From NCBI RefSeq assembly GCF_018132105.1, contig NZ_JWHL01000011.1, positions 1 to 64,000 of the forward strand: DNA of 64,000 nt. The letters run 5' to 3'. The translations under genes and the position numbers were made by a program. This DNA comes from Methanocalculus chunghsingensis (lineage in GTDB: Archaea; Halobacteriota; Methanomicrobia; Methanomicrobiales; Methanocorpusculaceae). The notes beneath the pieces were generated by a model. It saw nothing but the letters and a program-made list of their open reading frames with translations. It did not search any database and was not told the DNA's origin. Numbering within the stretch: the first letter of the stretch is position 1; each line of letters starts with the position of its first letter. Shown here in pieces: positions 1-64,000 of this stretch.

Positions 1-441
1 CCTGCCTGTTAGATCGTGAATTAAAAAGCGATGAATCTCATTAATCAGATTCAGAGTGAGTGGCGAGAACTCCAGTTTCTCTATACCATGATGAAGTGCT
101 TTGATGTAATTCAATACTTCCTGTATCTCGTTGATGTCGTCTTTTGGACGCATATGGGCTTCGAATTCAAGAACTCCCTGAAGTGATGCCTGCGTCCCCT
201 CGATCTGAGAACTTAACAATGCCTCTTTCTTGATGTACATCGCCACGAAGAGATCGGGGTTTGGGAGTACCTGGGTGACTCCGTCAAGGCGGGCCAGAGC
301 TCCATCGGCTTTCGATAACAGATAGAGAAGCCCCTCATCGAAAACCAGATCCCCTGGGGGTAAAGGGTGGGGGATAAAGGCTTCATATCCGCCTTTCTGG
401 CGGACGAAAACCCCTGCCCGATTATCGGAATATTTTCCCAT
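1..441 (-). CDS. Fic family protein, N-terminal part (runs off window start)
   Basis: Reading the minus strand from ATG at 441 gives an open frame of 147 codons that leaves the window at base 1. The N-terminus matches the Fic N-terminal domain seen in stand-alone Fic/DOC AMP-transferase homologues: PLPPGDLVFDEGLLYLLSKA, then a helix with SSQIEGTQASL. SSQIEG fits the inhibitory-helix consensus (S/T)xxxE(G/N) that keeps the Fic active site off. The catalytic HPFxxGNGR motif would lie in the missing C-terminal part, so activity cannot be judged. Fic proteins usually transfer AMP or another nucleotide moiety to a protein hydroxyl side chain. A TATA-like TTTATAGTA (minus strand, about 463-471) lies about 25 bases upstream, so a leaderless or near-leaderless mRNA is likely. 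Confidence 0.85.
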   Translation of the reverse strand, partial: MGKYSDNRAGVFVRQKGGYEAFIPHPLPPGDLVFDEGLLYLLSKADGALARLDGVTQVLPNPDLFVAMYIKKEALLSSQIEGTQASLQGVLEFEAHMRPKDDINEIQEVLNYIKALHHGIEKLEFSPLTLNLINEIHRFLIHDLTGR

Positions 442-462
442 ATGTGGTATTTCAATGTGTAA

Positions 463-472
463 TACTATAAAG
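463..472 (-). promoter_or_regulatory. Probable TATA box for the fic gene
   Basis: On the minus strand this reads CTTTATAGTA, about 25 bases before the ATG at 441, the usual archaeal TATA-to-start-site distance. The palindrome at 481-500 sits directly upstream, where BRE/TFB or a regulator would contact the DNA. Confidence 0.45.
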
Positions 473-480
473 TGTCTTGT

Positions 481-500
481 AAGTCAACCTATGTTGACTT
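481..500. repeat. Operator-like inverted repeat 1 upstream of fic
   Basis: AAGTCAACCTATGTTGACTT is a perfect 8-base inverted repeat (AAGTCAAC / GTTGACTT) with a 4-base spacer. It abuts the probable fic TATA box. A related imperfect copy lies at 560-579. Confidence 0.6.
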
Positions 501-535
501 AGACGACTACACCTCTCTCTAACGCAACCAGACGT

Positions 536-564
536 GACTTACATGCCACAAAGCCATGTAAGTC
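536..564. repeat. Inverted repeat 2 upstream of fic
   Basis: GACTTACATG (536-545) and CATGTAAGTC (555-564) are perfect 10-base arms around a 9-base spacer. The outer GACTT/AAGTC matches the arms of the repeat at 481-500. It overlaps repeat 3. Confidence 0.6.
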
Positions 565-579
565 AATCTAACTTGACGT
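560..579. repeat. Operator-like inverted repeat 3 upstream of fic
   Basis: AAGTCAATCTAACTTGACGT is a degenerate copy of the 481-500 palindrome: the arms AAGTCAA / TTGACGT carry one mismatch and the overall length of 20 is the same. Repeated half-sites of this kind suggest cooperative binding of one regulator; this is inference. Confidence 0.5.
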
Positions 580-599
580 AGCAGAACCCCTCCTCTCCT

Positions 600-614
600 A
601 AGGTATCATACCTT
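600..614. repeat. Perfect palindrome AAGGTAT-C-ATACCTT
   Basis: Seven-base arms around a single C. It does not share the AAGTCAA half-site, so it may serve a different factor. The remainder of 615-757 shows no gene. Confidence 0.45.
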
Positions 615-757
615 GAGTTAGAGAAACAGTATATCTGACTTAGAAAGGGGATAGTAAATAATGGGTAATGCCTCGCTGATTATTCCATCAGGTATCTTCC
701 TGCCATAGAATGAATAATGGATGAATGATCAGGTTGTACAGAAAAGTGATTTCAAAA

Positions 758-841
758 CGCTGAGGGGGAGATTTGAACTCCCGAGAGACAAATGCCTCAC
801 GAGGTTTCCAGCCTCGCGCCTTCCCGCTAGACTACCTCAGC
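758..841 (-). tRNA. tRNA-Ser (GGA)
   Basis: The minus strand folds as a class II tRNA. The acceptor arms are GCTGAGG / CCTCAGC with discriminator G. The anticodon stem CGAGG-CTGGAAA-CCTCG places anticodon GGA in the loop. A long variable arm follows, and the T-arm contains GTTCAAATC. The extra arm and anticodon identify serine. No 3' CCA is encoded. Confidence 0.95.
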
Positions 842-872
842 AAAAGATGCAGTAAACTAATTGTCCGGGCTA

Positions 873-1766
873 TTACTTAACTCTGCTCTTCTTCGTCCAG
901 CCACGGGGATACCTGCCGGGATCCATCAGGTTCGATTTCGGGCGTGCAACGATGCCATGCTTTCCGGGTTTACACCGATCTGATCCGACACGTGCGGTTC
1001 CAAGGCCGACGATCTCGCCCGCTTCTGTCATGAATGCGACCGTCTCGCCTTTGGCGAATGTACCGCATGAGAGAATACCGGCACCGGCGAGCTGTGCTCC
1101 CCTGCAGACTGCATCAACGGCGGTATCGCGCAGGACGATCCTCGGGATCTCGCCGACTGCCCGTTCCAGCGGGAGGATCATCTTCCCGAGTGCTTCGGGG
1201 TCGCCCTCATCTGCACGAGCCTTTGCATCGGCAAGTTCGTGGAGGGTATGGGCGTCCGCCTCGGTGAACCCACCGGACGAGGTCCGGCGCAGCTCCGCCA
1301 TCTGCCCCCGAACCCCGAGTGCAAGGCCGATATGGACACAGAGGCTCCTGATATAGGTGCCTGCTTCGCACCGGACCCTGAGGAGAACAAGCCTCCCCTC
1401 GACATCAAGGACCTCGATTGCATAGATCGTCCGGATGCGGAGTGCCCGTTTCACCGCACTCCGGCGTGGAGGTCGCTGGTAAATCCTCCCCTGGAATTCA
1501 GCGACCGTCTCTTCGATCTTCTCCCGTGGCACATCTCCGTGGAGTTCGAGCACGCAGATATACTCCTTCTCATGGGCAAGGAGGTGCTCTGCGATCTTCA
1601 CGCCCCGGCCGAGCATCACGATCAGGACACCGGAGACCATCGGATCGAGTGTGCCCCCCTGCCCGGTCCGGACACCGAGAATATCGCGGACCCAGGCGGC
1701 CACCTCATGGCTCGTCGGACCCGGCGGCTTGTCGATGACGACGATACCGGAGAGTTCGGTGGTCAT
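873..1766 (-). CDS. truB: Archaeal Cbf5/TruB-type tRNA pseudouridine synthase
   Basis: Pseudouridine synthase of the TruB/Cbf5/dyskerin family. In archaea it acts with Nop10, Gar1 and L7Ae in H/ACA RNPs and can also make Psi55 in tRNA. The catalytic motif GGTLDP puts the active Asp near residue 41, preceded by the KPPGPTSH motif. The C-terminal ~75 residues look like a PUA domain. At 297 residues it is slightly shorter than many Cbf5 proteins (~330). It overlaps hemD by 4 bases (ATGA), so the two are probably co-translated. In many archaea cbf5 follows cmk at the end of the ribosomal/secY cluster; here it sits about 42 kb away from that cluster. Confidence 0.93.
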   Translation of the reverse strand: MTTELSGIVVIDKPPGPTSHEVAAWVRDILGVRTGQGGTLDPMVSGVLIVMLGRGVKIAEHLLAHEKEYICVLELHGDVPREKIEETVAEFQGRIYQRPPRRSAVKRALRIRTIYAIEVLDVEGRLVLLRVRCEAGTYIRSLCVHIGLALGVRGQMAELRRTSSGGFTEADAHTLHELADAKARADEGDPEALGKMILPLERAVGEIPRIVLRDTAVDAVCRGAQLAGAGILSCGTFAKGETVAFMTEAGEIVGLGTARVGSDRCKPGKHGIVARPKSNLMDPGRYPRGWTKKSRVK

Positions 1767-2449
1767 GATCGCCTCTCCCTGAGATAGGTATTCAGGGCTT
1801 CAAGGGTGCCGGTCATCGATCCATCCCCGATGACGGCGGGCTCAACGCCTCCCTTCCGCATTGCATCTGCGGTGATATCCCCGATAGCAATTGGCAGGAT
1901 ACCTTCTTTTCGGTCCCAGTTTGCCATGGTGAAGGAGTTTGCACTGGTGAAGAGGATCGCGTCAGCCCCTTCGAGATCGAGTGGGTTGTTTGTCTGAATC
2001 AGCCCATAACACCGGTATTCATAGGCAATTCCGCCTGCATCCTCTATCGCCCGGATCAGCCCGGGATTGGGGACGTCCGCACGTGGAATGCCGATCGCCT
2101 TCCCATCAATCCAGTCGCCGAGATACGGGACGAAGTCACGTGAATAGAAGGTGGGGAGTGTCTCAGCGGAGATCCCGCCATCCTCCAGAACCCGTGCCGT
2201 CTGGGGGCCGATGGCAACAACCCGTGCCTCAGTCCTGAGGAGTGGAGCGATCAGCTCAGCGGGAAGCGCGCTTGTGAAGAAGATACAGTCGAAGGCGCCA
2301 CGGTTCGCCTCCAGTACAAAGGCCTGCACCTGGGTATCATAGACATCTGAACGGAGGGGAGAGACGATCCGGCAGCTGTGGCCGTATTGTTCACAGGTTG
2401 CCTCGTCTCTGCCCGCCTTCTCCGGAAGCCGTGTCACCGCGATGATCAT
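1763..2449 (-). CDS. hemD: Uroporphyrinogen-III synthase
   Basis: HemD closes and inverts ring D of hydroxymethylbilane to give uroporphyrinogen III, the precursor of cobamides, F430 and heme. The 228-residue protein shows the two-lobed HemD layout: an N-terminal VTRLPEKAG start, a central AIGPQTARVLEDGG motif and a C-terminal DAILFTSANSF motif followed by AIGDITADAM. The family diverges fast, but these signatures are characteristic. First gene of a two-gene unit with cbf5. A methanogen needs this step for factor F430 and the corrinoid of MtrA, both encoded at the other end of this window. Confidence 0.88.
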   Translation of the reverse strand: MIIAVTRLPEKAGRDEATCEQYGHSCRIVSPLRSDVYDTQVQAFVLEANRGAFDCIFFTSALPAELIAPLLRTEARVVAIGPQTARVLEDGGISAETLPTFYSRDFVPYLGDWIDGKAIGIPRADVPNPGLIRAIEDAGGIAYEYRCYGLIQTNNPLDLEGADAILFTSANSFTMANWDRKEGILPIAIGDITADAMRKGGVEPAVIGDGSMTGTLEALNTYLRERRS

Positions 2450-2511
2450 TATCTATCTGTAGGAGCGGATGGATGATATTCTTGTCCTCTCCGGGTTAAT
2501 CTCTTAATTAT

Positions 2512-3729
2512 ATGGAGGGTATCCTCATCGGGGCATGCATCGGGGTGCTGCTTGGAACGATCAGCGGATGTACCCCCGGTATTCATGCAAATACCATGGC
2601 AGGGATCCTCCTTGGAGTTCATCCGGCTCTCCTGATCCTCTTTGGCCCGTCCGTCTTTGCCGCGGCGGTGACGGCGACACTTGTGACACACACATTTCTT
2701 GATGCCGTCCCCTCCACCTTCCTCGGGGTTCCGGATCCCGATACCGCCATCGCGGTCCTCCCTGCCCATGATCTCTGCATGAAGGGGCTCGGTGAGGAGG
2801 CTGTCAGGATCGCAGCCCTCGGATCTGCTGCCGGGGCGGGATTTGGGCTCGTCCTCTTCCCCCTCTTCTTTTACCTCCTCCCCCCGTTTCAGCCGTATCT
2901 CGACTGGTGGATCGGCCTCCTCCTCCTCGCTGTCGCCGGACTGCTGGTTATCCGGTCTGAAGCTCCTGAATGGGCGGCGGCCATCCTTGCCGTCTCCGGG
3001 GTGCTTGGATCCTTCACGATGGCATACTCCCACCTCTCCTGGCAGGTCCTCCCCGGCGGAAGCCCGCTTCTCCTCCCCCTCCTCACCGGCCTCTTCGGCC
3101 TGCCGATCCTGCTGAAAGGTGCCGAAGGGACAATTCCCGAACAACGATTTACAGAGATAAGGATGAACCGCAGGGAGATTGCCGGATCCGCCTGTGCGGG
3201 AACGGTTGCCGGTGCCATCGTCGGGTGGATGCCGGGCTTCTCGAATGCAACCGCCAACGCCGTCCTTGCTTCCTTTATCTCCTATACCCGGCAGGGGCGG
3301 GGATATATCCTTGCGACCTCCGCGGCGAATACCGCCAATGCCTTCCTCGGGATCGCCGCCCTCTATGCCCTCTCGCGTGCCAGAAACGGGGCGATGGCTG
3401 CTGTGGCGACGGAAATGCTCCCCCCGGTCCTCACTCTCGTCTCTGCAGGAGCTATCGCCGCAGTCATCGCCTATCCGCTGACGATCCTTGCATCAAAAGG
3501 TTCCCGCTATCTTGTCAGGGTCAATGTCAGGCGGCTGAACCTCTCCGTCATCATCTTCCTCGTCCTCCTGACAGCTGTTGTCACCGGGCCGTTTGGCCTC
3601 CTTGTTCTTCTTCTGGCAACAGCCATCGGGATGGTGCCGCCCCTCGTCTCGGTGCAGCGGGTCTTCTGCATGGGGGCGATCATGGTCCCGATCATGATCT
3701 GGTCGATCCTTGGAGTTCCTCTCTTCTAA
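2512..3729 (+). CDS. TctA-like (tripartite tricarboxylate transporter permease family) membrane protein
   Basis: A 405-residue polytopic membrane protein with about ten hydrophobic segments. It belongs to the archaeal branch of the TctA/DUF112 family: it begins with GILIGACIGVLLGTISGCTPGIHANT and carries a second, internally similar motif near residue 240 (AGAIVGWMPGFSNATANAV), reflecting the inverted duplication of the family. Bacterial relatives are the large membrane subunit of tripartite tricarboxylate transporters. No TctB or substrate-binding TctC partner lies nearby, so the substrate and mechanism are open. It ends tail-to-tail with the antiporter gene, overlapping by 4 bases. Confidence 0.75.
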   Translation: MEGILIGACIGVLLGTISGCTPGIHANTMAGILLGVHPALLILFGPSVFAAAVTATLVTHTFLDAVPSTFLGVPDPDTAIAVLPAHDLCMKGLGEEAVRIAALGSAAGAGFGLVLFPLFFYLLPPFQPYLDWWIGLLLLAVAGLLVIRSEAPEWAAAILAVSGVLGSFTMAYSHLSWQVLPGGSPLLLPLLTGLFGLPILLKGAEGTIPEQRFTEIRMNRREIAGSACAGTVAGAIVGWMPGFSNATANAVLASFISYTRQGRGYILATSAANTANAFLGIAALYALSRARNGAMAAVATEMLPPVLTLVSAGAIAAVIAYPLTILASKGSRYLVRVNVRRLNLSVIIFLVLLTAVVTGPFGLLVLLLATAIGMVPPLVSVQRVFCMGAIMVPIMIWSILGVPLF

Positions 3730-4649
3730 AAAATACCGGTGAGATGGCTGATATAGACAAAATATCCGATGAGAACGGCCACGGAGATGGGGCGGGTGAG
3801 CTTCTCTCCTGCCATGGTGATCGGAACTGCCGCAAGGGAAAAGAGTGCCATCATCAGGAGATCGCCCCTCTCGTCAAGAGGGATGGGGGTGATGATCGCG
3901 ATGATCCCCATCACAAAGAGGAGGTTGAAGATATTGCTCCCGAGGAGGTTCCCGACCGAGATCCCGCCCTGCCCTTTTGTGATGGCGACGATCGAGGTGG
4001 CAAGCTCGGGGAGCGATGTCCCGACGGCGACGATGGTCATGCCGATGATGAAGGCGGGGATCTCGAGGGCAACCGCAATCCCGATTGCTGATGTGACGAC
4101 GAGATGGGCGCCGATGATGACGGCGGCAATACCGCCCCCAGTCAGGATATAGTCGAGGTATCCTCTCCTTGTTTGGATCTCTTCCCCTGTCTCCCGCCCA
4201 TCCCAGAGCGATCGGAGGATGAGAATAAACCCGATGAGCAGGATGATCCCTGATCCCATTGAGAGGGTTCCAGACCATGCGAGGATACAGAAGAGGGCGG
4301 TTCCGCCAAGCATCAGGCCTGTCTGCTTCCCGATTCCGCTGTTTTTGGGATCACGGGGATTGAGGATCGCCGGGTTGAGGATCCCGCAGATGGCGAGGAC
4401 GAGGGCAATGTTTGCGATATTGCTCCCGATGATATTGCCTGTTGCAATGCCGGGGCTTCCGGTGAGCGCGGCATTCGCGCTGACCACAAATTCAGGGAGT
4501 GATGTGCCGAATGCCACGACGGTAAACCCGATAAGCGCAGGGGATATCGAAAAACGGGATGCAAGCCCTCTCCCTCCACCGACGAAGAGATCTGCACCCT
4601 TGATGAGGAGGATCATGCCGACAATGAAGAGGGCCACTTCGATGAACAT
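3726..4649 (-). CDS. CaCA-family calcium/sodium antiporter
   Basis: Membrane cation/Ca2+ exchanger of the YrbG/CaCA type. Two alpha-repeats are visible: VVAFGTSLPEFVVSANAA with GNIIGSNIANIALV in the first half, and IVAVGTSLPELATSIVAI with GNLLGSNIFNLLFV in the second. The acidic E and the GSN motifs are the ion-binding signatures. About ten membrane segments. I chose ATG at 4649 (307 residues, starting MFIEVALFI) over an in-frame ATG at 4700. The first hydrophobic segment begins there, and a TATA box at 4671-4680 would place transcription start at about this codon. Confidence 0.88.
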   Translation of the reverse strand: MFIEVALFIVGMILLIKGADLFVGGGRGLASRFSISPALIGFTVVAFGTSLPEFVVSANAALTGSPGIATGNIIGSNIANIALVLAICGILNPAILNPRDPKNSGIGKQTGLMLGGTALFCILAWSGTLSMGSGIILLIGFILILRSLWDGRETGEEIQTRRGYLDYILTGGGIAAVIIGAHLVVTSAIGIAVALEIPAFIIGMTIVAVGTSLPELATSIVAITKGQGGISVGNLLGSNIFNLLFVMGIIAIITPIPLDERGDLLMMALFSLAAVPITMAGEKLTRPISVAVLIGYFVYISHLTGIF

Positions 4650-4670
4650 CACAGGATGATCTGGTCGCCG

Positions 4671-4680
4671 GATATATAGG
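4671..4680 (-). promoter_or_regulatory. TATA box for the antiporter gene
   Basis: Minus-strand CCTATATATC lies about 27 bases before ATG 4649, implying a leaderless transcript and supporting the shorter start. Confidence 0.55.
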
Positions 4681-4705
4681 TTCTGAGGTGATACACTCAT
4701 CTACG

Positions 4706-5566
4706 ATGGAGTACTGGTTTGGAAGCATCGATGGCACCGGGGTCTGCCGGCCTGCAGACGGCGGGGCGCCGGAGCTGCTGGCGAGGGTGCGATCACTCGT
4801 TACAGATATGCGGGTATTTCACCCTCTGACAGAAGAGCTGATTGAAGGCTGTGGCATCTTCTCTGACAGAAGGGAGTATATCAGACAGCTTCGTGAGGTG
4901 ACGATCCTCCATGCCCGCGAGGTGATCGCAGATGCTGCCCAGGAGAAGGATGCCGAACTCCTCCAGATGGTCCGGATGCTCGATCAGATGGATGAGGTGA
5001 TCAACCTCCTGACCGAACGGCTTGTCGAATGGTACCAGGTGACTGATCCATCCTTCTCATCGAAGAGTAGAAAAGGGGCTGGCAGGCGTATTCTCCCGAG
5101 GATCACAAAGAGCAGATCGCCTCCCCTTCGCGGGGTTGCCCGTGAGATCGAGGAGCTTGGGGAGGCACGCAAACGGCTCGCCACCGAGGTTTCACGGCGT
5201 GCCGGGAGTGTCATTCCGAATATGAGCGAGCTTGTCGGCGGGCTTGTTGCGGCCAGGATCATGGCCCGTGCCGGAGGGTTGACCCCCCTTTCCCGGATGC
5301 CCGGCAGTTCTGTCCAGGTCCTCGGTGCCGAGGCGGCCCTCTTCTCGCATATCCGGCAGGGGTCGCCATCGCCCAAGCATGGTCTCATCTTCCAGCACCG
5401 GCGGGTGCATAATGCCCCGCGGGAGGTCCGGGGGCAGGTTGCCCGGATTCTTGCCGGAAAGCTGGCGATCGCCGCACGGATCGACTTCTATCGCGGGTCG
5501 CTCGATCCCGACTTCATTGCTGATGCCCAGGAACGGATCGATGCCGCATCCGGAGGTGCCCAATGA
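4706..5566 (+). CDS. C/D-box RNP core protein Nop5 (Nop56/58 family)
   Basis: Scaffold of archaeal box C/D sRNPs, linking L7Ae-bound guide RNA to fibrillarin for 2'-O-methylation. The C-terminal Nop domain is clear: MSELVGGLVAARIMARAGGL, then GSSVQVLGAEAALFSHIRQG, then KHGLIFQHRRVHNAP. The segment at about 85-165 is helical and charged and should form the coiled coil. At 286 residues from ATG 4706 it is shorter than well-studied Nop5 (~400), with a reduced N-terminal fibrillarin-binding region. An in-frame ATG at 4688 is possible. It overlaps flpA by 4 bases. Confidence 0.9.
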   Translation: MEYWFGSIDGTGVCRPADGGAPELLARVRSLVTDMRVFHPLTEELIEGCGIFSDRREYIRQLREVTILHAREVIADAAQEKDAELLQMVRMLDQMDEVINLLTERLVEWYQVTDPSFSSKSRKGAGRRILPRITKSRSPPLRGVAREIEELGEARKRLATEVSRRAGSVIPNMSELVGGLVAARIMARAGGLTPLSRMPGSSVQVLGAEAALFSHIRQGSPSPKHGLIFQHRRVHNAPREVRGQVARILAGKLAIAARIDFYRGSLDPDFIADAQERIDAASGGAQ

Positions 5567-6180
5567 TCCGGATCGATGGCAACCTCGTCTCCCCCGGACC
5601 GGGCGGGGTCTATAATGAGCGGATGGCACAGGGATACCGGGTCTGGGATCCCTACCGCTCGAAACTCTCTGCACTCAGCATGCTCGATCCAACGATCGAT
5701 CTCACCGCGGATATGCGGGTCCTCTATCTCGGGGCGGCAAATGGCACCACCGTCTCCCATGTCGCCGACTATGTCGATGTTGTCTATGCCGTCGAGTTTG
5801 CACCCCGTCCGCTCCGGGATCTCCTTGCCGTCTCTGAGAAGCGGAAGAATATTGTCCCGATCGCAGGCGATGCGACCCGGCCTGACCGGTATGCACCATT
5901 TGTTGAGATGGTGGATCTCCTGTACCAGGATGTGGCACAGCCTGACCAGGCCGGTATCCTCATCAAGCATATACCGTTTCTGAAGGCCGGGGGTACTGCG
6001 ATCCTGATGCTGAAGACACGGTCGGTTGATATCAGGCAGACGCCGGAGGCGGTCTTTGCAGAGACGATAACAAGGCTCACCGATTCCGGGCTCCGGGTGG
6101 TGACGAGCTGCTGGCTTGAGCCGTATCATCATGATCATGCGGCGATCGTGTGTGGTGTTGATCCGGCGGGGATGTCGTAG
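5563..6180 (+). CDS. flpA: Fibrillarin-like rRNA/tRNA 2'-O-methyltransferase
   Basis: SAM-dependent catalytic subunit of the C/D-box RNP. The 205-residue protein has the fibrillarin order: a short N-terminal domain with YNERMAQGYRVWDPYRSKL; SAM motif LYLGAANGTTVSHVAD (about 54-69); VYAVEFAPRP; PIAGDATRP; DLLYQDVAQPDQA; and the C-terminal motif LKTRSVDI. It starts inside the nop5 stop codon (ATGA overlap), the usual archaeal pairing. Its last ~190 bases are duplicated downstream at 6431-6620. Confidence 0.96.
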   Translation: MIRIDGNLVSPGPGGVYNERMAQGYRVWDPYRSKLSALSMLDPTIDLTADMRVLYLGAANGTTVSHVADYVDVVYAVEFAPRPLRDLLAVSEKRKNIVPIAGDATRPDRYAPFVEMVDLLYQDVAQPDQAGILIKHIPFLKAGGTAILMLKTRSVDIRQTPEAVFAETITRLTDSGLRVVTSCWLEPYHHDHAAIVCGVDPAGMS

Positions 6181-6190
6181 GTGGCCGCAT

Positions 6191-6391
6191 TTATTCCTTT
6201 TGGCTGATGAGGGCTCTTTTGAGCTGAAGATGCTCAGTAAGCCCTTTTTTCAGGTTGTGTACTGCCTCCTCCTCAGTCAGGCCCTGATCAGCAACATGCG
6301 TAAGAAGATCAATAGCCACGTAGAATTTTCCTTCCCTGTGTACTTCGATGAGGGTTTTCATACTATCTGGAGTATCTCTGTATCTTTCCAA
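6191..6391 (-). CDS. HicB-like antitoxin-family small protein
   Basis: 66 residues; the stretch TLIEVHREGKFYVAIDLLTHVADQGLTEEEAVHNLKKGLTEHL (about 13-55) resembles the HicB/UPF0150 fold: a beta strand, 'VA' substrate-like strand, then the helix with G-x-T-xEEA-x-xNLK. No HicA toxin is adjacent. It points toward flpA and is enclosed between the 3' end of flpA and a duplicated piece of the same gene, a sign that it arrived by insertion or rearrangement. Confidence 0.65.
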   Translation of the reverse strand: MERYRDTPDSMKTLIEVHREGKFYVAIDLLTHVADQGLTEEEAVHNLKKGLTEHLQLKRALISQKE

Positions 6392-6430
6392 TCATAATGG
6401 CTCTCCGTCTCTTCTGCCCCTCTCATATCA

Positions 6431-6642
6431 GGCATATACCGTTTCTGAAGGCCGGGGGTACTGCGTTCCTGATGCTGAAGACCCGGTCGGTCGATATCAG
6501 GCAGACACCGGAGGCGGTCTTTGCAGAGACGATCGAACGGTTTATCGATTCGGAATTACGGGTGGTGACGAGCTGCTGGCTTGAGCCGTATCATCATGAT
6601 CATGCGGCGATTGTGTGTGAGCATGATGCCTCATCCCGGTGA
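6431..6642 (+). pseudogene. Duplicated 3' fragment of fibrillarin gene
   Basis: About 190 bases repeat the flpA region 5967-6155. Translation gives IPFLKAGGTAFLMLKTRSVD, then a diverged stretch, then VVTSCWLEPYHHDHAAIVC, ending with a different tail and a stop at 6642. The SAM-binding N-terminal half is absent, so it cannot be a methyltransferase. The frame is still open back to ATG 6397. Identity is patchy: two near-identical blocks flank a diverged patch (about 6526-6560), which could reflect decay plus partial gene conversion. Confidence 0.8.
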
Positions 6643-6703
6643 TTACCGGGATGATATTTGCACCTCTTGTTGGCAATCTCTGGAGAATGTTAAAGAATTG
6701 GTG

Positions 6704-7042
6704 TTATTTTGATGCTACAGTTACTGAGGCGGCCCTGGTGATCGTCTTCTTCCCGCCACGGGCCCCGGTGGCTGTTAACGTCGGGAAGAAGGTCTTTCCG
6801 GTGTATTTTCCTCGTGGTGGCCGGACATACTCGTAACGGTGCGGGATCTCGACAGAGTCCTGGCCTTCGGTGGTCTCATGCGTCTCTGGCAGCGTTCCAT
6901 CCCCGAAATCAATGACAATCGTTTTAACGGCATCGGGACCGCTATCCGGGTTGTACCGGATCAGCCAGACGTGTGTATCGCCACTTGTAATGTCTGCTCG
7001 TGCGGGAGTCAGAACAAGTGACGGTTCAAGGATATTGGTCAT
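6704..7042 (-). CDS. Small protein with a PKD-like beta fold, unknown function
   Basis: 112 residues. The stretch THVWLIRYNPDSG...TIVIDFGDGTLPE (about 23-53) carries the FGDG signature of PKD domains. Later strands (FFPTLTATGARGGKKTITRAASVTV) complete an Ig-like sandwich. No signal peptide or membrane segment is visible, which is unusual because PKD domains normally occur in secreted surface proteins; it may be a fragment of a larger one. An A/T-rich stretch at 7055-7082 (TATTTTATAATTATATA) precedes it and can supply the promoter. Confidence 0.55.
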   Translation of the reverse strand: MTNILEPSLVLTPARADITSGDTHVWLIRYNPDSGPDAVKTIVIDFGDGTLPETHETTEGQDSVEIPHRYEYVRPPRGKYTGKTFFPTLTATGARGGKKTITRAASVTVASK

Positions 7043-7335
7043 AATCGGATATTGATATTTTATAATTATATATTTCTATCTTTTGCCGTATTCACTGGTT
7101 TTGATCAGAATGAAGATCTCCATAGGGTCATCAGGGAATAAATCAACGGGGAAGGAACCAGCCAGGAGGTCGAATGCAAGGAGATGACAAGCATGAAGAA
7201 AGAGAGATCTCCGGGTCATTCAGAGGTAGTATCGGTATCATCTTATAATCGCTCCACGTAAAGATGATATATTCTGCGGAGTGGCAGGATTCTGGTTCCT
7301 GCTGTTTATCTCCTGCACGACTGTATGTGGTCTGT
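7043..7335. promoter_or_regulatory. Intergenic region with divergent promoter elements
   Basis: A/T-rich bases 7055-7085 read as TATA elements for the minus-strand PKD gene. TTATAAT at 7245-7251 and GATATATTC at 7266-7274 can serve the DUF1614 gene to the right. No reading frame with recognisable content is seen between them. Confidence 0.4.
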
Positions 7336-8052
7336 ATGCAGCGATACATCTTCAATCCGTTCTCAATCCTGATGGTGATCATCCTCATCGTTGCGGTGAT
7401 CATCCTCCTGCCCCTCCTCTTCCTCGGGCTGATCGGGGGTGCCCTCACGAACCTCGGGTTCACCTGGCTCCAGGCGATCGCCCTGATCATCCTGATTCTT
7501 GCCGGGAGCCTGGTGAATATCCCGGTGACCACCCTCCGGGAGGAGGCACCCGCACCCCCGCAGCCGCCGAGGGGCCAGTTTGCCCCTTCGCTCTATGAGG
7601 GGATGTACCGGGTCCAGCCGCCGGCGAAGACGACACGTATTGCGGTAAATGTCGGCGGCGCCATTATTCCGGTCCTGATATCCATGTACCTCCTCTTCCA
7701 TACCGTGGTGATTGAGGGCGACCTTCTTCGTCTCGCTCTTGCCGGGGTGGGGGTCCTCGCGGTCGCCATCCTGACGAACCGGGTTGCCCGTCCCATACCT
7801 GGGGTCGGGATCAGCACACCGTTCTTCATCCCCCCGATTGCCGCCCTCGTCTGCGGAATCCTGCTCGGCGGCAGTGGGATGGGCTCGGTGGTGATCGCGT
7901 ATGTGAGCGGCACCCTCGGGACCCTCATCGGTGCCGATCTCCTCAACCTGAACAAGATGGGGGGGCTTGGTGCCCCGGTCGTCTCGATCGGTGGTGCGGG
8001 GACGTTTGACGGGATCTTCCTCGCAGGGATCATCGCGGCGTTTCTGGCGTGA
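7336..8052 (+). CDS. DUF1614-family membrane protein
   Basis: 238 residues from ATG 7336; the frame is open further upstream, but the first 24 codons lack hydrophobic character and the protein proper starts MQRYIFNPFSILMVIILIV. About six membrane segments are evident. The C-terminal half is glycine-rich, with RVARPIPGVGISTPFFIPPI, then GGSGMGSVVIAYVSGTLGTLIGADLLNL, then GGAGTFDGIFLAGIIAAFLA. This arrangement fits the DUF1614 family found in methanogens and some thermophilic bacteria; its function is unknown. The conserved D of IGADLLNL and GTFDG within membrane segments could be functional. Confidence 0.7.
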   Translation: MQRYIFNPFSILMVIILIVAVIILLPLLFLGLIGGALTNLGFTWLQAIALIILILAGSLVNIPVTTLREEAPAPPQPPRGQFAPSLYEGMYRVQPPAKTTRIAVNVGGAIIPVLISMYLLFHTVVIEGDLLRLALAGVGVLAVAILTNRVARPIPGVGISTPFFIPPIAALVCGILLGGSGMGSVVIAYVSGTLGTLIGADLLNLNKMGGLGAPVVSIGGAGTFDGIFLAGIIAAFLA

Positions 8053-8156
8053 GGGATTTTCAAGAGATTACTGCTTGATGAATTTGGTTTTTCTATCTTC
8101 GTTATTACAAGTTGTTATGTGCAACCTTAATGTATTATGGGCTCTTATAGATTATT

Positions 8157-8396
8157 ATGACGCAAGGGATGACCACCATAGAGATCTCACGATCTGATAA
8201 AACGAAGCTCGATAAATTCCGTCGCTATCCAAAAGAACCCTATCGTCTGGTTATTCACCGTCTTCTTGAAGTGGTGGAGGATACTGAACCTCTTACAGAT
8301 GAGGAGATTGCCGAGATCCGGGAATCTCTCGAAGAGATCGAAAGAGGTGAGTATGTTACACATGAGGAACTGAAGCGTGATCTGGGGCTTGAGTGA
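8157..8396 (+). CDS. RelB-like antitoxin of a type II pair
   Basis: 79 residues. The N-terminal TIEISRSDKTKLDKFR segment looks like a ribbon-helix-helix/short DNA-binding strand. The acidic C-terminus DEEIAEIRESLEEIERGEYVTHEELKRDLGL is the tail typical of small antitoxins preceding RelE/ParE toxins. It ends 6 bases before the toxin start. A TATA-like CTTATAG at 8144-8150 lies so close to ATG 8157 that a start at the second ATG (8169, MTTIEI) is also credible. Confidence 0.75.
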   Translation: MTQGMTTIEISRSDKTKLDKFRRYPKEPYRLVIHRLLEVVEDTEPLTDEEIAEIRESLEEIERGEYVTHEELKRDLGLE

Positions 8397-8402
8397 TTCA
8401 GT

Positions 8403-8666
8403 GTGATTTTTACTCTTCGTTATTCGAAAAAAGCTCAAAAGGCTATTAATAAAGTGTCTGCAACGGATGTTCGGCGAATAGTGGGGGCTCTTGAAGACCT
8501 TTCAGAAGAGGAAAGGCCGGAATTGTTTGTGAAACGTCTGACCGATTCTCCATTATATTCTCTCAGGGTTGGCGTATATCGGGTGATTTTGTCAATCAGT
8601 CATGATCAATGTGTGATATTGGCAGTGAAGCTGGCTCATAGGCGAAATGCCTATCGTGATCATTAA
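8403..8666 (+). CDS. RelE/ParE-family mRNA interferase-type toxin
   Basis: 87 residues with a GTG start. FTLRYSKKAQKAINKV, then the helical pair, then YSLRVGVYRVILSI and VKLAHRRNAYRD give the RelE/ParE core: the 'LRVG-YRVI' strand and terminal 'HRRxAYR' match the archaeal RelE group, where basic and tyrosine residues in this tail contact or cut mRNA on the ribosome. It pairs with the antitoxin just upstream as a two-gene operon. Confidence 0.82.
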   Translation: MIFTLRYSKKAQKAINKVSATDVRRIVGALEDLSEEERPELFVKRLTDSPLYSLRVGVYRVILSISHDQCVILAVKLAHRRNAYRDH

Positions 8667-8728
8667 CAGGTGCTCGCTTTTTGTAATAGTTGAAATGTAT
8701 TTCAGTTCTTCATCACAGAAATACAATC

Positions 8729-8968
8729 TCATACATCGGGAAAGACCTCGCCAATTGAGTGATATCTGCCCCGCTTATCAACTGTTTTCAAATGATTCAG
8801 TATGTTCTCAACATCCCAGTTTTCGTTGTCTTCGGGTATCCGGAGTGCCTGATCTGCCATTTCAGAAGTGAGGGGATCATGTGTCTGGCTACGCCGTCGT
8901 AACCGGGAGATTTTCATCCGGGTCCCGCGGCTTATTGATAGGGTTGTCCTGGAGCTGTCAGATGCCAT
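8729..8968 (-). CDS. Small orphan protein, possibly antitoxin-like
   Basis: 79 residues, not recognised. The N-terminal third is basic (RMKISRLRRRSQTHD) and the remainder acidic and helical (MADQALRIPEDNENWDVENILNHLKTVDKR). That layout resembles solitary antitoxins, but there is no toxin partner. It converges with the RelB/RelE pair. Real coding status is moderately likely given the charged, non-repetitive composition. Confidence 0.4.
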   Translation of the reverse strand: MASDSSRTTLSISRGTRMKISRLRRRSQTHDPLTSEMADQALRIPEDNENWDVENILNHLKTVDKRGRYHSIGEVFPDV

Positions 8969-9278
8969 GGTATATCATTGAGAGCAGGCAGTCTTAGTAA
9001 TTGTTCCTGATCCTTTGTATCCGGGGATTGAAGAAAGGCGCACTGTGTTCAGATATAAAGCCTGTCGGGATATTCTGAGAAACCCGTATGTGAGCTATTA
9101 TTCCGGTCAGTCTGAGGCTATCCCTTTCTCCATCTATCCTCTGCATCCCCGTTTGTATAAACTCACATACGGTTTATTGGAAGATCCGAAACAGGATCCA
9201 CGATGGCTGACCCTGCCCAGGAACAATGGAAAAGCTGATACTTCACCCTCCGCAGAAGAGAAGTACCAAAAGAGAGAG
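8969..9278. other. Intergenic stretch without a supported gene; holds an inverted repeat
   Basis: No convincing gene is seen. Imperfect arms AAACCCGTATGTGAGC (9080-9095) and AACTCACATACGGTTT (9160-9175) can pair around a loop of about 64 bases. An open frame at 9015-9281 has no recognisable motif and runs straight to the tRNA end. Confidence 0.4.
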
Positions 9279-9351
9279 TAGTCCGGAGCAGATTCGAACT
9301 GCTGTCGGGGGAACCAGAATCCCCCATGATTGACCCCTACACTACCGGACT
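9279..9351 (-). tRNA. tRNA-Gln (CTG)
   Basis: Minus-strand cloverleaf: acceptor AGTCCGG / CCGGACT with discriminator A; anticodon stem GGGGA-TTCTGGT-TCCCC places anticodon CTG; the T-arm contains GTTCGAATC. No CCA is encoded. Confidence 0.95.
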
Positions 9352-9574
9352 ATTGTGCCATACTATGTTATTCCTGATGCTTTATGAACCTGACGGATTA
9401 TCACCGGCTAACCCCTGCATCACCGGCCATCCGGGAGGGGTTCCTCGCAGATCCCGCCGATGCCCGGCAGGATTTCCTATGTTCCTTCTCAGGATATATG
9501 TCGGCCATCCTTCCACCGCCGATCCGCCGTTCAACCTGGCCCGCTGCTCAGCACACTGCCAGTCTCCGGGTTTG
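9352..9574. other. Gap between thyA and tRNA-Gln
   Basis: 223 bases with no supported gene or RNA. Confidence 0.4.
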
Positions 9575-10300
9575 CTACACCTGCTCTGCCCGGCCGCATC
9601 CCCTGCATGCTTTGCATACCTCCGCCTGCGGACGGATCAATTTTCCTTCCCCGCAGAAGGGGGGGATGTCTGCGATGTCGCGGCGGTAATAGATGTGTGG
9701 AACGAGCGAGATGTGGGTGTAGGCACCGACCGGGAGGCCTGCCCGCCCTGCGATATGCTCCTGGAGGCGGGCGAGTGCATACATATTTGCCCCTGCCGCC
9801 GAGAGCATATCATTTGACCGGAAGACGACCTTCATATCCAGCAGCCCGTCCCGCTGGACACACTGGATCAGCTGGAGGCAGGGGCAGTCGTCAAGCTCCT
9901 CATCGACCGGCGGGTTCCAGGTGACGGCGACCGCCCTCCGGGTGGCCGGCTCTTCGGTCAGCTTCCTGACGATATAGGCGATCTGGTCGGCATGCACCGC
10001 CACCCCTTCAACGACGTTCCCCTGCCCCCAGTCGAAGAGCCGGGAGTGATAATCGTACTCAAAGACTGAATCGGATCCGGAGATGAGATCCTCTGCATAG
10101 CAGTCGAGGAAGGCCTGCCGGAACCGGGAGGCGGCACTCGCCATCGGCAGGGCGAGCGGGTCCTCAACCCTGATCGTGACCTCGTCGGTCTCAAGCGTCT
10201 CCTCCCCGTTCTCGGTCCGCCGACCCCGCCCCTTCTCAAGGATGTGGGCGACGACGAGTTCATGGCCACGGGCGAGTGTTGCGGCACGGATGATCTTCAT
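9575..10300 (-). CDS. thyA: Thymidylate synthase, archaeal ThyA-like
   Basis: Converts dUMP to dTMP. The 241-residue protein is the short methanogen form: EYDYHSRLFDWG, then the two-arginine TRRAV segment, the catalytic-cysteine region DDCPCLQLIQ (Cys about 139-141), and RSNDM...ANMYALARLQ, the phosphate/dUMP-binding motif. The C-terminus is cysteine- and arginine-rich (CKACRGCGRA), unlike bacterial ThyA. Methanogen enzymes are expected to use a methanopterin-type carbon donor. Upstream on the minus strand, A/T-rich sequence near 10302-10330 may hold the promoter. dCTP deaminase, which supplies dUMP, is encoded at 19848. Confidence 0.9.
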   Translation of the reverse strand: MKIIRAATLARGHELVVAHILEKGRGRRTENGEETLETDEVTIRVEDPLALPMASAASRFRQAFLDCYAEDLISGSDSVFEYDYHSRLFDWGQGNVVEGVAVHADQIAYIVRKLTEEPATRRAVAVTWNPPVDEELDDCPCLQLIQCVQRDGLLDMKVVFRSNDMLSAAGANMYALARLQEHIAGRAGLPVGAYTHISLVPHIYYRRDIADIPPFCGEGKLIRPQAEVCKACRGCGRAEQV

Positions 10301-10889
10301 GATTATAGTAATGGCTGATGGGGGGTTAATAGTATTAAGGAAAAACAGAGGCTGGCGCTAACCATGAAGGAATTAAGGTACCCCGGATGACTGGTACTTT
10401 CGAGCGGTCTGCCTTCCTTCTGAGGGTTCGGTATCTTTCTGATTCTGTTCTGATTTCGATCGATGTCTGTGTTCTACCGCGCTATGCTACGCTTACTTAT
10501 CAGGAACAGGGACAGGTCCCAGGGCTTATGGATGATAAGTTGTATGGTGTCGGTGCTATGAAGAATGTTGTTTAAGCGCTAATGGAATTTTTTCAGATTT
10601 CATTGGTCTGATCTGATCTCCCGTATTCTGATTTGGGAGGCTCTCCCTCCCTCCCCTCCATATCGGATTTGATCCGTTTTCGTCCCCTGTCAGCCCTCTG
10701 GCATATCCTGCCTCGGACTGGACACACCCTCGACCACAAAGGATATATTAAGTCCTCCACTAATATGGAAGCATATTCCGTTGATCGGAGTATGCAGACC
10801 GGTGAATCGGAATTCGGCATATGTCGAAGCCCGAAATCTGGTATGTAAGGTAATGACTGTTCATAATGAACAAAGGAGGAAATGATTTA
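10301..10889 (+). promoter_or_regulatory. Upstream and leader region of the S-layer gene
   Basis: About 590 bases without a supported gene. GATATATTA at 10742-10750 is a good TATA box; start of transcription near 10772 would give a leader of about 118 bases. The leader ends in an inverted repeat (10858-10872) directly followed by the Shine-Dalgarno AAAGGAGG (10871-10878 region) and ATG at 10890. Long structured leaders are common for abundant S-layer mRNAs. Confidence 0.5.
10858..10872 (+). repeat. Perfect inverted repeat in the S-layer leader
   Basis: TGTTCAT-A-ATGAACA, seven-base arms with a one-base centre, touching the ribosome binding site. It could be a DNA-binding site; as an RNA hairpin the one-base loop would have to open by a pair or two. 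Confidence 0.5.
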
Positions 10890-13373
10890 ATGACTAAGAG
10901 ATTAACAATCGCAGTAATCTCGCTCCTTGCACTCGCCATGATTGCAATTCTCCCCGCAGCGGCAATAACTGTCGTTCCTGCCGGTGAGACTGTCTTCCGT
11001 GGTGAGGAAGGGATCGATATCTCTGCTGGAATACCTGTCGCAGGTACCCTTGCATGGTATGCACCAGGGTCAACCCCGGGAACTGATGCTCCGTCAAGAA
11101 CCGTGAGCGTTGCTAACCCCCTGAACTTCTATGTAGATCCATCTATGGAAGAAGGTTCATGGTATACAATGCCAGTTGCGGTTGGTGCTAATGCAGCAAT
11201 TCTTGTTGCAGACCCCGCAATTGATGTGCAGCTCCGCCGTGGAACCACAAGTGTCAATGATGCAACAGTCATTCGTGGCGATCTCCTGAACTTCAGGATC
11301 ACATCGAACCTCGATGCATTTGCAAACCGTGGTGCACCATCCGCAGCTCCAACCCGTATCCGCGTCACCGATCCAAATGGCAACGTCTATACCAGCCTTG
11401 TTGGTGATGTTGCTGGTGTTGCAACCACCTTCGATCTGACAGCTACTGGTGGTAACACAGATGTCAACACCAACCCATTCGCTGTGGCTGCCGGTGCAAC
11501 TGTCTGGGACACAGCAGCAGCTCCGTACTCACGCGGTACCTACACCTATAAGGTCGACTGTAATGCAAATGGCATGAATGACAACTATGATGTCACCGGC
11601 AAGACCGTCTCAAAGACCTACTCGGTCACCATCGCAGATGATGATCTTATCATCACCTCGAACAAAGACACCGTCGTCCGGAACACTGACTTTGCAATCA
11701 CAATCGAGGCCCGCCCAAGCACAGACTATGTCCTCTGGGTAAAGGGAACCTCAAGCCTCGCCGCAGCTGACGTTCCGGCAATTAAAGCCGGTCAGCAGGG
11801 TGTTGCACTTGATGCAGGCGTAGGTTCTGCAGGTCGTAATGCAGGTCTTTACACCTTCGCTGCAGCCCAAACCGTTGGAGCAGATGTTCCCGGTGGTCTT
11901 GCAGTTGGTTCGCAGTTCTATGCAATGGTTTCAACAGCTTCCTCAGGAAAGAGGACCGTTGGTTTCTCAACCGACCAGAACACCAAAGATCAGAGCTTCA
12001 CCATCCGGACAGACCGCTATGTTGCACCAGGTCCTTCTGGCGACTACGATGAAGTAAAGGTCCGTGTCGAGAAGGGTGACGTTACCATCACCGCCTCAGG
12101 TGACCGGAGCTACTACATCGGTGAGGAAGTCACCTTCTCTGGTGTCAACACCGACTCAAGCAACGTCTACCTCTTCATCACCGGCCCGAACCTTGCAAAC
12201 AATGGTGCACGGCTTACTGATCCATCACTCGCAGTTATTGACACCAATGCTGCAACCTTCGTTGAGCGGACCGTCCGTGGCGACGACACATGGGAGTACA
12301 AGTGGGATACCTCCGGCGCTCCACTCGATGCCGGTACCTACACCATCTATGCAGTCGCTGACCCAAGAGACCGCAACAACCTTGCAAACGTCAAATACGC
12401 AACAGTCTCTGTTGTTGTCCGCAAGGGCTTCGTCTCTGCAACCGCCTCCCAGGCTGCTGTTGCAAAGGGAGACAGCCTCTATGTCCGTGGAAACGCTGAA
12501 GGCAACCCATCACCGGGTGTCGCTATCTGGGTTCTCGGACGCAACTTCTATGCACGTGCCACCCAGACCGTCGAAGATGATGCAAGCTTCGAATATGAAC
12601 TGACAGGCGCTGCAACACAGGGCATGGCTTCAGGCCAGTACTTCGTCGTTGTTCAGCACCCGATGGGCAACAACCGCTTCGATGTTGTTGAGACCGTCGT
12701 TGGTGGAACTACCTTTGCAAACATGCTCGGTATTGTGCCAGCTGTGGGTATCGCATCCACCGACTACTTCCCGGTTCTTGGACCTGGACGTCTTCAGGGA
12801 TCTGACGCCGCAGAAGCGCTCATTCAGCTCATGAACAACCCGAATGTCGATGACACCTACACCAAGCTGACCTTCCTCGTTGAAGAGCCATGGATCCGGA
12901 TCGACTCGATCGCTGACAAGTTTGTCGGATCGACCTTCACCATCTCCGGAACCACCAACCTTGGTGTTGACAATGACCTCCTCGTTGAAGTGACCTCTTC
13001 AGCCTTCCAGCCAACTGACAAGACCGTCAGCGCAGAATTCTCTGGCGCATCCGGAACTGTCAAGGTTGTGCAGGGTGACGCAGGCTACAACACCTGGTCA
13101 TTCGAAGTCGACGCAACAGGATTCACACCTGACGAGTACATCGTCACTGTCGAATCAATTGAGGCCGATGCTTCGTCAACCACCACCTTCAACGTCCTTG
13201 AGGGTGCCCCGGTTACCCAGCCACCGGTCACAACACCACCTGTAACCACACCACCAGTGACAACACCACCGGCAACCCAGCCACCTGAGGCCCCAGAGAC
13301 TCCAGGATTTGGTGCACTGATTGCAATTGCAGGTCTTGGTGCGGTAGCGTTCCTCGTTCTTCGCAGGAACTAA
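10890..13373 (+). CDS. S-layer glycoprotein with PGF-CTERM tail
   Basis: Main cell-surface protein, 827 residues from ATG 10890. That start is preferred over ATG 10866 because AAAGGAGG lies between them at the right distance and the protein then opens with a signal peptide, MTKRLTIAVISLLALAMIAI, with likely cleavage after LPAAA. The body is acidic and made of several beta-rich repeats, such as YYIGEEVTFSGVNTDSSNVYLFITGP and LYVRGNAEGNPSPGVAIWVLG. The C-terminus has a TTPPV-rich linker (about residues 775-800), then TPGFGALIAIAGLGAVAFLV plus RRN: the PGF-CTERM signal processed by archaeosortase A. Fits the Methanomicrobiales S-layer glycoprotein family. A U-rich terminator follows. Confidence 0.9.
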   Translation: MTKRLTIAVISLLALAMIAILPAAAITVVPAGETVFRGEEGIDISAGIPVAGTLAWYAPGSTPGTDAPSRTVSVANPLNFYVDPSMEEGSWYTMPVAVGANAAILVADPAIDVQLRRGTTSVNDATVIRGDLLNFRITSNLDAFANRGAPSAAPTRIRVTDPNGNVYTSLVGDVAGVATTFDLTATGGNTDVNTNPFAVAAGATVWDTAAAPYSRGTYTYKVDCNANGMNDNYDVTGKTVSKTYSVTIADDDLIITSNKDTVVRNTDFAITIEARPSTDYVLWVKGTSSLAAADVPAIKAGQQGVALDAGVGSAGRNAGLYTFAAAQTVGADVPGGLAVGSQFYAMVSTASSGKRTVGFSTDQNTKDQSFTIRTDRYVAPGPSGDYDEVKVRVEKGDVTITASGDRSYYIGEEVTFSGVNTDSSNVYLFITGPNLANNGARLTDPSLAVIDTNAATFVERTVRGDDTWEYKWDTSGAPLDAGTYTIYAVADPRDRNNLANVKYATVSVVVRKGFVSATASQAAVAKGDSLYVRGNAEGNPSPGVAIWVLGRNFYARATQTVEDDASFEYELTGAATQGMASGQYFVVVQHPMGNNRFDVVETVVGGTTFANMLGIVPAVGIASTDYFPVLGPGRLQGSDAAEALIQLMNNPNVDDTYTKLTFLVEEPWIRIDSIADKFVGSTFTISGTTNLGVDNDLLVEVTSSAFQPTDKTVSAEFSGASGTVKVVQGDAGYNTWSFEVDATGFTPDEYIVTVESIEADASSTTTFNVLEGAPVTQPPVTTPPVTTPPVTTPPATQPPEAPETPGFGALIAIAGLGAVAFLVLRRN

Positions 13374-13385
13374 ACCCACTAACTA

Positions 13386-13405
13386 ACCTTTTTCTTTTCT
13401 TTTCA
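13386..13405 (+). terminator. U-rich terminator after the S-layer gene
   Basis: CCTTTTTCTTTTCTTTTC begins 13 bases after the stop codon, an archaeal-style oligo-U stop. Confidence 0.6.
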
Positions 13406-13418
13406 GAACGTTTTCAGA

Positions 13419-13700
13419 GTGGAATCGTTTATTCAGCTCATGAGACGGGTTGCACCTGTCCGGGTTCCGGCAAACTCCGATGCTCATCCAGAAAGGATAT
13501 CGTCTTTTAGACCAGATGGAGCATCAATCATGCATGACAGGAAGAATCGTATCGCCAATGGGAATCTCCCCATTATTCGCACTCCTGTGACACCTCTCTC
13601 CGAATGCACGGGGGAGATGGTCGAGAAAGAAAAGAAACAACAACTTGTTGAGGATATCAGGCGTATTCAGGAGACGGAAGAGTTAGTGGAGCTCTTCTGA
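13419..13700 (+). CDS. Small hypothetical protein
   Basis: 93 residues, not recognised. The middle is rich in R, P and H; the C-terminus is a charged helix (MVEKEKKQQLVEDIRRIQETEELVEL). It lies between the S-layer terminator and deoA. No clear ribosome binding site. It may be a real accessory gene or a chance open frame. Confidence 0.35.
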   Translation: MESFIQLMRRVAPVRVPANSDAHPERISSFRPDGASIMHDRKNRIANGNLPIIRTPVTPLSECTGEMVEKEKKQQLVEDIRRIQETEELVELF

Positions 13701-13816
13701 TCAGGTACGCTCCTGCCGCTGAATTCAAATCCCCTCCTCCCGAACAAACCCGGCAACCATTATCCCTGCAAAGGACGAGATCCTGTATCACACCGGAATA
13801 ACCGGGGGTAGTATGC

Positions 13817-15355
13817 ATGGTTCGTCTTACTGGCAAAGTACTTGATATCGAATACCGCGGTGTCCTTCTCAACCGGGATGATGCCCGTACCATCGGCGTC
13901 CTTGATGGGGATCGCGTCGAGCTGATCAATGAAGAGAAGAAGACGGTTGCACAGGCATTTGTGACAACGACGGCAACCATGCTCCAGCAGGGTACTGCCG
14001 GGGTGTACCAGGTGACGAACCGGCGGCTGCAACTGGAGGGCGGCGAAGCAATTGAGATCCGTGCAGTCGGCCGCCCCGCATCCATCGACTTCATCAAGAA
14101 GAAGATGGACAAAGGAAAACTCACGATGGAAGAGACCCAGACGATCATCCGTGAGATCGTTGATGATACCCTCTCGCCCGGAGAGATCAGTGCCTATCTC
14201 GTTGGTACCTATATCAACGGCCTTGATATGGATGAGATCGAGTATCTCACCCGGTCTGCGGTGAACACCGGGGAGAAGCTCTCGTTTGCCTCGCACCCGA
14301 TCGTCGATAAACACTCGATAGGCGGTGTCCCCGGAAACAAGATCACCCTCCTCGTCGTTCCGATTATCGTCGCCGCCGGGCTGAAATGTCCGAAGACCAG
14401 CTCACGGGCGATCACCGGGGCGGGCGGGACAGCTGACCTGATGGAAGCTATCGCTCCGGTCGCTTTCTCAGCAGAAGAACTCCAGTCGATGACCGAGAAG
14501 GTCGGCGGCGCCATCGTCTGGGGGGGTGCAACCAATATCGCACCTGCGGACGACAAGATCATCCTCTACGAATATCCCCTCAAGATCGACCCGCATGGCC
14601 AGATGCTCGCCTCGGTGATGGCGAAGAAGTTTGCTGTCGGTGCCGATCTCGTCGTCATCGATATTCCGGTCGGCCGTTATGCCAAGGTAACAACCGTTGA
14701 GGAAGGGCGTAAGCTCGCTCGCGATTTCATGGAACTTGGCGACCGGTTGGGAATGCGGGTTGAGTGTGCCCTCACCTACGGCGAAGCGCCGATCGGCCGG
14801 TCAATCGGAGTAAACCTTGAGGTGGCAGAGGCCCTGCGGATCCTCAAAGGAGAAGAAGGACCGGACTCCCTCATTCAGAAGAGTGCTGTCATCGCCGGTA
14901 TCGCCCTTGAGATGGCAGGGAAAGTCCAGGCAGGTGAAGGAACCGCATCAGCACTTGATCTTCTCACCTCCGGGAAGGCCGATGCCATGATGCAGAAGAT
15001 CATCGAGGTGCAGGGCGGCGACCCGGCCGTCACCGCTGAGGATCTCCCGCCCGGAGATCACTCATTCACGGTGAACGCACCGGAGACGGGATATGTCGTC
15101 GAGATGAACAATCGCGCCTTAATCACCATAGCCAGAGCCGCAGGTGCCCCTCATGATCATGGGGCCGGCATCCACCTGCATAAGAAGCAGGGCCAGCATG
15201 TCAAAAAGGGTGATCCCATCTTCACCATCCATGCCGATCGCAGCTGGCGGCTTCAGAAGGCACTTGAAGAAGGTCGCCGTCTCATGCCGGTTGTGGTGGA
15301 AGGGATGCTCATCGACCGGGTGCCGGGCAATTACTGGCGTACACCGATGCACTAA
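13817..15355 (+). CDS. deoA: AMP phosphorylase
   Basis: Archaeal member of the thymidine/pyrimidine-nucleoside phosphorylase superfamily, 512 residues against about 505 usual. It phosphorolyses AMP (also CMP, UMP) to ribose-1,5-bisphosphate, which an isomerase and form III RuBisCO turn into 3-phosphoglycerate. An N-terminal archaeal-specific domain (about 1-85) precedes the phosphorylase core. The core shows the [19 protein letters not shown] helix, the phosphate-binding KHSIGG motif (near 170), [20 protein letters not shown] and [20 protein letters not shown]. Neither the isomerase nor RuBisCO gene is in the window. It lies between surface-protein genes with no evident functional link. Confidence 0.93.
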
Positions 15356-15382
15356 TAGCATTGAATGGTTCATTACCTGTAT

Positions 15383-16774
15383 ATGAGTTCTCTTCGGTTC
15401 ATCCTGGCTCTCCTCCTGCTTATGGCTCTGGCAGCGACGGCACAGGGTGTTGTAACCCTGCAGATCACCGTTGAAGATACACAGGGGAATCTCCTCTCCG
15501 GTGCAGATCTCTATGTCGGGGGTTCATATATTGGAACGACCGGTTCAGCAGGCACCTTTGCATATATTCATTCCGAATCTTCGAGTTTCAACCTCCGGGT
15601 AAGTAAGAGCGGGTATGAGACGAAAACAGCAACCATCTCCTCATCACAGACTGCGGTGACCGTCTCCCTCGCGCGCTCAACTGCCATCCTGACCGTCGAA
15701 GTGTATGATGAGAACGTTGCCCCGCTCCGAAACGCTATAGTACGGATTGTCGGCCCTGATCAGGAGAAGACAGGTGAAACCTCATCTGACGGGAGAGCCG
15801 TCTTTACGCTGAACCCGGGTGAAACATACCAGATCTTTATATCCGCCCTCAACTATCGTGATGTTCAGAGGAGTGTTCAGTTTACAGAGCAGACCGAGCC
15901 GATCAGGGAGAGGATGCTCCGATCGGATCAGTTTGCCTTCAGGATTACAGATGCAGAGACCGGCCAGCCGATCAGCGGTGCGGAGATCAGTATCGATAAT
16001 GCCGTCCGTGGCGTGACAAATGCTGATGGAACATTTCTCGATTATCTCAGGCAGGGCAACCAGTATGACATAACGGTGAGGAAACCCGAATATCAGACAT
16101 ATTCAACGAGACAATATATCTCAGGTGATCAGCAGGTCCTCACGATCACCTTACAGACTGCATACCACTCTCCCTTCGTCTCGGTCTTCGACCCGGATCT
16201 TCGGACAGTTGAGGGTGCGGATATCTTCCTTGATGGTCTCCTCCTCAGGAAGACTGATGTGTACGGCAGGGCGTCCTTAAACCGTCTCGCTGCCGGTACC
16301 TACCTCCTTGAGATCCGAAAGAGCGGATTTGCAGACTACAGCGAGGAGATCACCGTCTCTGAAGATTCCCTCGACTTCATCATCAATCTCAGGTATACCG
16401 CTGTGCCGGCCCGGGTGGTGGTTGAAGACCCTTCACACACCATCATCAGTGATGCAGTGATCGCCGTCAATGGTGGGACAGGTGGAATGACAGGTGCAGA
16501 TGGCTCATTAATCCTCTCTCTCACACCTGGGAGGGAATACCTCCTGACGGTGACAAAAGACGGGTACCATCAGACAGAGACGACGATCAGTATCCCGGCC
16601 GGAACCCCGCCCGAATCGTTCACTGTTACCCTTGAACCTGGTCTCAACCTTCCCCTTCTCGTTGTCGGCGTAGTGCTCATCGTGATCGTCATTCTCGCCG
16701 GGATAATCCTTGTCAGAAAGCGAAAGGGGAGATCGGGAAGTACATCCTCAGGTCGGCGAAAGGGAGGTTGGTAG
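15383..16774 (+). CDS. Membrane-anchored surface protein of carboxypeptidase-regulatory/PEGA-like repeats
   Basis: 463 residues from ATG 15383 (an in-frame ATG at 15365 adds six residues before the signal peptide). A signal peptide, MSSLRFILALLLLMALAATA, is followed by about five tandem beta-sandwich repeats of 75-85 residues. Each has a pattern like 'I.D...G..ISGAEI.I.....G.T.ADG.F......G..Y.I.V.K..Y', as in VTLQITVEDTQGNLLSGADL and FAFRITDAETGQPISGAEIS. A membrane segment near the C-terminus (LPLLVVGVVLIVIVILAGII) is followed by a basic cytoplasmic tail with RKRKGRSGS. Such proteins are cell-surface scaffolds; ligand unknown. Confidence 0.75.
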   Translation: MSSLRFILALLLLMALAATAQGVVTLQITVEDTQGNLLSGADLYVGGSYIGTTGSAGTFAYIHSESSSFNLRVSKSGYETKTATISSSQTAVTVSLARSTAILTVEVYDENVAPLRNAIVRIVGPDQEKTGETSSDGRAVFTLNPGETYQIFISALNYRDVQRSVQFTEQTEPIRERMLRSDQFAFRITDAETGQPISGAEISIDNAVRGVTNADGTFLDYLRQGNQYDITVRKPEYQTYSTRQYISGDQQVLTITLQTAYHSPFVSVFDPDLRTVEGADIFLDGLLLRKTDVYGRASLNRLAAGTYLLEIRKSGFADYSEEITVSEDSLDFIINLRYTAVPARVVVEDPSHTIISDAVIAVNGGTGGMTGADGSLILSLTPGREYLLTVTKDGYHQTETTISIPAGTPPESFTVTLEPGLNLPLLVVGVVLIVIVILAGIILVRKRKGRSGSTSSGRRKGGW

Positions 16775-16856
16775 GTATTGAAAAGATAATCAAACCTATT
16801 AAAATCAATTTTTAAAAAACACAATTAATAAATACCTGGAGCAAGTAGTATATCGT
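16775..16856 (+). promoter_or_regulatory. A/T-rich promoter region of the VWA protein gene
   Basis: Bases about 16796-16833 are strongly A/T-rich (AAAATCAATTTTTAAAAAAC and AATTAATAAATACC) and contain TATA-like elements about 25-45 bases before ATG 16857. The T5/A6 tract could also end the upstream transcript. Confidence 0.45.
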
Positions 16857-19679
16857 ATGGGTCTACGCCTCGTTGCGCTCATCCTTCTGCTGATCATAGC
16901 AGCACCTGCTCTGGCATCGGTCACTCCGGATACCGTCTTCCTTCAATCAGATACAGAGTGGCTCATTGCAGGGTCGGCCGGGTATGCAACAATCACCGCA
17001 ACCGTCAGCAACGAAACCTCGCCACTCCCCGCTATTCCGGTCACCTTCTCCCTTGATGATCCCGCAATGGGAACACTCAGTGCTGCCTCCACCTCGACCA
17101 ATGGTGAAGGGAAGGCAACCGTCCGGTTCACTCCGGCAACCATCAGTGGCGATGCCGTCATCCGGGTCTCTGCCGGATCTGATCCCATAGAAACTACTAT
17201 AGTCCAGATGATTGATCATGGTGTTCCCAAAGCCATCGCCAATCTCACGTATCCCCGTGAGGCAACGGTAGGAACAACTGTTCTGCTATCCCTCACCCTC
17301 CGCGATGAATACGGCAACCCTGTCGATGATCGCCGCATCAGCGAATCCGTCACCCTGACCGCAAGCTCTGCAGGCGAGGGATCAGCGTTTACCGCAACAG
17401 GGAACAGAACTATCACCCTCCCCGTCGGGCCGGAAGGCTTCATCAGCACAGAGCTCGCTCTCGATACCTATCCGGGTGATCATATCATATCTATCGATCC
17501 TTCACCAGAAACTATCGTGGCCGAATGGTTTAGCATTGTTGCGATCGCAAACGGAATACCACATGATGTGAGTTATGTCGTCTCTCCGGTCACCGGAACA
17601 GCACCTGCAGACGGGGAGACCAGATTTACCATCAGGTATTATTTCTCTGATGAATATGCGAATCCTGCCGGTGCACAACAGATCAACTACCATGTGACCG
17701 GCCCGGCAGGCATACAGGAAGATACGTTCACAACCAGCGCACTTGGTGAGATCGCACTGACCTATGGACCTCTCTCAACAATAGGGACATTTGAGATCAC
17801 CTGTTCTCCGGTGGAAAACCCGGCGTTCAACAATACCATCACTCTGACCTTCCATAACAGTGAGCCGGTTGAAATGCTCCTGACTGCAAATCCCCAGATG
17901 ATAGCAAGCCGTGATGCGAATCCCGATGCCAGGGCGGATATCAGGGCAAAAGTCATCGACAAACGTGGTCATCCTGTTGCTGGAGAAGAAGTGACCTTTA
18001 CGATCCTTCCAGGTGCAACAGACGGGTTCAGCCAGGATCCGGAACTCTCGATCATCAATTCGGTGACCAATGAATATGGCTTTGCCATCGCTCATCTCTA
18101 CCCCGGCGACTTTACCCAGGACTGGACCAACGAATCTTTTAACCCCAGGGCAACCGGAACCGCTACCATCCATGCACAATGGAATGAACAGGAAGATGAT
18201 ATCGCCATCACCTGGAAAAATTATCCCTTCCTTAGTATCAGCACCATGATCGAACCCGAGACGGTCAGGGTGAATGAAACCATCAACGTCACAATCCAGA
18301 TCTCCGGGGATGGCTGGTTCCTCCAGTCCGGCAGCAAAGTGGATGTTGTTCAGGTGATTGATGCCTCCGGTAGTATGAGTGCCGGTGACATAGATCCTGA
18401 CCGGATGAGTGCGGCACAGTCTGTCACAAAAGAGTTTACTGATCTGATCCTCGATATTGCCGGGAATCGTGTCGGGATCTTTTCATCCGCCAACACCATC
18501 ACCCTCGAAGAAGAACTCACTGCGGATAAAAGCCTGATACATGAGGCAATTGACGGTTTATCTGCAGGTGGAAGGGGAAGTCTGATGCGGGCAGGCTGTT
18601 ATCAGGCAATCCACCATCTGGAGTATAACAGCAGGCCGGGGGTGGTAAAGGCTGTTATCCTGCTTGGGGATATGAACAGCTGGAACCCAAAAGGCAACCA
18701 TCTTGGTGATGAATATCATTTTGATAATCTCCGTGTCTATGCGCTTGAACAGGATGTCCGGATCTACGCGGTTATGCTGGCTGCACAGGAGACTTCAGAC
18801 ACATACCAGACATCTGTAAACTTTTCTGAAGCCACAGGTGGCAGGGCGTTCAATGCAGCTAATTATGTGGAGCTGATGGACGCCTACCTTGAGATCGCCG
18901 AGGAGCTCTCCCATGAAGCCGGTGTCAACACCACAATGCAGCTCTCTCATGAGAATGTCAAAGTCAACCAGGCCGATCATCCTGGTGGCGATGTCTTTGA
19001 CTATATCCCACAGACAGTGATTACGAACCGGTATCATAATGGGACCGTCACAACGACCCTGATTGATCAGATCGATGACTGGAACGGGATAACGCCTCCT
19101 GTAGAGAACGCCCCTGCAAACAGTCTCTTCTTTGATATCGGCACAATTCATCTCGGTCAGAGATGGGAGGCACGGTACCAGCTCCGTGTCCTGGAGGAGG
19201 GAACAATCGATATCTTCGATCCCAGCTCAGTGGTAACCTTTGAAGATGCTCCTGAGGATGGGCAACCGCTCCAGACGACATATATCAACGCACTTCCTCA
19301 GATTGGAGAGATTCAATTGCAGGATCTCCCACTTGCCATAATAAATCTCAGATCCACGGGATCAGGCCATATAAGCACGACCCTCCCTGTTGAATGGGAT
19401 CTTGAATATGGGGGATCGGGCGAGGTCACGCAGCAGATCTGGTGTACCGTTGTTGATCCGATGATTCATGCCACCTTCGGGTTTACCGGACCATATCAAT
19501 GGGAACTTGCTGATACACGGGATGGATCCGCACGAAGTATCACCCTTGATGTGGAGGGAATGAATGGCATCTGTCTCATCAGAATTGATGCATCCGCGCC
19601 TGGTTCGCCGGATGACAGGGCCGAGATCGCCGTGCCGGTTGGTGCTGCCTCAGGCCAGGCATACATAAAAATCGAGTGA
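16857..19679 (+). CDS. Secreted Ig-like repeat / von Willebrand factor A domain protein
   Basis: 940 residues. Signal peptide MGLRLVALILLLIIAAPALA, then three to four invasin/Big-1-like beta domains (about 25-450), recognised by strands such as LRDEYGNPVDDRRISESVTL and IDKRGHPVAGEEVTFTILPG. A VWA domain follows (about 495-680). Its MIDAS begins VQVIDASGSMS (DxSxS intact), with VKAVILLGDMNSWNPKG supplying the conserved later acidic position. The C-terminal ~250 residues are more beta structure. No transmembrane anchor or PGF-CTERM is visible at the end (GQAYIKIE), so it is either released or held by partners such as the S-layer. Metal-dependent adhesion is the likely role. Confidence 0.8.
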   Translation: MGLRLVALILLLIIAAPALASVTPDTVFLQSDTEWLIAGSAGYATITATVSNETSPLPAIPVTFSLDDPAMGTLSAASTSTNGEGKATVRFTPATISGDAVIRVSAGSDPIETTIVQMIDHGVPKAIANLTYPREATVGTTVLLSLTLRDEYGNPVDDRRISESVTLTASSAGEGSAFTATGNRTITLPVGPEGFISTELALDTYPGDHIISIDPSPETIVAEWFSIVAIANGIPHDVSYVVSPVTGTAPADGETRFTIRYYFSDEYANPAGAQQINYHVTGPAGIQEDTFTTSALGEIALTYGPLSTIGTFEITCSPVENPAFNNTITLTFHNSEPVEMLLTANPQMIASRDANPDARADIRAKVIDKRGHPVAGEEVTFTILPGATDGFSQDPELSIINSVTNEYGFAIAHLYPGDFTQDWTNESFNPRATGTATIHAQWNEQEDDIAITWKNYPFLSISTMIEPETVRVNETINVTIQISGDGWFLQSGSKVDVVQVIDASGSMSAGDIDPDRMSAAQSVTKEFTDLILDIAGNRVGIFSSANTITLEEELTADKSLIHEAIDGLSAGGRGSLMRAGCYQAIHHLEYNSRPGVVKAVILLGDMNSWNPKGNHLGDEYHFDNLRVYALEQDVRIYAVMLAAQETSDTYQTSVNFSEATGGRAFNAANYVELMDAYLEIAEELSHEAGVNTTMQLSHENVKVNQADHPGGDVFDYIPQTVITNRYHNGTVTTTLIDQIDDWNGITPPVENAPANSLFFDIGTIHLGQRWEARYQLRVLEEGTIDIFDPSSVVTFEDAPEDGQPLQTTYINALPQIGEIQLQDLPLAIINLRSTGSGHISTTLPVEWDLEYGGSGEVTQQIWCTVVDPMIHATFGFTGPYQWELADTRDGSARSITLDVEGMNGICLIRIDASAPGSPDDRAEIAVPVGAASGQAYIKIE

Positions 19680-19681
19680 AA

Positions 19682-19753
19682 CGGATCCACCGGGAATCGA
19701 ACCCGGGTCCTTGGGTTCGAAGCCCAAGAGGATATCCTCTACCCCATGGATCC
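19682..19753 (-). tRNA. tRNA-Arg (TCG)
   Basis: Minus-strand cloverleaf: acceptor GGATCCA / TGGATCC with discriminator G; anticodon stem TTGGG-CTTCGAA-CCCAA gives anticodon TCG; T-arm GGGTTCGATTCCC. It starts 2 bases after the VWA gene stop on the opposite strand. Confidence 0.95.
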
Positions 19754-19847
19754 AGAATGCGATTATACCATATGTTATGAAACTATTTAGATGCCGATCC
19801 TGGATCATCCGACATTCTTAACCTCCTCCCTGCTGATATAATAGGTG

Positions 19848-20288
19848 ATGGTGCTATCAGCGGGAGTGATCCGCAGCCGGCTTGGAGAAGATAGTGGGAG
19901 AGGGGATCTGGTCATCACGCCATTTGATGATGCCTGCCTTCAGCCTGCCTCGTATGATCTCAGGATCTCTGAGGAGACCCTTCTTATCAGGGGTCAGTGT
20001 ACACTCGTTCCAACACTCGAATGGGTTGAGTTGCCCTCAGACATCGCTGCCACCCTCAGAGGACGCTCATCATATGGAAGGAGGGGCCTCCTTCTGGGTG
20101 CAGGGTATGTTGATCCCGGCTTTCGGGGGCAGTTGACGCTCTGTTGCACAAATATGGGAACTGAGGATATTCTTCTCGCGCCACATACGCGGCTTGTCCA
20201 GATGATCCTTCATGAGGTGACTGGTGGCGGGGATCTCTATAATGGCAGGTACCAGGACAGCAGAGGAGTTGTTCATGCGAGAGACTGA
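19848..20288 (+). CDS. dcd: dCTP deaminase
   Basis: Deaminates dCTP to dUTP (in some archaea also hydrolysing it to dUMP), feeding thymidylate synthase. 146 residues. Diagnostic motifs: LQPASYDLRI near the N-terminus, RGRSSYGRRGLLLGAGYVDP in the middle with the catalytic Glu normally found after this block absent in its usual place but FRGQLTLCCTN present, and LVQMILHEV. It is shorter than many archaeal homologues (150-205). I take ATG 19848 rather than GTG 19845 because the protein then begins MVLSAGVIRSRL like its family. It overlaps the next gene by 14 bases, which suggests co-translation. Confidence 0.85.
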   Translation: MVLSAGVIRSRLGEDSGRGDLVITPFDDACLQPASYDLRISEETLLIRGQCTLVPTLEWVELPSDIAATLRGRSSYGRRGLLLGAGYVDPGFRGQLTLCCTNMGTEDILLAPHTRLVQMILHEVTGGGDLYNGRYQDSRGVVHARD

Positions 20289-21228
20289 TCCGGGGACCGA
20301 ACGAAAATGTCTCGAGATACTCAGGATTCTTCGGGAATCGCCGGATCCGATGGGTGCCAAGCACCTCTCCGAGCTGATGGCCGAGCAGGGATTCGTCCTA
20401 TCCGATCGCGCAGTCCAGTATTATCTCCAGAATCTTGATGAGATGGGGTTTACCCGGAAGGTCGGTAATCGTGGTCGAATCCTGACGAGCCTTGGAATTG
20501 CAGAGACGGAGAGCGCACTCGTCGGGGACCGGATCGGCTTTGTCATCTCAAAACTGGAGCGGCTTGCTTTCCGGAGCAGCCTCAACCCTGAGACCTGTAC
20601 CGGCGATGTCGCGTATAATCTCTCATATGTTAAGGATGAGTATCTGGATATGGTATCAAACGCCTGTAATGAAGTGATCGCAGAGAAACTTGGTTTCTTT
20701 GGAACCTACACCTTCATCGACACCGATCCCAGAATACCCAAAGGTCATACCGGCCTTCTGACCCTCTGCAGTATCACGATGGATGGCGTCCTTCAACATC
20801 ATGGAATACCAGTCAGGATGGCCTATGGTGGATGCCTCAGTGTCAATAAGACTGTGGCTGAAGGCTTCACACATCTCATTGGCTACAAGGGATCGACCGT
20901 CGATCCTCTTCAGCTCTTCATATCTGCGCAGATGACCTCGATTGGAGAGTATTGCCGGACAAAACGAGGGGTTGTCCTTGCAAATGTCAGAAATATTCCC
21001 ACAGTTGCAGTGCCTGAGGCAACGGTGCTGATGATGCAGTTGCAATCAAATGGATTTCATATTCCTGCTGCCATCGGATCAGGTATTCTTGGAATACCGG
21101 GTGATCCCTATCAGTCCTCGATCATCAGTTATAGTGGCATGAATCTGATCGCACGTGTAACAGAATGTGGGATCAGAATGAAGACCGAGATTGGTGCAGG
21201 TACCATCCCGATATCACGTCTTCTCTGA
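20275..21228 (+). CDS. NrpR-like transcriptional regulator (winged helix + DUF128 domain)
   Basis: 317 residues from ATG 20275, with AGAGGAG 6-12 bases upstream; an in-frame ATG at 20224 lies deep inside dcd and is less likely. An N-terminal winged helix (about 5-70: CLEILRILRES...HLSELMAEQGFVLSDRAVQYYLQNLDEMG) is followed by one DUF128 effector domain with GRTYTFIDTDPRIP-like and MAYGGCLSVNKTVAEGFTHLIGYKGSTVDPLQLF segments. NrpR represses nitrogen-assimilation genes and is relieved by 2-oxoglutarate. Full NrpR has two DUF128 copies; a single copy here means the target may differ. Confidence 0.8.
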   Translation: MRETDPGTERKCLEILRILRESPDPMGAKHLSELMAEQGFVLSDRAVQYYLQNLDEMGFTRKVGNRGRILTSLGIAETESALVGDRIGFVISKLERLAFRSSLNPETCTGDVAYNLSYVKDEYLDMVSNACNEVIAEKLGFFGTYTFIDTDPRIPKGHTGLLTLCSITMDGVLQHHGIPVRMAYGGCLSVNKTVAEGFTHLIGYKGSTVDPLQLFISAQMTSIGEYCRTKRGVVLANVRNIPTVAVPEATVLMMQLQSNGFHIPAAIGSGILGIPGDPYQSSIISYSGMNLIARVTECGIRMKTEIGAGTIPISRLL

Positions 21229-21230
21229 AC

Positions 21231-23204
21231 TTAGATCCAGGTGATCCCGCCGTCTTCTTCCTCATCCCTGATCGGAGGAGTCGGCTTCTTCTTCACTTCC
21301 GTCTCTTCCTGACGGGGTTTTGACTCATCTTTCATCTGAATTGAACCGGATTTGCCAAAGTATGCCGAATCATCAGGTTGTCTGCTCCGGGAGGCTGATG
21401 ATCCCTTCCCCATCAGTATATCGTCGCGAGGCTGTGAGGTCTGGTTTTTAATCGAGAACATATCCTTTCCTTCAATCGAGGCATCCCGTGGCCTGGAAAA
21501 GTGTGATTTTAACGCGATTGCTTTTGCGTCAAAGGATCCGTCCCGGGCCTGCACCATCGGGCTTAATGAGAAGGACGCAATCTCGTTTCGACCCTTTTCG
21601 GTCGGGAGATCCTTCATGCGGACAGAACCTGCATCCATCGTCTGGTCCTTTGGTGATATCGGGCCGGCGATCCGCTCCTGACGGGAAATATCGGCGACCT
21701 CGCTCGCCTGCCGCCGGGGGAGGGTGATCATTCTTCGGTCGCCTCCACCCCCCCGGTCCGGAAGATGGATCTCGTCAGGAATCGTCTCTGTATGTCTCTC
21801 TGGTTCTGAAACCCGGTTTGTAGGGTCATCATCCGGCATGGAGTACTGCTGTTGCCCTGCTACCGGCTGATAGGGTGGAGGTGTCTCCATGGCCGGCTCT
21901 CGGATCCACTCCTGGACAGGCGGCTCTTCCTCTTCCTCCTCGTCGTGATGAAGGAGTGCCGCCCTCTCAGCCCTCTCCCGTGCCTTTCGTTCAAGTGCTT
22001 CCTTCTCCTTTGATAATTCTTCCCGCCGCTCTCTCTCCCCCTTCTCCTCTTCGATATAGATGCTTCGCATCTCTTTGATCTCATGAATTCTGGGTATGTT
22101 TTTAATGCCGGCAAGCACGATGATGACGCCCACGTATTTTGTGGAGATGACCGGGTAATCGCCTGCACGCATCTCAAGCCCGGATATACTTCGATCCACC
22201 CACTTGCGGACATTCTGAAATCCCTTCATCGATATTTCGTCACTTGGACCGGCAATCAGGACGAGTGCCTTCGTTGCACTGGTTAGATCACAGGGTACTG
22301 ATATCTCCTGATATATCGCACGTTTGGAGAGCTCAACGATACGGGCTGCCCGCTTATGCCCGTCTTCATAGGCGTTATATCCTTTTCTAAACCGCCTGAG
22401 GAATCCAAGATTATCACGGGGAATAAGCTCGGTTGCGTACCCGATGGCGATCATCCCCATTCCTTTTAAAGTATTGAGCACTTCGCCAGCATCAAGGACC
22501 ACTTCAGCAACAGGGTTTCCATTTTCAACAAACTCACCCGCGCGGAGAAGAAGACCAAAACGTCGTGCCAGCCGCTCATTAAGAATATTATTCCGATCAC
22601 GGGGATTCAGGGTGATACCATCAATCTTATCTTCTGGTATGTCTTCTTCAGCATCGCCTGCGTGCTGGTCATCTGTTGTCCGCTCAAGACGGAGCATCTC
22701 GGTTGCAATCTTCTTGTACCATGTCTCGTTATCAAAGAGGATGCATCCGTCGACGACACCCTCGATAACCTCGATCTGGTCGGCTGCCCGGGCAGCAACC
22801 TTTTTTCCTTCACTCCGGAGAGGAAGGGTGAGAATCGCAAATATTGGCTCAAAGAAGGAATTTCTTACCTTCTCAACGATCAACGGGGCGGAATGTGCGA
22901 GCCGCCCGCCAAGACCGGTACAGATAATAATAGCATCGATCTCGATGGTGTTGCATCGCTGGATATGACCAACTACCTCGGCGATGTCAAGGATTTCACT
23001 CTCAGCTCCCGGAACACTCTCCTGAAGGGATGGAAGGACGATCCGTTGCGTATGAGGGATAGTACGGAGTTTATTGATGCTCTCATAATCCGTATCTATT
23101 GCAATCGCTTCGATACTATGAGTCCCGCTTCTCCGATCGTGATCAGCAAGTACATCTGCGATTCGTGATCCTGCCCCCCCCAGTCCGATGATAAGTGCTT
23201 TCAT
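21231..23204 (-). CDS. Non-canonical FtsZ/tubulin-superfamily protein with long repeat-bearing tail
   Basis: 657 residues. The N-terminal ~390 residues have the tubulin/FtsZ GTPase layout: a P-loop-like start ALIIGLGGAGSRIADVL, and the T4 position IICTGLGGRLAHSAP (about 93-107) in place of canonical GGGTGTG. T7/H10-like RRFRKGYNAYEDGHKRAARIV and the C-terminal sheet follow. This suggests nucleotide binding with altered polymerisation. A charged coil at about 390-440 (EEEKGERERREELSKEKEAL) leads to a disordered tail containing at least four degenerate 17-21 residue repeats (about 552-628), each with a (R/Q)PRD or (R/Q)xxD start and a later G/K-rich half. Relatives are the FtsZ-like families proposed to remodel membranes; it is not cell-division FtsZ. 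It converges with the NrpR gene. Confidence 0.7.
   Translation of the reverse strand: MKALIIGLGGAGSRIADVLADHDRRSGTHSIEAIAIDTDYESINKLRTIPHTQRIVLPSLQESVPGAESEILDIAEVVGHIQRCNTIEIDAIIICTGLGGRLAHSAPLIVEKVRNSFFEPIFAILTLPLRSEGKKVAARAADQIEVIEGVVDGCILFDNETWYKKIATEMLRLERTTDDQHAGDAEEDIPEDKIDGITLNPRDRNNILNERLARRFGLLLRAGEFVENGNPVAEVVLDAGEVLNTLKGMGMIAIGYATELIPRDNLGFLRRFRKGYNAYEDGHKRAARIVELSKRAIYQEISVPCDLTSATKALVLIAGPSDEISMKGFQNVRKWVDRSISGLEMRAGDYPVISTKYVGVIIVLAGIKNIPRIHEIKEMRSIYIEEEKGERERREELSKEKEALERKARERAERAALLHHDEEEEEEPPVQEWIREPAMETPPPYQPVAGQQQYSMPDDDPTNRVSEPERHTETIPDEIHLPDRGGGGDRRMITLPRRQASEVADISRQERIAGPISPKDQTMDAGSVRMKDLPTEKGRNEIASFSLSPMVQARDGSFDAKAIALKSHFSRPRDASIEGKDMFSIKNQTSQPRDDILMGKGSSASRSRQPDDSAYFGKSGSIQMKDESKPRQEETEVKKKPTPPIRDEEEDGGITWI
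21321..21551 (-). repeat. Degenerate protein-level repeats in the FtsZ-like tail
   Basis: Codons about 552-628 give four aligned units of 19, 20, 17 and 21 residues beginning QARDG, RPRDA, QPRDD and RQPDD; each has a Lys/Gly position about nine residues in. An extra related motif (SVRMKD / SIQMKD) flanks the array. The DNA copies have diverged, so selection on the protein pattern is likely. Confidence 0.55.
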
Positions 23205-23437
23205 GGTTTTTGTCCGATCAGTAGTAGTAACAGATCTCTTTGTTTACACCGCAATCGTACTTTGATATTAACCCGCTGACATAAATCTTTTCAGTCCGAA
23301 CTAAATCAGTTTATTCCTTTCTTTGGCTGTAATTCCCTCCTCTTTGTTCCATCTCCCTGATCGAAGGGATGTATATCAAGGTCAAATGATAATTTTTATA
23401 AGTATGTGTGAGTAATTACACATTAAGGTGAATTACC
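23205..23437 (+). promoter_or_regulatory. mer promoter region with operator-like palindrome
   Basis: Bases 23392-23402 (ATTTTTATAAG) are a strong TATA box about 36-45 bases before the TTG start. TGAGTAATTACACA at 23409-23422 is a palindrome with one mismatch (core GTAATTAC, 23412-23419), lying over the expected transcription start, a position suited to a repressor. AAGGTG at 23425-23430 is the ribosome binding site. The left part, 23205-23390, shows no gene and should hold the promoter of the FtsZ-like gene. Confidence 0.6.
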
Positions 23438-24424
23438 TTGAGCTATGGAATTGAATTTGTGCCTGGAAACCTCTCTGTCAAGCAGGTTGTAAACTACTGC
23501 AAACTGGCAGAGACGAAAGATATTGACTATGCCTGGATCACCAACCACTACAACAACCGCCACTGCTATCCAATCCTTGGAGCCATTGCGGCAGCAACAA
23601 CCGAACTGAAGGTTGGTCCCGGTATCATGAACGCCTTTACCGACACCCCCGCGGCAATGGCATCGTTCATCTGCACCTTAAATGAGATCTCCGACGGACG
23701 GGCAATTATGGGCATTGGTCCAGGTGACCTGTCAACCCTCCCGAAGCTTGCAATCGACCCCGCAAAGCCAGTTGCACGACTTGCTGAGGCTGTAACTCAG
23801 ATCAAAGCCCTTTGCGCCGGTGAAGAGGTCAAGAAGCAGGGTCTTGAGTTCTTCGACTATGATGGTGCAAAACTCACCGGTGTCCAGCTCCCCGGTAAGA
23901 AGGGTATCCCGATCTACATCGGTGCACAGGGTCCAAAGGTCCTTGAGCTCGCAGGAACAGTCGGAGACGGCGCACTCATCAACGCATCAAACCCCAAGGA
24001 CTTCGATGTCGCCATCCCGATCCTGAAGGCCGCCAATGAGAAAGTTGGAAAGAAGGGATTCGATATCGGTGCCTACACCGCAATGTCCATCGACATGAAC
24101 GAGAAGAAGGCGCGCAACGCAGCAAAGATCGTTGCAGCATTCATCGCAGCAGGTTCACCACCATCACTCCTTGAGCGCCACGGACTTGACCTGAACAACG
24201 TTGCAAAGATCAAAGAAGCACTTTCCCGGTTCGATTTCAAGACCGTCGGCGGTCTCGTCGGTGATGGTGAGATCGATGCCTTCACTATTGCAGGTACCCC
24301 GGACATCGTCAAACAGAAGTGCGAGGACCTGACCAAATCCGGTGTCACCCAGATCATCTTCGGATCCCCACTCGGTCCAGATATGGTCAACTCCATCCGT
24401 CTCCTTGGCAAGTACGTCGTATAG
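23438..24424 (+). CDS. mer: F420-dependent methylene-H4MPT reductase
   Basis: Reduces N5,N10-methylene-H4MPT to methyl-H4MPT with F420H2 in CO2-reducing methanogenesis; cytoplasmic. 328 residues of the luciferase-like bacterial monooxygenase fold: GIEFVPGNLSVKQVVNYCKL, YAWITNHYNNRHCYPILGAI, GIGPGDLSTLPKL, IPIYIGAQGPKVLELAG and GTPDIVKQKCEDL. The start is TTG at 23438: homologues begin M-x-x-GIEF at exactly this point and AAGGTG lies 7 bases upstream. The smooth, high-expression codon use matches mcr and mtr. A U-rich terminator follows. Confidence 0.96.
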   Translation: MSYGIEFVPGNLSVKQVVNYCKLAETKDIDYAWITNHYNNRHCYPILGAIAAATTELKVGPGIMNAFTDTPAAMASFICTLNEISDGRAIMGIGPGDLSTLPKLAIDPAKPVARLAEAVTQIKALCAGEEVKKQGLEFFDYDGAKLTGVQLPGKKGIPIYIGAQGPKVLELAGTVGDGALINASNPKDFDVAIPILKAANEKVGKKGFDIGAYTAMSIDMNEKKARNAAKIVAAFIAAGSPPSLLERHGLDLNNVAKIKEALSRFDFKTVGGLVGDGEIDAFTIAGTPDIVKQKCEDLTKSGVTQIIFGSPLGPDMVNSIRLLGKYVV

Positions 24425-24440
24425 GCGCGAAAACAACCCT

Positions 24441-24456
24441 CTTCTTTTTTTCGGCA
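24441..24456 (+). terminator. U-rich terminator after mer
   Basis: CTCTTCTTTTTTTCGG, 17 bases after the mer stop. Confidence 0.55.
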
Positions 24457-24460
24457 GATT

Positions 24461-24472
24461 TTTCTATATAAT
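24461..24472 (+). promoter_or_regulatory. TATA box for the GalT-like gene
   Basis: TCTATATAATC lies 20-28 bases before GTG 24490, implying a leaderless GTG-started mRNA. Confidence 0.5.
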
Positions 24473-24489
24473 CACCTCTATCTTCTATC

Positions 24490-25419
24490 GTGGCCTACTT
24501 CTCACAGAACGTGATCCGATCCAAGGGGTCGATGATACTCTATCGGAGAGAGGATGCGACTGGTATCTCATGCAGGATAAGCCCTGTTCGTGGAATCCGG
24601 GCGATCAATCCGGTTTCAGCATCCCTTCTGTACCAGGATGAGGTCCCGGACTGCCCGTTCTGCCGATCACGGATCTTTACCAGGACAGAGCCGTTTTGCG
24701 ATGGCGACTGGATTACCCGTGGCGAGAGTGTCACCTTCCCAAATCTCTACCCCTTTGCAGATCGCCATACCGTGACGGTGATCACAAGGGCCCATATGGT
24801 TGAGGGTTTTACCCGGAACCAACTCTCTGACGCCCTCATCGCATCTGCATCCTCACTTGAGCACTATCCCGGTTACCCGTCCATCAACTGGAACTTTCTT
24901 CCTTCTGCCGGTGCAAGCCTCCTGCATCCCCATCTTCAGGGAGTTGCCGACTCTTTTCCGACCTCTCTCTGCAGGTTTTACCTTGATGCCTCGGCACGAT
25001 CTCCGTCCGGCGATTACTGGAAAATGATCCGGGAGGCTGAAGAGGGGGGTCCCCGGCACCTGTTCGGAGATGAGATCTTCTGGTATGCTAATCCTGTTCC
25101 GATCGGCGAGTGCGAGATTCGCGGACTCCTCCCGTTCCGGGAGCTTTCTGATCTCCCTCCTCACGCAGATGAACTTGCAGATGGCATCCTCAGCATCATC
25201 CGGCTGTTCCGCTCCTTCGGTTCAGTTGCCTTTAATATGGGAATTCTTTGTGGAAAAAATAGATCAGATGGTGATGGTATGCATGCTTTCTGCACTCTTA
25301 TTGCCCGGATAAATCCAAATCCCGATTCGATCAGCGACTCGGCATTCATGGAGCGGATACATCGTGAACCGATCGTGATGACGATACCCGAGGAGATCAA
25401 AGGCGTTTCTCTCTTCTGA
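24490..25419 (+). CDS. Galactose-1-phosphate uridylyltransferase-like HIT-superfamily enzyme
   Basis: 309 residues with a GTG start. The GalT-type nucleotidyltransferase signature HPHLQG (about 146-151) carries the catalytic His at about 148. It is preceded by FPNLYPFADRHTVTVIT and a zinc-type CPFC pair (about 55-58). The C-terminal half contains VAFNMGILC and a paired His/Glu region typical of GalT domain 2, but shortened. Substrate is uncertain: a true GalT, or another nucleotidyl transferase or phosphorylase of the family. Its 3' end overlaps the convergent kinase gene by 23 bases. Confidence 0.72.
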   Translation: MAYFSQNVIRSKGSMILYRREDATGISCRISPVRGIRAINPVSASLLYQDEVPDCPFCRSRIFTRTEPFCDGDWITRGESVTFPNLYPFADRHTVTVITRAHMVEGFTRNQLSDALIASASSLEHYPGYPSINWNFLPSAGASLLHPHLQGVADSFPTSLCRFYLDASARSPSGDYWKMIREAEEGGPRHLFGDEIFWYANPVPIGECEIRGLLPFRELSDLPPHADELADGILSIIRLFRSFGSVAFNMGILCGKNRSDGDGMHAFCTLIARINPNPDSISDSAFMERIHREPIVMTIPEEIKGVSLF

Positions 25420-26515
25420 CCATTTCGTTTGGTACATGGATCAGAAAGCGGGCGCCCTCTCCTTCCCCGCCCGCCTCTTCGATAGAGATGCCGGTGATCA
25501 GAAGGATCTCCCTTGAGAGGAAGAGGCCAAGACCGGTATTATTTCCGACTCCCTTTTCAAAGAGGGTATTCCTGAGGCTTGCCGGGATGCCGACGCCATC
25601 ATCGGCGACAGATATCATCGACTCGTCCGGCCCGGTATCATACCTGATGGTTATTGTTGTAACTCCTCCTCCGTGTCTCATTGCATTTTCAAAGAGGTTG
25701 AAGAATACCTTCTCAAGCATGGGATCGGCAAAGATCTGGAAACAACCTTCCTGAATATCCAGGGTGATGTTCCCCGGACGGATCAGCGAAAACGCCTTCC
25801 GGGCAACATCCCTGATCTCAAACCAGCCGGGCTCCTCCCCGCCGAGCCCCTCATAATCGCTGGTGAAACTAATCTGGTTCTGGATCCGCTTTGTTGAACG
25901 GATTATCGTATTGATATATTTCTTCTCATCGGTTCCCGCGGGGAGCATCTCTTCCAGGAAGGTGGCATTTCCAAGAAGTACTGTCACCTCATTGAGGATA
26001 TCATGCCGGGTAATCCCTGAGAGGAGGTTTAACTTGCGGTTCGTGAAGAGGAGTGCCTTCTCCACCTTTCTTCTCTCCTCGACCTCCTCGAGTGCCTGAT
26101 CACGCATCGAACGGGCCCTCTCGATCTCATATCCTAACTCAGTGATATCCTCAATGATGATGATCGCAAGGACACCATCGGACTTGTCCTGCCTGATCAC
26201 CGAGGTATGTTGCAACCGCACCCTGCCATCCGGGAGTGGACAGGGGAAGAAGGGAGCATGGAGCTGGGATGAGAAGATTGCAGGTGGCCCCCCGTCAAGA
26301 ACCTGTTCAATCCGATGCCGGTATGATGGTGCATTCAGGTGAGGATAGATGCGATCAAGATGCTCGCCATTCATCTCTTCTCCGCTCCGCCCGCTCCATC
26401 TGGCGAGCATTCTGTTCCAGAGGTGGATCTTCTTTTTCTCATCGATGATACAGATCCCCACCGGGCAGAGATCTGCAAACAGCATGATCGAACGAACGAA
26501 CTCTGAGATGCTCAT
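25397..26515 (-). CDS. PAS-domain sensor histidine kinase
   Basis: 372 residues, no membrane segment, so a cytoplasmic sensor. A PAS domain at about 8-130 (CPVGICIIDEKKKIHLWNRMLARWSG ... IIIIEDITELG) joins through a coiled linker to the methanogen-type H-box SGITRHDILNEV (His about 171). Then come the N-box NLFENAMRHGG, G1 DDGVGIP and G2 GLGLFLSREI. First gene reading into none: cheC and cheY lie upstream of it on the same strand (order cheY-cheC-kinase), separated by 13 bases, so the three form one signalling operon. Confidence 0.88.
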   Translation of the reverse strand: MSISEFVRSIMLFADLCPVGICIIDEKKKIHLWNRMLARWSGRSGEEMNGEHLDRIYPHLNAPSYRHRIEQVLDGGPPAIFSSQLHAPFFPCPLPDGRVRLQHTSVIRQDKSDGVLAIIIIEDITELGYEIERARSMRDQALEEVEERRKVEKALLFTNRKLNLLSGITRHDILNEVTVLLGNATFLEEMLPAGTDEKKYINTIIRSTKRIQNQISFTSDYEGLGGEEPGWFEIRDVARKAFSLIRPGNITLDIQEGCFQIFADPMLEKVFFNLFENAMRHGGGVTTITIRYDTGPDESMISVADDGVGIPASLRNTLFEKGVGNNTGLGLFLSREILLITGISIEEAGGEGEGARFLIHVPNEMVRREKRL

Positions 26516-26528
26516 ACACTGCCTCCTC

Positions 26529-27140
26529 TCAATCCTGTATCTCCTGTATCTTTTTAATCAGGATGTCAAGAGATTCTCCACCCATGATCAGGAGGATCTT
26601 TCCTTCGATGTTGAGGTTTTGTATGAACATTCGCGTCTGGGCGACGATGACATTCTCACGTTGATCACTGCCCGCTTCTTCGATGAGTCGTGCCACCGCC
26701 TGCTCGCTATATGAAGGGAGGGTATAGATAAGCCTGGTACCAAGAATGTTTGTAATCGAGCCCATTACTCCGTTGATAAGGATATTTCCTACCTCCATCA
26801 GGGTCTCAGCATGAATCGAGTGGAAATGTGTGAGCGATCCGCAATGGTCCGGTTCATCACCGGTGATTGCGGCAATAAGGATATCTGCACTTTTTGCCGG
26901 AAATATGGAAAATGCTGTTCCTGTGAAGGCTCCTTCAAAACCGAGACGTACTGCCGAATACCGCTCACCCCCAAGCACAGCCTCTATCTCCTGATACTGA
27001 TCTCCGCTGATGAGATGAATGACCGGTATCGAGAGATCGATTTTGGATCCGGTCATCTCAGATAGAATCCCTGCTGCCTTCCCGACACCGATGTTGACCA
27101 GTTCCCTGAGTGCATCGAGCTCGTTTTTATTGAGATTCAT
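26529..27140 (-). CDS. cheC: CheC-family CheY-P phosphatase
   Basis: 203 residues. Both CheC phosphatase signatures are present: ELDALRELVNIGVGKAAG near the N-terminus (Glu13, Asn16) and ETLMEVGNILINGVMGSI near residue 115. CheC dephosphorylates CheY-P and, in archaea, links chemosensory arrays to motility. Its start overlaps the cheY stop by 4 bases. No cheA or receptor gene is nearby, so here it may serve the adjacent histidine kinase rather than a chemotaxis array. Confidence 0.85.
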   Translation of the reverse strand: MNLNKNELDALRELVNIGVGKAAGILSEMTGSKIDLSIPVIHLISGDQYQEIEAVLGGERYSAVRLGFEGAFTGTAFSIFPAKSADILIAAITGDEPDHCGSLTHFHSIHAETLMEVGNILINGVMGSITNILGTRLIYTLPSYSEQAVARLIEEAGSDQRENVIVAQTRMFIQNLNIEGKILLIMGGESLDILIKKIQEIQD

Positions 27141-27508
27141 TCTCCCTCTCCGGGCGGGAGCAGCAGCCGTATCGCGGGTATCAGCTCATCTGCCCGTGTC
27201 GGCTTGTTCAGGAATGACGATGCACCAAGCTGAATGCATTTCTCTCGTGTTGCATCCTGAATATCTGATGTCAGGACGATGACAGGTATGGATATCTTTT
27301 TCTCCCTGATTGCAGTGAGAAACTCTATCCCGTCCATATCGGGCATCAGGAGATCAACGATGATGATATCCGGCTGCTCCTCTGCAATAAGGCCAAGGGC
27401 GACACGCCCGTTATCTGCCTCGATACATCTGTACCCCTCACTCGTGAGGGTTTTTCTGATGATCGTCCGCTGAAACGAAGAGTCATCAATGATGAGAATG
27501 GTCGTCAT
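27137..27508 (-). CDS. CheY-like single-domain response regulator
   Basis: 123 residues. Receiver residues are intact: DD at 8-9, phospho-acceptor Asp near 52 in VDLLMPDMDG, LTSD for the Thr/Ser switch, and the Lys of NKP. I chose ATG 27508 (MTTILIIDDS) because an ATG at 27535 would add nine residues before the beta-1 strand. No output domain, so it acts through protein contacts, probably with CheC and the kinase encoded downstream. Confidence 0.88.
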   Translation of the reverse strand: MTTILIIDDSSFQRTIIRKTLTSEGYRCIEADNGRVALGLIAEEQPDIIIVDLLMPDMDGIEFLTAIREKKISIPVIVLTSDIQDATREKCIQLGASSFLNKPTRADELIPAIRLLLPPGEGE

Positions 27509-27583
27509 CTGGATCACCAGTAGAGATAGGAGCAATCTCTCAGATAATACTGATGACGAATGATAAAAAAGAGATGATTGGTT

Positions 27584-28426
27584 TTATTCCGGCTTGCTGA
27601 TCAGCTTCGTCTTGGAGACGAGGACGCCGTCTTTCTTGTGGGGCTTGCGGAGAACGCTGTCGCCGGCCTTCTCGAGCTCACGTGCCTCTTCACAGAGGAG
27701 TGCGGCATGGCGCATCATTTCGTGTGCTGAGGTGATGATTGGGATGTATTTCTCCCATTCCTTCGTCATGAAACAGCCCTTAACGGTAACTGCGGCAACT
27801 CCCTGTGCAATCTCGTATGCTGCACGTGCTTTTGCAAGTGAGTAGGGGTTGACAAATTCGCCGTCGACTGCCTTGTCGGCGGTCATGACGATCTTTGGAA
27901 GGACGAGGTCCGCTCCCTTCTTGCCTGCCTTTACCTGGTCGATGACCTCATCAAGTGCCACCTGGAGTTTGGTGAATGCGCCGGTGAGTGCGAGGACCTT
28001 AATGAGGTTGCCATTGAAGTCAGCCATCTCGACAGGGTCAAGGAACTCACGGCGGGCACCAATCATGGAGTCTGCCTTCATGATGATGTAGCCGAAGTTG
28101 CTTGCCTTCAGCTCATCGAACTTATCCTTCTTTGAAGTGATGTCATCGGTGATGACAACAACAGGGATGCCTGCCTTTGCAAGATCCTCACGGGCACTGG
28201 TTGGTCCTGGAAGGATACCGTTTGGTGAGACGACAATGCAGAAGTCGGGGCCCCATGCCTTCATGTTGGAGACGACGCGCTCGATATCCTCGGTCTGCAT
28301 CTTCGTTCCGGAGGTTGCCATGAAGCTTTCCATGTCTTCACGGTCTGCACGCTCGTCGAGGAGAAGCTCGGCCATGACACCGGAGGCGATGTTGCCGAGT
28401 TTTGCTATGCCTACTTTTACTACCAT
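27584..28426 (-). CDS. mtd: F420-dependent methylene-H4MPT dehydrogenase
   Basis: Oxidises/reduces methenyl- and methylene-H4MPT with F420, the step before Mer. 280 residues: [20 protein letters not shown], then [61 protein letters not shown]. Homologues start at this Met; AGAGGTG lies 8 bases upstream of ATG 28426, and the 18 codons in front are promoter and leader. Codon use is like the other methanogenesis genes. Divergent from the Tfx-type regulator. Confidence 0.96.
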
Positions 28427-28439
28427 TGATATTACACCT

Positions 28440-28453
28440 CTCAAAAATTTGAG
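28440..28453 (-). promoter_or_regulatory. Palindrome in the mtd leader
   Basis: CTCAAA-AA-TTTGAG, perfect six-base arms just downstream of the expected mtd transcription start, possible operator. Confidence 0.4.
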
Positions 28454-28477
28454 AACACTTCTCTTTTGATAAAAAGG

Positions 28478-28488
28478 CATATAAACAT
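28478..28488 (-). promoter_or_regulatory. TATA box for mtd
   Basis: Minus strand GTTTATATGCC, placing transcription start near 28457 and giving a 30-base leader. Confidence 0.55.
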
Positions 28489-28570
28489 TTTGAAATATTT
28501 CTCTTCTGCCTTCCGTTCCTGTGCTGTTAACGTAAGTTGTTTAAATGAATGGGGAAAATATAGTACATTA

Positions 28571-28975
28571 ATGAAAGATGGTCTTCTTACGGAGCGGCAG
28601 AAAGAGGTCCTCAGATATAGGAAGCAGGGCCTGACGCAACAACAGATTGCAGATGAGATCAGTACCTCAAAAGCAAATGTCTGCACCATCGAAAAATCTG
28701 CGATGGAGAATATTCGAAGGGCTCGGGAGACTCTTGATTTTGTAAATACTCTTGATGCAGAGGTGCTCTGCACACTTGATGCCGATGCTGATCTCTTCAA
28801 GGCAGTTCATACCATATATCAGGAGGCAGAGAAGATCGGGATCAAAGTCAGATATGACTCGGTCACGCTCATGAACAGGGTCAGGACACAGAATCCTGAG
28901 AAGATACATGCCCGGCACATCCACGACACCATCCATGTTTATATAAATGGGAAAGGAGATCTTTTCTTTGAATAA
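28571..28975 (+). CDS. Tfx-family DNA-binding regulator
   Basis: 134 residues from ATG 28571 (earlier in-frame codons overlap the mtd promoter). The N-terminal LLTERQKEVLRYRKQGLTQQQIADEISTSKANVCTIEKSAMENI is the helix-turn-helix of Tfx, the protein first described as binding the promoter of the molybdenum formylmethanofuran dehydrogenase operon. The C-terminal ~80 residues (Tfx C domain) contain VRTQNPEKIHARHI and DTIHVYINGKGDLFFE. Divergent from mtd, so it may regulate mtd or itself; not tested. Confidence 0.87.
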   Translation: MKDGLLTERQKEVLRYRKQGLTQQQIADEISTSKANVCTIEKSAMENIRRARETLDFVNTLDAEVLCTLDADADLFKAVHTIYQEAEKIGIKVRYDSVTLMNRVRTQNPEKIHARHIHDTIHVYINGKGDLFFE

Positions 28976-29005
28976 TCCCGGAACAATAACCTGTGATTCG
29001 CACCT

Positions 29006-29016
29006 CTTCTTTTTTG
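29006..29016 (+). terminator. U-rich terminator after the tfx-like gene
   Basis: TCTTCTTTTTTG, about 30 bases after the stop codon. Confidence 0.5.
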
Positions 29017-29023
29017 ACAGTAC

Positions 29024-29033
29024 GTTTATAATC
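29024..29033 (+). promoter_or_regulatory. TATA box for the non-coding segment
   Basis: GTTTATAATC; transcription would begin near 29053 at GGAAGCCG. The string TATAATCT recurs in front of rpl3 at 29422-29429. Confidence 0.5.
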
Positions 29034-29052
29034 TCTTCCCTTCAATAGTATA

Positions 29053-29350
29053 GGAAGCCGAATCAGGCTTTCACAGGAGTGAAAGGCATACTGCCTCGAT
29101 CACACCGGGTGAAGAGAGCATCACCCTGCTACCAATTGTGGTGCAGGCTGGTGAGTTCTGCGGTATCGCAGACGAGATGACCATTGCAGGTCTGATTGAA
29201 CGCGCCGGGCGAACGTGAAAACGAGCCCACTTTCTGATTACACAGAAAGCGCGTCCGGGTCAGGAACTCTTATATGAGACTGGTAAGCCCGATTTGGGTG
29301 CAGGAGAGATCGGAAGACGAGGGGGTATGCCATCTCTGGATCGGAGATGC
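29053..29350 (+). ncRNA. Candidate structured non-coding RNA, family not recognised
   Basis: A ~300-base segment with its own TATA box and no credible gene. Strong pairing is visible by eye. A long-range helix joins GGCATAC (29085-29091) to GTATGCC (29325-29331), CCTC (29094-29097) to GAGG (29319-29322), and GATC (29098-29101) to GATC (29308-29311), enclosing about 205 bases. Inside are hairpins GGGTGA/TCACCC (29107-29112/29121-29126), CTGCG/CGCAG (29158-29170), GGGC/GCCC (29207-29228), and CTTTCT/AGAAAG (29230-29249). A junction is closed by CGCGC/GCGCG (about 29201/29249). A hairpin CATCTC/GAGATG (29331-29349) follows. It lacks the conserved cores of RNase P and SRP RNA that I know. It could be a free RNA or a leader of the ribosomal operon. 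Confidence 0.5.
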
Positions 29351-29419
29351 GCATCTTCAGCAGATACCGGTATCATTTGCAGACTGCCTCAGAGAATTGG
29401 TGTTCCGACCACAGTATCC

Positions 29420-29430
29420 CGTATAATCTT
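29420..29430 (+). promoter_or_regulatory. TATA box of the ribosomal-protein operon
   Basis: CGTATAATCTT about 80 bases before rpl3, giving a leader of roughly 57 bases. Confidence 0.5.
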
Positions 29431-29503
29431 CCGTATAGGTCGATTAGACGGTGCAGAATGGGCATATGCCCTTGATAGAAAGACTTGAAGGATTGAAGAA
29501 TAC

Positions 29504-30517
29504 ATGCCGAAGATTCACAGGCCACGTTCAGGTTCACTCGCATTCAGCCCACGGACACGTGCTCGAAGCGAAGTTCCAAAGTACAAATCCTGGCCGAAAT
29601 ACACTGGAAAACCGGTTTTGCAGGGGTTTGCAGGATATAAAGTTGGCATGACCCATGTCATCATGGTTGACGATCATAAATCCAGCCCAAGTGAAGGGAA
29701 GGATATTATGATCCCCGTGACGGTCGTCGAGATTCCAGCGATGAAGGTTGCCGCCATCCGCGCGTACCGCAAGGATACCTATGGGAAACACCCGATGACA
29801 GAAGTCTGGGCAGAGTCTCTCAATGAGAACCTCTCCCACAGGATCACGATGCCAAAGAATCATGACCGTCAGGCCGCACTGCAGGCGATCAACGATGCAG
29901 TTGCAGCAGACTCTGTCGTAGAATTCATGCTTCTGATGCACACAACCCCCGAGGTTGTCACAGGTATCCCAAAGAAGGTCCCTGATCTGATGGAGATCCG
30001 TATTGCCGGTGGCACTGCCGCTGAGCGGTTCGCCTATGCACAGGAACTCCTTGGGAAAGAGGTAGACTTTGCCTCCATCATGCAGGAAGGAGCATACGCC
30101 GATATCACCGCTGTCACCACAGGGAAGGGAACCCAGGGTGCAGTCAAGCGTTGGGGTATCAGCATCAGAAAGCGAAAACACTCCCGTGGAAAGAAGAAGC
30201 GCCATATCGGTACCCTCGGTCCATGGACTCCCCACCATGTCCGCTGGCAGGTGCCAAACGTCGGTCAGATGGGATACCAGCAGAGAACCGAATATAACAA
30301 GCGGATCATCAAGATCGGCGGGAATGGCGAAGAGATCAATCCCGAAGGCGGTTTCCTCCACTATGGTCTTGTCAGGAACAACTATCTCCTGATTAAGGGA
30401 TCGATCCCCGGACCAGTGAAGCGTATCATCCGTATCCGTCCGGCCATCCGTCAGGGAGAGCATGAGGTACGCGTTCCGACTGTCGAATACGTCAGTCTGG
30501 AAAGCAAACAGGGGTGA
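29504..30517 (+). CDS. rpl3: 50S ribosomal protein L3
   Basis: uL3, an early-assembly protein that reaches toward the peptidyl-transferase centre. 337 residues, archaeal length. N-terminal [51 protein letters not shown] is the conserved uL3 signature with the W-x-x-P-x-x-GQMG loop. First gene of the S10/spc-type cluster; rps10 is not here. ATG 29504 begins [10 protein letters not shown] as in archaeal homologues. Confidence 0.97.
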
Positions 30518-30524
30518 ACCAGAG

Positions 30525-31274
30525 ATGAAAGCAGCAGTAAAATCACTTGACGGCTCGCCCGTAAAGGAGATTGACCTTCCGGCAGTCTTTGACACGCCAT
30601 ACCGCCCTGATGTTATCAAGCGTGCGGTTCTGGCACTGCAGAGCACCCGGTATCAGCCACACGGCACAGATCCCCTTGCAGGGATGCGGACATCCGCGGC
30701 AAGCTGGGGATCAGGAAGGGGTGCAGCCCAGCTTCCGCGTATCAGAAACGGATCCCGCGCTGCCCGTGTTCCACAGGCCCGTGGCGGTCGTGCATGCCAC
30801 CCGCCGGTGACAGCAAAGATCCTTGTCGAGAAGATCAATAAGAAAGAAAAGATTCTCGCTATCCGCTCAGCTATTGCAGCAACGACATCCGCTGATCTCG
30901 TCAGGGGACGGGGGCATGTCTTTGGTGACGAAGTCATCTGTGTTGTTGAAGATGCCTTTGAGAACCTCTCCAGAACAACCGAGGTCATCTCAGTTCTTGA
31001 GGCATTCGGTATCATGGGCGATGTGACCCGGTCGAAACTGAGCAAAAACAGAAAGCCAGGTCGTGGAAAGCTTCGTGGAAGAGGGTACAAGCAGAAGAAG
31101 AGTGTACTCATCGTCACATCGACGAACCCTCTCCGTGCTGCGGTAAACCTTCCGGGTGTCGATTCGGTCACCGTCGGTGAACTGAATGCAGAACACCTTG
31201 CTCCCGGGACCCATGCAGGACGGCTCACCCTCTGGACAGAGTCGGCATTGCAGCAACTCCATGAGGTGAAATGA
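30525..31274 (+). CDS. rpl4: 50S ribosomal protein L4
   Basis: uL4, exit-tunnel wall protein; 249 residues from ATG 30525. The extended tunnel loop is visible as WGSGRGAAQLPRIRNGSRAARVPQARGGRA, followed by the archaeal/eukaryotic-type C-terminal fold. The start is 7 bases after the rpl3 stop; the open frame before it lies within rpl3. Confidence 0.97.
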   Translation: MKAAVKSLDGSPVKEIDLPAVFDTPYRPDVIKRAVLALQSTRYQPHGTDPLAGMRTSAASWGSGRGAAQLPRIRNGSRAARVPQARGGRACHPPVTAKILVEKINKKEKILAIRSAIAATTSADLVRGRGHVFGDEVICVVEDAFENLSRTTEVISVLEAFGIMGDVTRSKLSKNRKPGRGKLRGRGYKQKKSVLIVTSTNPLRAAVNLPGVDSVTVGELNAEHLAPGTHAGRLTLWTESALQQLHEVK

Positions 31275-31523
31275 ATGGTTCTACATCATCCATCCGTTAC
31301 TGAGAAAGCCATGGCGACACTGGAACGTGAGAACAAGCTCATGTTCATCGTCCGGAAAGAAGCGAACAAGGAGACCATTCGCCGTGAGATCGAGAAGACC
31401 TTCGGAAAAACCGTCTCCGAGGTCCGAACCCTGATGACAAGCAAAGGAACCAAGAAGGCTATCGTGAGCTTTGAAGATGACAAAGCCGCTGAAGAGATAT
31501 TAAGCCGCCTTGGCATCGTGTAG
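31275..31523 (+). CDS. rpl23: 50S ribosomal protein L23
   Basis: uL23, at the tunnel exit and a docking point for SRP. 82 residues: HHPSVTEKAMATLERENKLMFIV and FGKTVSEVRTL. Begins directly after the rpl4 stop with no gap. Confidence 0.96.
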   Translation: MVLHHPSVTEKAMATLERENKLMFIVRKEANKETIRREIEKTFGKTVSEVRTLMTSKGTKKAIVSFEDDKAAEEILSRLGIV

Positions 31524-31533
31524 GTGAGTTGAG

Positions 31534-32247
31534 ATGGGACATAGAATCAGCAGTCAGGCGCGCGGTAAAGGTGGTCCAACGTACAGGGCACCTTCCCACA
31601 AGTACAAAGCAGCACTCCGCCATGCAGGCAGGAGCGATCTGACCGTCCGGGGAACGATCATCGGCATCGAACATGACCCTGCACGCCACACACCGATCGC
31701 CCTTGTCAGGCTCGAGAGCGGTGAGAAGACATATCTTCTCGTCACTGAAGGTATGGGTCTTGACGATGTCGTCGAATGGGGCCCGGAGGCGTCTATACGA
31801 AATGGAAACACACTCCTTCTGCGGGATATCCCGACAGGAACAGCAGTCTGTAACATTGAGGCACGGCCAAATGACGGTGGAAAGTTCGTCAGGTCAAGCG
31901 GTGTCCAGGCACTCGTCATCGGGAAATCCGAGGGCAGAGTCGGTGTCAGAATGCCGAGTGGTTCAGCAAAATGGTTTAATGACCAGTGCCGTGCTACCAT
32001 CGGCCTCGTTGCCGGCGGCGGGCGTGGGGAGAAGCCATTTGTGAAGGCAGGAAAGGTCTTCCACAAAGTCAGTTCACAGGCAACACGGTGGCCACGTGTC
32101 CGTGGTGTTGCGATGAACGTCATCGATCACCCGTTCGGTGGCGGTGGACATCAGCATCCCGGCAGACCAAAGACGGTCTCACGTGGGACATCGCCTGGTA
32201 GAAAGGTCGGCCATGTAGCCGCCCGAAGAACAGGATGTAAGAGGTGA
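31534..32247 (+). CDS. rpl2: 50S ribosomal protein L2
   Basis: uL2, needed for subunit joining and peptidyl transfer. 237 residues: an N-terminal ARGKGGPTYRAPSHKYKAAL, and the C-terminal catalytic-region loop GVAMNVIDHPFGGGGHQHPG with the conserved histidines. Confidence 0.97.
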   Translation: MGHRISSQARGKGGPTYRAPSHKYKAALRHAGRSDLTVRGTIIGIEHDPARHTPIALVRLESGEKTYLLVTEGMGLDDVVEWGPEASIRNGNTLLLRDIPTGTAVCNIEARPNDGGKFVRSSGVQALVIGKSEGRVGVRMPSGSAKWFNDQCRATIGLVAGGGRGEKPFVKAGKVFHKVSSQATRWPRVRGVAMNVIDHPFGGGGHQHPGRPKTVSRGTSPGRKVGHVAARRTGCKR

Positions 32248-32255
32248 TCTGAGCT

Positions 32256-32669
32256 ATGGCAAAGAAACAGGTTAAGAGAATGCCGAGGCGGCGTGAGGAG
32301 TTTACCTACCATGGATATACCATTGGCGCTCTTCAGGAGATGTCAATCGATGATCTCCTCCCGATCATGCCGTCCCGTGCACGAAGAAAGATGCAGCGGG
32401 GACTGACACGCGATGAGCAGAATCTCCTTGAGAAGGTCCACTCCGGCGATGAGAAGATCAGAACCCACAGCCGGTCAATGATCATCCTCCCGGAGATGGT
32501 CGGAAGAAATATCGAGATCTACACCGGAAAAGAATTCCAGAATGTTGAGATCCCGGTCGAAGGAGTCTTCCACTATCTTGGTGAGTTTGCCCTGACCCGG
32601 AGGAGAATCTCTCACGGAAGTGCCGGTATCGGTGCAACCCGGTCAAGTAAATACGTTCCACTGAAGTGA
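32256..32669 (+). CDS. rps19: 30S ribosomal protein S19
   Basis: uS19, head of the 30S subunit. 137 residues; conserved IRTHSRSMIILPEMVGRNIEIYTGKEFQNVEI and C-terminal HYLGEFALTRRRISHGSAGIGAT. The N-terminal KKQVKRMPRRREEFTYHG extension is the archaeal form. Confidence 0.96.
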   Translation: MAKKQVKRMPRRREEFTYHGYTIGALQEMSIDDLLPIMPSRARRKMQRGLTRDEQNLLEKVHSGDEKIRTHSRSMIILPEMVGRNIEIYTGKEFQNVEIPVEGVFHYLGEFALTRRRISHGSAGIGATRSSKYVPLK

Positions 32670-32674
32670 TCTCC

Positions 32675-33142
32675 ATGGCACGAACAGGATATAGTATGAA
32701 GGTAGAAGGCGACAACGTCGTGCGTGCCAAGGCAAACGAGCTTCACTGCTCCCCAAAACACGCCATCGAGATCGCCAGTTTCATCAGGAACAAAAACGTC
32801 GATGCCGCGATCGCCTACTTACAGGATGTCGTGGCAAAGAAGAAAGCCATCCCATTCCGGCGCTTTAAGAGAAATGTCGCTCATCAGAAGAGCCTCAGTG
32901 GCGTTGTCTGCCAGGGCCGTTTCCCGGTAAAGGCATCACAGGAGTACATCCGTCTCCTCAACTCACTGAAGAAGAACGCCGAGTATGCCGGACTTGCACC
33001 TGACAACCTCGAGATCGTCCATTCCGCGGCAAAACGGGGAAGGGCCATGAAAGCCATCTTCCCCCGTGCAATGGGGCGTGCAACCCCGAAGGCCCGTGAG
33101 AGTGTCACGATCGAAGTCATCGCAAGGGAGGTCGAAGAATAA
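32675..33142 (+). CDS. rpl22: 50S ribosomal protein L22
   Basis: uL22, tunnel protein; 155 residues from ATG 32675 (a GTG at 32666 overlaps the rps19 stop; MARTGYSM is the family start). Conserved KANELHCSPKHAIEIASFIR and the beta-hairpin GRAMKAIFPRAMGRATPKARESVTIEV. Confidence 0.95.
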   Translation: MARTGYSMKVEGDNVVRAKANELHCSPKHAIEIASFIRNKNVDAAIAYLQDVVAKKKAIPFRRFKRNVAHQKSLSGVVCQGRFPVKASQEYIRLLNSLKKNAEYAGLAPDNLEIVHSAAKRGRAMKAIFPRAMGRATPKARESVTIEVIAREVEE

Positions 33143-33858
33143 TGTCAGCAGAAAAGAAGTTCGTCGAGGAAGGCGTCCGGAAGGTTCGTGTTGAGGCGTT
33201 CCTGACAAAAGAGCTGAAGAGAGCCGGATACGGAGGAATGGATATCTTCAGGACTCCGATCGGCACCCAGGTGACGATCTTTGCTGAGAAGCCCGGTATT
33301 GTCATCGGGAAGGGTGGCAAACTCGTCCGGCAGATCACTACCGATCTTGCAACCGAATACGGGATCGAATCCCCGCAGGTTGAGGTTCAGCAGGTTGCCA
33401 ATCCAAACCTCAATGCACAGATCCTCGCAGAGCGGCTTGCAAATGCCCTTGAGCGTGGCTGGTACTTCAGAAAGGCAGGATCGAGTGTTATCCGCCGTGT
33501 CATGGACTCGGGTGCCCTCGGGTGTGAAGTTGTTATGTCAGGGAAACTGACCGGCTCACGATCCCGTGTGCAGAAGTTCGTTGAAGGATATATCAAACAC
33601 GCAGGAGAGCCTGCTGTCAGTCTGGTCGAGACCGGATATGCAGTTGCGATCAAGAAACTTGGTACAATTGGTGTTCAGGTCAGGATCATTCCCCCGGGCG
33701 CACAGCTCCCTGACCAGTTTGAGATCGTCCCACCAAAGGTAGAAGCCCGGCAGCAGGATGTTGTTGTGGAAGAAGTCAGCGATATCGGTGACGATATCGA
33801 TCGCGAACTTTCAACCATCTCCTCACCTGAAGACAAATATGAGAGGGAGGAACTCTGA
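33142..33858 (+). CDS. rps3: 30S ribosomal protein S3
   Basis: uS3, mRNA entry channel. 238 residues: the KH domain with GKGGKLVRQITTDL, then the C-terminal domain with GCEVVMSGKLTGSRSRVQKF. The acidic archaeal tail ends EDKYEREEL. Starts in the rpl22 stop (TAATG). Confidence 0.97.
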   Translation: MSAEKKFVEEGVRKVRVEAFLTKELKRAGYGGMDIFRTPIGTQVTIFAEKPGIVIGKGGKLVRQITTDLATEYGIESPQVEVQQVANPNLNAQILAERLANALERGWYFRKAGSSVIRRVMDSGALGCEVVMSGKLTGSRSRVQKFVEGYIKHAGEPAVSLVETGYAVAIKKLGTIGVQVRIIPPGAQLPDQFEIVPPKVEARQQDVVVEEVSDIGDDIDRELSTISSPEDKYEREEL

Positions 33859-34062
33859 ATGGCAATCTTTCGTGCGCGTGAAGTTGCCCAGTTCTCTGAC
33901 GTGGAACTGGTTGAACAGGAGAGCAAACTTCGGACAGAACTGATCCAGCAGTATGGCAAGGTCAGTGCTGGCGGTGCACCGGATAATCCAGGTCAGATCC
34001 GCGAACTCCGAAGGACCATCGCCCGGATATTAACCGAGCAGAACAAGAGAAAACGTGTATGA
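33859..34062 (+). CDS. rpl29: 50S ribosomal protein L29
   Basis: uL29, 67 residues, all-helical: EVAQFSDVELVEQESKLRTEL and IRELRRTIARILTEQNKRKR. Adjacent to rps3 and overlapping rnp1 by 4 bases. A SUI1/eIF1 gene that lies here in some archaea is absent. Confidence 0.95.
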   Translation: MAIFRAREVAQFSDVELVEQESKLRTELIQQYGKVSAGGAPDNPGQIRELRRTIARILTEQNKRKRV

Positions 34063-34334
34063 TCACGCCCGGAAACGTTCTCCGTCATGAATTTGTCGGC
34101 CTGAACGTTCTGGTCGTCCATGCTAGTAATCCTGCCCAGAAGGGTATCTCCGGTCTCATCGTCGATGAGACGAAGAACATGATCATCATCCACACACCCG
34201 CTGGATTAAAGCATGTTCCGAAGAAACATAGTATATTCCGGGTTACCCTCCCGGACAGGGTGCAGGTGGAGCTCATCGGGTCGACCGTCATCGGTCGGCC
34301 TGAGAAGCGGATCACCATGCGCATCAGACAATAG
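34059..34334 (+). CDS. rnp1: Ribonuclease P protein component 1 (Rpp29/Pop4)
   Basis: Protein subunit of archaeal RNase P, trimming tRNA 5' leaders. 91 residues with an Sm-like barrel: [35 protein letters not shown], then [22 protein letters not shown]. Its place between rpl29 and rps17 is the usual archaeal one. Confidence 0.92.
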
Positions 34335-34344
34335 AGGGTTGTTA

Positions 34345-34671
34345 ATGGCACGAAACATTGGGTTAAATGTTGCACCTCCTGAATATGAGTGCAACGAAGA
34401 TGATTGCCCGTTTCATGGCACTTTGCCGGTGCGCGGCCAGGTGATTACCGGCAAAGTCGTGAGCGAGAAGATGAAAGGGACTGTTGTGGTTCAGCGTGAG
34501 TATCTGCACTTCATTAAGAAGTACGACCGGTACGAGAAGCGCTCCTCCAAACTCCATGCCCACCTTCCTGCCTGCCTTCATGTGAAGGTTGGTGACGAGG
34601 TTCGGGTAGCGGAGTGCAGACCCCTGAATAAAACGACGCATTTCGTCGTTGTTGAGGTGAAATCCGCATGA
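34345..34671 (+). CDS. rps17: 30S ribosomal protein S17
   Basis: uS17; 108 residues from ATG 34345 (the frame is open upstream through rnp1, but [13 protein letters not shown] is the archaeal start). Conserved [23 protein letters not shown] and [16 protein letters not shown]. Archaeal insert [11 protein letters not shown] carries two cysteines. Confidence 0.95.
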
Positions 34672-35066
34672 GGGCCCTGGGATCAAAGATTCCCCGCGCA
34701 CTTCAGACAGGATCACGTATGATCTGTGCGGATAACACCGGTGCGCGTGTCGTCGAGATCGTCTCGGTTGACCGGTATCATGGTGTGCGGAGGCGCCAGC
34801 CGAAACTCGGTCTTGGTGATCTCGCTACCGTCTCGGTCAAGAAAGGCACCCCCGACATGCGCAAGAAGCTCGTCAAGGCAGTTGTAGTACGGCAGAAGAA
34901 AGAGTTCAGAAGACCAAACGGTCTCCGTGTATCATTTGAAGAGAATGCAATGGTACTCGTCAACGAGAGTGGCGACCCCCGTGGGACAGAGATCAAAGGC
35001 CCGGTAGCCCGTGAAGTAGCGGCGCGCTATCCGAAGATCGCGTCCATGGCGACGATCATCATCTGA
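34668..35066 (+). CDS. rpl14: 50S ribosomal protein L14
   Basis: uL14, subunit-interface protein; 132 residues. [20 protein letters not shown] near the N-terminus and [19 protein letters not shown] near the end. Overlaps rps17 by 4 bases. Confidence 0.96.
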
Positions 35067-35074
35067 GGTGTCCT

Positions 35075-35440
35075 ATGGTGCGAATTGCAAGCAGTCAGCC
35101 AAGAAAACAGAGGAAGATCCGGTACAATGCACCGATTCATGTCCGGGGCTCGTTCCTCCATGCGATGCTCTCACCTGAACTACGTGAGAAGCACAGCCAC
35201 AGGCGCGTCAGAGTGGTAACCGGAGATACGGTAAAAGTTCTCAGGGGAGAACATGCCGGCTCAACAGGTGTTGTCGATGGTGTCGATCTGAAGCGTATGA
35301 CGATTCAGGTCCATGGTGTCTCTGTCAAGAAGGCAGATGGAACAGAGGTTGCTCGGCCGGTTGATCCTTCCAACGTGATGATCACCAAGCTGAATCTGAA
35401 TGATGAGAAACGCGCAGAGCGTATCGGGGTGAAGGAATAA
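35075..35440 (+). CDS. rpl24: 50S ribosomal protein L24
   Basis: uL24; 121 residues with the KOW motif TGDTVKVLRGEHAGSTGVVDGVDLKRM. The basic N-terminus SSQPRKQRKIRYNAPIH is typical of the archaeal protein. Confidence 0.96.
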   Translation: MVRIASSQPRKQRKIRYNAPIHVRGSFLHAMLSPELREKHSHRRVRVVTGDTVKVLRGEHAGSTGVVDGVDLKRMTIQVHGVSVKKADGTEVARPVDPSNVMITKLNLNDEKRAERIGVKE

Positions 35441-36168
35441 TGGCACACGTAAAGAGAATAGTTGCGCCGGCATCATGGGGCATCGGACGAAAAGTCAGCA
35501 AATATGTGACAGCCCCGGCACCCGGTCCGCACAACGCAGGTGCACTCCCGATTGCAGTCTGGATGCGGGATCAGATGGGCTTTGCCAGGAATATGAAGGA
35601 GATCAAACAGATCCTCCATGACCGTCAGGTCATTGTGAACGGTTCTGTCTGCACCGATCCACATATCGGTCTTGGTGTTTTTGACACCATCTCCTTCCCG
35701 CGTCTTGGAAAGCACTATATTATGCTCCTTGACAAGAGCGGCAGATTTGCCTCCTCTGAGATCAGTGGAGATGCAGCACAGGTGCGGCTCTGTAAGATCA
35801 ATAACAAGACCGTTCTGCCAGGTGGCAAAATCCAGTTAAATCTCCTCTATGGAGCCAACCTTATTGGGGAGAACACATACCGACCAAAGGACTCGGTTAT
35901 CCTGACACTTGGTGTCGATGGCCAGCCACGCTTTGAGATCCGTGATCACTTCCCCTTCGCCGTCGGAAACGTTGCGATGATCGTTGGTGGACAGCACTCC
36001 GGCAGGGTTGCACGGATTCGTTCCGTGATTCCGGTTCCAGGCAGTGTTCCAAACCGTGTCAGCCTTGAAGAGGTTCAGACAGGCGAGGTCTTTGAGACGA
36101 TCGAGCCGTACATCTTCATGGTAGGAAAGGAAGAGCCAGCCCTTGATATCTGGGGGATTACTGTATGA
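35440..36168 (+). CDS. rps4e: 30S ribosomal protein S4e
   Basis: eS4, an archaeal/eukaryotic protein; 242 residues with an S4-like domain (ARNMKEIKQILHDRQVIVNG), then the central domain and a KOW-like VGNVAMIVGGQHSGRVARI. Starts in the rpl24 stop (TAATG). Confidence 0.96.
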   Translation: MAHVKRIVAPASWGIGRKVSKYVTAPAPGPHNAGALPIAVWMRDQMGFARNMKEIKQILHDRQVIVNGSVCTDPHIGLGVFDTISFPRLGKHYIMLLDKSGRFASSEISGDAAQVRLCKINNKTVLPGGKIQLNLLYGANLIGENTYRPKDSVILTLGVDGQPRFEIRDHFPFAVGNVAMIVGGQHSGRVARIRSVIPVPGSVPNRVSLEEVQTGEVFETIEPYIFMVGKEEPALDIWGITV

Positions 36169-36677
36169 CCGGGATGGAAGAGCTCTACGTCGATAAGATT
36201 GTCGTCCATATGAGTGTTGGTGAGAGCGGAGATAAGCTCATTAAGGGAGAGACCCTGATGACGGAAATCTGTGGCGGGGCAAAGCCTGTCCGAACCATCG
36301 CCAGACGTACTGTCCCGGCATTCGGTCTCCGAAAAGGTCAGGTCATGGGGTGTAAGCTCACCCTCAGGGGAGCAGCAGCCGAGTCATTCCTTGAGACCTC
36401 TCTTGCTATCATCGAGAAGAAGATCTCATCGCAACAGTTTGATCAGAACGGGAATTTCGGTTTTGGAGTCGAAGAACATACCGACTACCCCGGCCAGTCC
36501 TATGATCCGCAGATCGGTATCTATGGGATGGACATCAACGTTGTCATCGAGAAGAAAGGCGTCAGGATCGCACGCCGGTCAGCACAGAAGAAGAAGCTCC
36601 CGACAAAACAGCATGTCAGGAAAGATGAGGCTGTTTCGTTTATGAAAGAGCGCTTCAACGTCGAGGTGGTTGAATAA
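36165..36677 (+). CDS. rpl5: 50S ribosomal protein L5
   Basis: uL5, 5S rRNA binding and P-site contact; 170 residues. [43 protein letters not shown], and [21 protein letters not shown]. Overlaps rps4e by 4 bases. Confidence 0.96.
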
Positions 36678-36841
36678 TGGCAGCACAGGGAAAGACCCCT
36701 CAGAAGAAAGCTTCCTACGGGAGCAACGAATGCAGGATGTGCGGCCGCAAGCAGGGGCTTGTCCGCCGTTATCATATCATGTTCTGCCGGCAGTGCTTCC
36801 GCGAGTGGGCACCTACGATGGGCTTTAAGAAGATGAACTAG
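36677..36841 (+). CDS. rps14: 30S ribosomal protein S14, zinc-binding short form
   Basis: uS14, 54 residues, read directly from the sequence: starts [15 protein letters not shown] in the rpl5 stop (TAATG) and ends GFKKMN before TAG 36839-36841. Two CxxC pairs (CRMC and CRQC) bind zinc. The protein is close to its normal archaeal length. Confidence 0.95.
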
Positions 36842-36852
36842 GTGGCCGGATT

Positions 36853-37245
36853 ATGACACAACAGAATGTAATTGCCGATGCGATGAGCGCCATCAAAAAT
36901 GCCGGAGATGCGGGCAGGCTTGAGGTGACAGTAGAACCAGCATCCAGGCTCTTTGGTGCAATGCTCGGCATCATGCAGGAGAATGGGTACATCGCAGGGT
37001 TTGAGTATATTGATGATGGCAGAGGCGGACAGTTCAAGATCCAGCTTTCCGGTCGTATCAATAAATGTGGAGCTATCTCACCCCGGTTCTCAGTAAAGAC
37101 GGAAGACATGGAATCATGGGAGACACGGTACCTTCCGGCCAAAGGGTTTGGCATTCTGATGCTTACCACCTCTCAGGGTGTCATGGCTCATGAACAGGCC
37201 CGAAAGGCTGGAATCGGCGGGCAGCTCGTCGGATACGTCTACTGA
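36853..37245 (+). CDS. rps8: 30S ribosomal protein S8
   Basis: uS8, central-domain organiser; 130 residues. Conserved NVIADAMSAIKNAGDAGR and the C-terminal GFGILMLTTSQGVMAHEQARKAGIGGQLVGYVY. Confidence 0.96.
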   Translation: MTQQNVIADAMSAIKNAGDAGRLEVTVEPASRLFGAMLGIMQENGYIAGFEYIDDGRGGQFKIQLSGRINKCGAISPRFSVKTEDMESWETRYLPAKGFGILMLTTSQGVMAHEQARKAGIGGQLVGYVY

Positions 37246-37257
37246 GGTGCGTTGACA

Positions 37258-37785
37258 ATGGTACACAGTAGTGTTAATGTTGTGATTCCCTCAGGTGTCA
37301 CCATCTCAAAGGAAGGGGATATGATCGTCGTGAAGGGGCCAAAGGGCGAACTTCGGCGTACTATGTTCTATCCCGGGATCGTCGTTACAATTGAGGAAGC
37401 TTCCGTTCAGATCAAAACGACATCAGGAAGGAAGTCGGTTCTTGCCATGGTCGGGACCTATGCTTCTCATATCCGCAATATGTGCAGAGGCGTCACTGAG
37501 GGATATGAGCTCCAGATGAAAGTGGTGTACAGCCACTTCCCGATTCAGCTCAAGCTCACACCAGGAGTTCTCGAGATCGGCAACTTCCTGGGTGAGAAGA
37601 TGACCCGTACCGCAAAGATACTTGATGGTGTCACGGTGAAGGTCGGATCTGACGAGGTCTTTGTGAGTGGTATCGACAAGGAAAAGGTGGGTAATACCGC
37701 TGCCAACATCGAGAAGGCGACAAAGATCAGAAAGCGTGATCCCCGTGTCTTCCAGGACGGCATATACAGAATAATGAAGGCGTGA
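37258..37785 (+). CDS. rpl6: 50S ribosomal protein L6
   Basis: uL6; 175 residues from ATG 37258 (a TTG at 37252 is less likely). Two L6 repeats: VIPSGVTISKEGDMIVVKGPKGELRR and KLTPGVLEIGNFLGEK with VFVSGIDKEKVGNTAANIEKATKI. Confidence 0.95.
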   Translation: MVHSSVNVVIPSGVTISKEGDMIVVKGPKGELRRTMFYPGIVVTIEEASVQIKTTSGRKSVLAMVGTYASHIRNMCRGVTEGYELQMKVVYSHFPIQLKLTPGVLEIGNFLGEKMTRTAKILDGVTVKVGSDEVFVSGIDKEKVGNTAANIEKATKIRKRDPRVFQDGIYRIMKA

Positions 37786-37790
37786 TCCAG

Positions 37791-38210
37791 ATGGTTGGTA
37801 TCAAGAAGCTGATTTCTGATCGCACCGCAAAGAGGGGCTCATTCAAACGCCAGTGTCTTCAGGCAAAGGCAAAGCTGAAGGATGTCTGGCGGAGACCCCG
37901 TGGTGGTCAGAGTAAACAGCGAAAGCAATATAAAGCAAAGGGCCGCATCCCGGCACCGGGATTCGCTGGGCCGGTTGCTGTCAGAGGGTATCACCCATGT
38001 GGGTTACCTGAAACCCTGGTACAGACTCCATCGGTACTCGCATCCCTTGACCCCAGGGCCACAGCGATTCGGATTGGTGGAACAGTCGGTATGAAGAAGC
38101 GGATGGTTATTCAGGCACAGGCTCTTGAGGCAGGATTTAAAGTCCTCAATCAGGTCGCAGTTGCCGTCGAAGAGACCACAACAGGCGATGAGGTGACCGA
38201 CGATGAGTGA
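37791..38210 (+). CDS. rpl32e: 50S ribosomal protein L32e
   Basis: eL32; 139 residues from ATG 37791. Conserved [34 protein letters not shown] and [16 protein letters not shown] at 37782 overlapping the rpl6 stop is an alternative. The acidic tail [13 protein letters not shown] overlaps the next gene's start. Confidence 0.95.
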
Positions 38211-38655
38211 TCTCAGCACGCAGAAGCGTATTGCAGCAGCAGTGCTCAAATGTGGAGAGAACCGGGTCTGGTTTGATCCCGAACAGCTCGGCGATATTGA
38301 GTCTGCAGTCTCACGTGAGGATATCCGTGGGCTCATCGACGAGGGGGCAATCAAGGCACACCAGAAGAAGGGTGTCAGCCGTGGACGCGCCCGTCTGAGA
38401 ATCGCAAAGCGCTCCTATGGCCATTGCAAAGGTCATGGTCGGAGAAAGGGTGCACAGGGTGCACGAACCCCGTCCAAGAGGGTATGGATCCAGAGGATTC
38501 GGGCCCTCCGTGCAACCCTCCGCGAGATGCGCGAGACCGGTGTCATCGATGCCTCAGTGTACCGGAGATTCTATCGCCGGGCTGCAGGTGGACAGTTCCG
38601 GAGCGTCTCTCACTTAAAGCAGAATGTTGAACAGCAGATTGGAAAGGTGAACTGA
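38203..38655 (+). CDS. rpl19e: 50S ribosomal protein L19e
   Basis: eL19; 150 residues. [22 protein letters not shown] and the basic core [30 protein letters not shown]. Overlaps rpl32e by 8 bases. Confidence 0.96.
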
Positions 38656-38656
38656 T

Positions 38657-39184
38657 ATGGCGACAGGTGCACGATATTTCGTCCCCTTCCGGCGAAGGAA
38701 GGAGGGCAGGACAGATTACTACCAGCGTCTTCGCCTTATCATCTCCAGAAGGCCAAGGCTTGTGGTCAGGAAGACCTCCCGCCAGATCATCGTTCAGCTC
38801 GTAACCGCTGAGATGACCGGGGACAGGACAATTGTCCAGGCAACCAGCAATGAACTGAAAAAATTCGGATACACCGGATACCCCGGCAACACCCCTGCGG
38901 CATACCTGACAGGGATGCTCTGTGCGGTTCGTGCCCAGAATGCAGGGTATGAAGGTGGAATCCTTGATATTGGCCTGAACCGGGCAACAAAGGGAGCCCG
39001 GGTCTTTGCAGCACTGAAAGGTGCTGTTGAAGCCGGCTTTGACATCCCACACGGTGAGGATATCCTCCCTGACGATGATCGGGTAAAAGGCACACATATC
39101 GCCGCATATGCCCCGGAGAAGGCTGGCGGACTTGTTGGTAATGTGGAAGAGGTGGCAGACGCCATTATGAAGGAGCTTGAGTAA
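38657..39184 (+). CDS. rpl18: 50S ribosomal protein L18
   Basis: uL18 (archaeal L18/L5e type), binds 5S rRNA; 175 residues. [41 protein letters not shown] and [22 protein letters not shown]. Confidence 0.96.
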
Positions 39185-39185
39185 C

Positions 39186-39806
39186 ATGGCATATGAACGT
39201 GTAGAATGGGTCCCTGCCACCGGCCTTGGACGAGCAGTCGCAGCAGGGGAGTTCTCATCCCTTGAAGAGGTGCTCTCAAGCGGCCGCCCGATCAAAGAGG
39301 CAGGTATCATTGATGCCTTCCTCCCCGACCTCAGTGATGAGGTTCTCTCCATCGATATGATGCAGAGGATGACCGACTCCGGCAGAAGGATCAAGTTCCG
39401 GGCAGTCGTTGTCGTTGGAAACCGTGATGGATATATCGGCTATGGTCAGGGCAAGGATGTTCAGGTCGGCGCAGCGATCTTAAAGGCGATCGCCAATGCC
39501 AAACTGAACATTATCAAAGTACGAAGAGGATGTGGCAGCTGGGAATGCGGCTGTGGAAATCCGCACTCGACACCAATGCTTGTTGAAGGAAAGGCAGGCA
39601 GTGTCCGGGTGACCCTCAGACCCGCACCAAAAGGTATCGGTCTTGTTACTGGTGAGATCGGGAAGAAAGTTCTTGATCTCGCCGGTATCCGGGATGTCTG
39701 GGTAATGACCAAAGGAAATACCCGGACAACCTTAAACTATGCAAAGGCAACCTATGAGGCCCTGAAGCAGACAAATATGGTTCGTATTGGAGGAGGGCGG
39801 CACTGA
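39186..39806 (+). CDS. rps5: 30S ribosomal protein S5
   Basis: uS5, decoding accuracy; 206 residues from ATG 39186 (TTG 39177 in rpl18 is less likely). S5 signature [28 protein letters not shown]; the archaeal insert [13 protein letters not shown] carries several cysteines. Confidence 0.96.
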
Positions 39807-40267
39807 TGTACGCAGTCGTGCAGGTACGTGGTACCGTCAAAACCCGCCATGAGATTAAGGAGACACTCAAGATGCTCCGTCTCCATCACATCAACCATTG
39901 CGTCTTCGTTCCGGAGACTCCGGAATACCTCGGTATGATCCGCAAGGTAAAGGACTTCGTTGCATATGGCGAAGTGGATGCAGAGACACTTGAGACGATT
40001 CTCAGGACCCGGGGAAGGCTGACTGGAAATAAGCCTCTCACCGATGAGTATCTGAAGGATGCCTCAACATACGGATCTGTTGGAGAACTTGCAGAGGCGC
40101 TCGCAAATGGGGAGGTTAAACTCAGGGATATCCCTGAGCTGAAGCCGGTTCTCAGGATGCACCCCCCAAGAAAGGGATATAAGACCATCAAGCGGACCTT
40201 TAACCAGGGCGGAGCGCTCGGTTATTATGGTAAGGAGATCAATTCTCTCCTGTATAAGATGAGGTGA
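39806..40267 (+). CDS. rpl30: 50S ribosomal protein L30
   Basis: uL30, archaeal long form of 153 residues: YAVVQVRGTVKTRHEIKETLKMLRLHHINHCVFV, then the extension with MHPPRKGYKTIKRTFNQGGALGYYG. Starts in the rps5 stop (TGATG). Confidence 0.96.
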   Translation: MYAVVQVRGTVKTRHEIKETLKMLRLHHINHCVFVPETPEYLGMIRKVKDFVAYGEVDAETLETILRTRGRLTGNKPLTDEYLKDASTYGSVGELAEALANGEVKLRDIPELKPVLRMHPPRKGYKTIKRTFNQGGALGYYGKEINSLLYKMR

Positions 40268-40273
40268 GGTGTA

Positions 40274-40696
40274 ATGCCAGTCAATAAGCGATCGAAATAC
40301 CGTGGTTCACGGACCTGTGGCGGCGGTACACATAAGAACCGTCGTGGTGCAGGAAACCGTGGTGGTCGTGGAGCCGCTGGATGGCGCGACCACAACTTCA
40401 CCCGCTTCCATCTTCTTGGCAAGCGTGAAGGAAAGCATGGTTTTGTCAATCCGACCTCATCCGAGGTCTCGGTACTTGATATCGGCGAGATTGATCAGAT
40501 GGTCCCCATGCTTGTTCTGCAGGGGATTGCCCGTGAAGAGGAAGGTACCATTATTCTTGATGCCAGGGATATCGGCATTGAGAAGGTGCTTGGAGGTGGC
40601 AGGGTTCATCATAAGATCAACCTTACCGCAATGACCTTCTCTGAACGTGCAAAAGTAAAGATCGAAGAGCTCGGTGGCCAGGCACTGGCCCTCTGA
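40274..40696 (+). CDS. rpl15: 50S ribosomal protein L15
   Basis: uL15; 140 residues. A glycine/arginine-rich N-terminus with CGGGTHKNRRGAGNRGGRGAAG, then the C-terminal GGGRVHHKINLTAMTFSERAKVKIEELGG. Preceded by GAGGTGT. Confidence 0.96.
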   Translation: MPVNKRSKYRGSRTCGGGTHKNRRGAGNRGGRGAAGWRDHNFTRFHLLGKREGKHGFVNPTSSEVSVLDIGEIDQMVPMLVLQGIAREEEGTIILDARDIGIEKVLGGGRVHHKINLTAMTFSERAKVKIEELGGQALAL

Positions 40697-40714
40697 TAAT
40701 TTTTTTGGTGACCT

Positions 40715-42148
40715 ATGGGTGAGCTGCTGGATCGAATGGAGCCTCTGCTGGCAAAGATGCCATCAGTGAAGGCCCCGGAGGGGCATGTCCACTTTAAAAA
40801 CAAGCTATTGTGGACCGTTGCTATTCTGTTATTATATTTTGTTCTGACAAACATACCTGTCTTTGGACTTGCACCGGACTCGATGGATATCTTCCAGTTC
40901 TATCGTGCACTCCTTGCAGGAGAGAGCGGATCTATCGTCCATCTCGGGATAGGTCCGATTGTGACCGCTTCTATCGTCCTCCAGCTCCTCAAAGGTGCTG
41001 ATCTCATCCCGCTTGACACTTCTGATGCACGTGGACAGGTTATGTACATGGGCCTGCAGAAGATGCTCATCTTTGTGATGATCATCCTTAATGCAGCTCC
41101 AAACCTTGTTGGTGGTTTTCTACAGCCGGATCCGGTCATTGCAGCGACGCTCTTTGGAGGTTCTCTCTTTGCGGTATCACTCCTGATCTTTCTCCAGATC
41201 TGTATTGGGGGTGTGCTGATCTTCCTGATGGACGAGGTTGTGACGAAGTGGGGTGTCGGCTCGGGCGTTGGTCTCTTCATCGTCGCGAGTGTGTCACTAG
41301 GTATCATGAACGGGTTTTTGAACTGGACCCCGGTTACTGACCAGTATCCTATCGGTTTCTTCCCCCGTCTCTTTGCGATCCTGCTGGATGGCGGCAACTT
41401 CCTTCAGTACTTTACACCAAATGTCATCGCCCTCATCACAACGGTTATCATCTTCTTTGTGATCGTCTATGTTGAGTCGACCAGGATTGAGATCCCTCTT
41501 GCCCATGCAAATGTCAGGGGATCACGGGCACGGTTCCCGGTAAAACTCATCTATGCAAGTGTTCTGCCGATGATCCTTGTCCGTGTCCTTCAGGCGAACA
41601 TCCAGATGTTTGGGATGTTCCTCTCAAGTATGGGGATCACTATCTTCGGGCGGTTCGACGGCCTTCAGCCGCTGGATGGTATCATGTATTATCTGGCACC
41701 CATCAACAGCCCGGAGGACTGGATGTGGTGGATGAGTGATCTCGGCCATGCGCCATGGGAGATCTTATTGCGTCTTGGAATCGATACCATCGTTATGGTC
41801 GTCGGTGGAGCGATCTTCGCTCTCTTCTGGGTGAAGACCGCAGGCCTTGACTCAAGCCATGTCGCACGTCAGATACAGAACAGTGGAATGCACATCCCTG
41901 GATATCGTAGGAGCCCCGCAGTTCTTGAGCGGTATCTTGACCGGTACATCCCACGGGTCACTGTCATTGGTGGTGTCTTCGTTGGTATCCTCTCGGTTGT
42001 TGCAAACCTCTTTGGTGTCATTGGCGCAGTTGGTGGTACAGGTCTCCTCCTGGCGGTCAGTATCGTCTACCGTCTCTATGAACAGATCGCAAGCGAACAG
42101 ATCATGGAGATGTATCCGTTTATGCGTACATTCTTTGGAAAGGAGTGA
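40715..42148 (+). CDS. secY: Preprotein translocase subunit SecY
   Basis: Channel subunit of the Sec translocon. 477 residues with ten membrane segments; starts MGELLDRMEPLLAKMPSVKAPEGHVHFKNK. Characteristic: GPIVTASIVLQLLKGADLI (plug/TM2 region) and RYIPRVTVIGGVFVGILSVVANLFGVIGAVGGTGLLLAVSIVYRLYEQI. Exports the S-layer and surface proteins encoded at 10.9-19.7 kb. Placement after rpl15 is conserved. Confidence 0.97.
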   Translation: MGELLDRMEPLLAKMPSVKAPEGHVHFKNKLLWTVAILLLYFVLTNIPVFGLAPDSMDIFQFYRALLAGESGSIVHLGIGPIVTASIVLQLLKGADLIPLDTSDARGQVMYMGLQKMLIFVMIILNAAPNLVGGFLQPDPVIAATLFGGSLFAVSLLIFLQICIGGVLIFLMDEVVTKWGVGSGVGLFIVASVSLGIMNGFLNWTPVTDQYPIGFFPRLFAILLDGGNFLQYFTPNVIALITTVIIFFVIVYVESTRIEIPLAHANVRGSRARFPVKLIYASVLPMILVRVLQANIQMFGMFLSSMGITIFGRFDGLQPLDGIMYYLAPINSPEDWMWWMSDLGHAPWEILLRLGIDTIVMVVGGAIFALFWVKTAGLDSSHVARQIQNSGMHIPGYRRSPAVLERYLDRYIPRVTVIGGVFVGILSVVANLFGVIGAVGGTGLLLAVSIVYRLYEQIASEQIMEMYPFMRTFFGKE

Positions 42149-42156
42149 ATGAAGTA

Positions 42157-42729
42157 ATGGCAGGAAAAAAGATCATCATCACAGGTGTCCCGGGTGTCGG
42201 AAAGACAACGGTGATCACCCAGACTCTCGAGACCCTCAAAGCAGAGGGGATAGAGTATCAGAGTATAAACTTCGGATCATTCATGTTCGAGGTTGCACAG
42301 GGCGAAGGCCTGGTAGAGGATCGCGATCAGATGCGGAGGCTTGATAGAAGAGAACAAAAACGTCTCCAGAAACTTGCCGCAGAGAAGATGGCGGCGATTG
42401 ACGGCAATATCATCATCGATACCCACGCATCTGTAAAGACCCCGGCAGGATATCTTGCCGGTCTCCCCGAATGGGTTCTCACTGCCCTGATGCCTGATAC
42501 TATCGTTCTTGTCGAGACTGATGATGATCAGATCCTCCTTCGCCGGCTCTCTGATGCTACCCGTGTCAGGGATATGGAGGGGGCGGGTTCAATCCGTGAG
42601 CATCAGCAGATGAACCGTGCCTTCGCTGCATCATATGCAATGCTGACCGGGTGTACGGTATCCCTGGTAGTTAACGCCGATCATCTCCTTGAGGAGGGTG
42701 TCAAGGCCCTCGCCGAGGTACTCCGTTAA
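42157..42729 (+). CDS. adkA: Archaeal adenylate kinase
   Basis: Interconverts AMP, ADP and ATP. 190 residues from ATG 42157; GGAGTG (42142-42147) sits about 9 bases upstream and makes this start better than 42145. P-loop ITGVPGVGKTTV, DRREQKRLQKLAAEKMA helix, and DTHASVKTPAGYLAGLPEWVL, the archaeal-type AdkA pattern. Confidence 0.94.
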   Translation: MAGKKIIITGVPGVGKTTVITQTLETLKAEGIEYQSINFGSFMFEVAQGEGLVEDRDQMRRLDRREQKRLQKLAAEKMAAIDGNIIIDTHASVKTPAGYLAGLPEWVLTALMPDTIVLVETDDDQILLRRLSDATRVRDMEGAGSIREHQQMNRAFAASYAMLTGCTVSLVVNADHLLEEGVKALAEVLR

Positions 42730-42743
42730 TTGGGAGCCGGAAT

Positions 42744-43370
42744 ATGCAGACCCTGAAGAAGTATGGAACGTATATCGCCTTCATTCTGGCATTTGGCCTG
42801 ATGCTTGCATATGCGGTCGAGGGAGTTCGTAATAGTATTGCCGAGACGATCGATCTCTTCATCGGACCTCTCTCCGATACTTTCGGGGTTCCATTCTTCG
42901 CCGTCATCCTCTTCCTCTCAGCTATGACCGGTCTGTACGCGTCACTGATACAGAAGTACACCATCGATTATGAGAAGATGCAGGAAGTACAGGCGAGGAT
43001 GAAAGATTTCCAGGTGAAGTTCCGGGAAGCACAGCTCTCAGATGATGAAAAGGCCGTCAAGAAGCTTGAGGCGAAACGCGATGCAATGATGCAGGAGCAA
43101 CTTGCAATGAGCCAGCAGCAGTTCAAGCCGATGGCATATATCATCCTTCTGACCGTCCCAATCTTCTTCTGGCTTCTCCACCGTCTCCATGAGATGGAGA
43201 TGTCAACAGCCCTCTCCATGCAGACAGCCATCGTCTTCCCGTTCAAAGGGATCATTGCATTAAATGATATGGCAGTCTGGATCATCCCTGCATGGATTCT
43301 CTGGTATATGATCTGCTCACTCACCGTCAGCCAGGTGATCAGAAAAGCCCTCAATATCGGGGGCATCTGA
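42744..43370 (+). CDS. DUF106 (EMC3/TMCO1/YidC-like) membrane protein
   Basis: 208 residues, three membrane segments with a cytoplasmic coiled coil (about 70-115: YEKMQEVQARMKDFQVKFREAQLSD...KLEAKRDAMMQEQLAMSQQQF). Belongs to the archaeal DUF106 family, part of the Oxa1/YidC/EMC3 superfamily, thought to help insert membrane proteins. Its place next to secY supports that role. Confidence 0.9.
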   Translation: MQTLKKYGTYIAFILAFGLMLAYAVEGVRNSIAETIDLFIGPLSDTFGVPFFAVILFLSAMTGLYASLIQKYTIDYEKMQEVQARMKDFQVKFREAQLSDDEKAVKKLEAKRDAMMQEQLAMSQQQFKPMAYIILLTVPIFFWLLHRLHEMEMSTALSMQTAIVFPFKGIIALNDMAVWIIPAWILWYMICSLTVSQVIRKALNIGGI

Positions 43371-43900
43371 TGCGGATCACGATCAGCGGACTTCCCGGAA
43401 GTGGTACTACCTCGCTTGGGAAGGCACTCGCCGAAGAATTCGGATACCGATACGTTTCAGCCGGCGAGGTATTCCGCGATCTTGCCCGTGAGCGGGGACT
43501 TGATCTCGCCTCCTTTGGCAGGATTGCTGAAGATGACAGCTCTATCGACCGCCTGATAGATGAACGGCAGAAGGAGATTGGCCAGCAGTCTGATGATATC
43601 ATCATTGAGGGGCGGCTTGCCGGGAGGATGGTCGATAACGCCGATCTCCGGATCTGGCTGATAGCAGGCCCTGAATGTCGGGCGAGGAGAATTGCGGATC
43701 GGGATATCCAGGATGGTGAGACTGCAAAAGCCGTCACCATCGAACGGGAGCGCTCAGAAGCCCATCGTTATATGACATATTATGGGATTGATATCTCTGA
43801 TCTCTCATGGTATGATATCGTCATCAGTTCTGAAACCTTTGGACGTGGTCCGCTCGTTACCATTGTTGTGACCGCGATCAAGGAACTTCTCCACCGGTAA
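43370..43900 (+). CDS. cmk: Cytidylate kinase
   Basis: Phosphorylates CMP/dCMP. 176 residues starting in the DUF106 stop (TGATG). P-loop ISGLPGSGTTSLGKALAEEFG, YVSAGEVFRDLARERGLDL and IIEGRLAGRM as in archaeal Cmk. Last gene of the large cluster; many archaea continue with rpl14e and cbf5, which are not here. Confidence 0.94.
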   Translation: MRITISGLPGSGTTSLGKALAEEFGYRYVSAGEVFRDLARERGLDLASFGRIAEDDSSIDRLIDERQKEIGQQSDDIIIEGRLAGRMVDNADLRIWLIAGPECRARRIADRDIQDGETAKAVTIERERSEAHRYMTYYGIDISDLSWYDIVISSETFGRGPLVTIVVTAIKELLHR

Positions 43901-43924
43901 ACCCGGTTCTCTCTCACGATACTT

Positions 43925-43937
43925 TTTTATTATAATT
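43925..43937 (+). promoter_or_regulatory. Terminator/TATA region before the DUF2769 gene
   Basis: TTTTTTATTATAATTT (43922-43937) offers a U-tract ending the upstream operon and a TATA box about 30 bases before ATG 43966. Confidence 0.45.
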
Positions 43938-43965
43938 TACCCTCCATAGAACTGGGGATACATGT

Positions 43966-44310
43966 ATGGATATCGACAGATTTGAACGATTTGCTGCTCT
44001 CGTAACCGATCACCCGCTCATCCTCAGCACAGCTGAGCGGGCTGGTGTTATTCTCACAAGAAAGGAACACTGCCATTGTCCGTCATGCCCGACATACCGG
44101 GAGTGTGCTGAACGTGCAGGCGACCGTGCTTTCTGTACCATCGGAGAGAGCCGGGATGACTGTATCATCGATGAGGAGAAGGGGTGCATCTGCACCAGGT
44201 GCCCTGTCTACCTTGATGTCGGGTTTCAGAAGACCTTCTTCTGTACCAGGGGAACAGAGCAGCAGCAGAGAATACTCTCCGTCCTTGAGATGCGTGATAT
44301 GGTATACTGA
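43966..44310 (+). CDS. DUF2769-family cysteine-rich protein
   Basis: 114 residues. Two cysteine-rich halves: CHCPSCPTYRECAE...AFCTIGES and CICTRCPVYLDVGFQKTFFCTRG. This CxCxxCP-Y ... FC-x-x-G pattern defines DUF2769, widespread in methanogens. About twelve cysteines suggest metal or Fe-S binding; function unknown. Converges with the next gene, 4 bases apart. Confidence 0.8.
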   Translation: MDIDRFERFAALVTDHPLILSTAERAGVILTRKEHCHCPSCPTYRECAERAGDRAFCTIGESRDDCIIDEEKGCICTRCPVYLDVGFQKTFFCTRGTEQQQRILSVLEMRDMVY

Positions 44311-44314
44311 ACCT

Positions 44315-44659
44315 TTATCCGCAGCCTTCGGAGTTCTCATAGATTGAGAGAACCTTCTGGCTGACCCTTTTTGAGAGCCGGGTTGTGACGAGATCAAGAA
44401 AGACAGAGAAGAAGAGGGGTGAGAGGCACCCGACCCCCTCGCTCTCGTCCTCCATTAACCCGATGAGGTATTCGAGCTCATCATCGGTGAGAAGTGAGAT
44501 GCGTTCGGCAAAATCCTGTTCATCACGGGAGTAATGGTTTGCAACCGGGGGGAGGATCGACCGGTATTCGGTCCGTGCCCCTCCACAGATGAGATCCTCA
44601 CACTCCGGGGCGAGCTTTCTGAGGATTCCGATATCAAAAGGTGTCAACTCACGTGCCAT
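44315..44659 (-). CDS. Small acidic hypothetical protein
   Basis: 114 residues, no signal peptide or membrane span. Helical throughout, e.g. DFAERISLLTDDELEYLIGLMEDESEGVGCL and DLVTTRLSKRVSQKVLSIYE. I do not recognise the family. Coding is likely given its length and acidic composition, and it is flanked by convergent and same-strand genes. Confidence 0.6.
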   Translation of the reverse strand: MARELTPFDIGILRKLAPECEDLICGGARTEYRSILPPVANHYSRDEQDFAERISLLTDDELEYLIGLMEDESEGVGCLSPLFFSVFLDLVTTRLSKRVSQKVLSIYENSEGCG

Positions 44660-44720
44660 AAAGATCTATTGCCCTTTCTCCCATATCAGGGGATCTGCCA
44701 TCATGGTTCAATAAGGATGT

Positions 44721-46769
44721 TCAGGTATAACGGCGGTATACCCCGTTCCTCATCACAACAACTATTGTCCCCTCTTTATAGAGGGCACCGTACTCCACCG
44801 TCATCTGCCGGGCCGTGAGGGCGGATCTGATTGCGGCAGCGTCGGTACTTCCGGATCGGTTTGCAGCATCTGCGATGAGCATCACCCCGGTGAATGCACG
44901 GGCAGAGAGATCGTTTAGCTCTCTGCCGCTCTGCCTGACCAGGAGAGAGTTGATATCCCGAATCGCAATCGACGAACCAACATATTCCCGTGTATAGACT
45001 GCACCGGCAAGGATTCCGTCAGAGAAGGCGAGTGACGGACGGATAAAGGCATCTGACTTCCATGCATCACCGATGGTGATGATTGTTTCGGGGAGAGATC
45101 CACTCTCATAGAGATCTCTCATGATCAGGAGCCCTTCGTCAGGGGTTCGTGCGGAGAGGAAGAGAGGTTCGTCCCTGGGCATCGTGAGTATTGAGGCGAC
45201 TGCATCCCCGATATTCCCGGTGTCATGATAGATGGCAATGGTGCTGACCATGTACCCGCGTCCCTCAGCGGCCTCCTGAATATGGTTCATCATGTCCTCC
45301 TGTTCTGCCGGAAAGATGAGTCGTATCGCTTTCTCCTCCCTGTTGGTATCAAGGATATCAAAGCACCGGTTGAGATACTCCTCTTCATCAAGACCGATCT
45401 CAAGAGCTGGATCCGATGCTCCATCGCCGATTGATGTCTTTCCGTCCGGCGTGATCTTCATCTTTCCGATCGGTACCTGATCATCTCCGGGCTGATCAAA
45501 TATGACAGCAACTTGTGCATCGAAGAGTGTGGGAATACCGCTCCCTGCCGCGAGAGGAAATGAAGATGTGTGCTCCTGATTGATGATAGAGAGTGCGGTA
45601 TCCACTCCCCTCTGTACATCTGCCATGAACCAGTCATCCGCACTCCCGCTCTCTACCCGGATGGTCAGGAGATGTGGAGGTGCTCTGATCGTCCTGGTTG
45701 TTTCTGCTTCACCGAGCCGTATCTGCCGTATCTCAAATGAATAGCCCGCCTCCCTCCTCTCATTGAAGGTGACGTTTCCGAGAGCTCCGGTATAGGATCT
45801 CTTCCAGAACCATCCGGCGACACAGCTGGGATCTCCTCCACAACCGGATATTCGCCGTGTAAGTGTCCATGTTGCGTCATATGCCTCAAAGACGAGACTC
45901 TCCGGCAGTATTCTGCCCTCTTCCTCATCAGGGGAGAGGATCAGATCTCCTCCCTTCGGTACGAGAATAAAGATTCCCTCAGCGAGATCCCGGTTATCCT
46001 CCCGAAGTGCGATCCCTCCCTCCTCCCAGACGAGAATGACCGGGTTTGCACCCCGGCTCCTGATCGCAGAGACGATTGCCGGTACCTCCCTGTCGCCATA
46101 GATGATGAAGATCTCAGGTTGCATCGCCTGGAGGGGCCGGATAAGTTCGCTGAAATCCTCATCCTCCGGATGATATGCAATCATCCGCACAATCGGGATA
46201 CGGTTCTGTATGTGTGCCGCATTTTCTTCTCCATCTTCGGTTGCAGGATAGATGACTGCAATATCGTGATAGTCCTTCAGAAACGGGAGAAGGTATTCTA
46301 TCTCCTCTTCAATCGGTGGTGTGAAGCTGATCTGGTATCTTCCCGGGCTCTGATCGTCTCTCCTGACAGGGGCATGAATGGCCAGCATTGGAATCTGCAA
46401 TGCTTCAGACTGGGGCACAAGGGCATCCCGCACCTCATTTCCTGAAACGATAATACCGTGGATATCTCTGGTATCAAGGTACTCCATCAGAATCTGTAAG
46501 GCCCTCTCATCATCTCCCCGCGTGTCTTCGATGAAGAGGGTAACCGAATTGTTACTCATCGGGGGAACCTTGCGGATCCCATATTCCTGGGCTTCTCCGA
46601 TAGAAGCATCCGGTCCGGTCAGTGGGAGGAGGACAAGGACTGCATGATCACCTGCCACAGGTACAGCATCGTCAGGTGAGCCGGGGTCAAGACCAAATGG
46701 CAGCCCGGTGATACTCAGGACGATGAAGAGGACGAGAGCGGCGATGATGAAGAAGATAACTTCTCTCAT
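44721..46769 (-). CDS. Double type 1 periplasmic-binding-fold protein
   Basis: 682 residues. An N-terminal membrane anchor (about 4-22) is followed by two copies of the Leu/Ile/Val-binding (receptor-ligand) fold. Copy 1 starts VLVLLPLTGPDASIGEAQEYGI and ends in GNVTFNERREAGYSFEIRQI. Copy 2 (about 385-682) includes a second-lobe motif IITIGDAWKSDAFIRPSLAFSDGILAGAVYTREYV and ends MTVEYGALYKEGTIVVV. The two second lobes mirror each other. No ABC permease or ATPase genes are adjacent, so it may be a surface ligand sensor or an orphan transporter receptor rather than part of a local transporter. Confidence 0.75.
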   Translation of the reverse strand: MREVIFFIIAALVLFIVLSITGLPFGLDPGSPDDAVPVAGDHAVLVLLPLTGPDASIGEAQEYGIRKVPPMSNNSVTLFIEDTRGDDERALQILMEYLDTRDIHGIIVSGNEVRDALVPQSEALQIPMLAIHAPVRRDDQSPGRYQISFTPPIEEEIEYLLPFLKDYHDIAVIYPATEDGEENAAHIQNRIPIVRMIAYHPEDEDFSELIRPLQAMQPEIFIIYGDREVPAIVSAIRSRGANPVILVWEEGGIALREDNRDLAEGIFILVPKGGDLILSPDEEEGRILPESLVFEAYDATWTLTRRISGCGGDPSCVAGWFWKRSYTGALGNVTFNERREAGYSFEIRQIRLGEAETTRTIRAPPHLLTIRVESGSADDWFMADVQRGVDTALSIINQEHTSSFPLAAGSGIPTLFDAQVAVIFDQPGDDQVPIGKMKITPDGKTSIGDGASDPALEIGLDEEEYLNRCFDILDTNREEKAIRLIFPAEQEDMMNHIQEAAEGRGYMVSTIAIYHDTGNIGDAVASILTMPRDEPLFLSARTPDEGLLIMRDLYESGSLPETIITIGDAWKSDAFIRPSLAFSDGILAGAVYTREYVGSSIAIRDINSLLVRQSGRELNDLSARAFTGVMLIADAANRSGSTDAAAIRSALTARQMTVEYGALYKEGTIVVVMRNGVYRRYT

Positions 46770-46809
46770 CGCCCTGCCATTTTACTATATGGAAGGGTCA
46801 CCATACTTC

Positions 46810-48999
46810 TCAGGCATCCTGATTGTTGCCAAACGTCATAAGTATGCGGCTGCGGATATCAAGGGCTTCACGGAGAGGTACCATCTTCGGCAGGTCATCA
46901 TCTATGATCCTCTCAGTTCTTCCGTGTATATCCGCATATCTCCTCAGGAGAGATCCCGGAATCTCCTGACCCTGAAGAAAGAGGTGGCGGTCGATCTCAT
47001 TGATCTGTTCTCTCAGATCTGCAGGGAGATGATCTGCTTCCTTTCGCCGGATGAGGGCATCATGAAAGAGATGGAGATCTCCTCTCCCAGGTGCGTACCG
47101 GACTGCCTCATCAATCGCATTCAGGGCAGCATCATACTCGCCCTTCTTTGCAAGCGCCCGTGCATACCCATACCAGCCACCGGGAAATGCCGGATGCATT
47201 GTGATCGCCTGACGGTACGCATCAGCGGCATGGACGTAATCTCCCAGAGCTTCATACCAGTACCCGATATCTGAGAAGATCTTTGATCGTGCATCTTTGT
47301 CGGTTGTCAGCTTCAGAGCCTTGCGATAGATGGAAAGACCATCCTTTGATCCACATTCGGCAAGTATCTTTCCGATGATCCAGAGCAGGTTTGTCTTTCT
47401 TGCCGGAGGGATTGGAGCATGCACGACGAGATCCGTCATCCCGATACGCCATGCCATCAGTCCTTCTTCTTTCATCGCTTCAAGGAGTATGAGAAGCCCG
47501 TCATACGCCTCATCCCCGTAATCGCCTTCAAGAAGGAGTCGTGATGCCTCCCGGATATTTTTTGTCTCCGATAGTCTCCAAATGAGGCGGGTCTCAAGGA
47601 GATCATCCTTCTGCAGATCATCATTGAGTGGGGTTTGCTCTCCATACCAGGCAGCACGTGCGTACCAGAGCCTCGAATCTGGGGTCGGCCTGATGAAAGA
47701 GGATCGTTTAAACCATATCACGGCATCGGCAAACTGGAACGCTCCGAATGCGAGAATGCCACGGATGAGTGTATAATCCCCCTCTGCACTATCTTCAAGG
47801 GATGAGAGGCGTTCGGTATCGAGGGTTCCATCGGATCGCATCGCCTGGTTCATGACACCAAGGCGTGTCATGATCGCATCGTCTATATCGGGATCTGTGA
47901 TAAGCTCTTCGAGAACCATATACTCTCGATCAAATCGCCGTGAACGTCGGCATGAGGTTGCGATCTGTGTATAGATCCGGTTCTTTACTTCTCCGTCAAG
48001 ACTTTCTGCAATCCTGATCATGCGCTGGTAGTATGTATCCCCTTCTTCCGAGAGGCCGAGTCGGTCAGTAGCCTCACAGAGGTAGATGAGCTCATCGAGG
48101 ATCGGAGGAGATCCGCCTCCCTGTACTGCATGAGCTGCTTCAAGTGCTGAATGAAACTCCGCTGCCGCCCTCTCAGCATCTCCGAGATTTCGGGAGATGA
48201 GACCCATCTCACGATAGCAGATCTGTCTGATGGCGGGATCCTCAGTCCGAATGAGGGCATGGGCATAGATTGCACGGGCGGCTCCGATGAGGTGGGTTGC
48301 AACAGCGTATCTTCCTGCTCTGATACAGGTATCTGCAGATTCCTCGAATGCAAACCAGCGGCTGAGAAGTGACTCCCACCCCCCCTCCGGATACCGGCGG
48401 TTCAGAATAGTGATGGCATCTTCCCGTGTATGATGGCAGAACCAGTCACAGGCGATCTCCGTGATCGTCTGTCTGAGGAGGTTTGATATACCTTCATCCC
48501 CCTCATCGAGTTGATTCAGGAGATCTGATGTATCCGCTACCAGACCAAAGATTGTCCGGTCCATCGGATGCACCAGGGACGGCCGCTCCGGGGGGGAGGT
48601 CATGAAGGCAGTCGGATATGCCATCTCTGTATAGAGTATCCCTCTCTTCTTCGCCTGCCAGTGTTGTGGGGAGCTGCCCGTGGCTTCAGAGAAGAGGGTG
48701 CAGATGTTGTCTGATGCAGTGATCGGGTGCGCCGTCCACCAATGCCCTTCTTCGCGGGTCATTGAAACGAGGGCTCCGATTGCGTTCCGGATCAGTGCTG
48801 ATCCCTCTTCGTCAGAAGCGATTGTCAGGCAGATACTCCAACGAAATGCCGGGTCTGTCTCGATTCTCCTGAGGAAGAATGCCTGGATAATTGTGTCGAT
48901 GAAGTACTCTTTCGTATCTTCAGATGAAAGGGATTGGATCGTCTCAAGCATTTCGGAGCGATCCTGTAGAATCTCTCGTATCTGACCCGCAGGACTCAT
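46810..48999 (-). CDS. TPR-repeat protein
   Basis: 729 residues, no signal peptide. The N-terminal half is helical without recognised motifs. TPR units are visible at about 230-330 (YREMGLISRNLGDAERAAAEFHSALEAAH) and 565-650 (YWYEALGDYVHAADAYRQAITMHPAFPGGWYGYARALAKKGEYDAALNAIDEAVRYAPGRG). A protein-interaction scaffold; partner unknown. Same strand as the binding-fold gene, 40 bases upstream of it, so the two may be co-transcribed. Confidence 0.8.
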   Translation of the reverse strand: MSPAGQIREILQDRSEMLETIQSLSSEDTKEYFIDTIIQAFFLRRIETDPAFRWSICLTIASDEEGSALIRNAIGALVSMTREEGHWWTAHPITASDNICTLFSEATGSSPQHWQAKKRGILYTEMAYPTAFMTSPPERPSLVHPMDRTIFGLVADTSDLLNQLDEGDEGISNLLRQTITEIACDWFCHHTREDAITILNRRYPEGGWESLLSRWFAFEESADTCIRAGRYAVATHLIGAARAIYAHALIRTEDPAIRQICYREMGLISRNLGDAERAAAEFHSALEAAHAVQGGGSPPILDELIYLCEATDRLGLSEEGDTYYQRMIRIAESLDGEVKNRIYTQIATSCRRSRRFDREYMVLEELITDPDIDDAIMTRLGVMNQAMRSDGTLDTERLSSLEDSAEGDYTLIRGILAFGAFQFADAVIWFKRSSFIRPTPDSRLWYARAAWYGEQTPLNDDLQKDDLLETRLIWRLSETKNIREASRLLLEGDYGDEAYDGLLILLEAMKEEGLMAWRIGMTDLVVHAPIPPARKTNLLWIIGKILAECGSKDGLSIYRKALKLTTDKDARSKIFSDIGYWYEALGDYVHAADAYRQAITMHPAFPGGWYGYARALAKKGEYDAALNAIDEAVRYAPGRGDLHLFHDALIRRKEADHLPADLREQINEIDRHLFLQGQEIPGSLLRRYADIHGRTERIIDDDLPKMVPLREALDIRSRILMTFGNNQDA

Positions 49000-49084
49000 A
49001 GATCAGAATAGGTTGTCTCTGTTATTAGATACTCTCTTCATCGAAAAAGTGGAGATGGATGAACCCCGGGGGTCGATCAAATGA

Positions 49085-49441
49085 TCAGAGGTTATTCCGG
49101 GGGCAGTCGTCATCATCTCTTCGTAAACACCCGGATATACGGATCGTCCTGCCATAGACAAGCGCCTCGGCCACCTTTCGTCTGGCCTCATGAAGGTCTC
49201 GCCAGAGGGTCTTTCTTGACACTCCTATGATCCCGGCTGCCTCTTCCTGGTTATGATCAAGGAGATCAACAAGTCGCAATACCTCAATCTCTTCTGGAAG
49301 AATGGTTATCGGATCCCCTCCTTCACTCTCCGGATTGCATACAGGTGCATAACACCTGTAGACATTGCTGTCGCTGAACGTGCGGCATACACGTGGCCTC
49401 CCCCTCCGTTTCCGGCAGTACCCTCTCTCGTCTTCGTTCAT
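49085..49441 (-). CDS. DUF134-family putative DNA-binding protein
   Basis: 118 residues. CRKRRGRPRVCRTF at the N-terminus, then ITILPEEIEVLRLVDLLDHNQEEAAGIIGVSRKTLWRDLHEARRKVAEALVYGRTIRI, a sigma-region-4-like helix-turn-helix characteristic of DUF134. Family members sit beside MinD-ferredoxin ATPases and Fe-Mo cofactor-type proteins in anaerobes, as here, and are likely regulators of them. Four bases separate it from the upstream ATPase gene. Confidence 0.88.
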   Translation of the reverse strand: MNEDERGYCRKRRGRPRVCRTFSDSNVYRCYAPVCNPESEGGDPITILPEEIEVLRLVDLLDHNQEEAAGIIGVSRKTLWRDLHEARRKVAEALVYGRTIRISGCLRRDDDDCPRNNL

Positions 49442-49445
49442 TACA

Positions 49446-50306
49446 TCACAGTTCTGTTCTGATCCTTTCCCAGGCTGTAGATAAGGCTTTTGATGCAGGA
49501 CTATCCATTTGAGTGACGGGAATGCCTTTTCTTACTGCCTGAACAACGGCTGGATCAAATGGAATCCTGCCAACGATTGGGATCCCTTCTTCTGCAGCAT
49601 AGACTTCTATCTCATTTGTGATCTCCTCAAGCAGATCAAACCGGTTGATCATGATGAGGATACGAGGATCAAATCTGCGACAGACGGTCACCACGCGTTT
49701 CAGGTCATGGAGTGCAGAGACACTTGGTTCTGTCACTATGAGTACCGCATGCATCCCGCTGATCGTGGAGATGAGTGGGCAGCCAGTTCCGGGTGGTCCG
49801 TCGACAAGGAGTATCTCTGCTGATGGATCTATCGTCAGCGCACGTTTCTTCACTTCATGGACAAGGAGACCTGATGTACCCGAACCGGGAAAGAGACGGG
49901 CATGCACAAGAGGTCCACACTCTGTTGTTGAGGTATAGATCTCTCCGCAGATTCGACGCTCCATCACAACAGCACCCTCAGGGCAGAGATGTGCACAGAG
50001 GCCGCATCCCTCACAATGGATGGGGGAGACGGAGAAAAGTCCCTCCTTGATACTGATTGCATCAAATGCACAATTGTTGCTGCATATACCGCACGAAACA
50101 CAGATTTCCGGATCTATTCGTGCGACATCAAGGCCATGAAACGGCTCTTTTGTGAGTTGTGTCGGTGATAGCATCAGCTCAAGGTTTGCCGCATCCACAT
50201 CACAGTCTGCAAGTACCTGTCGGCTGGTATTCGTATCTGCAAGGGCAGAGGTAACCATCGTCTTGCCGGTTCCCCCCTTACCGCTGATAACCGCGATCCG
50301 AATCAT
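49446..50306 (-). CDS. MinD/Mrp-superfamily ATPase with inserted ferredoxin domain (copy 1)
   Basis: 286 residues from ATG 50306 with GGAGGA 7 bases upstream. Deviant Walker A ISGKGGTGKTMV, then an inserted 2[4Fe-4S] ferredoxin (about 60-115: CVSCGICSNNCAFDAI and CEGCGLCAHLCPEGAV), then the Walker B-like LLVDGPPGTGCPLI and the C-terminal nucleotide domain. Relatives act as Fe-S carriers or electron-linked ATPases; the exact role is not established. Overlaps copy 2 by 4 bases. Confidence 0.9.
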   Translation of the reverse strand: MIRIAVISGKGGTGKTMVTSALADTNTSRQVLADCDVDAANLELMLSPTQLTKEPFHGLDVARIDPEICVSCGICSNNCAFDAISIKEGLFSVSPIHCEGCGLCAHLCPEGAVVMERRICGEIYTSTTECGPLVHARLFPGSGTSGLLVHEVKKRALTIDPSAEILLVDGPPGTGCPLISTISGMHAVLIVTEPSVSALHDLKRVVTVCRRFDPRILIMINRFDLLEEITNEIEVYAAEEGIPIVGRIPFDPAVVQAVRKGIPVTQMDSPASKALSTAWERIRTEL

Positions 50307-51154
50307 TGTTTCTCCTCCATGTATGATACAATCTTCTGGAAGAGTTCGGCAAAGTGCTGTTTCCACTCAGGGAGATCTCTTGCTATAAGATTGCCAGCAT
50401 TCTGGACAGCCGCAATCTGACGGTCAAATGGGATTGTCATCAGTATCGGGATGGAATGATCCGCACAGAAGCTGGTGATCTCTTCGTCTTCTCCATCACT
50501 TCGGTTGATCACAACACCGGCAGGAATGCCGAGTTCCTCAGCAACACTCACTGCCAGCGTAAGATCATGCAGTCCAAATGGCGTTGATTCGGTTACAAAG
50601 AGGCAGAAGTCGGCTCCATCAAGAGTCTCAATGACGGGACATGCAATTCCTGGTGAGGCATCATACAGGATGAGAGGATGGCCTTCTGCAAAACGTTTTG
50701 CCATTTTTATAACTGGCGGGGCCATAACCTCCCCTTCCTGCAGGACTCCGGTGATCAGGGTAAGCGTCGGAGCTGGTGCTCTGCATTGTATTATCCCTAT
50801 CTTTCGTCTCAGATCATGGATAGCACCAATCGGACAGACCAGTCTGCAGCCGCCGCATGAATGGCAGAGCTCCGGAAGGAAGAGATGGCGATCCTTCAGG
50901 ATGGTTAGTGCACCATACCGGCAGAATGCTCCACATTCTCCACAGAACGTGCATCGTGTGAGATCAATGTCGGGAACAGCAACGGTGACGGGAAGGTCGT
51001 GTGAGGGGGCCGGATAAAAGAGATGAAGATTTGGTTCCTCCACATCGCAATCCACCAGGACAACATCCCTCGTCTCCATGAGTGCATACGCGAGGTTTGC
51101 AACGACGGTACTCTTGCCTGTTCCACCTTTTCCGCTTGCAATCACTATCTTCAT
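50303..51154 (-). CDS. MinD/Mrp-superfamily ATPase with inserted ferredoxin domain (copy 2)
   Basis: 283 residues. Walker A ASGKGGTGKSTVVANLAYAL; ferredoxin insert with CTFCGECGAFCRYGALTI and CHSCGGCRLVCPIGAI; then ILYDASPGIACPVI. Paralogous to copy 1 but diverged, so the duplication is old; the pair probably works as a heterodimer. The start is 12 bases below the NifX-like gene's stop. Confidence 0.9.
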   Translation of the reverse strand: MKIVIASGKGGTGKSTVVANLAYALMETRDVVLVDCDVEEPNLHLFYPAPSHDLPVTVAVPDIDLTRCTFCGECGAFCRYGALTILKDRHLFLPELCHSCGGCRLVCPIGAIHDLRRKIGIIQCRAPAPTLTLITGVLQEGEVMAPPVIKMAKRFAEGHPLILYDASPGIACPVIETLDGADFCLFVTESTPFGLHDLTLAVSVAEELGIPAGVVINRSDGEDEEITSFCADHSIPILMTIPFDRQIAAVQNAGNLIARDLPEWKQHFAELFQKIVSYMEEKQ

Positions 51155-51166
51155 AAGACCCGGTTA

Positions 51167-51868
51167 TCAGGATAATGAAGGCAGGTTTCCTGCAAGGTAC
51201 GCCTTAACTGCATCGGTGACGGTACCGCCACCCCGGTAGGAGTATGCCTTCACACCGCTTGCCGCCAGTGCCTCTGCTGCATTCCCCCCCATCTGTCCGG
51301 TGATAAGATATTGCGCTCCTTTTTCCACAACCAGGGAAACTGCTCGTGGACCAACACCACCTGATGCATCAGCAAAAGGATTCGCTACCGATTCAACATC
51401 CGCTGTCTTCAGATCAAGGAAGATGAAGTATGGAGCACGTCCGAACCGCTCTTCAAAGGGTGCATCGATACCCGGTGCCTGCGCTGTGATGCAGAGGACC
51501 GTTCCCTCCTTCTCATCATGGCTGCATTCATCTTCAGGCCCGTGATGGCAGGTACTCTCACCCGTAGTGAGATCCCCACGGATATATGCCTCTGCTACGG
51601 CATCAACGTCCCCTGAGGCACCGAGTATGACCTCGATCCCATTCTGGCAGAAGAGATCTATGGCGCGGGGACCCATTCCTCCGGCAATAATCAGCTCTAC
51701 ATTCTGTTCAGCAAGGAAGCGTGGAAGTTTCCCTGGTTCATGGCCAGGGCTGTCAAGATCCTCACCCCTGCTGATCGTACCATCGTTGGCATTGAATATG
51801 GCATACTTTTCACAATGCCCAAAGTGGGCTGAAACCCGTGTACCATCCATTGCTATTGCGATCTTCAC
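51167..51868 (-). CDS. Two-domain NifX/NifB-type Fe-Mo cofactor-binding protein
   Basis: 233 residues made of two tandem dinitrogenase-iron-molybdenum-cofactor domains: MKIAIAMDGTRVSAHFGHCEKYAIF ... AGGMGPRAIDLFCQNGIEVILGA, and VLCITAQAPGIDAPFEERFGRAPYFIF ... GQMGGNAAEALAASGVKAYSYRG. A linker with CHHGPEDECSHDE could bind metal. No nif structural genes are near, so it likely handles an Fe-S or Mo/Fe cluster for another system. Overlaps the DUF5320 gene by 4 bases. Confidence 0.88.
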   Translation of the reverse strand: MKIAIAMDGTRVSAHFGHCEKYAIFNANDGTISRGEDLDSPGHEPGKLPRFLAEQNVELIIAGGMGPRAIDLFCQNGIEVILGASGDVDAVAEAYIRGDLTTGESTCHHGPEDECSHDEKEGTVLCITAQAPGIDAPFEERFGRAPYFIFLDLKTADVESVANPFADASGGVGPRAVSLVVEKGAQYLITGQMGGNAAEALAASGVKAYSYRGGGTVTDAVKAYLAGNLPSLS

Positions 51869-52095
51869 TCTTGCACCTCATTTTGGGTATTGATCTGAAC
51901 GAACCGACCCCGCATTCTTCCTCCGCCAAATCCTCTGCCACATCCGCATGGCAGGCCGCCTCTTCCAAGGCCATAGATGATCTGTTCACTCTGTGCTGCA
52001 CTCTGTGCATCTGAAGACGGGGAGACGCAGCGTCCCATTCTCCGTCCGGTCATGGGTCCCATTCCAAGGGGACCTCTTCCATTTAATCCTGGCAT
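51865..52095 (-). CDS. DUF5320 glycine/arginine-rich small protein (copy 1)
   Basis: 76 residues from ATG 52095: MPGLNGRGPLGMGPMTGRRMGRC is the DUF5320 hallmark. The C-terminus has CGCGRGFGGGRMRGRF. AGGTGAT lies 4-10 bases upstream. First gene of the operon running DUF5320-NifX-MinD-MinD-DUF134. TATTTATAC at 52137-52145 (minus strand) is the TATA box. Function unknown; family members accompany Fe-Mo-type proteins. Confidence 0.88.
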   Translation of the reverse strand: MPGLNGRGPLGMGPMTGRRMGRCVSPSSDAQSAAQSEQIIYGLGRGGLPCGCGRGFGGGRMRGRFVQINTQNEVQE

Positions 52096-52114
52096 TTGTA
52101 TCACCTGTTCTTCT

Positions 52115-52133
52115 GGTAATAAGTACTCATATG
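52115..52133 (-). repeat. Shared leader element, copy 1
   Basis: GGTAATAAGTACTCATATG occurs here and, identically, at 52480-52498, each about 20 bases before a DUF5320 start codon and including AGTACT. Confidence 0.6.
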
Positions 52134-52272
52134 TGTATAAATACTTAAATCTTGTTAATGTTCCAGAAGTATTTATATTCATCTTGCTATCCTTTGAAAC
52201 GTGTTCGAATGAAGAGGGGAAAGGAGGAGGCATGACAACTCGAACTGGTTGTCATTGCCTGGTATGGTCAGT

Positions 52273-52461
52273 TTACAGGAGGCGCCGTTGCACCCATCCT
52301 CTTCCTAATCCTCTACCACGTCCGCGAGGGATTCCGCCTCTTCCAAGGCCATAGACGATCTGTTCACTCTGTGCATTTGAAGATGGGGAGACGCAGCGCC
52401 CCATTCTCCGCCCGGTCATCGGTCCCATTCCAAGGGGGCCTCTTCCATCTAATCCTGGCAT
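52273..52461 (-). CDS. DUF5320 glycine/arginine-rich small protein (copy 2)
   Basis: 62 residues from ATG 52461 (AGAGGTGAT upstream; GTG 52470 is an alternative). MPGLDGRGPLGMGPMTGRRMG differs from copy 1 by one residue there, and the SEQIVYGLGRGG segment is shared. The C-terminus RGRGRGLGRGWVQRRLL lacks the cysteines of copy 1. A recent tandem duplicate with its own copied leader. Confidence 0.85.
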   Translation of the reverse strand: MPGLDGRGPLGMGPMTGRRMGRCVSPSSNAQSEQIVYGLGRGGIPRGRGRGLGRGWVQRRLL

Positions 52462-52479
52462 ATCAATCACCTCTGTTCA

Positions 52480-52498
52480 GGTAATAAGTACTCATATG
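52480..52498 (-). repeat. Shared leader element, copy 2
   Basis: Identical to 52115-52133. The sequence upstream of it differs and has a weaker TATA element. Confidence 0.6.
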
Positions 52499-52576
52499 CG
52501 CAAAATACTAAAAAGGTTTGGATCGTACGCACAACCCGATTGTTTATGTCTTTGTCCAATCAACCAATCCCATACT

Positions 52577-53878
52577 ATGAGGATCAAGGTCATCTCTCCG
52601 GATATCGTCACCTATGGCGCTATGGTGATCGGCGGAGTACTTGAGCAAGAGGGGTATGATACCTCCATATCGCGTGTAATCGAGGATACAGATGCCGATA
52701 TCCTGATTTTGTCACTCTATTCGACCCAGCATCTTCTTGATACTCGCATAAAAAAGGCGATCCGGTTCCAGAAGGAACGGGGCGGCAGATGTTATGTCGG
52801 AGGCCCGGTATCAGCAGACCCGTCCATGGTGCTTGGTGAACTGTCTCCCGATGCTGTTGTCGTCGGTGAGGGTGAAATTACCATCTCCCGGTTGGTTTTG
52901 GAGGGTCCCTCTCCGGATATTCCGGGAATTGCGTATATGAAGGAGGGAGAGATGATCGTTACCGGCTCATCTCCTCCATCTCCCATGACGCGCCCTCTTC
53001 CTCTCATACCGCCTGATATTGGGGATCAGAATATCAGAGGTGCAAATGTCTATATCGAGACGCACCGTGGCTGTGTTGGGGGGTGTGGGTTCTGCCAGGT
53101 GCCCAGATATTTTGGACAGGAGGTCCGCAGCAGGAGTATTGAGGATATCCTCACCGAGGTTCGGGCATTTAAGGATGCAGGTGTACATCGTATCTCGATA
53201 TCGGGTGGAACGGGATCGCTCTTTGCATCACAGTATGGCAGAATGAATGTTCCTGCATTTATTCAGCTTCTCCAGGGTATAGCAGGGGTTATGGGACCAA
53301 AAAACCTCTCATCTCCTGATATACGGGTAGACTGTATCACTGACGAGGTGCTGGATGCAATACGGGATTATACCATCGGCTGGGTCTTCTTTGGAATAGA
53401 ATCCGGGAGTGAGGGTATACTGAAGAAGATGCGCAAAGGCGCAACGGTTGATCAGGTGCGGGAGGCGGTGAAACGATGCCGTATGCATGGGTTGAAGGTG
53501 GCAGGCAGTTTTATTGTTGGATATCCTGGAGAAACCGCGGATGATTATCAGATGACGAAGGATCTCATCGAGGAACTTGCCCTTGATGATGTCTTTGTGA
53601 GTGTCGCAGAGCCGATTCCCGGCACTCCACTTGCAGATCTTGTCCTCTCCATACCTCAGGAAGAGAATCCTGTGTATGTTCCTCATACGGGTGAATATCA
53701 GGCTCTTGGTCTCTCTGAAGCAGAGGCACGGGCATTTGATCTTATGCTCCATGCCGATCTCCATAAACCACGGTTCACCATGACTGACGATCGGACCTTT
53801 AATCTGTATCTTGAAGAGGTCAGGAAACAGGGATCGGATATCCTGAGGAGCACCGAAGTACTCCTTCGCTATTCTTAG
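52577..53878 (+). CDS. mgmA: B12-binding radical SAM protein, probable MCR glutamine C-methyltransferase
   Basis: 433 residues from ATG 52577 (earlier codons, from 52496, overlap the copy-2 DUF5320 leader and look non-coding). An N-terminal cobalamin-binding domain (about 1-110: RIKVISPDIVTYGAMVIGGVLEQEGYD ... GEGEITISRLV). Then the radical SAM CxxxCxxC motif at about 166-173 (GCVGGCGFC), RISISGGTGSLF, VFFGIESGS and FIVGYPGETADDY. This matches the family assigned to methylation of an MCR alpha-chain glutamine. Co-location with mcr and mtr agrees. The target here would be McrA Gln about 418. Family assignment is from memory; another MCR or unrelated methylation is possible. Confidence 0.68.
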   Translation: MRIKVISPDIVTYGAMVIGGVLEQEGYDTSISRVIEDTDADILILSLYSTQHLLDTRIKKAIRFQKERGGRCYVGGPVSADPSMVLGELSPDAVVVGEGEITISRLVLEGPSPDIPGIAYMKEGEMIVTGSSPPSPMTRPLPLIPPDIGDQNIRGANVYIETHRGCVGGCGFCQVPRYFGQEVRSRSIEDILTEVRAFKDAGVHRISISGGTGSLFASQYGRMNVPAFIQLLQGIAGVMGPKNLSSPDIRVDCITDEVLDAIRDYTIGWVFFGIESGSEGILKKMRKGATVDQVREAVKRCRMHGLKVAGSFIVGYPGETADDYQMTKDLIEELALDDVFVSVAEPIPGTPLADLVLSIPQEENPVYVPHTGEYQALGLSEAEARAFDLMLHADLHKPRFTMTDDRTFNLYLEEVRKQGSDILRSTEVLLRYS

Positions 53879-53892
53879 CAATACTATGTATA

Positions 53893-53901
53893 CCATTTTT
53901 T
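53893..53901 (+). terminator. U-rich terminator after the radical SAM gene
   Basis: CATTTTTTCC, 15-25 bases after the stop at 53878. Confidence 0.45.
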
Positions 53902-53929
53902 CCATGCTTTGAGACAAACGCATGGAATT

Positions 53930-53937
53930 AAAAAAAA
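53930..53937 (-). terminator. U-run terminator after mtrH
   Basis: Eight A's on the plus strand, so a U8 run on the minus-strand transcript 5 bases after the mtrH stop; ends the mtr operon. Confidence 0.6.
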
Positions 53938-53941
53938 GGTT

Positions 53942-54964
53942 TTAGATGAGTTTATGCAGAGGATGGTTTGGATCCTGCACTTCTCCGCCCAGTTCACGGC
54001 ATGCCTCTGCGAGGACGATGTCGGTGAATGCGGCTGTGGTTGCCATCCCTTCGCAGTTCTCGATTGGACCAAACATAATCAGGTCGGCACCAAGCGCCAT
54101 TGCAAGGATGTTGCATCCGATGTCAGGGCTGGACCATGCTGCCTGTTTGATACCCTCGAATCCGCCAAAGTGGTGGTGTCCCATCTGTTCAAGGAGGACA
54201 TCATTTCCTTTGTAATGTTCTGCGAGAACGCTCTTCCTCCAGCGTTTCAGCCAGGTCCATGAGACGGTCATGTTGTGGTATGCACCACCGGTTGGGAGAC
54301 CATGGATCGCCTTGCAGGCAAGGATCTCACGGAATGATCCGCCGGATCCAAGACCGAGCGGGGTTGCTGCAGTATCAAGGATCGGGCGGGTGATACCTGC
54401 CTCTTCTGCGATCTGGAGCATGCCCTTTGCCTGTCCTGCAACGCCACCCTCAACAAGAACCTTCTCACGGCCGACGACTGATGGGTCGCCTGGGTTGAAG
54501 GCGAGGACGATCGCGGAGTTGACATCGGATGCAGCAAGTACGTCGATGTTCTCCTGTGGAATCGATCCATTGATCGAGTTGTAGATGGCACGGTCAGCAA
54601 GGCCGACTTCGGTCACATATTCACATGCATGTGCAAGTGCTGCCGGTGCTGACGAGTCCATCAGGAACGGGGTCTTGTTGTCGATACTGTCGAACCAGCT
54701 GAAATAGCTTTCGAATGCCTCGCCAAATTCGGCGATGATCTGGATGAAGTACGGGTTTCCTGTGATATCGTACAGCTCCATACACCGGTTCCAGAGCGCT
54801 TCTGCCTTTGGCTTGTCGATCTTACCAGTGTGATCATCGAGCACGGTCTCGTGCTTATTATAAAAGATGGATGCACCGAGTACCCTTGGGTATTCACCGG
54901 GCTGTCCACCAATTTTAATTCCGTTGAAGTCGAGAACGGTCTGTTCTTTCTCAAACCTGAACAT
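53942..54964 (-). CDS. mtrH: Methyl-H4MPT:CoM methyltransferase subunit H
   Basis: Soluble subunit that transfers the methyl group from methyl-H4MPT to the corrinoid of MtrA. 340 residues, somewhat longer than the ~310 usual. FRFEKEQTVLDFNGIKIGGQPGEYPRVLGASIFY at the N-terminus; TIM-barrel motifs TPFLMDSSAPAALAHACEYV, AIVLAFNPGDPSV and ILDTAATPLGLGSGGSF; GADLIMFGPIENCEG near the end. GAGGTG lies 10-15 bases upstream. Last gene of mtrEDCBAF(AG)H. Confidence 0.95.
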   Translation of the reverse strand: MFRFEKEQTVLDFNGIKIGGQPGEYPRVLGASIFYNKHETVLDDHTGKIDKPKAEALWNRCMELYDITGNPYFIQIIAEFGEAFESYFSWFDSIDNKTPFLMDSSAPAALAHACEYVTEVGLADRAIYNSINGSIPQENIDVLAASDVNSAIVLAFNPGDPSVVGREKVLVEGGVAGQAKGMLQIAEEAGITRPILDTAATPLGLGSGGSFREILACKAIHGLPTGGAYHNMTVSWTWLKRWRKSVLAEHYKGNDVLLEQMGHHHFGGFEGIKQAAWSSPDIGCNILAMALGADLIMFGPIENCEGMATTAAFTDIVLAEACRELGGEVQDPNHPLHKLI

Positions 54965-54981
54965 AGTTGGAACACCTCACG

Positions 54982-55719
54982 TTAGAGCATACTAATTTTC
55001 GGAAGGATCATCAGCAACATGATAAATACAATAACCCCTGCTACGAGGCCATAGAGGATGCCGATGTCACGTCCGATCTTCCTGCCCACCCTCTGGGCAA
55101 TCTCAGCGTCTGCAAATTCTATCTTCTTCTCGATCTTGTCGAGTCGTTCCTCGAGTTCGAGGAACTGCGGGTTGGCGCCGGCAATTGTTGTTTCATGGCC
55201 TCCGCCGCCTGCTTCTTTGACCTCGATGACCATTGGATCGGCTGCGAATGCGCCGGGATCCCGTCCGGTGAGCTCGCTGATCTTGGCTTTGATCTGACCG
55301 AGGTCTTCGGTCTCCATGATATTTGCAAGCTCGACCTGCTCCTGGAACCTCTTGATCGCGGCATCATCGAGATTCTCGATAAAAGGAATTGCTCCCTCTG
55401 CTCCGACGATCTTTCCTCCGGAGACACCGCTCTTGTGGAGTGCTTCAAGTGACTGGCCGCTTAAGTGCCCTTTCACTTCGGTTCCACAGAGGAGGACGAA
55501 CCTGATATTCGGGTTTGAGATGATGTTTGCGATGATCTTCTCAAGCCCGAGGTTCTCGGTCTTGCAGGATCCGCATAATGCAGCCCCGCTTGCGCAGATG
55601 CCAGCCTCGTCGAGGTGAGATCCCATTGTAACAACAGCGACACAGCTGTTTGCATCGCCTGAATGGAAGTCTCCCTGAGCGATTGGCCATCCGCTTGCCG
55701 GTGATTTCTTCTCTGCCAT
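54982..55719 (-). CDS. MtrA-MtrG fusion subunit
   Basis: 245 residues from ATG 55719 (GAGGTGA 4-10 bases upstream; GTG 55728 possible). Residues about 1-170 duplicate the MtrA corrinoid domain almost exactly, including [12 protein letters not shown] with the cobamide-ligating His (about 85). After KEAGGGG the sequence switches to a typical Mtr[55 protein letters not shown], one coiled-coil helix plus one membrane helix. It occupies the normal mtrG position between mtrF and mtrH, and no separate mtrG exists. The complex would thus anchor an extra corrinoid domain through MtrG. Confidence 0.9.
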
Positions 55720-55729
55720 CTTCTTCACC

Positions 55730-55915
55730 TCAGAGAACCAGAACCGGTACCATCACAACGACCAGGGCGAGCATAAGCCCGATGATGAAGCCGGGAATGC
55801 CCGCAGACATAATCCCGGATTCAAGCTTGTTCGTCCGGGCGATGATCTGCGCTTTGTATCGGATGTTCTCAACCATTTTGTCAATTGCGTTCATTCGGAT
55901 GCTTGAACCTGCCAT
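55730..55915 (-). CDS. mtrF: Methyltransferase subunit F
   Basis: 61 residues: a cytoplasmic helix ([30 protein letters not shown]) and one membrane helix ([20 protein letters not shown]). Usual MtrF features and position, downstream of mtrA. The helix is similar to the membrane-proximal helix of the adjacent MtrA. Confidence 0.9.
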
Positions 55916-55920
55916 CTATC

Positions 55921-56646
55921 TCACCCCATCAGAAGGAATCCAAGAATGGTAAATATAACGATCAGACCGATCATCAGTCCTTCAACCTTCCCCGAGTAGA
56001 CGCCTGCGGCGAACCGGTTCTGCATACCGATGTTGGTTACCATTCTCTCGATGATCTTCATGCGGGCGTGGATGAGTGCAAGTTCTCCAGAGAGGGGCTT
56101 AACCTCGCCTGTGGCTTCCTCTGCTCCGCCTCCGCCTGCCTCTTTGACCTCGATGACCATTGGGTCGCCGGCGAATGCGCCGGGATCCCGTCCGGTGAGC
56201 TCGTTGATCTTGGCTTTGATCTGACCGAGGTCTTCGGTCTCCATGATGTTTGCAAGCTCGACCTGCTCCTGGAACCTCTTGATCGCGGCATCATCGAGGT
56301 TCTCGATGAAAGGAATTGCTCCCTCTGCTCCGACGATCTTTCCTCCGGAGACACCGCTCTTGTGGAGTGCTTCAAGTGACTGGCCGCTTAAGTGCCCTTT
56401 CACTTCGGTTCCACAGAGGAGGACGAACCTGATATTCGGGTTTGAGATGATGTTTGCGATGATCTTCTCAAGCCCGAGGTTCTCGGTCTTGCAGGATCCG
56501 CAGAGTGCAGCTCCGCTTGCGCAGATGCCGGCCTCATCAAGGTGCGATCCCATTGTAACAACAGCGACACAGCTGTTTGCGTCGCCTGAATGGAAGTCTC
56601 CCTGAGCAATCGGCCATCCGCTTGCCGGTGATTTCTTATCTGCCAT
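55921..56646 (-). CDS. mtrA: Methyltransferase corrinoid subunit A
   Basis: 241 residues. A cytoplasmic cobamide-binding domain (about 1-170) with [45 protein letters not shown] and [10 protein letters not shown] (His about 85 ligates cobalt). A GGGG linker follows, then a C-terminal helix-plus-membrane anchor, [20 protein letters not shown] ... [19 protein letters not shown]. The methyl carrier between MtrH and the MtrCDE membrane part that moves sodium ions. Its first ~540 bases are nearly identical to those of the MtrA-MtrG fusion. Confidence 0.95.
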
Positions 56647-56652
56647 CTTTCT

Positions 56653-56940
56653 TCACCCCATATACTGGAACGCCATGAATGCTGCAATGAGCAGACCTAC
56701 AGCCAGTCCATACCAGAAGGCTGTGACACCTCCGGCATACATCAGTGACTTCTCTCTTCCAGGGAAACTGTTGAGCAGCTGACCCTCTCCAGAGAGCATG
56801 CCGACAAGATCCTCTGCTACATTCTCAAGTTCAGCAACCTTATCGATGATCGGCTGGTAGGACTCTCCGGCGGTGGTCACAAATCCAATGACCGGGTCGG
56901 CGACGAGGCCGAATTCGGGTAATACAAGAACATATCCCAT
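56653..56940 (-). CDS. mtrB: Methyltransferase subunit B
   Basis: 95 residues from ATG 56940 (GGAGAGGTGAT upstream; MGYVLVLPEFGLVADPVIG is the family start). One C-terminal membrane helix (GVTAFWYGLAVGLLIAAFMAFQ). Between mtrC and mtrA as usual. Confidence 0.93.
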   Translation of the reverse strand: MGYVLVLPEFGLVADPVIGFVTTAGESYQPIIDKVAELENVAEDLVGMLSGEGQLLNSFPGREKSLMYAGGVTAFWYGLAVGLLIAAFMAFQYMG

Positions 56941-56956
56941 ATTTATCACCTCTCCC

Positions 56957-57802
56957 TCAGGCCTCAGTCTCCAGAATCGGCTTGGCGTCAAGCCATGCTG
57001 CTGCATCGCGCTTTGAGAGCTCGATGAACTGTGTGTAGGTGTAGCCCCATCCGATGATCGCTATCAGCAGGCCGACGAGTGCCGCTCCTACAGCAATGAA
57101 TGCAAAGGAGATGACTGCCATAATGATCATGGAGAGGAATCCACACTCTGCGGCGAGCATGAGTGTCCGATCCTGTGTGTTCGACGGGCCAAGCGCTGCA
57201 TTGAACGGGTGCTGGATTGCGATTGCACCAAGCATGAATGCGACAGCGATAATACCTCCTCCGAGGTAGGATGCGTTTGCCGAGCTCATTGCAAATCCGA
57301 AGATTGAGATCGTTCCGGCAGAGAGTGCACTGAAGGTAAAGTCACCGGTCGCCATCGCGGTAAAGCCGAGGATGGTGAGTGCACCGATGATTGAGAGCTC
57401 TGCAAGAGACTGCATCAGAACCGGGATCTTCATATTCAATACATTATCTGCAAGGAACCCAAAGGCCGCTCCGGCGACTGCTGCAATGATAAGAGCAGCG
57501 ATCGGGGATGCAATGCCGAATTTGGTTCCAAGGAGCATGGCGATGATACCTGCACCAAATGCGACCATACCAGCGGATGGAACACCTGTTCCGATACCAT
57601 AGCTGCAGAGTCTTTTGATGGTGCTTGTTCCCCAGATAAGAGCGATAACCGCCCCAAGCCCTCCGAAGAATGAGAATAACTCAAGTCCGGTGATGGTGTT
57701 GAGATATGTCAGATAGATACAGATAATTGATCCGACAATTCCAACTGCCAGGAGGGTGTTGTGAGGGATTGCGTCATGAGATGCTTCTACTTTTACTGTC
57801 AT
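56957..57802 (-). CDS. mtrC: Methyltransferase subunit C
   Basis: 281 residues, about eight membrane segments, part of the sodium-translocating MtrCDE module. ATG 57802 is preferred over GTG 57811, as GAGGTGGAG then serves as ribosome binding site. YGIGTGVPSAGMVAFGAGIIAMLLG and NTQDRTLMLAAECGFLSMI are typical. Confidence 0.94.
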   Translation of the reverse strand: MTVKVEASHDAIPHNTLLAVGIVGSIICIYLTYLNTITGLELFSFFGGLGAVIALIWGTSTIKRLCSYGIGTGVPSAGMVAFGAGIIAMLLGTKFGIASPIAALIIAAVAGAAFGFLADNVLNMKIPVLMQSLAELSIIGALTILGFTAMATGDFTFSALSAGTISIFGFAMSSANASYLGGGIIAVAFMLGAIAIQHPFNAALGPSNTQDRTLMLAAECGFLSMIIMAVISFAFIAVGAALVGLLIAIIGWGYTYTQFIELSKRDAAAWLDAKPILETEA

Positions 57803-57812
57803 CTTCTCCACC

Positions 57813-58670
57813 TCAGAATGGCACCGGTACGATGATCAACAGGGCGAGCAGACCGGAGAGAGCTGATGCGACAGCACTTGCAACAATTGCACGTGGGAAC
57901 CGCTTGAACTTGGGGTCGTGGGGACCTTCGATGGTTCCGGTGATATTGTATGCGGTCAGCACTGCGTTTACAAGGAACATACCGATTGCAAAGATACCTG
58001 CAATGGATACGATCAGCGGCATGACACTCTCAACATCTGTTCCCATGAGTGCTGGAATACCGGTCAGGTAGGCGTCATAGAGTGAGAGGTAGATGAGTGT
58101 TCCGCCGAAACCTCCGATAAGACCTCCGAGGACACCTCCAACGTATGAGATGAACGGAAGACCGTGCCCCTCAGTACCCTGGCTTTTATATTCCGGTTGT
58201 GTGTCGCCGGTCAGTGGGTCTTTGTTGACCTTTCCTGATGCTGCGGGAATTCCCATTGCAAAGACGTACGTGACGTTCACAAGCATACAGGTGATGGCCA
58301 TCAGAAGTGCGCCGCCGATTGCACCGGTTCCAAGAGCAACCGGGTAGCTGAACTGTGCCGCCCATGCTCCTTTAAAGAGGCCGGCAAGACCTGCACCTGC
58401 TGCAAGCATTGTGACACCGGTTGCAATACCTGGTGCCTGACCCATTGCCGCCGGCGCTCCGCCGACAGGAACGAGGTGCACACTGAAGGTGACAAGCATT
58501 CCGCCGATGATAATTCCGATGAGGGAATAGAAGGCGGCCATCGGGAAGATACCTGCAATTGTCAGGCCAAATCCGATACCAAGAACTGCGAGCAGCAATA
58601 CGACTGCGATTGCAGCTCCCATGACGGGCATCTCTGCTCCGCCTGCTGGCTTACTTGCGATCGCTGACAT
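57813..58670 (-). CDS. mtrD: Methyltransferase subunit D
   Basis: 285 residues, about six membrane segments. HLVPVGGAPAAMGQAPGIATG and GHGLPFISYVGGVLGGLIGGFGGTL match MtrD. Starts 1 base after the mtrE stop (TAAATG). Confidence 0.95.
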   Translation of the reverse strand: MSAIASKPAGGAEMPVMGAAIAVVLLLAVLGIGFGLTIAGIFPMAAFYSLIGIIIGGMLVTFSVHLVPVGGAPAAMGQAPGIATGVTMLAAGAGLAGLFKGAWAAQFSYPVALGTGAIGGALLMAITCMLVNVTYVFAMGIPAASGKVNKDPLTGDTQPEYKSQGTEGHGLPFISYVGGVLGGLIGGFGGTLIYLSLYDAYLTGIPALMGTDVESVMPLIVSIAGIFAIGMFLVNAVLTAYNITGTIEGPHDPKFKRFPRAIVASAVASALSGLLALLIIVPVPF

Positions 58671-59570
58671 TTATATTGCCTCCTCTTCGGGTGCAGTGTA
58701 CGGACCGTACGTCTTGCGAGCCCAGACCTCGATGTAGCGGGCCATGATCGTGATGATAAGGACAATAATTGCTCCCATCATGATTGATCCCCAGCCTCCG
58801 AAGAACTGCTCGAATGTGAGGTGTCTCCAGAGTTCGAAGAAGACGATCAGCCCAAAACAGATACCTGATGCGGGTCCGCCAAACTTTGAGGTGAACCATC
58901 CGTTGTCGAGTGAGCTTCTTTCACCGGCTTCTGCATACCGGATGATGTTTCCGGATGCCGAGATCGGGACGCCTGCTCCGAATTTCTGGTTCTGGTACTG
59001 GCGTTCTTTCCCATAGAATGGGTTTCCGACAGCAGAACCGGCTGCTCCGAGTGCGATACCCCAGATGATACCGAGGATTGGCAGCGGGAACGGATGACCG
59101 AGGACTGCGTTCATAAGGTAGCATATCGTCACGGTCGTAAAGATTGCGACGAATGCGTGTGCGACAGTGACCGGTGTCACTGATTTCAGTATATCAACAT
59201 AGACTGGCTGGCCAAATTTGGCAAGACTTGCTGTCCTGCCGAGATAGGCGGTGGTTGCATAGACACCCTGAACGAAGGATGCGAGAACACTTCCAATAAT
59301 AATAGCAAGAACCGGATTGACGTTCATTGCCATAAATGCCCATGCGACACCTGCACCAAGTGCAATCCAGAGAGCCCATGCCGGGGGCTCACCTGCGATG
59401 GCCTTGTTAAAGATACGGTGATTGTATCCCATCTGCGGAGCCAGCTGAACCTGAGAGTTGGGATCACCCTGTGATCCGATATCAGACTCGGTATCTTCAG
59501 CTGCACCTGCAACCGTTGCAAGTGCTCCCGCGAGGGCAGCCACTCCAATACCTAATACGATGTTCTCCAT
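58671..59570 (-). CDS. mtrE: Methyltransferase subunit E
   Basis: 299 residues, about six membrane segments, first gene of the mtr operon. ALAGALATVAGAAEDTESDIGSQGDPNSQVQLAPQMGYNHRIFNKAIAGEPP is the conserved cytoplasmic N-terminal loop with its acidic residues, important for sodium transfer; GIALGAAGSAVGNPFYG is also typical. Confidence 0.95.
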   Translation of the reverse strand: MENIVLGIGVAALAGALATVAGAAEDTESDIGSQGDPNSQVQLAPQMGYNHRIFNKAIAGEPPAWALWIALGAGVAWAFMAMNVNPVLAIIIGSVLASFVQGVYATTAYLGRTASLAKFGQPVYVDILKSVTPVTVAHAFVAIFTTVTICYLMNAVLGHPFPLPILGIIWGIALGAAGSAVGNPFYGKERQYQNQKFGAGVPISASGNIIRYAEAGERSSLDNGWFTSKFGGPASGICFGLIVFFELWRHLTFEQFFGGWGSIMMGAIIVLIITIMARYIEVWARKTYGPYTAPEEEAI

Positions 59571-59777
59571 GTGAGATTCTCCCTTGATCTAATGAGTATA
59601 AGAGTATTCGATCAGCGTTACCTCTCCAGAATCGGAGTACTACGTGTGGACATAAAAGACTGGATTGTAATTGAATTAAAGGTTTCGAATTAACGCTAAA
59701 ATCAGGCGGTTCAATTCTTCTCTTTGAAGAATTCCTGTACAATTCTGACCTGTAATTCAGCACACGTTTCATTAGAT
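59571..59777 (-). promoter_or_regulatory. mtr promoter region
   Basis: The gap between mcr and mtr holds two minus-strand TATA candidates: CTTATACT at 59595-59602 (start almost at the mtrE ATG, leaderless) and CTTTTATG around 59650-59658 (leader of about 55 bases with GGGAGAAT as binding site). The second is more usual for this gene. The region is A/T-rich around 59670-59710. No gene seen. Confidence 0.5.
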
Positions 59778-59784
59778 AAAAAAA
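59778..59784 (-). terminator. U7 terminator after mcrA
   Basis: Seven A's on the plus strand become U7 in the mcr transcript, about 16 bases beyond the mcrA stop. Confidence 0.6.
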
Positions 59785-59800
59785 GGTTGGTTTTGTGTGA

Positions 59801-61507
59801 TCACTTTGCGGGGATGATGAGCGAGCGCTCGCCGGCTGGCATGAACTCGCGGATTGCACCGCGTGCAAACTCCTTCCTTGGTTCGGAGAAGTCGAACTTG
59901 AGGGCAGGGTCTGCGAAGCAGATCTTGATGAGTGGGGAGAGCGACCATGCGTCACCACGTCCGTAGTGGGAACTACCGACGATAGCTGCGTATTCTCCCT
60001 GGTGACCGACGTTCATTGCATAGTTTGGATAGTTTGGTCCACGGAATTCGCCGATACAGCCCTCGTCAGGCCGGACGGAGAGTGAGTTTGCTGAACCACA
60101 CTGGTCCTGCAGGTCGTAGCCGAAGAATCCGAGACGTGACCATCCCTCTTTGTGCATGAGCATGGAGAGGTACCATCCGTTCAGACCGGCGTTGGAGTGA
60201 CCTGTTGCGATAGAGGTGGAGAGACCACAGGCTGCTGCAAGGACACCGGCACGCTGGGAACCACCGAAGTGGTCTTCCATCATGGTCGGGTACTGTTCGT
60301 ACTGCTCCATACCGTTGAGGTTGACCTCGGTTGCGATGTCGTTGACGACTTCCTGGGTTGGCTTGACCTTGTCTGCGGGGTTCGGGTTCTGCCAGTCGAC
60401 CTTGTACTTGTCTTTGATGTAGTCCATACCGTAGTAGGTGAACTCATCAAGGATGTTGTCGGTGTATGCAGCGGTTGCATACTGGGTGAATCCGACACCA
60501 CCGGACATGTAGGAGCCGAGCCAGATCTGGTCAAAGAGCATCGTTCCTGCACCGACAACCTCAAGAGCTGCCTTTGCGGGGTCATTTGGATACTTCCGGT
60601 CTGCCTGGATCATGTCAGCGAAGTTGCCGAAGAGGATACCACCTGGCTCGTTTGGACCACGGGCACGGCGGGCTGGCAGGTGGGAAGACATCTGGATGAC
60701 ACCAGCGTGCTTTGCGGCGTAGGAGAGGTCAGCGACTGCTGCTTCACCTGCGCACATCCGGTATGCACCGATGAAGGACATACCGATCTGCATGGCGGAC
60801 CACCGGGAGGTCGTTCCACCGTCGCAGGTGCGGGAGACGGATGTCGGAATGTGAACACACTGCCACATGGACTTGCCGACTGCGTTCATCAGTGATTCGG
60901 CCTGCTTCTTGGGGAAGAGCTTCTCGACGTTGATAAGGAACTGTGGCTCGATATCGTCTGCAAGCTCGGAGTCTCCGGTGAAGACCTTGACGTAACAGTC
61001 GTCGGTGAGCGCAGGGTGGGTCTCGACCATGTGCTCCTGAACGACGGCTGCGCCGGGCATTGCGTGGTTGACGACGTGGAGGTATTCGTTGATCGTCTCA
61101 GGAGTAACTTCCTTGCCGAGACGCTTCTGGAGTGTCTGGTGGGCAAGGTCCATGTTGACGATAACGGTTCTCCGGATGTCGTCCCAGAACTGCTGCATTG
61201 CGGCATTGTTGACGAAGTGGAGGTCGTCACCCTCGACGAAGGTGCCGGTTCCTGAGACCTCGTAGGTCATCAGCTGGCGCTGACCCATTGGGACACCACC
61301 AAGGTGGCACCGCTCTGGATCATACATGTCAATGCCACGCTCTTTGACGATCTTCTCGTTTGCCGCCTTGAATTCCTTCTTCCTTGGCGACTGGTTCACA
61401 CCGTCAAATGCATAGAACTTGGCTTTCTGTGATTCTACATCCTGTCCCGGGAACTTCTCCTTCAGTGCCTTCAGGAAGAGTTTCTGTGCTCTCTCAATCT
61501 TTGCCAT
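59801..61507 (-). CDS. mcrA: Methyl-coenzyme M reductase alpha subunit
   Basis: Catalytic subunit releasing methane from methyl-CoM and CoB. 568 residues. Key residues by motif: Ni-ligating Gln in VVQEHM (about 157), His267 in YAAKHAGV, Arg281 in LPARRARG, the active-site FTQYATA (Tyr 343), Gln418 in HFGGSQRAG, the thioglycine site in [11 protein letters not shown] (Gly463), and Cys470. These correspond to the modified His257, Arg271, Gln400, Gly445 and Cys452 of the Methanothermobacter enzyme by offset. Last gene of the mcr operon; codon use is strongly biased as for an abundant protein. Confidence 0.98.
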
Positions 61508-61513
61508 CTTTTA

Positions 61514-62275
61514 TCACTCCTTTGGCATGTATCCGTACTTGGTTCTCAGGCTGTGGATACGCTGGATGTATTCGATATATTCTGCGTCATTGCGGTAGGG
61601 GTTGCCACCGAGGACATGGAAGATGGTCGTGTTTTCGCCGAGCCACTTCTCATCCATTGGCTTGCCGACTGCAACCTTTTTGTCGAGTGGGACACCGATC
61701 TGGTCTTTGACGTACTTTACAGCACCGTCTGCCTCAAGGACACAGCGCTGGAGCATGTCAAACATCATGCCGTCTTCTGCGAGACGGAGTGAGTGACCGT
61801 GAACTGTTGCACCACGAATACCGACACGTGCCGGGTCGAAGAGGTTTGTGTTGATCAGGTCCTTTGCGATCTGCTCAAGGTCACGCTCACGGCATTCGAC
61901 GATCTGACGGCCTGAGAGTGTACCTGGGTCGATACCACGGAAGCGGTACATCTCGACGTAGGTCCTCTGGTATGGCTGGGATGGTGCGTTGAGCATCGAG
62001 TCTGCGAACTGGATATACCGGACGCGGTCTCCTGCCTTTGCACCCTCGGTTGGGGCGACGATCTTTCTGATCGGGCAGTCCGGCTCTCCCTGCTCAGCGA
62101 GTGGCGGGTGTGCGGTCGGGTATGCCTGACCTGGTGCACGGTGTCCCATGATGAGAACGACGTCCTCGTCTGTTACATCGCGAATCTTTTCAAGTTTAAC
62201 TTCCGGGTTCATCTGGTTGCGCCTGTTTTCGGCGACCTTTGAGGTTCCCGGTCCATACTGTGGTTTGTATGCCAT
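61514..62275 (-). CDS. mcrG: Methyl-coenzyme M reductase gamma subunit
   Basis: 253 residues: YKPQYGPGTSKVAENRRNQMNP, VLIMGHRAPGQAYPTAHPPLAE and GATVHGHSLRLAEDGMMFDMLQRC. Six bases from mcrA. Confidence 0.97.
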   Translation of the reverse strand: MAYKPQYGPGTSKVAENRRNQMNPEVKLEKIRDVTDEDVVLIMGHRAPGQAYPTAHPPLAEQGEPDCPIRKIVAPTEGAKAGDRVRYIQFADSMLNAPSQPYQRTYVEMYRFRGIDPGTLSGRQIVECRERDLEQIAKDLINTNLFDPARVGIRGATVHGHSLRLAEDGMMFDMLQRCVLEADGAVKYVKDQIGVPLDKKVAVGKPMDEKWLGENTTIFHVLGGNPYRNDAEYIEYIQRIHSLRTKYGYMPKE

Positions 62276-62282
62276 GAATAAT

Positions 62283-62918
62283 TCACCTCTTTGAAGGTTG
62301 TTCCTTCATTGTTCGTAGTACTTCGCGGATGACATCCGCCAGCTTCTCCCGTGTTGGTGTCTGCCCCCGTGTGACGCCTGATACGATTGCAACAACGGTT
62401 CCTTTGGTCCGTATCGCATCTTCAGGTGGCATAACATAGGCGGTCTTCACACCTTCCCGTGCGAGATCTTCATAGTCGATCGGCGCCTGTGAGACGACGA
62501 CGGCTTTGATGTCGCATGCTTCCAGGATGCTTCTGACCTTTGCAACGACATGCGACCGGACATTGCCATGGTGGAGGACGGCGACCCTGTGCCGTTCGAT
62601 CTGTTGGATCTCACGCATGGTCAGCCCGAAATTCGCACCAATGGCCGCTCCGCCAGCGTTTCCTGCATCTGCGGGAATGCCGCTGCCCGCGTTCAACACC
62701 AGGGTACTTACGCTGTATTCGACCCCCTGCTGCCTGAGTGCTGACGTGATATCGCAGATCGGCTTTGTCACATGCCTCCGTCCGGGAGACATCGCTACCA
62801 CGATGACATCGGGATACCGGCATTCGGAGATGGTCCCGCGTTGTGCGAGGGATCCCCCTTTGCCCATTCCCATTGACTGGCGGCAGTCGACGATCTGTGT
62901 CACACGTCCGATTGGCAT
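62283..62918 (-). CDS. mcrC: Methyl-coenzyme M reductase operon protein C
   Basis: 211 residues. RVTQIVDCRQSMGMGKGGSLAQRGTISEC and GFNLGMREIQQIERHRVAVLHHGN-like segments mark McrC, a component linked to ATP-dependent activation of MCR. Usual operon place between mcrD and mcrG. Confidence 0.95.
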   Translation of the reverse strand: MPIGRVTQIVDCRQSMGMGKGGSLAQRGTISECRYPDVIVVAMSPGRRHVTKPICDITSALRQQGVEYSVSTLVLNAGSGIPADAGNAGGAAIGANFGLTMREIQQIERHRVAVLHHGNVRSHVVAKVRSILEACDIKAVVVSQAPIDYEDLAREGVKTAYVMPPEDAIRTKGTVVAIVSGVTRGQTPTREKLADVIREVLRTMKEQPSKR

Positions 62919-62919
62919 G

Positions 62920-63390
62920 TTATCTGTTTCCCTGCAGGATTACCGGTCGCGTCTTGCTCTTTGGGTCTACCATGCCGAGTATCCGTTCGTCCTCAACGAC
63001 GCCATACTTTGCATAATCGGTCATGGTCATGCTGGAGCGCATGAATCTGCCCTCCTGGAGAGTGAATGGGAAGTTGGTAAGAACCGTCTCGCATGCCTTC
63101 CTGATCTCCGGTATCGGTGATGCATCCTCAAGCTCAATGAGGATTGTTCCTACCTGTACCTGGAGTTTGATCGTCTCACCCTGTACCTCGATCTCCCTGC
63201 GCTGGGCAACCACATTAGGTGTCCCTCGTGCAGGTCCGTATGGAACGATCTCCGGGACCCGGGGACCGTTTAAGACGATCCGCCGGATGCCGGTTTTTGC
63301 GAGGATCTCATTTAAGAGATCCTCTGCGGTATCAGGGGTGAGGAAACGTGCAGGGACGATTCGGATTTGTGGATAGCTGGTTTCTGCCAT
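62920..63390 (-). CDS. mcrD: Methyl-coenzyme M reductase operon protein D
   Basis: 156 residues: PQIRIVPARFLTPDTAEDLLNEIL and IRRIVLNGPRVPEIVPYGPARGTPN. McrD binds MCR during assembly/maturation. One base separates it from mcrC. Confidence 0.95.
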   Translation of the reverse strand: MAETSYPQIRIVPARFLTPDTAEDLLNEILAKTGIRRIVLNGPRVPEIVPYGPARGTPNVVAQRREIEVQGETIKLQVQVGTILIELEDASPIPEIRKACETVLTNFPFTLQEGRFMRSSMTMTDYAKYGVVEDERILGMVDPKSKTRPVILQGNR

Positions 63391-63412
63391 TGTAATCTAG
63401 TCTCGGACTGGA

Positions 63413-64000
63413 TTATACAGCCTTTGCGATCGCGTTGATCGGCTTTGCGAACTCTTCGATCTGGCCGAAGGTGTCTCCGTAGATCTTCGAGGTCGACTCT
63501 GGGGAGAACATCTGGGTTCCTGCATCCAGAGCGCATGCTGCGACGATACAGGGGATACCGACACCTGCGGCGTGCCTTGTAACGACGTGGTTTCCGTTGA
63601 AGATACCGGGGCCTCCACCACCGTAGATCGAGTGGCTGAAGAAGGAGAAACCGACTGCAACACCCATCACACGGCCAAAGTCACAGCCTGGGAGACCGGT
63701 CTCGTGCTCAAGCAGGTCGTTGAAGTACAGGAGTGTCGATGAGACAGCCTGTGCAAACCGGCCTGCACCACAGTTAACCATGGTTGCTGCAAGGGTACCT
63801 GCTGCTGCATATGCGTTCCAGAGCATTGGGTCCTTCGTGTCGTAGAACTGGAAGTATCCGCCCTTCTTTCCTGGTGCGATAATCTTGTCTTCGATTGCAC
63901 GCTCAACCAGCGACTGGACGACGGTACCGACGGTTCCGTTCTGGCCGTTCTGCTTTACGAGGTCATAGACAAGGTTGTTTGCATTCAGTCCCTGGTAGGC
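63413..64000 (-). CDS. mcrB: Methyl-coenzyme M reductase beta subunit, C-terminal part
   Basis: The frame is open without a stop to the window edge; 195 codons of the roughly 435 usual are present. [22 protein letters not shown] opens the visible part; [48 protein letters not shown] is the active-site region. First gene of mcrBDCGA; its promoter lies outside. Confidence 0.97.

Follow-up and report, generated by a model that had tools for sequence, protein, structure and literature searches.

Mtr, the methyl-tetrahydromethanopterin:coenzyme M methyltransferase, carries out the Na+-pumping step of hydrogenotrophic methanogenesis. The closest described counterpart of the gene reported here comes from Wang et al. 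(2015), who found in Methanomicrobiales an additional mtrA that is joined to mtrG and sits between mtrF and mtrH, and named it mtrA-2b (PMC4632066). It was present in all eight Methanomicrobiales examined, and all eight orthologues lay in the same context. In the same work the MtrA domains of both copies were described as homogenised by gene conversion, mtrA-1 and the second copy being nearly identical, and a different fusion, mtrA-2a (mtrA-mtrF), was assigned to Methanococcales and Methanocella arvoryzae (PMC4632066). A 2018 study listed mtrA among the few genes with long-lasting concerted evolution (PMC6053082). In the Mtr complexes of M. marburgensis and M. mazei, resolved by cryo-EM as (ABCDEFG)3, MtrG lies next to the MtrA anchor helix in the stalk, with the N-termini of both cytoplasmic; the MtrA corrinoid domain sits on a disordered linker and is proposed to move back and forth between MtrH and MtrCDE (PMC10998594, PMC12774963). 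A complex contains three MtrG (PMC10998594, PMC12774963) and, in M. mazei, three MtrH dimers (PMC12774963). A search of the available literature for Methanomicrobiales Mtr found no biochemistry, no structure and no proteomics of the fusion.

The window, that is, the whole stretch of 64,000 nucleotides that was analysed, carries a complete mtr operon on the minus strand, with the gene order mtrE-D-C-B-A-F-[A-G]-H by Pfam matches. The operon runs from mtrE (58671..59570, PF04206) through mtrD (57813..58670, PF04207), mtrC (56957..57799, PF04211) and mtrB (56653..56973, PF05440) to mtrA-1 (55921..56646, PF04208), a normal MtrA of 241 aa with its own C-terminal stalk helix. Downstream of this canonical copy, and between mtrF (55730..55915, PF09472) and mtrH (53942..54964, PF02007), lies mtrA-2b (54982..55719), an open reading frame uninterrupted from ATG through stop that encodes 245 aa. 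Residues 4-172 of its product matched PF04208 (MtrA, E=9e-83, profile positions 1-170 of 173), and residues 185-237 matched PF04210 (MtrG, E=9e-23, profile positions 11-63 of 64). In the genome search these matches correspond to 55204..55710 on the minus strand for the MtrA corrinoid domain and 55009..55167 on the same strand for the MtrG coiled coil and membrane helix. The two parts stand in a single frame, joined by a glycine-rich linker. An earlier note, made from the letters of the window, had read the gene as an MtrA domain, a linker and an intact MtrG beside a normal MtrA, and the domain matches and operon order bear this out.

The same note had named the fusion as the only source of MtrG, with a separate mtrG elsewhere in the genome as one of the findings that would refute it. 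The whole genome (99.5% complete) gave exactly two MtrA matches, both in this operon, and a single PF04210 match, which is the fusion; no free-standing or second mtrG was found in it, so the claim holds. The gene replaces the free-standing mtrG of the operon, with the MtrG helix and the cobamide domain both intact. The carrier belongs to Methanomicrobiales; Methanocalculus sp. UBA9912 and Methanocalculus taiwanensis are among its nearest named relatives (92% over the MtrG part).

Other features of the window were noted by eye. An open reading frame that reads as McrA (59801-61507, minus strand) immediately precedes mtrE on that strand at a distance of about 230 bp, which makes mcr a neighbour of mtr and co-expression of the two a possibility. 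The region 49446-51154 (minus strand), together with 51167-52470, encodes two adjoining paralogous ATPases of the MinD/Mrp type with inserted ferredoxin-like cysteine motifs, and beside them a NifX/NifB-like protein and a pair of short Gly/Met-rich proteins with the motif GRGPLGMGPMTGRRMGRC in common.

The corrinoid domain of the fusion contains the GHLSGQ axial-His motif, which is conserved in both copies. In the alignment to M. marburgensis MtrA (8q3v), His85 of this domain falls on HisA84, the axial cobalt ligand of that protein (PMC10998594), and together with the conserved cobamide-site residues it gives the fusion the sequence features of a cobamide-carrying MtrA. An AlphaFold model built from 31 fusions (mean pLDDT 77.6) showed an MtrA fold followed by helices at residues 184-199 and 203-244, the latter two corresponding to the MtrG part. 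When the model was searched with Foldseek, the significant matches were solved MtrA chains only (5l8x, 9qtr, 9qts, 5laa), and the isolated corrinoid domain aligned with MtrA structures at target-normalised TM scores of 0.91-0.94. Between the two parts, the linker (residues 170-188) was modelled with low confidence as disordered (pLDDT <50). When the tails were compared, its length was about that of MtrA's own linker.

A disordered, glycine-rich segment of this kind could be accessible to a protease, and the fusion might then be processed post-translationally to yield free MtrG and a soluble MtrA domain. We consider such cleavage very improbable: the linker of MtrA-1 is equally disordered and is reported to be uncleaved in M. 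marburgensis (PMC10998594), and the linker pattern of the fusion, E-V-A-x-A-G-x-N-P-Q-F, is conserved across the order.

MtrG was detected in 179 of 232 genomes of Methanomicrobiales. With an order-specific profile it was found, always once, in 100 of the 106 genomes that were at least 95% complete, covering all 27 genera sampled; the six near-complete genomes lacking it are drafts of 110-400 contigs. On unbroken contigs of the order MtrG lay in frames of roughly 200-320 residues, and no free-standing MtrG was seen among the Methanomicrobiales loci read. Elsewhere in the phylum MtrG was free-standing in all matches listed, in frames of 73-143 residues. Among the matches listed outside the order, the alignment to the MtrG profile started at position 1-4, versus 5-11 within the order, and this later start places the fusion point at the extreme N-terminus of MtrG. 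The fusion was in frame in all 46 loci with two intact copies. For 80 named Methanomicrobiales records, the whole fusion frame was recovered in 40, the frame ran off a contig edge in 36, and the remaining four were explained by frameshifts, by a gap in the locus or by a missed motif; L065 and L068 are loci with frameshifts.

Short frames around MtrG in the first survey were considered as free MtrG and rejected, since those fetched proved to be at contig ends, except for one that has scaffold Ns. Genome G166 (L037) was likewise dismissed as an exception, scaffold Ns having removed the middle of both its MtrA copies. Four loci from metagenome-assembled genomes (MAGs), L077, L100 and L120 (B-A-G-H) and, with a gap, L111, read mtrB-[A-G]-H without the mtrA-1 helix or mtrF; they probably represent assembly collapse across near-identical mtrA copies. 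Because 36 of the 80 records break inside the mtrA repeat, mtrA counts from MAGs are unreliable.

A repeat that breaks so many drafts, and that appears collapsed in several MAGs, also lends itself to the suspicion that an assembly error merged the two mtrA copies in this genome, which the earlier note had raised. The survey has already refuted it. The same structure occurs in many genomes, among them single-contig genomes from several genera and families (G084, G087, G055, G139, G157, G192, G196), and 18 sites distinguish the window's two copies. The fusion is a real, order-wide and ordinary feature of Methanomicrobiales, already published and not new. The earlier note had treated it as possibly a rare oddity, a view that gives way to its presence in every readable Methanomicrobiales locus and to the reports of 2015 (PMC4632066) and 2018 (PMC6053082).

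Conservation and phylogeny were assessed in the 46 loci with two full copies, giving 92 MtrA domains. Seventy-two residues were identical in 92 of 92 domains, including the axial His85 and the surrounding GTEVKGHL stretch. Over 168 codons the window's own pair shows a DNA identity of 96.4% and a protein identity of 98.2%, and 15 of its 18 differences (504 bases) fall at third positions. Similarity spans from about the start codon to the glycine linker and includes one identical run of 194 bp, which covers 108 of 311 polymorphic sites (p=0.007 versus shuffled polymorphic sites). DNA identity of paralogues within a species averaged 97.7% (minimum 86.3%), and identity between species was 77.2%. 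On the maximum-likelihood tree 41 of the 46 copy pairs were sisters, the window pair with a support of 96. The five pairs that were not strict sisters were L006, L017, L088, L092 and L097, and four of these still grouped among close relatives. The nearest neighbour of the second copy of L097 was another Methanoculleus, consistent with a lapse of conversion at that locus. Taken from the sequences, the most simple explanation is that recurrent gene conversion has kept the MtrA domain of the fusion nearly identical to mtrA-1. That every species duplicated the gene recently and on its own is less likely, because all 46 loci share one structure and one slot.

Conversion could, however, hold an idle domain identical without selection on function. 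The extra MtrA domain might then be a passenger tethered to the essential MtrG, with no role in methyl transfer, or a spare or structural part only; conversion alone could maintain its sequence, and the solved Mtr complexes function with one arm per protomer (PMC10998594, PMC12774963). We regard this as unlikely, given that both copies retain every cobamide-site residue at 46 of 46 loci, drifted pairs included. In L113, where the copies have drifted to 86% DNA identity, protein identity is still 92% and all invariant residues are present. Both mtrA copies were cited as essential by Wang et al. (PMC4632066), and this could stem from loss of the fused stalk subunit alone.

Our preferred reading, to which we assign a probability of roughly 0.7, is that mtrA-2b is an Mtr fusion subunit standard in Methanomicrobiales, from which we infer a second swinging cobamide arm. 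The MtrG helix would keep its usual place in the central stalk, and the extra corrinoid domain would hang by a flexible linker from the cytoplasmic end of MtrG. Since the domain sits on the MtrG N-terminus and its linker is similar in length to that of MtrA, the second arm would have a similar reach. An (ABCDEFG)3 complex would then bear six corrinoid arms, not three, as many as it has MtrH barrels, and one arm of a protomer could take up a methyl group at MtrH while its partner gives one up at MtrCDE. The proposal of two corrinoid-bearing subunits per complex, which the earlier note had made, fits the conserved cobamide site. For M. mazei, steric constraints were taken to mean that MtrA is unlikely to serve the membrane-distal barrel of MtrH (PMC12774963), and the match between six arms and six barrels may therefore be a coincidence. 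We propose only tentatively, and at somewhat less than even odds, that the two non-equivalent arms of each protomer (on MtrA and MtrG) either serve the two barrels that oppose each other in an MtrH dimer or take turns at MtrH and MtrCDE, and so change turnover or Na+ coupling compared with three-armed complexes. In corrinoid stoichiometry, the solved structures from M. marburgensis and M. mazei may not be representative of this entire order of major methanogens. The evolutionary side of the fusion is already in the literature.

MtrA domains fused to MtrF were found elsewhere in the phylum. Two family groups, f10 (15 of 15 genomes) and f12 (2 of 2), carry their operonic MtrA domain on an MtrF helix, as in L135 (4641-5577, minus strand) and also in L137 and L138. 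We take f10 to be, probably, ANME-1, judging from the cysteine-rich McrA motif in L143. The fused tail scored 44-55 bits with the MtrF profile and 8-14 with that of the MtrA helix, and the next small gene (65-67 aa), read in three f10 genomes, scored 42-46 bits with the MtrA stalk-helix profile and 9-15 bits with MtrF. The same operon has been described as '[AF]F' with a duplicated mtrF (PMC9982363); the profiles instead point to a swap of tails, in which the corrinoid domain is carried on the MtrF helix and the MtrA helix is left separate. In a group resembling Methanocellaceae (f14), three of four genomes, from two genera, have a canonical MtrA and an MtrA-MtrF fusion (G254, locus L136; G239; G260), and in the fourth (G247, L139) MtrF is free-standing. 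Among such genomes this had been noted for Methanocella arvoryzae only (PMC4632066).

Compared with the structurally characterised complexes of M. marburgensis (8Q3V) and M. mazei (9QTQ), each half of the fusion matches its subunit by sequence, whereas in those complexes MtrA and MtrG are separate chains, giving three corrinoid domains per complex. The EDCB[AF]FGH operons of TACK, Methanoliparia and ANME-1 (PMC9982363) resemble the present locus in carrying an MtrA domain on a different stalk helix. They differ in that the ANME-1-like genomes read have one operonic corrinoid domain, on the MtrF helix, and no MtrG fusion. The mtrA-2a gene (PMC4632066) likewise puts an extra MtrA domain, one homogenised with mtrA-1, on a different subunit of the stalk, but it is fused to MtrF and placed between mtrA-1 and mtrG, with MtrG separate, as seen in L136. 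Doubling of the MtrA domain has arisen more than once and on different stalk helices, A-G here and A-F elsewhere. With mtrA-2b (PMC4632066) the window's gene shares the order, the slot between mtrF and mtrH, the order of domains, the accompanying mtrA-1, the fusion to mtrG and the concerted evolution; it differs in nothing of substance, being the same gene in another, Methanocalculus-like species.
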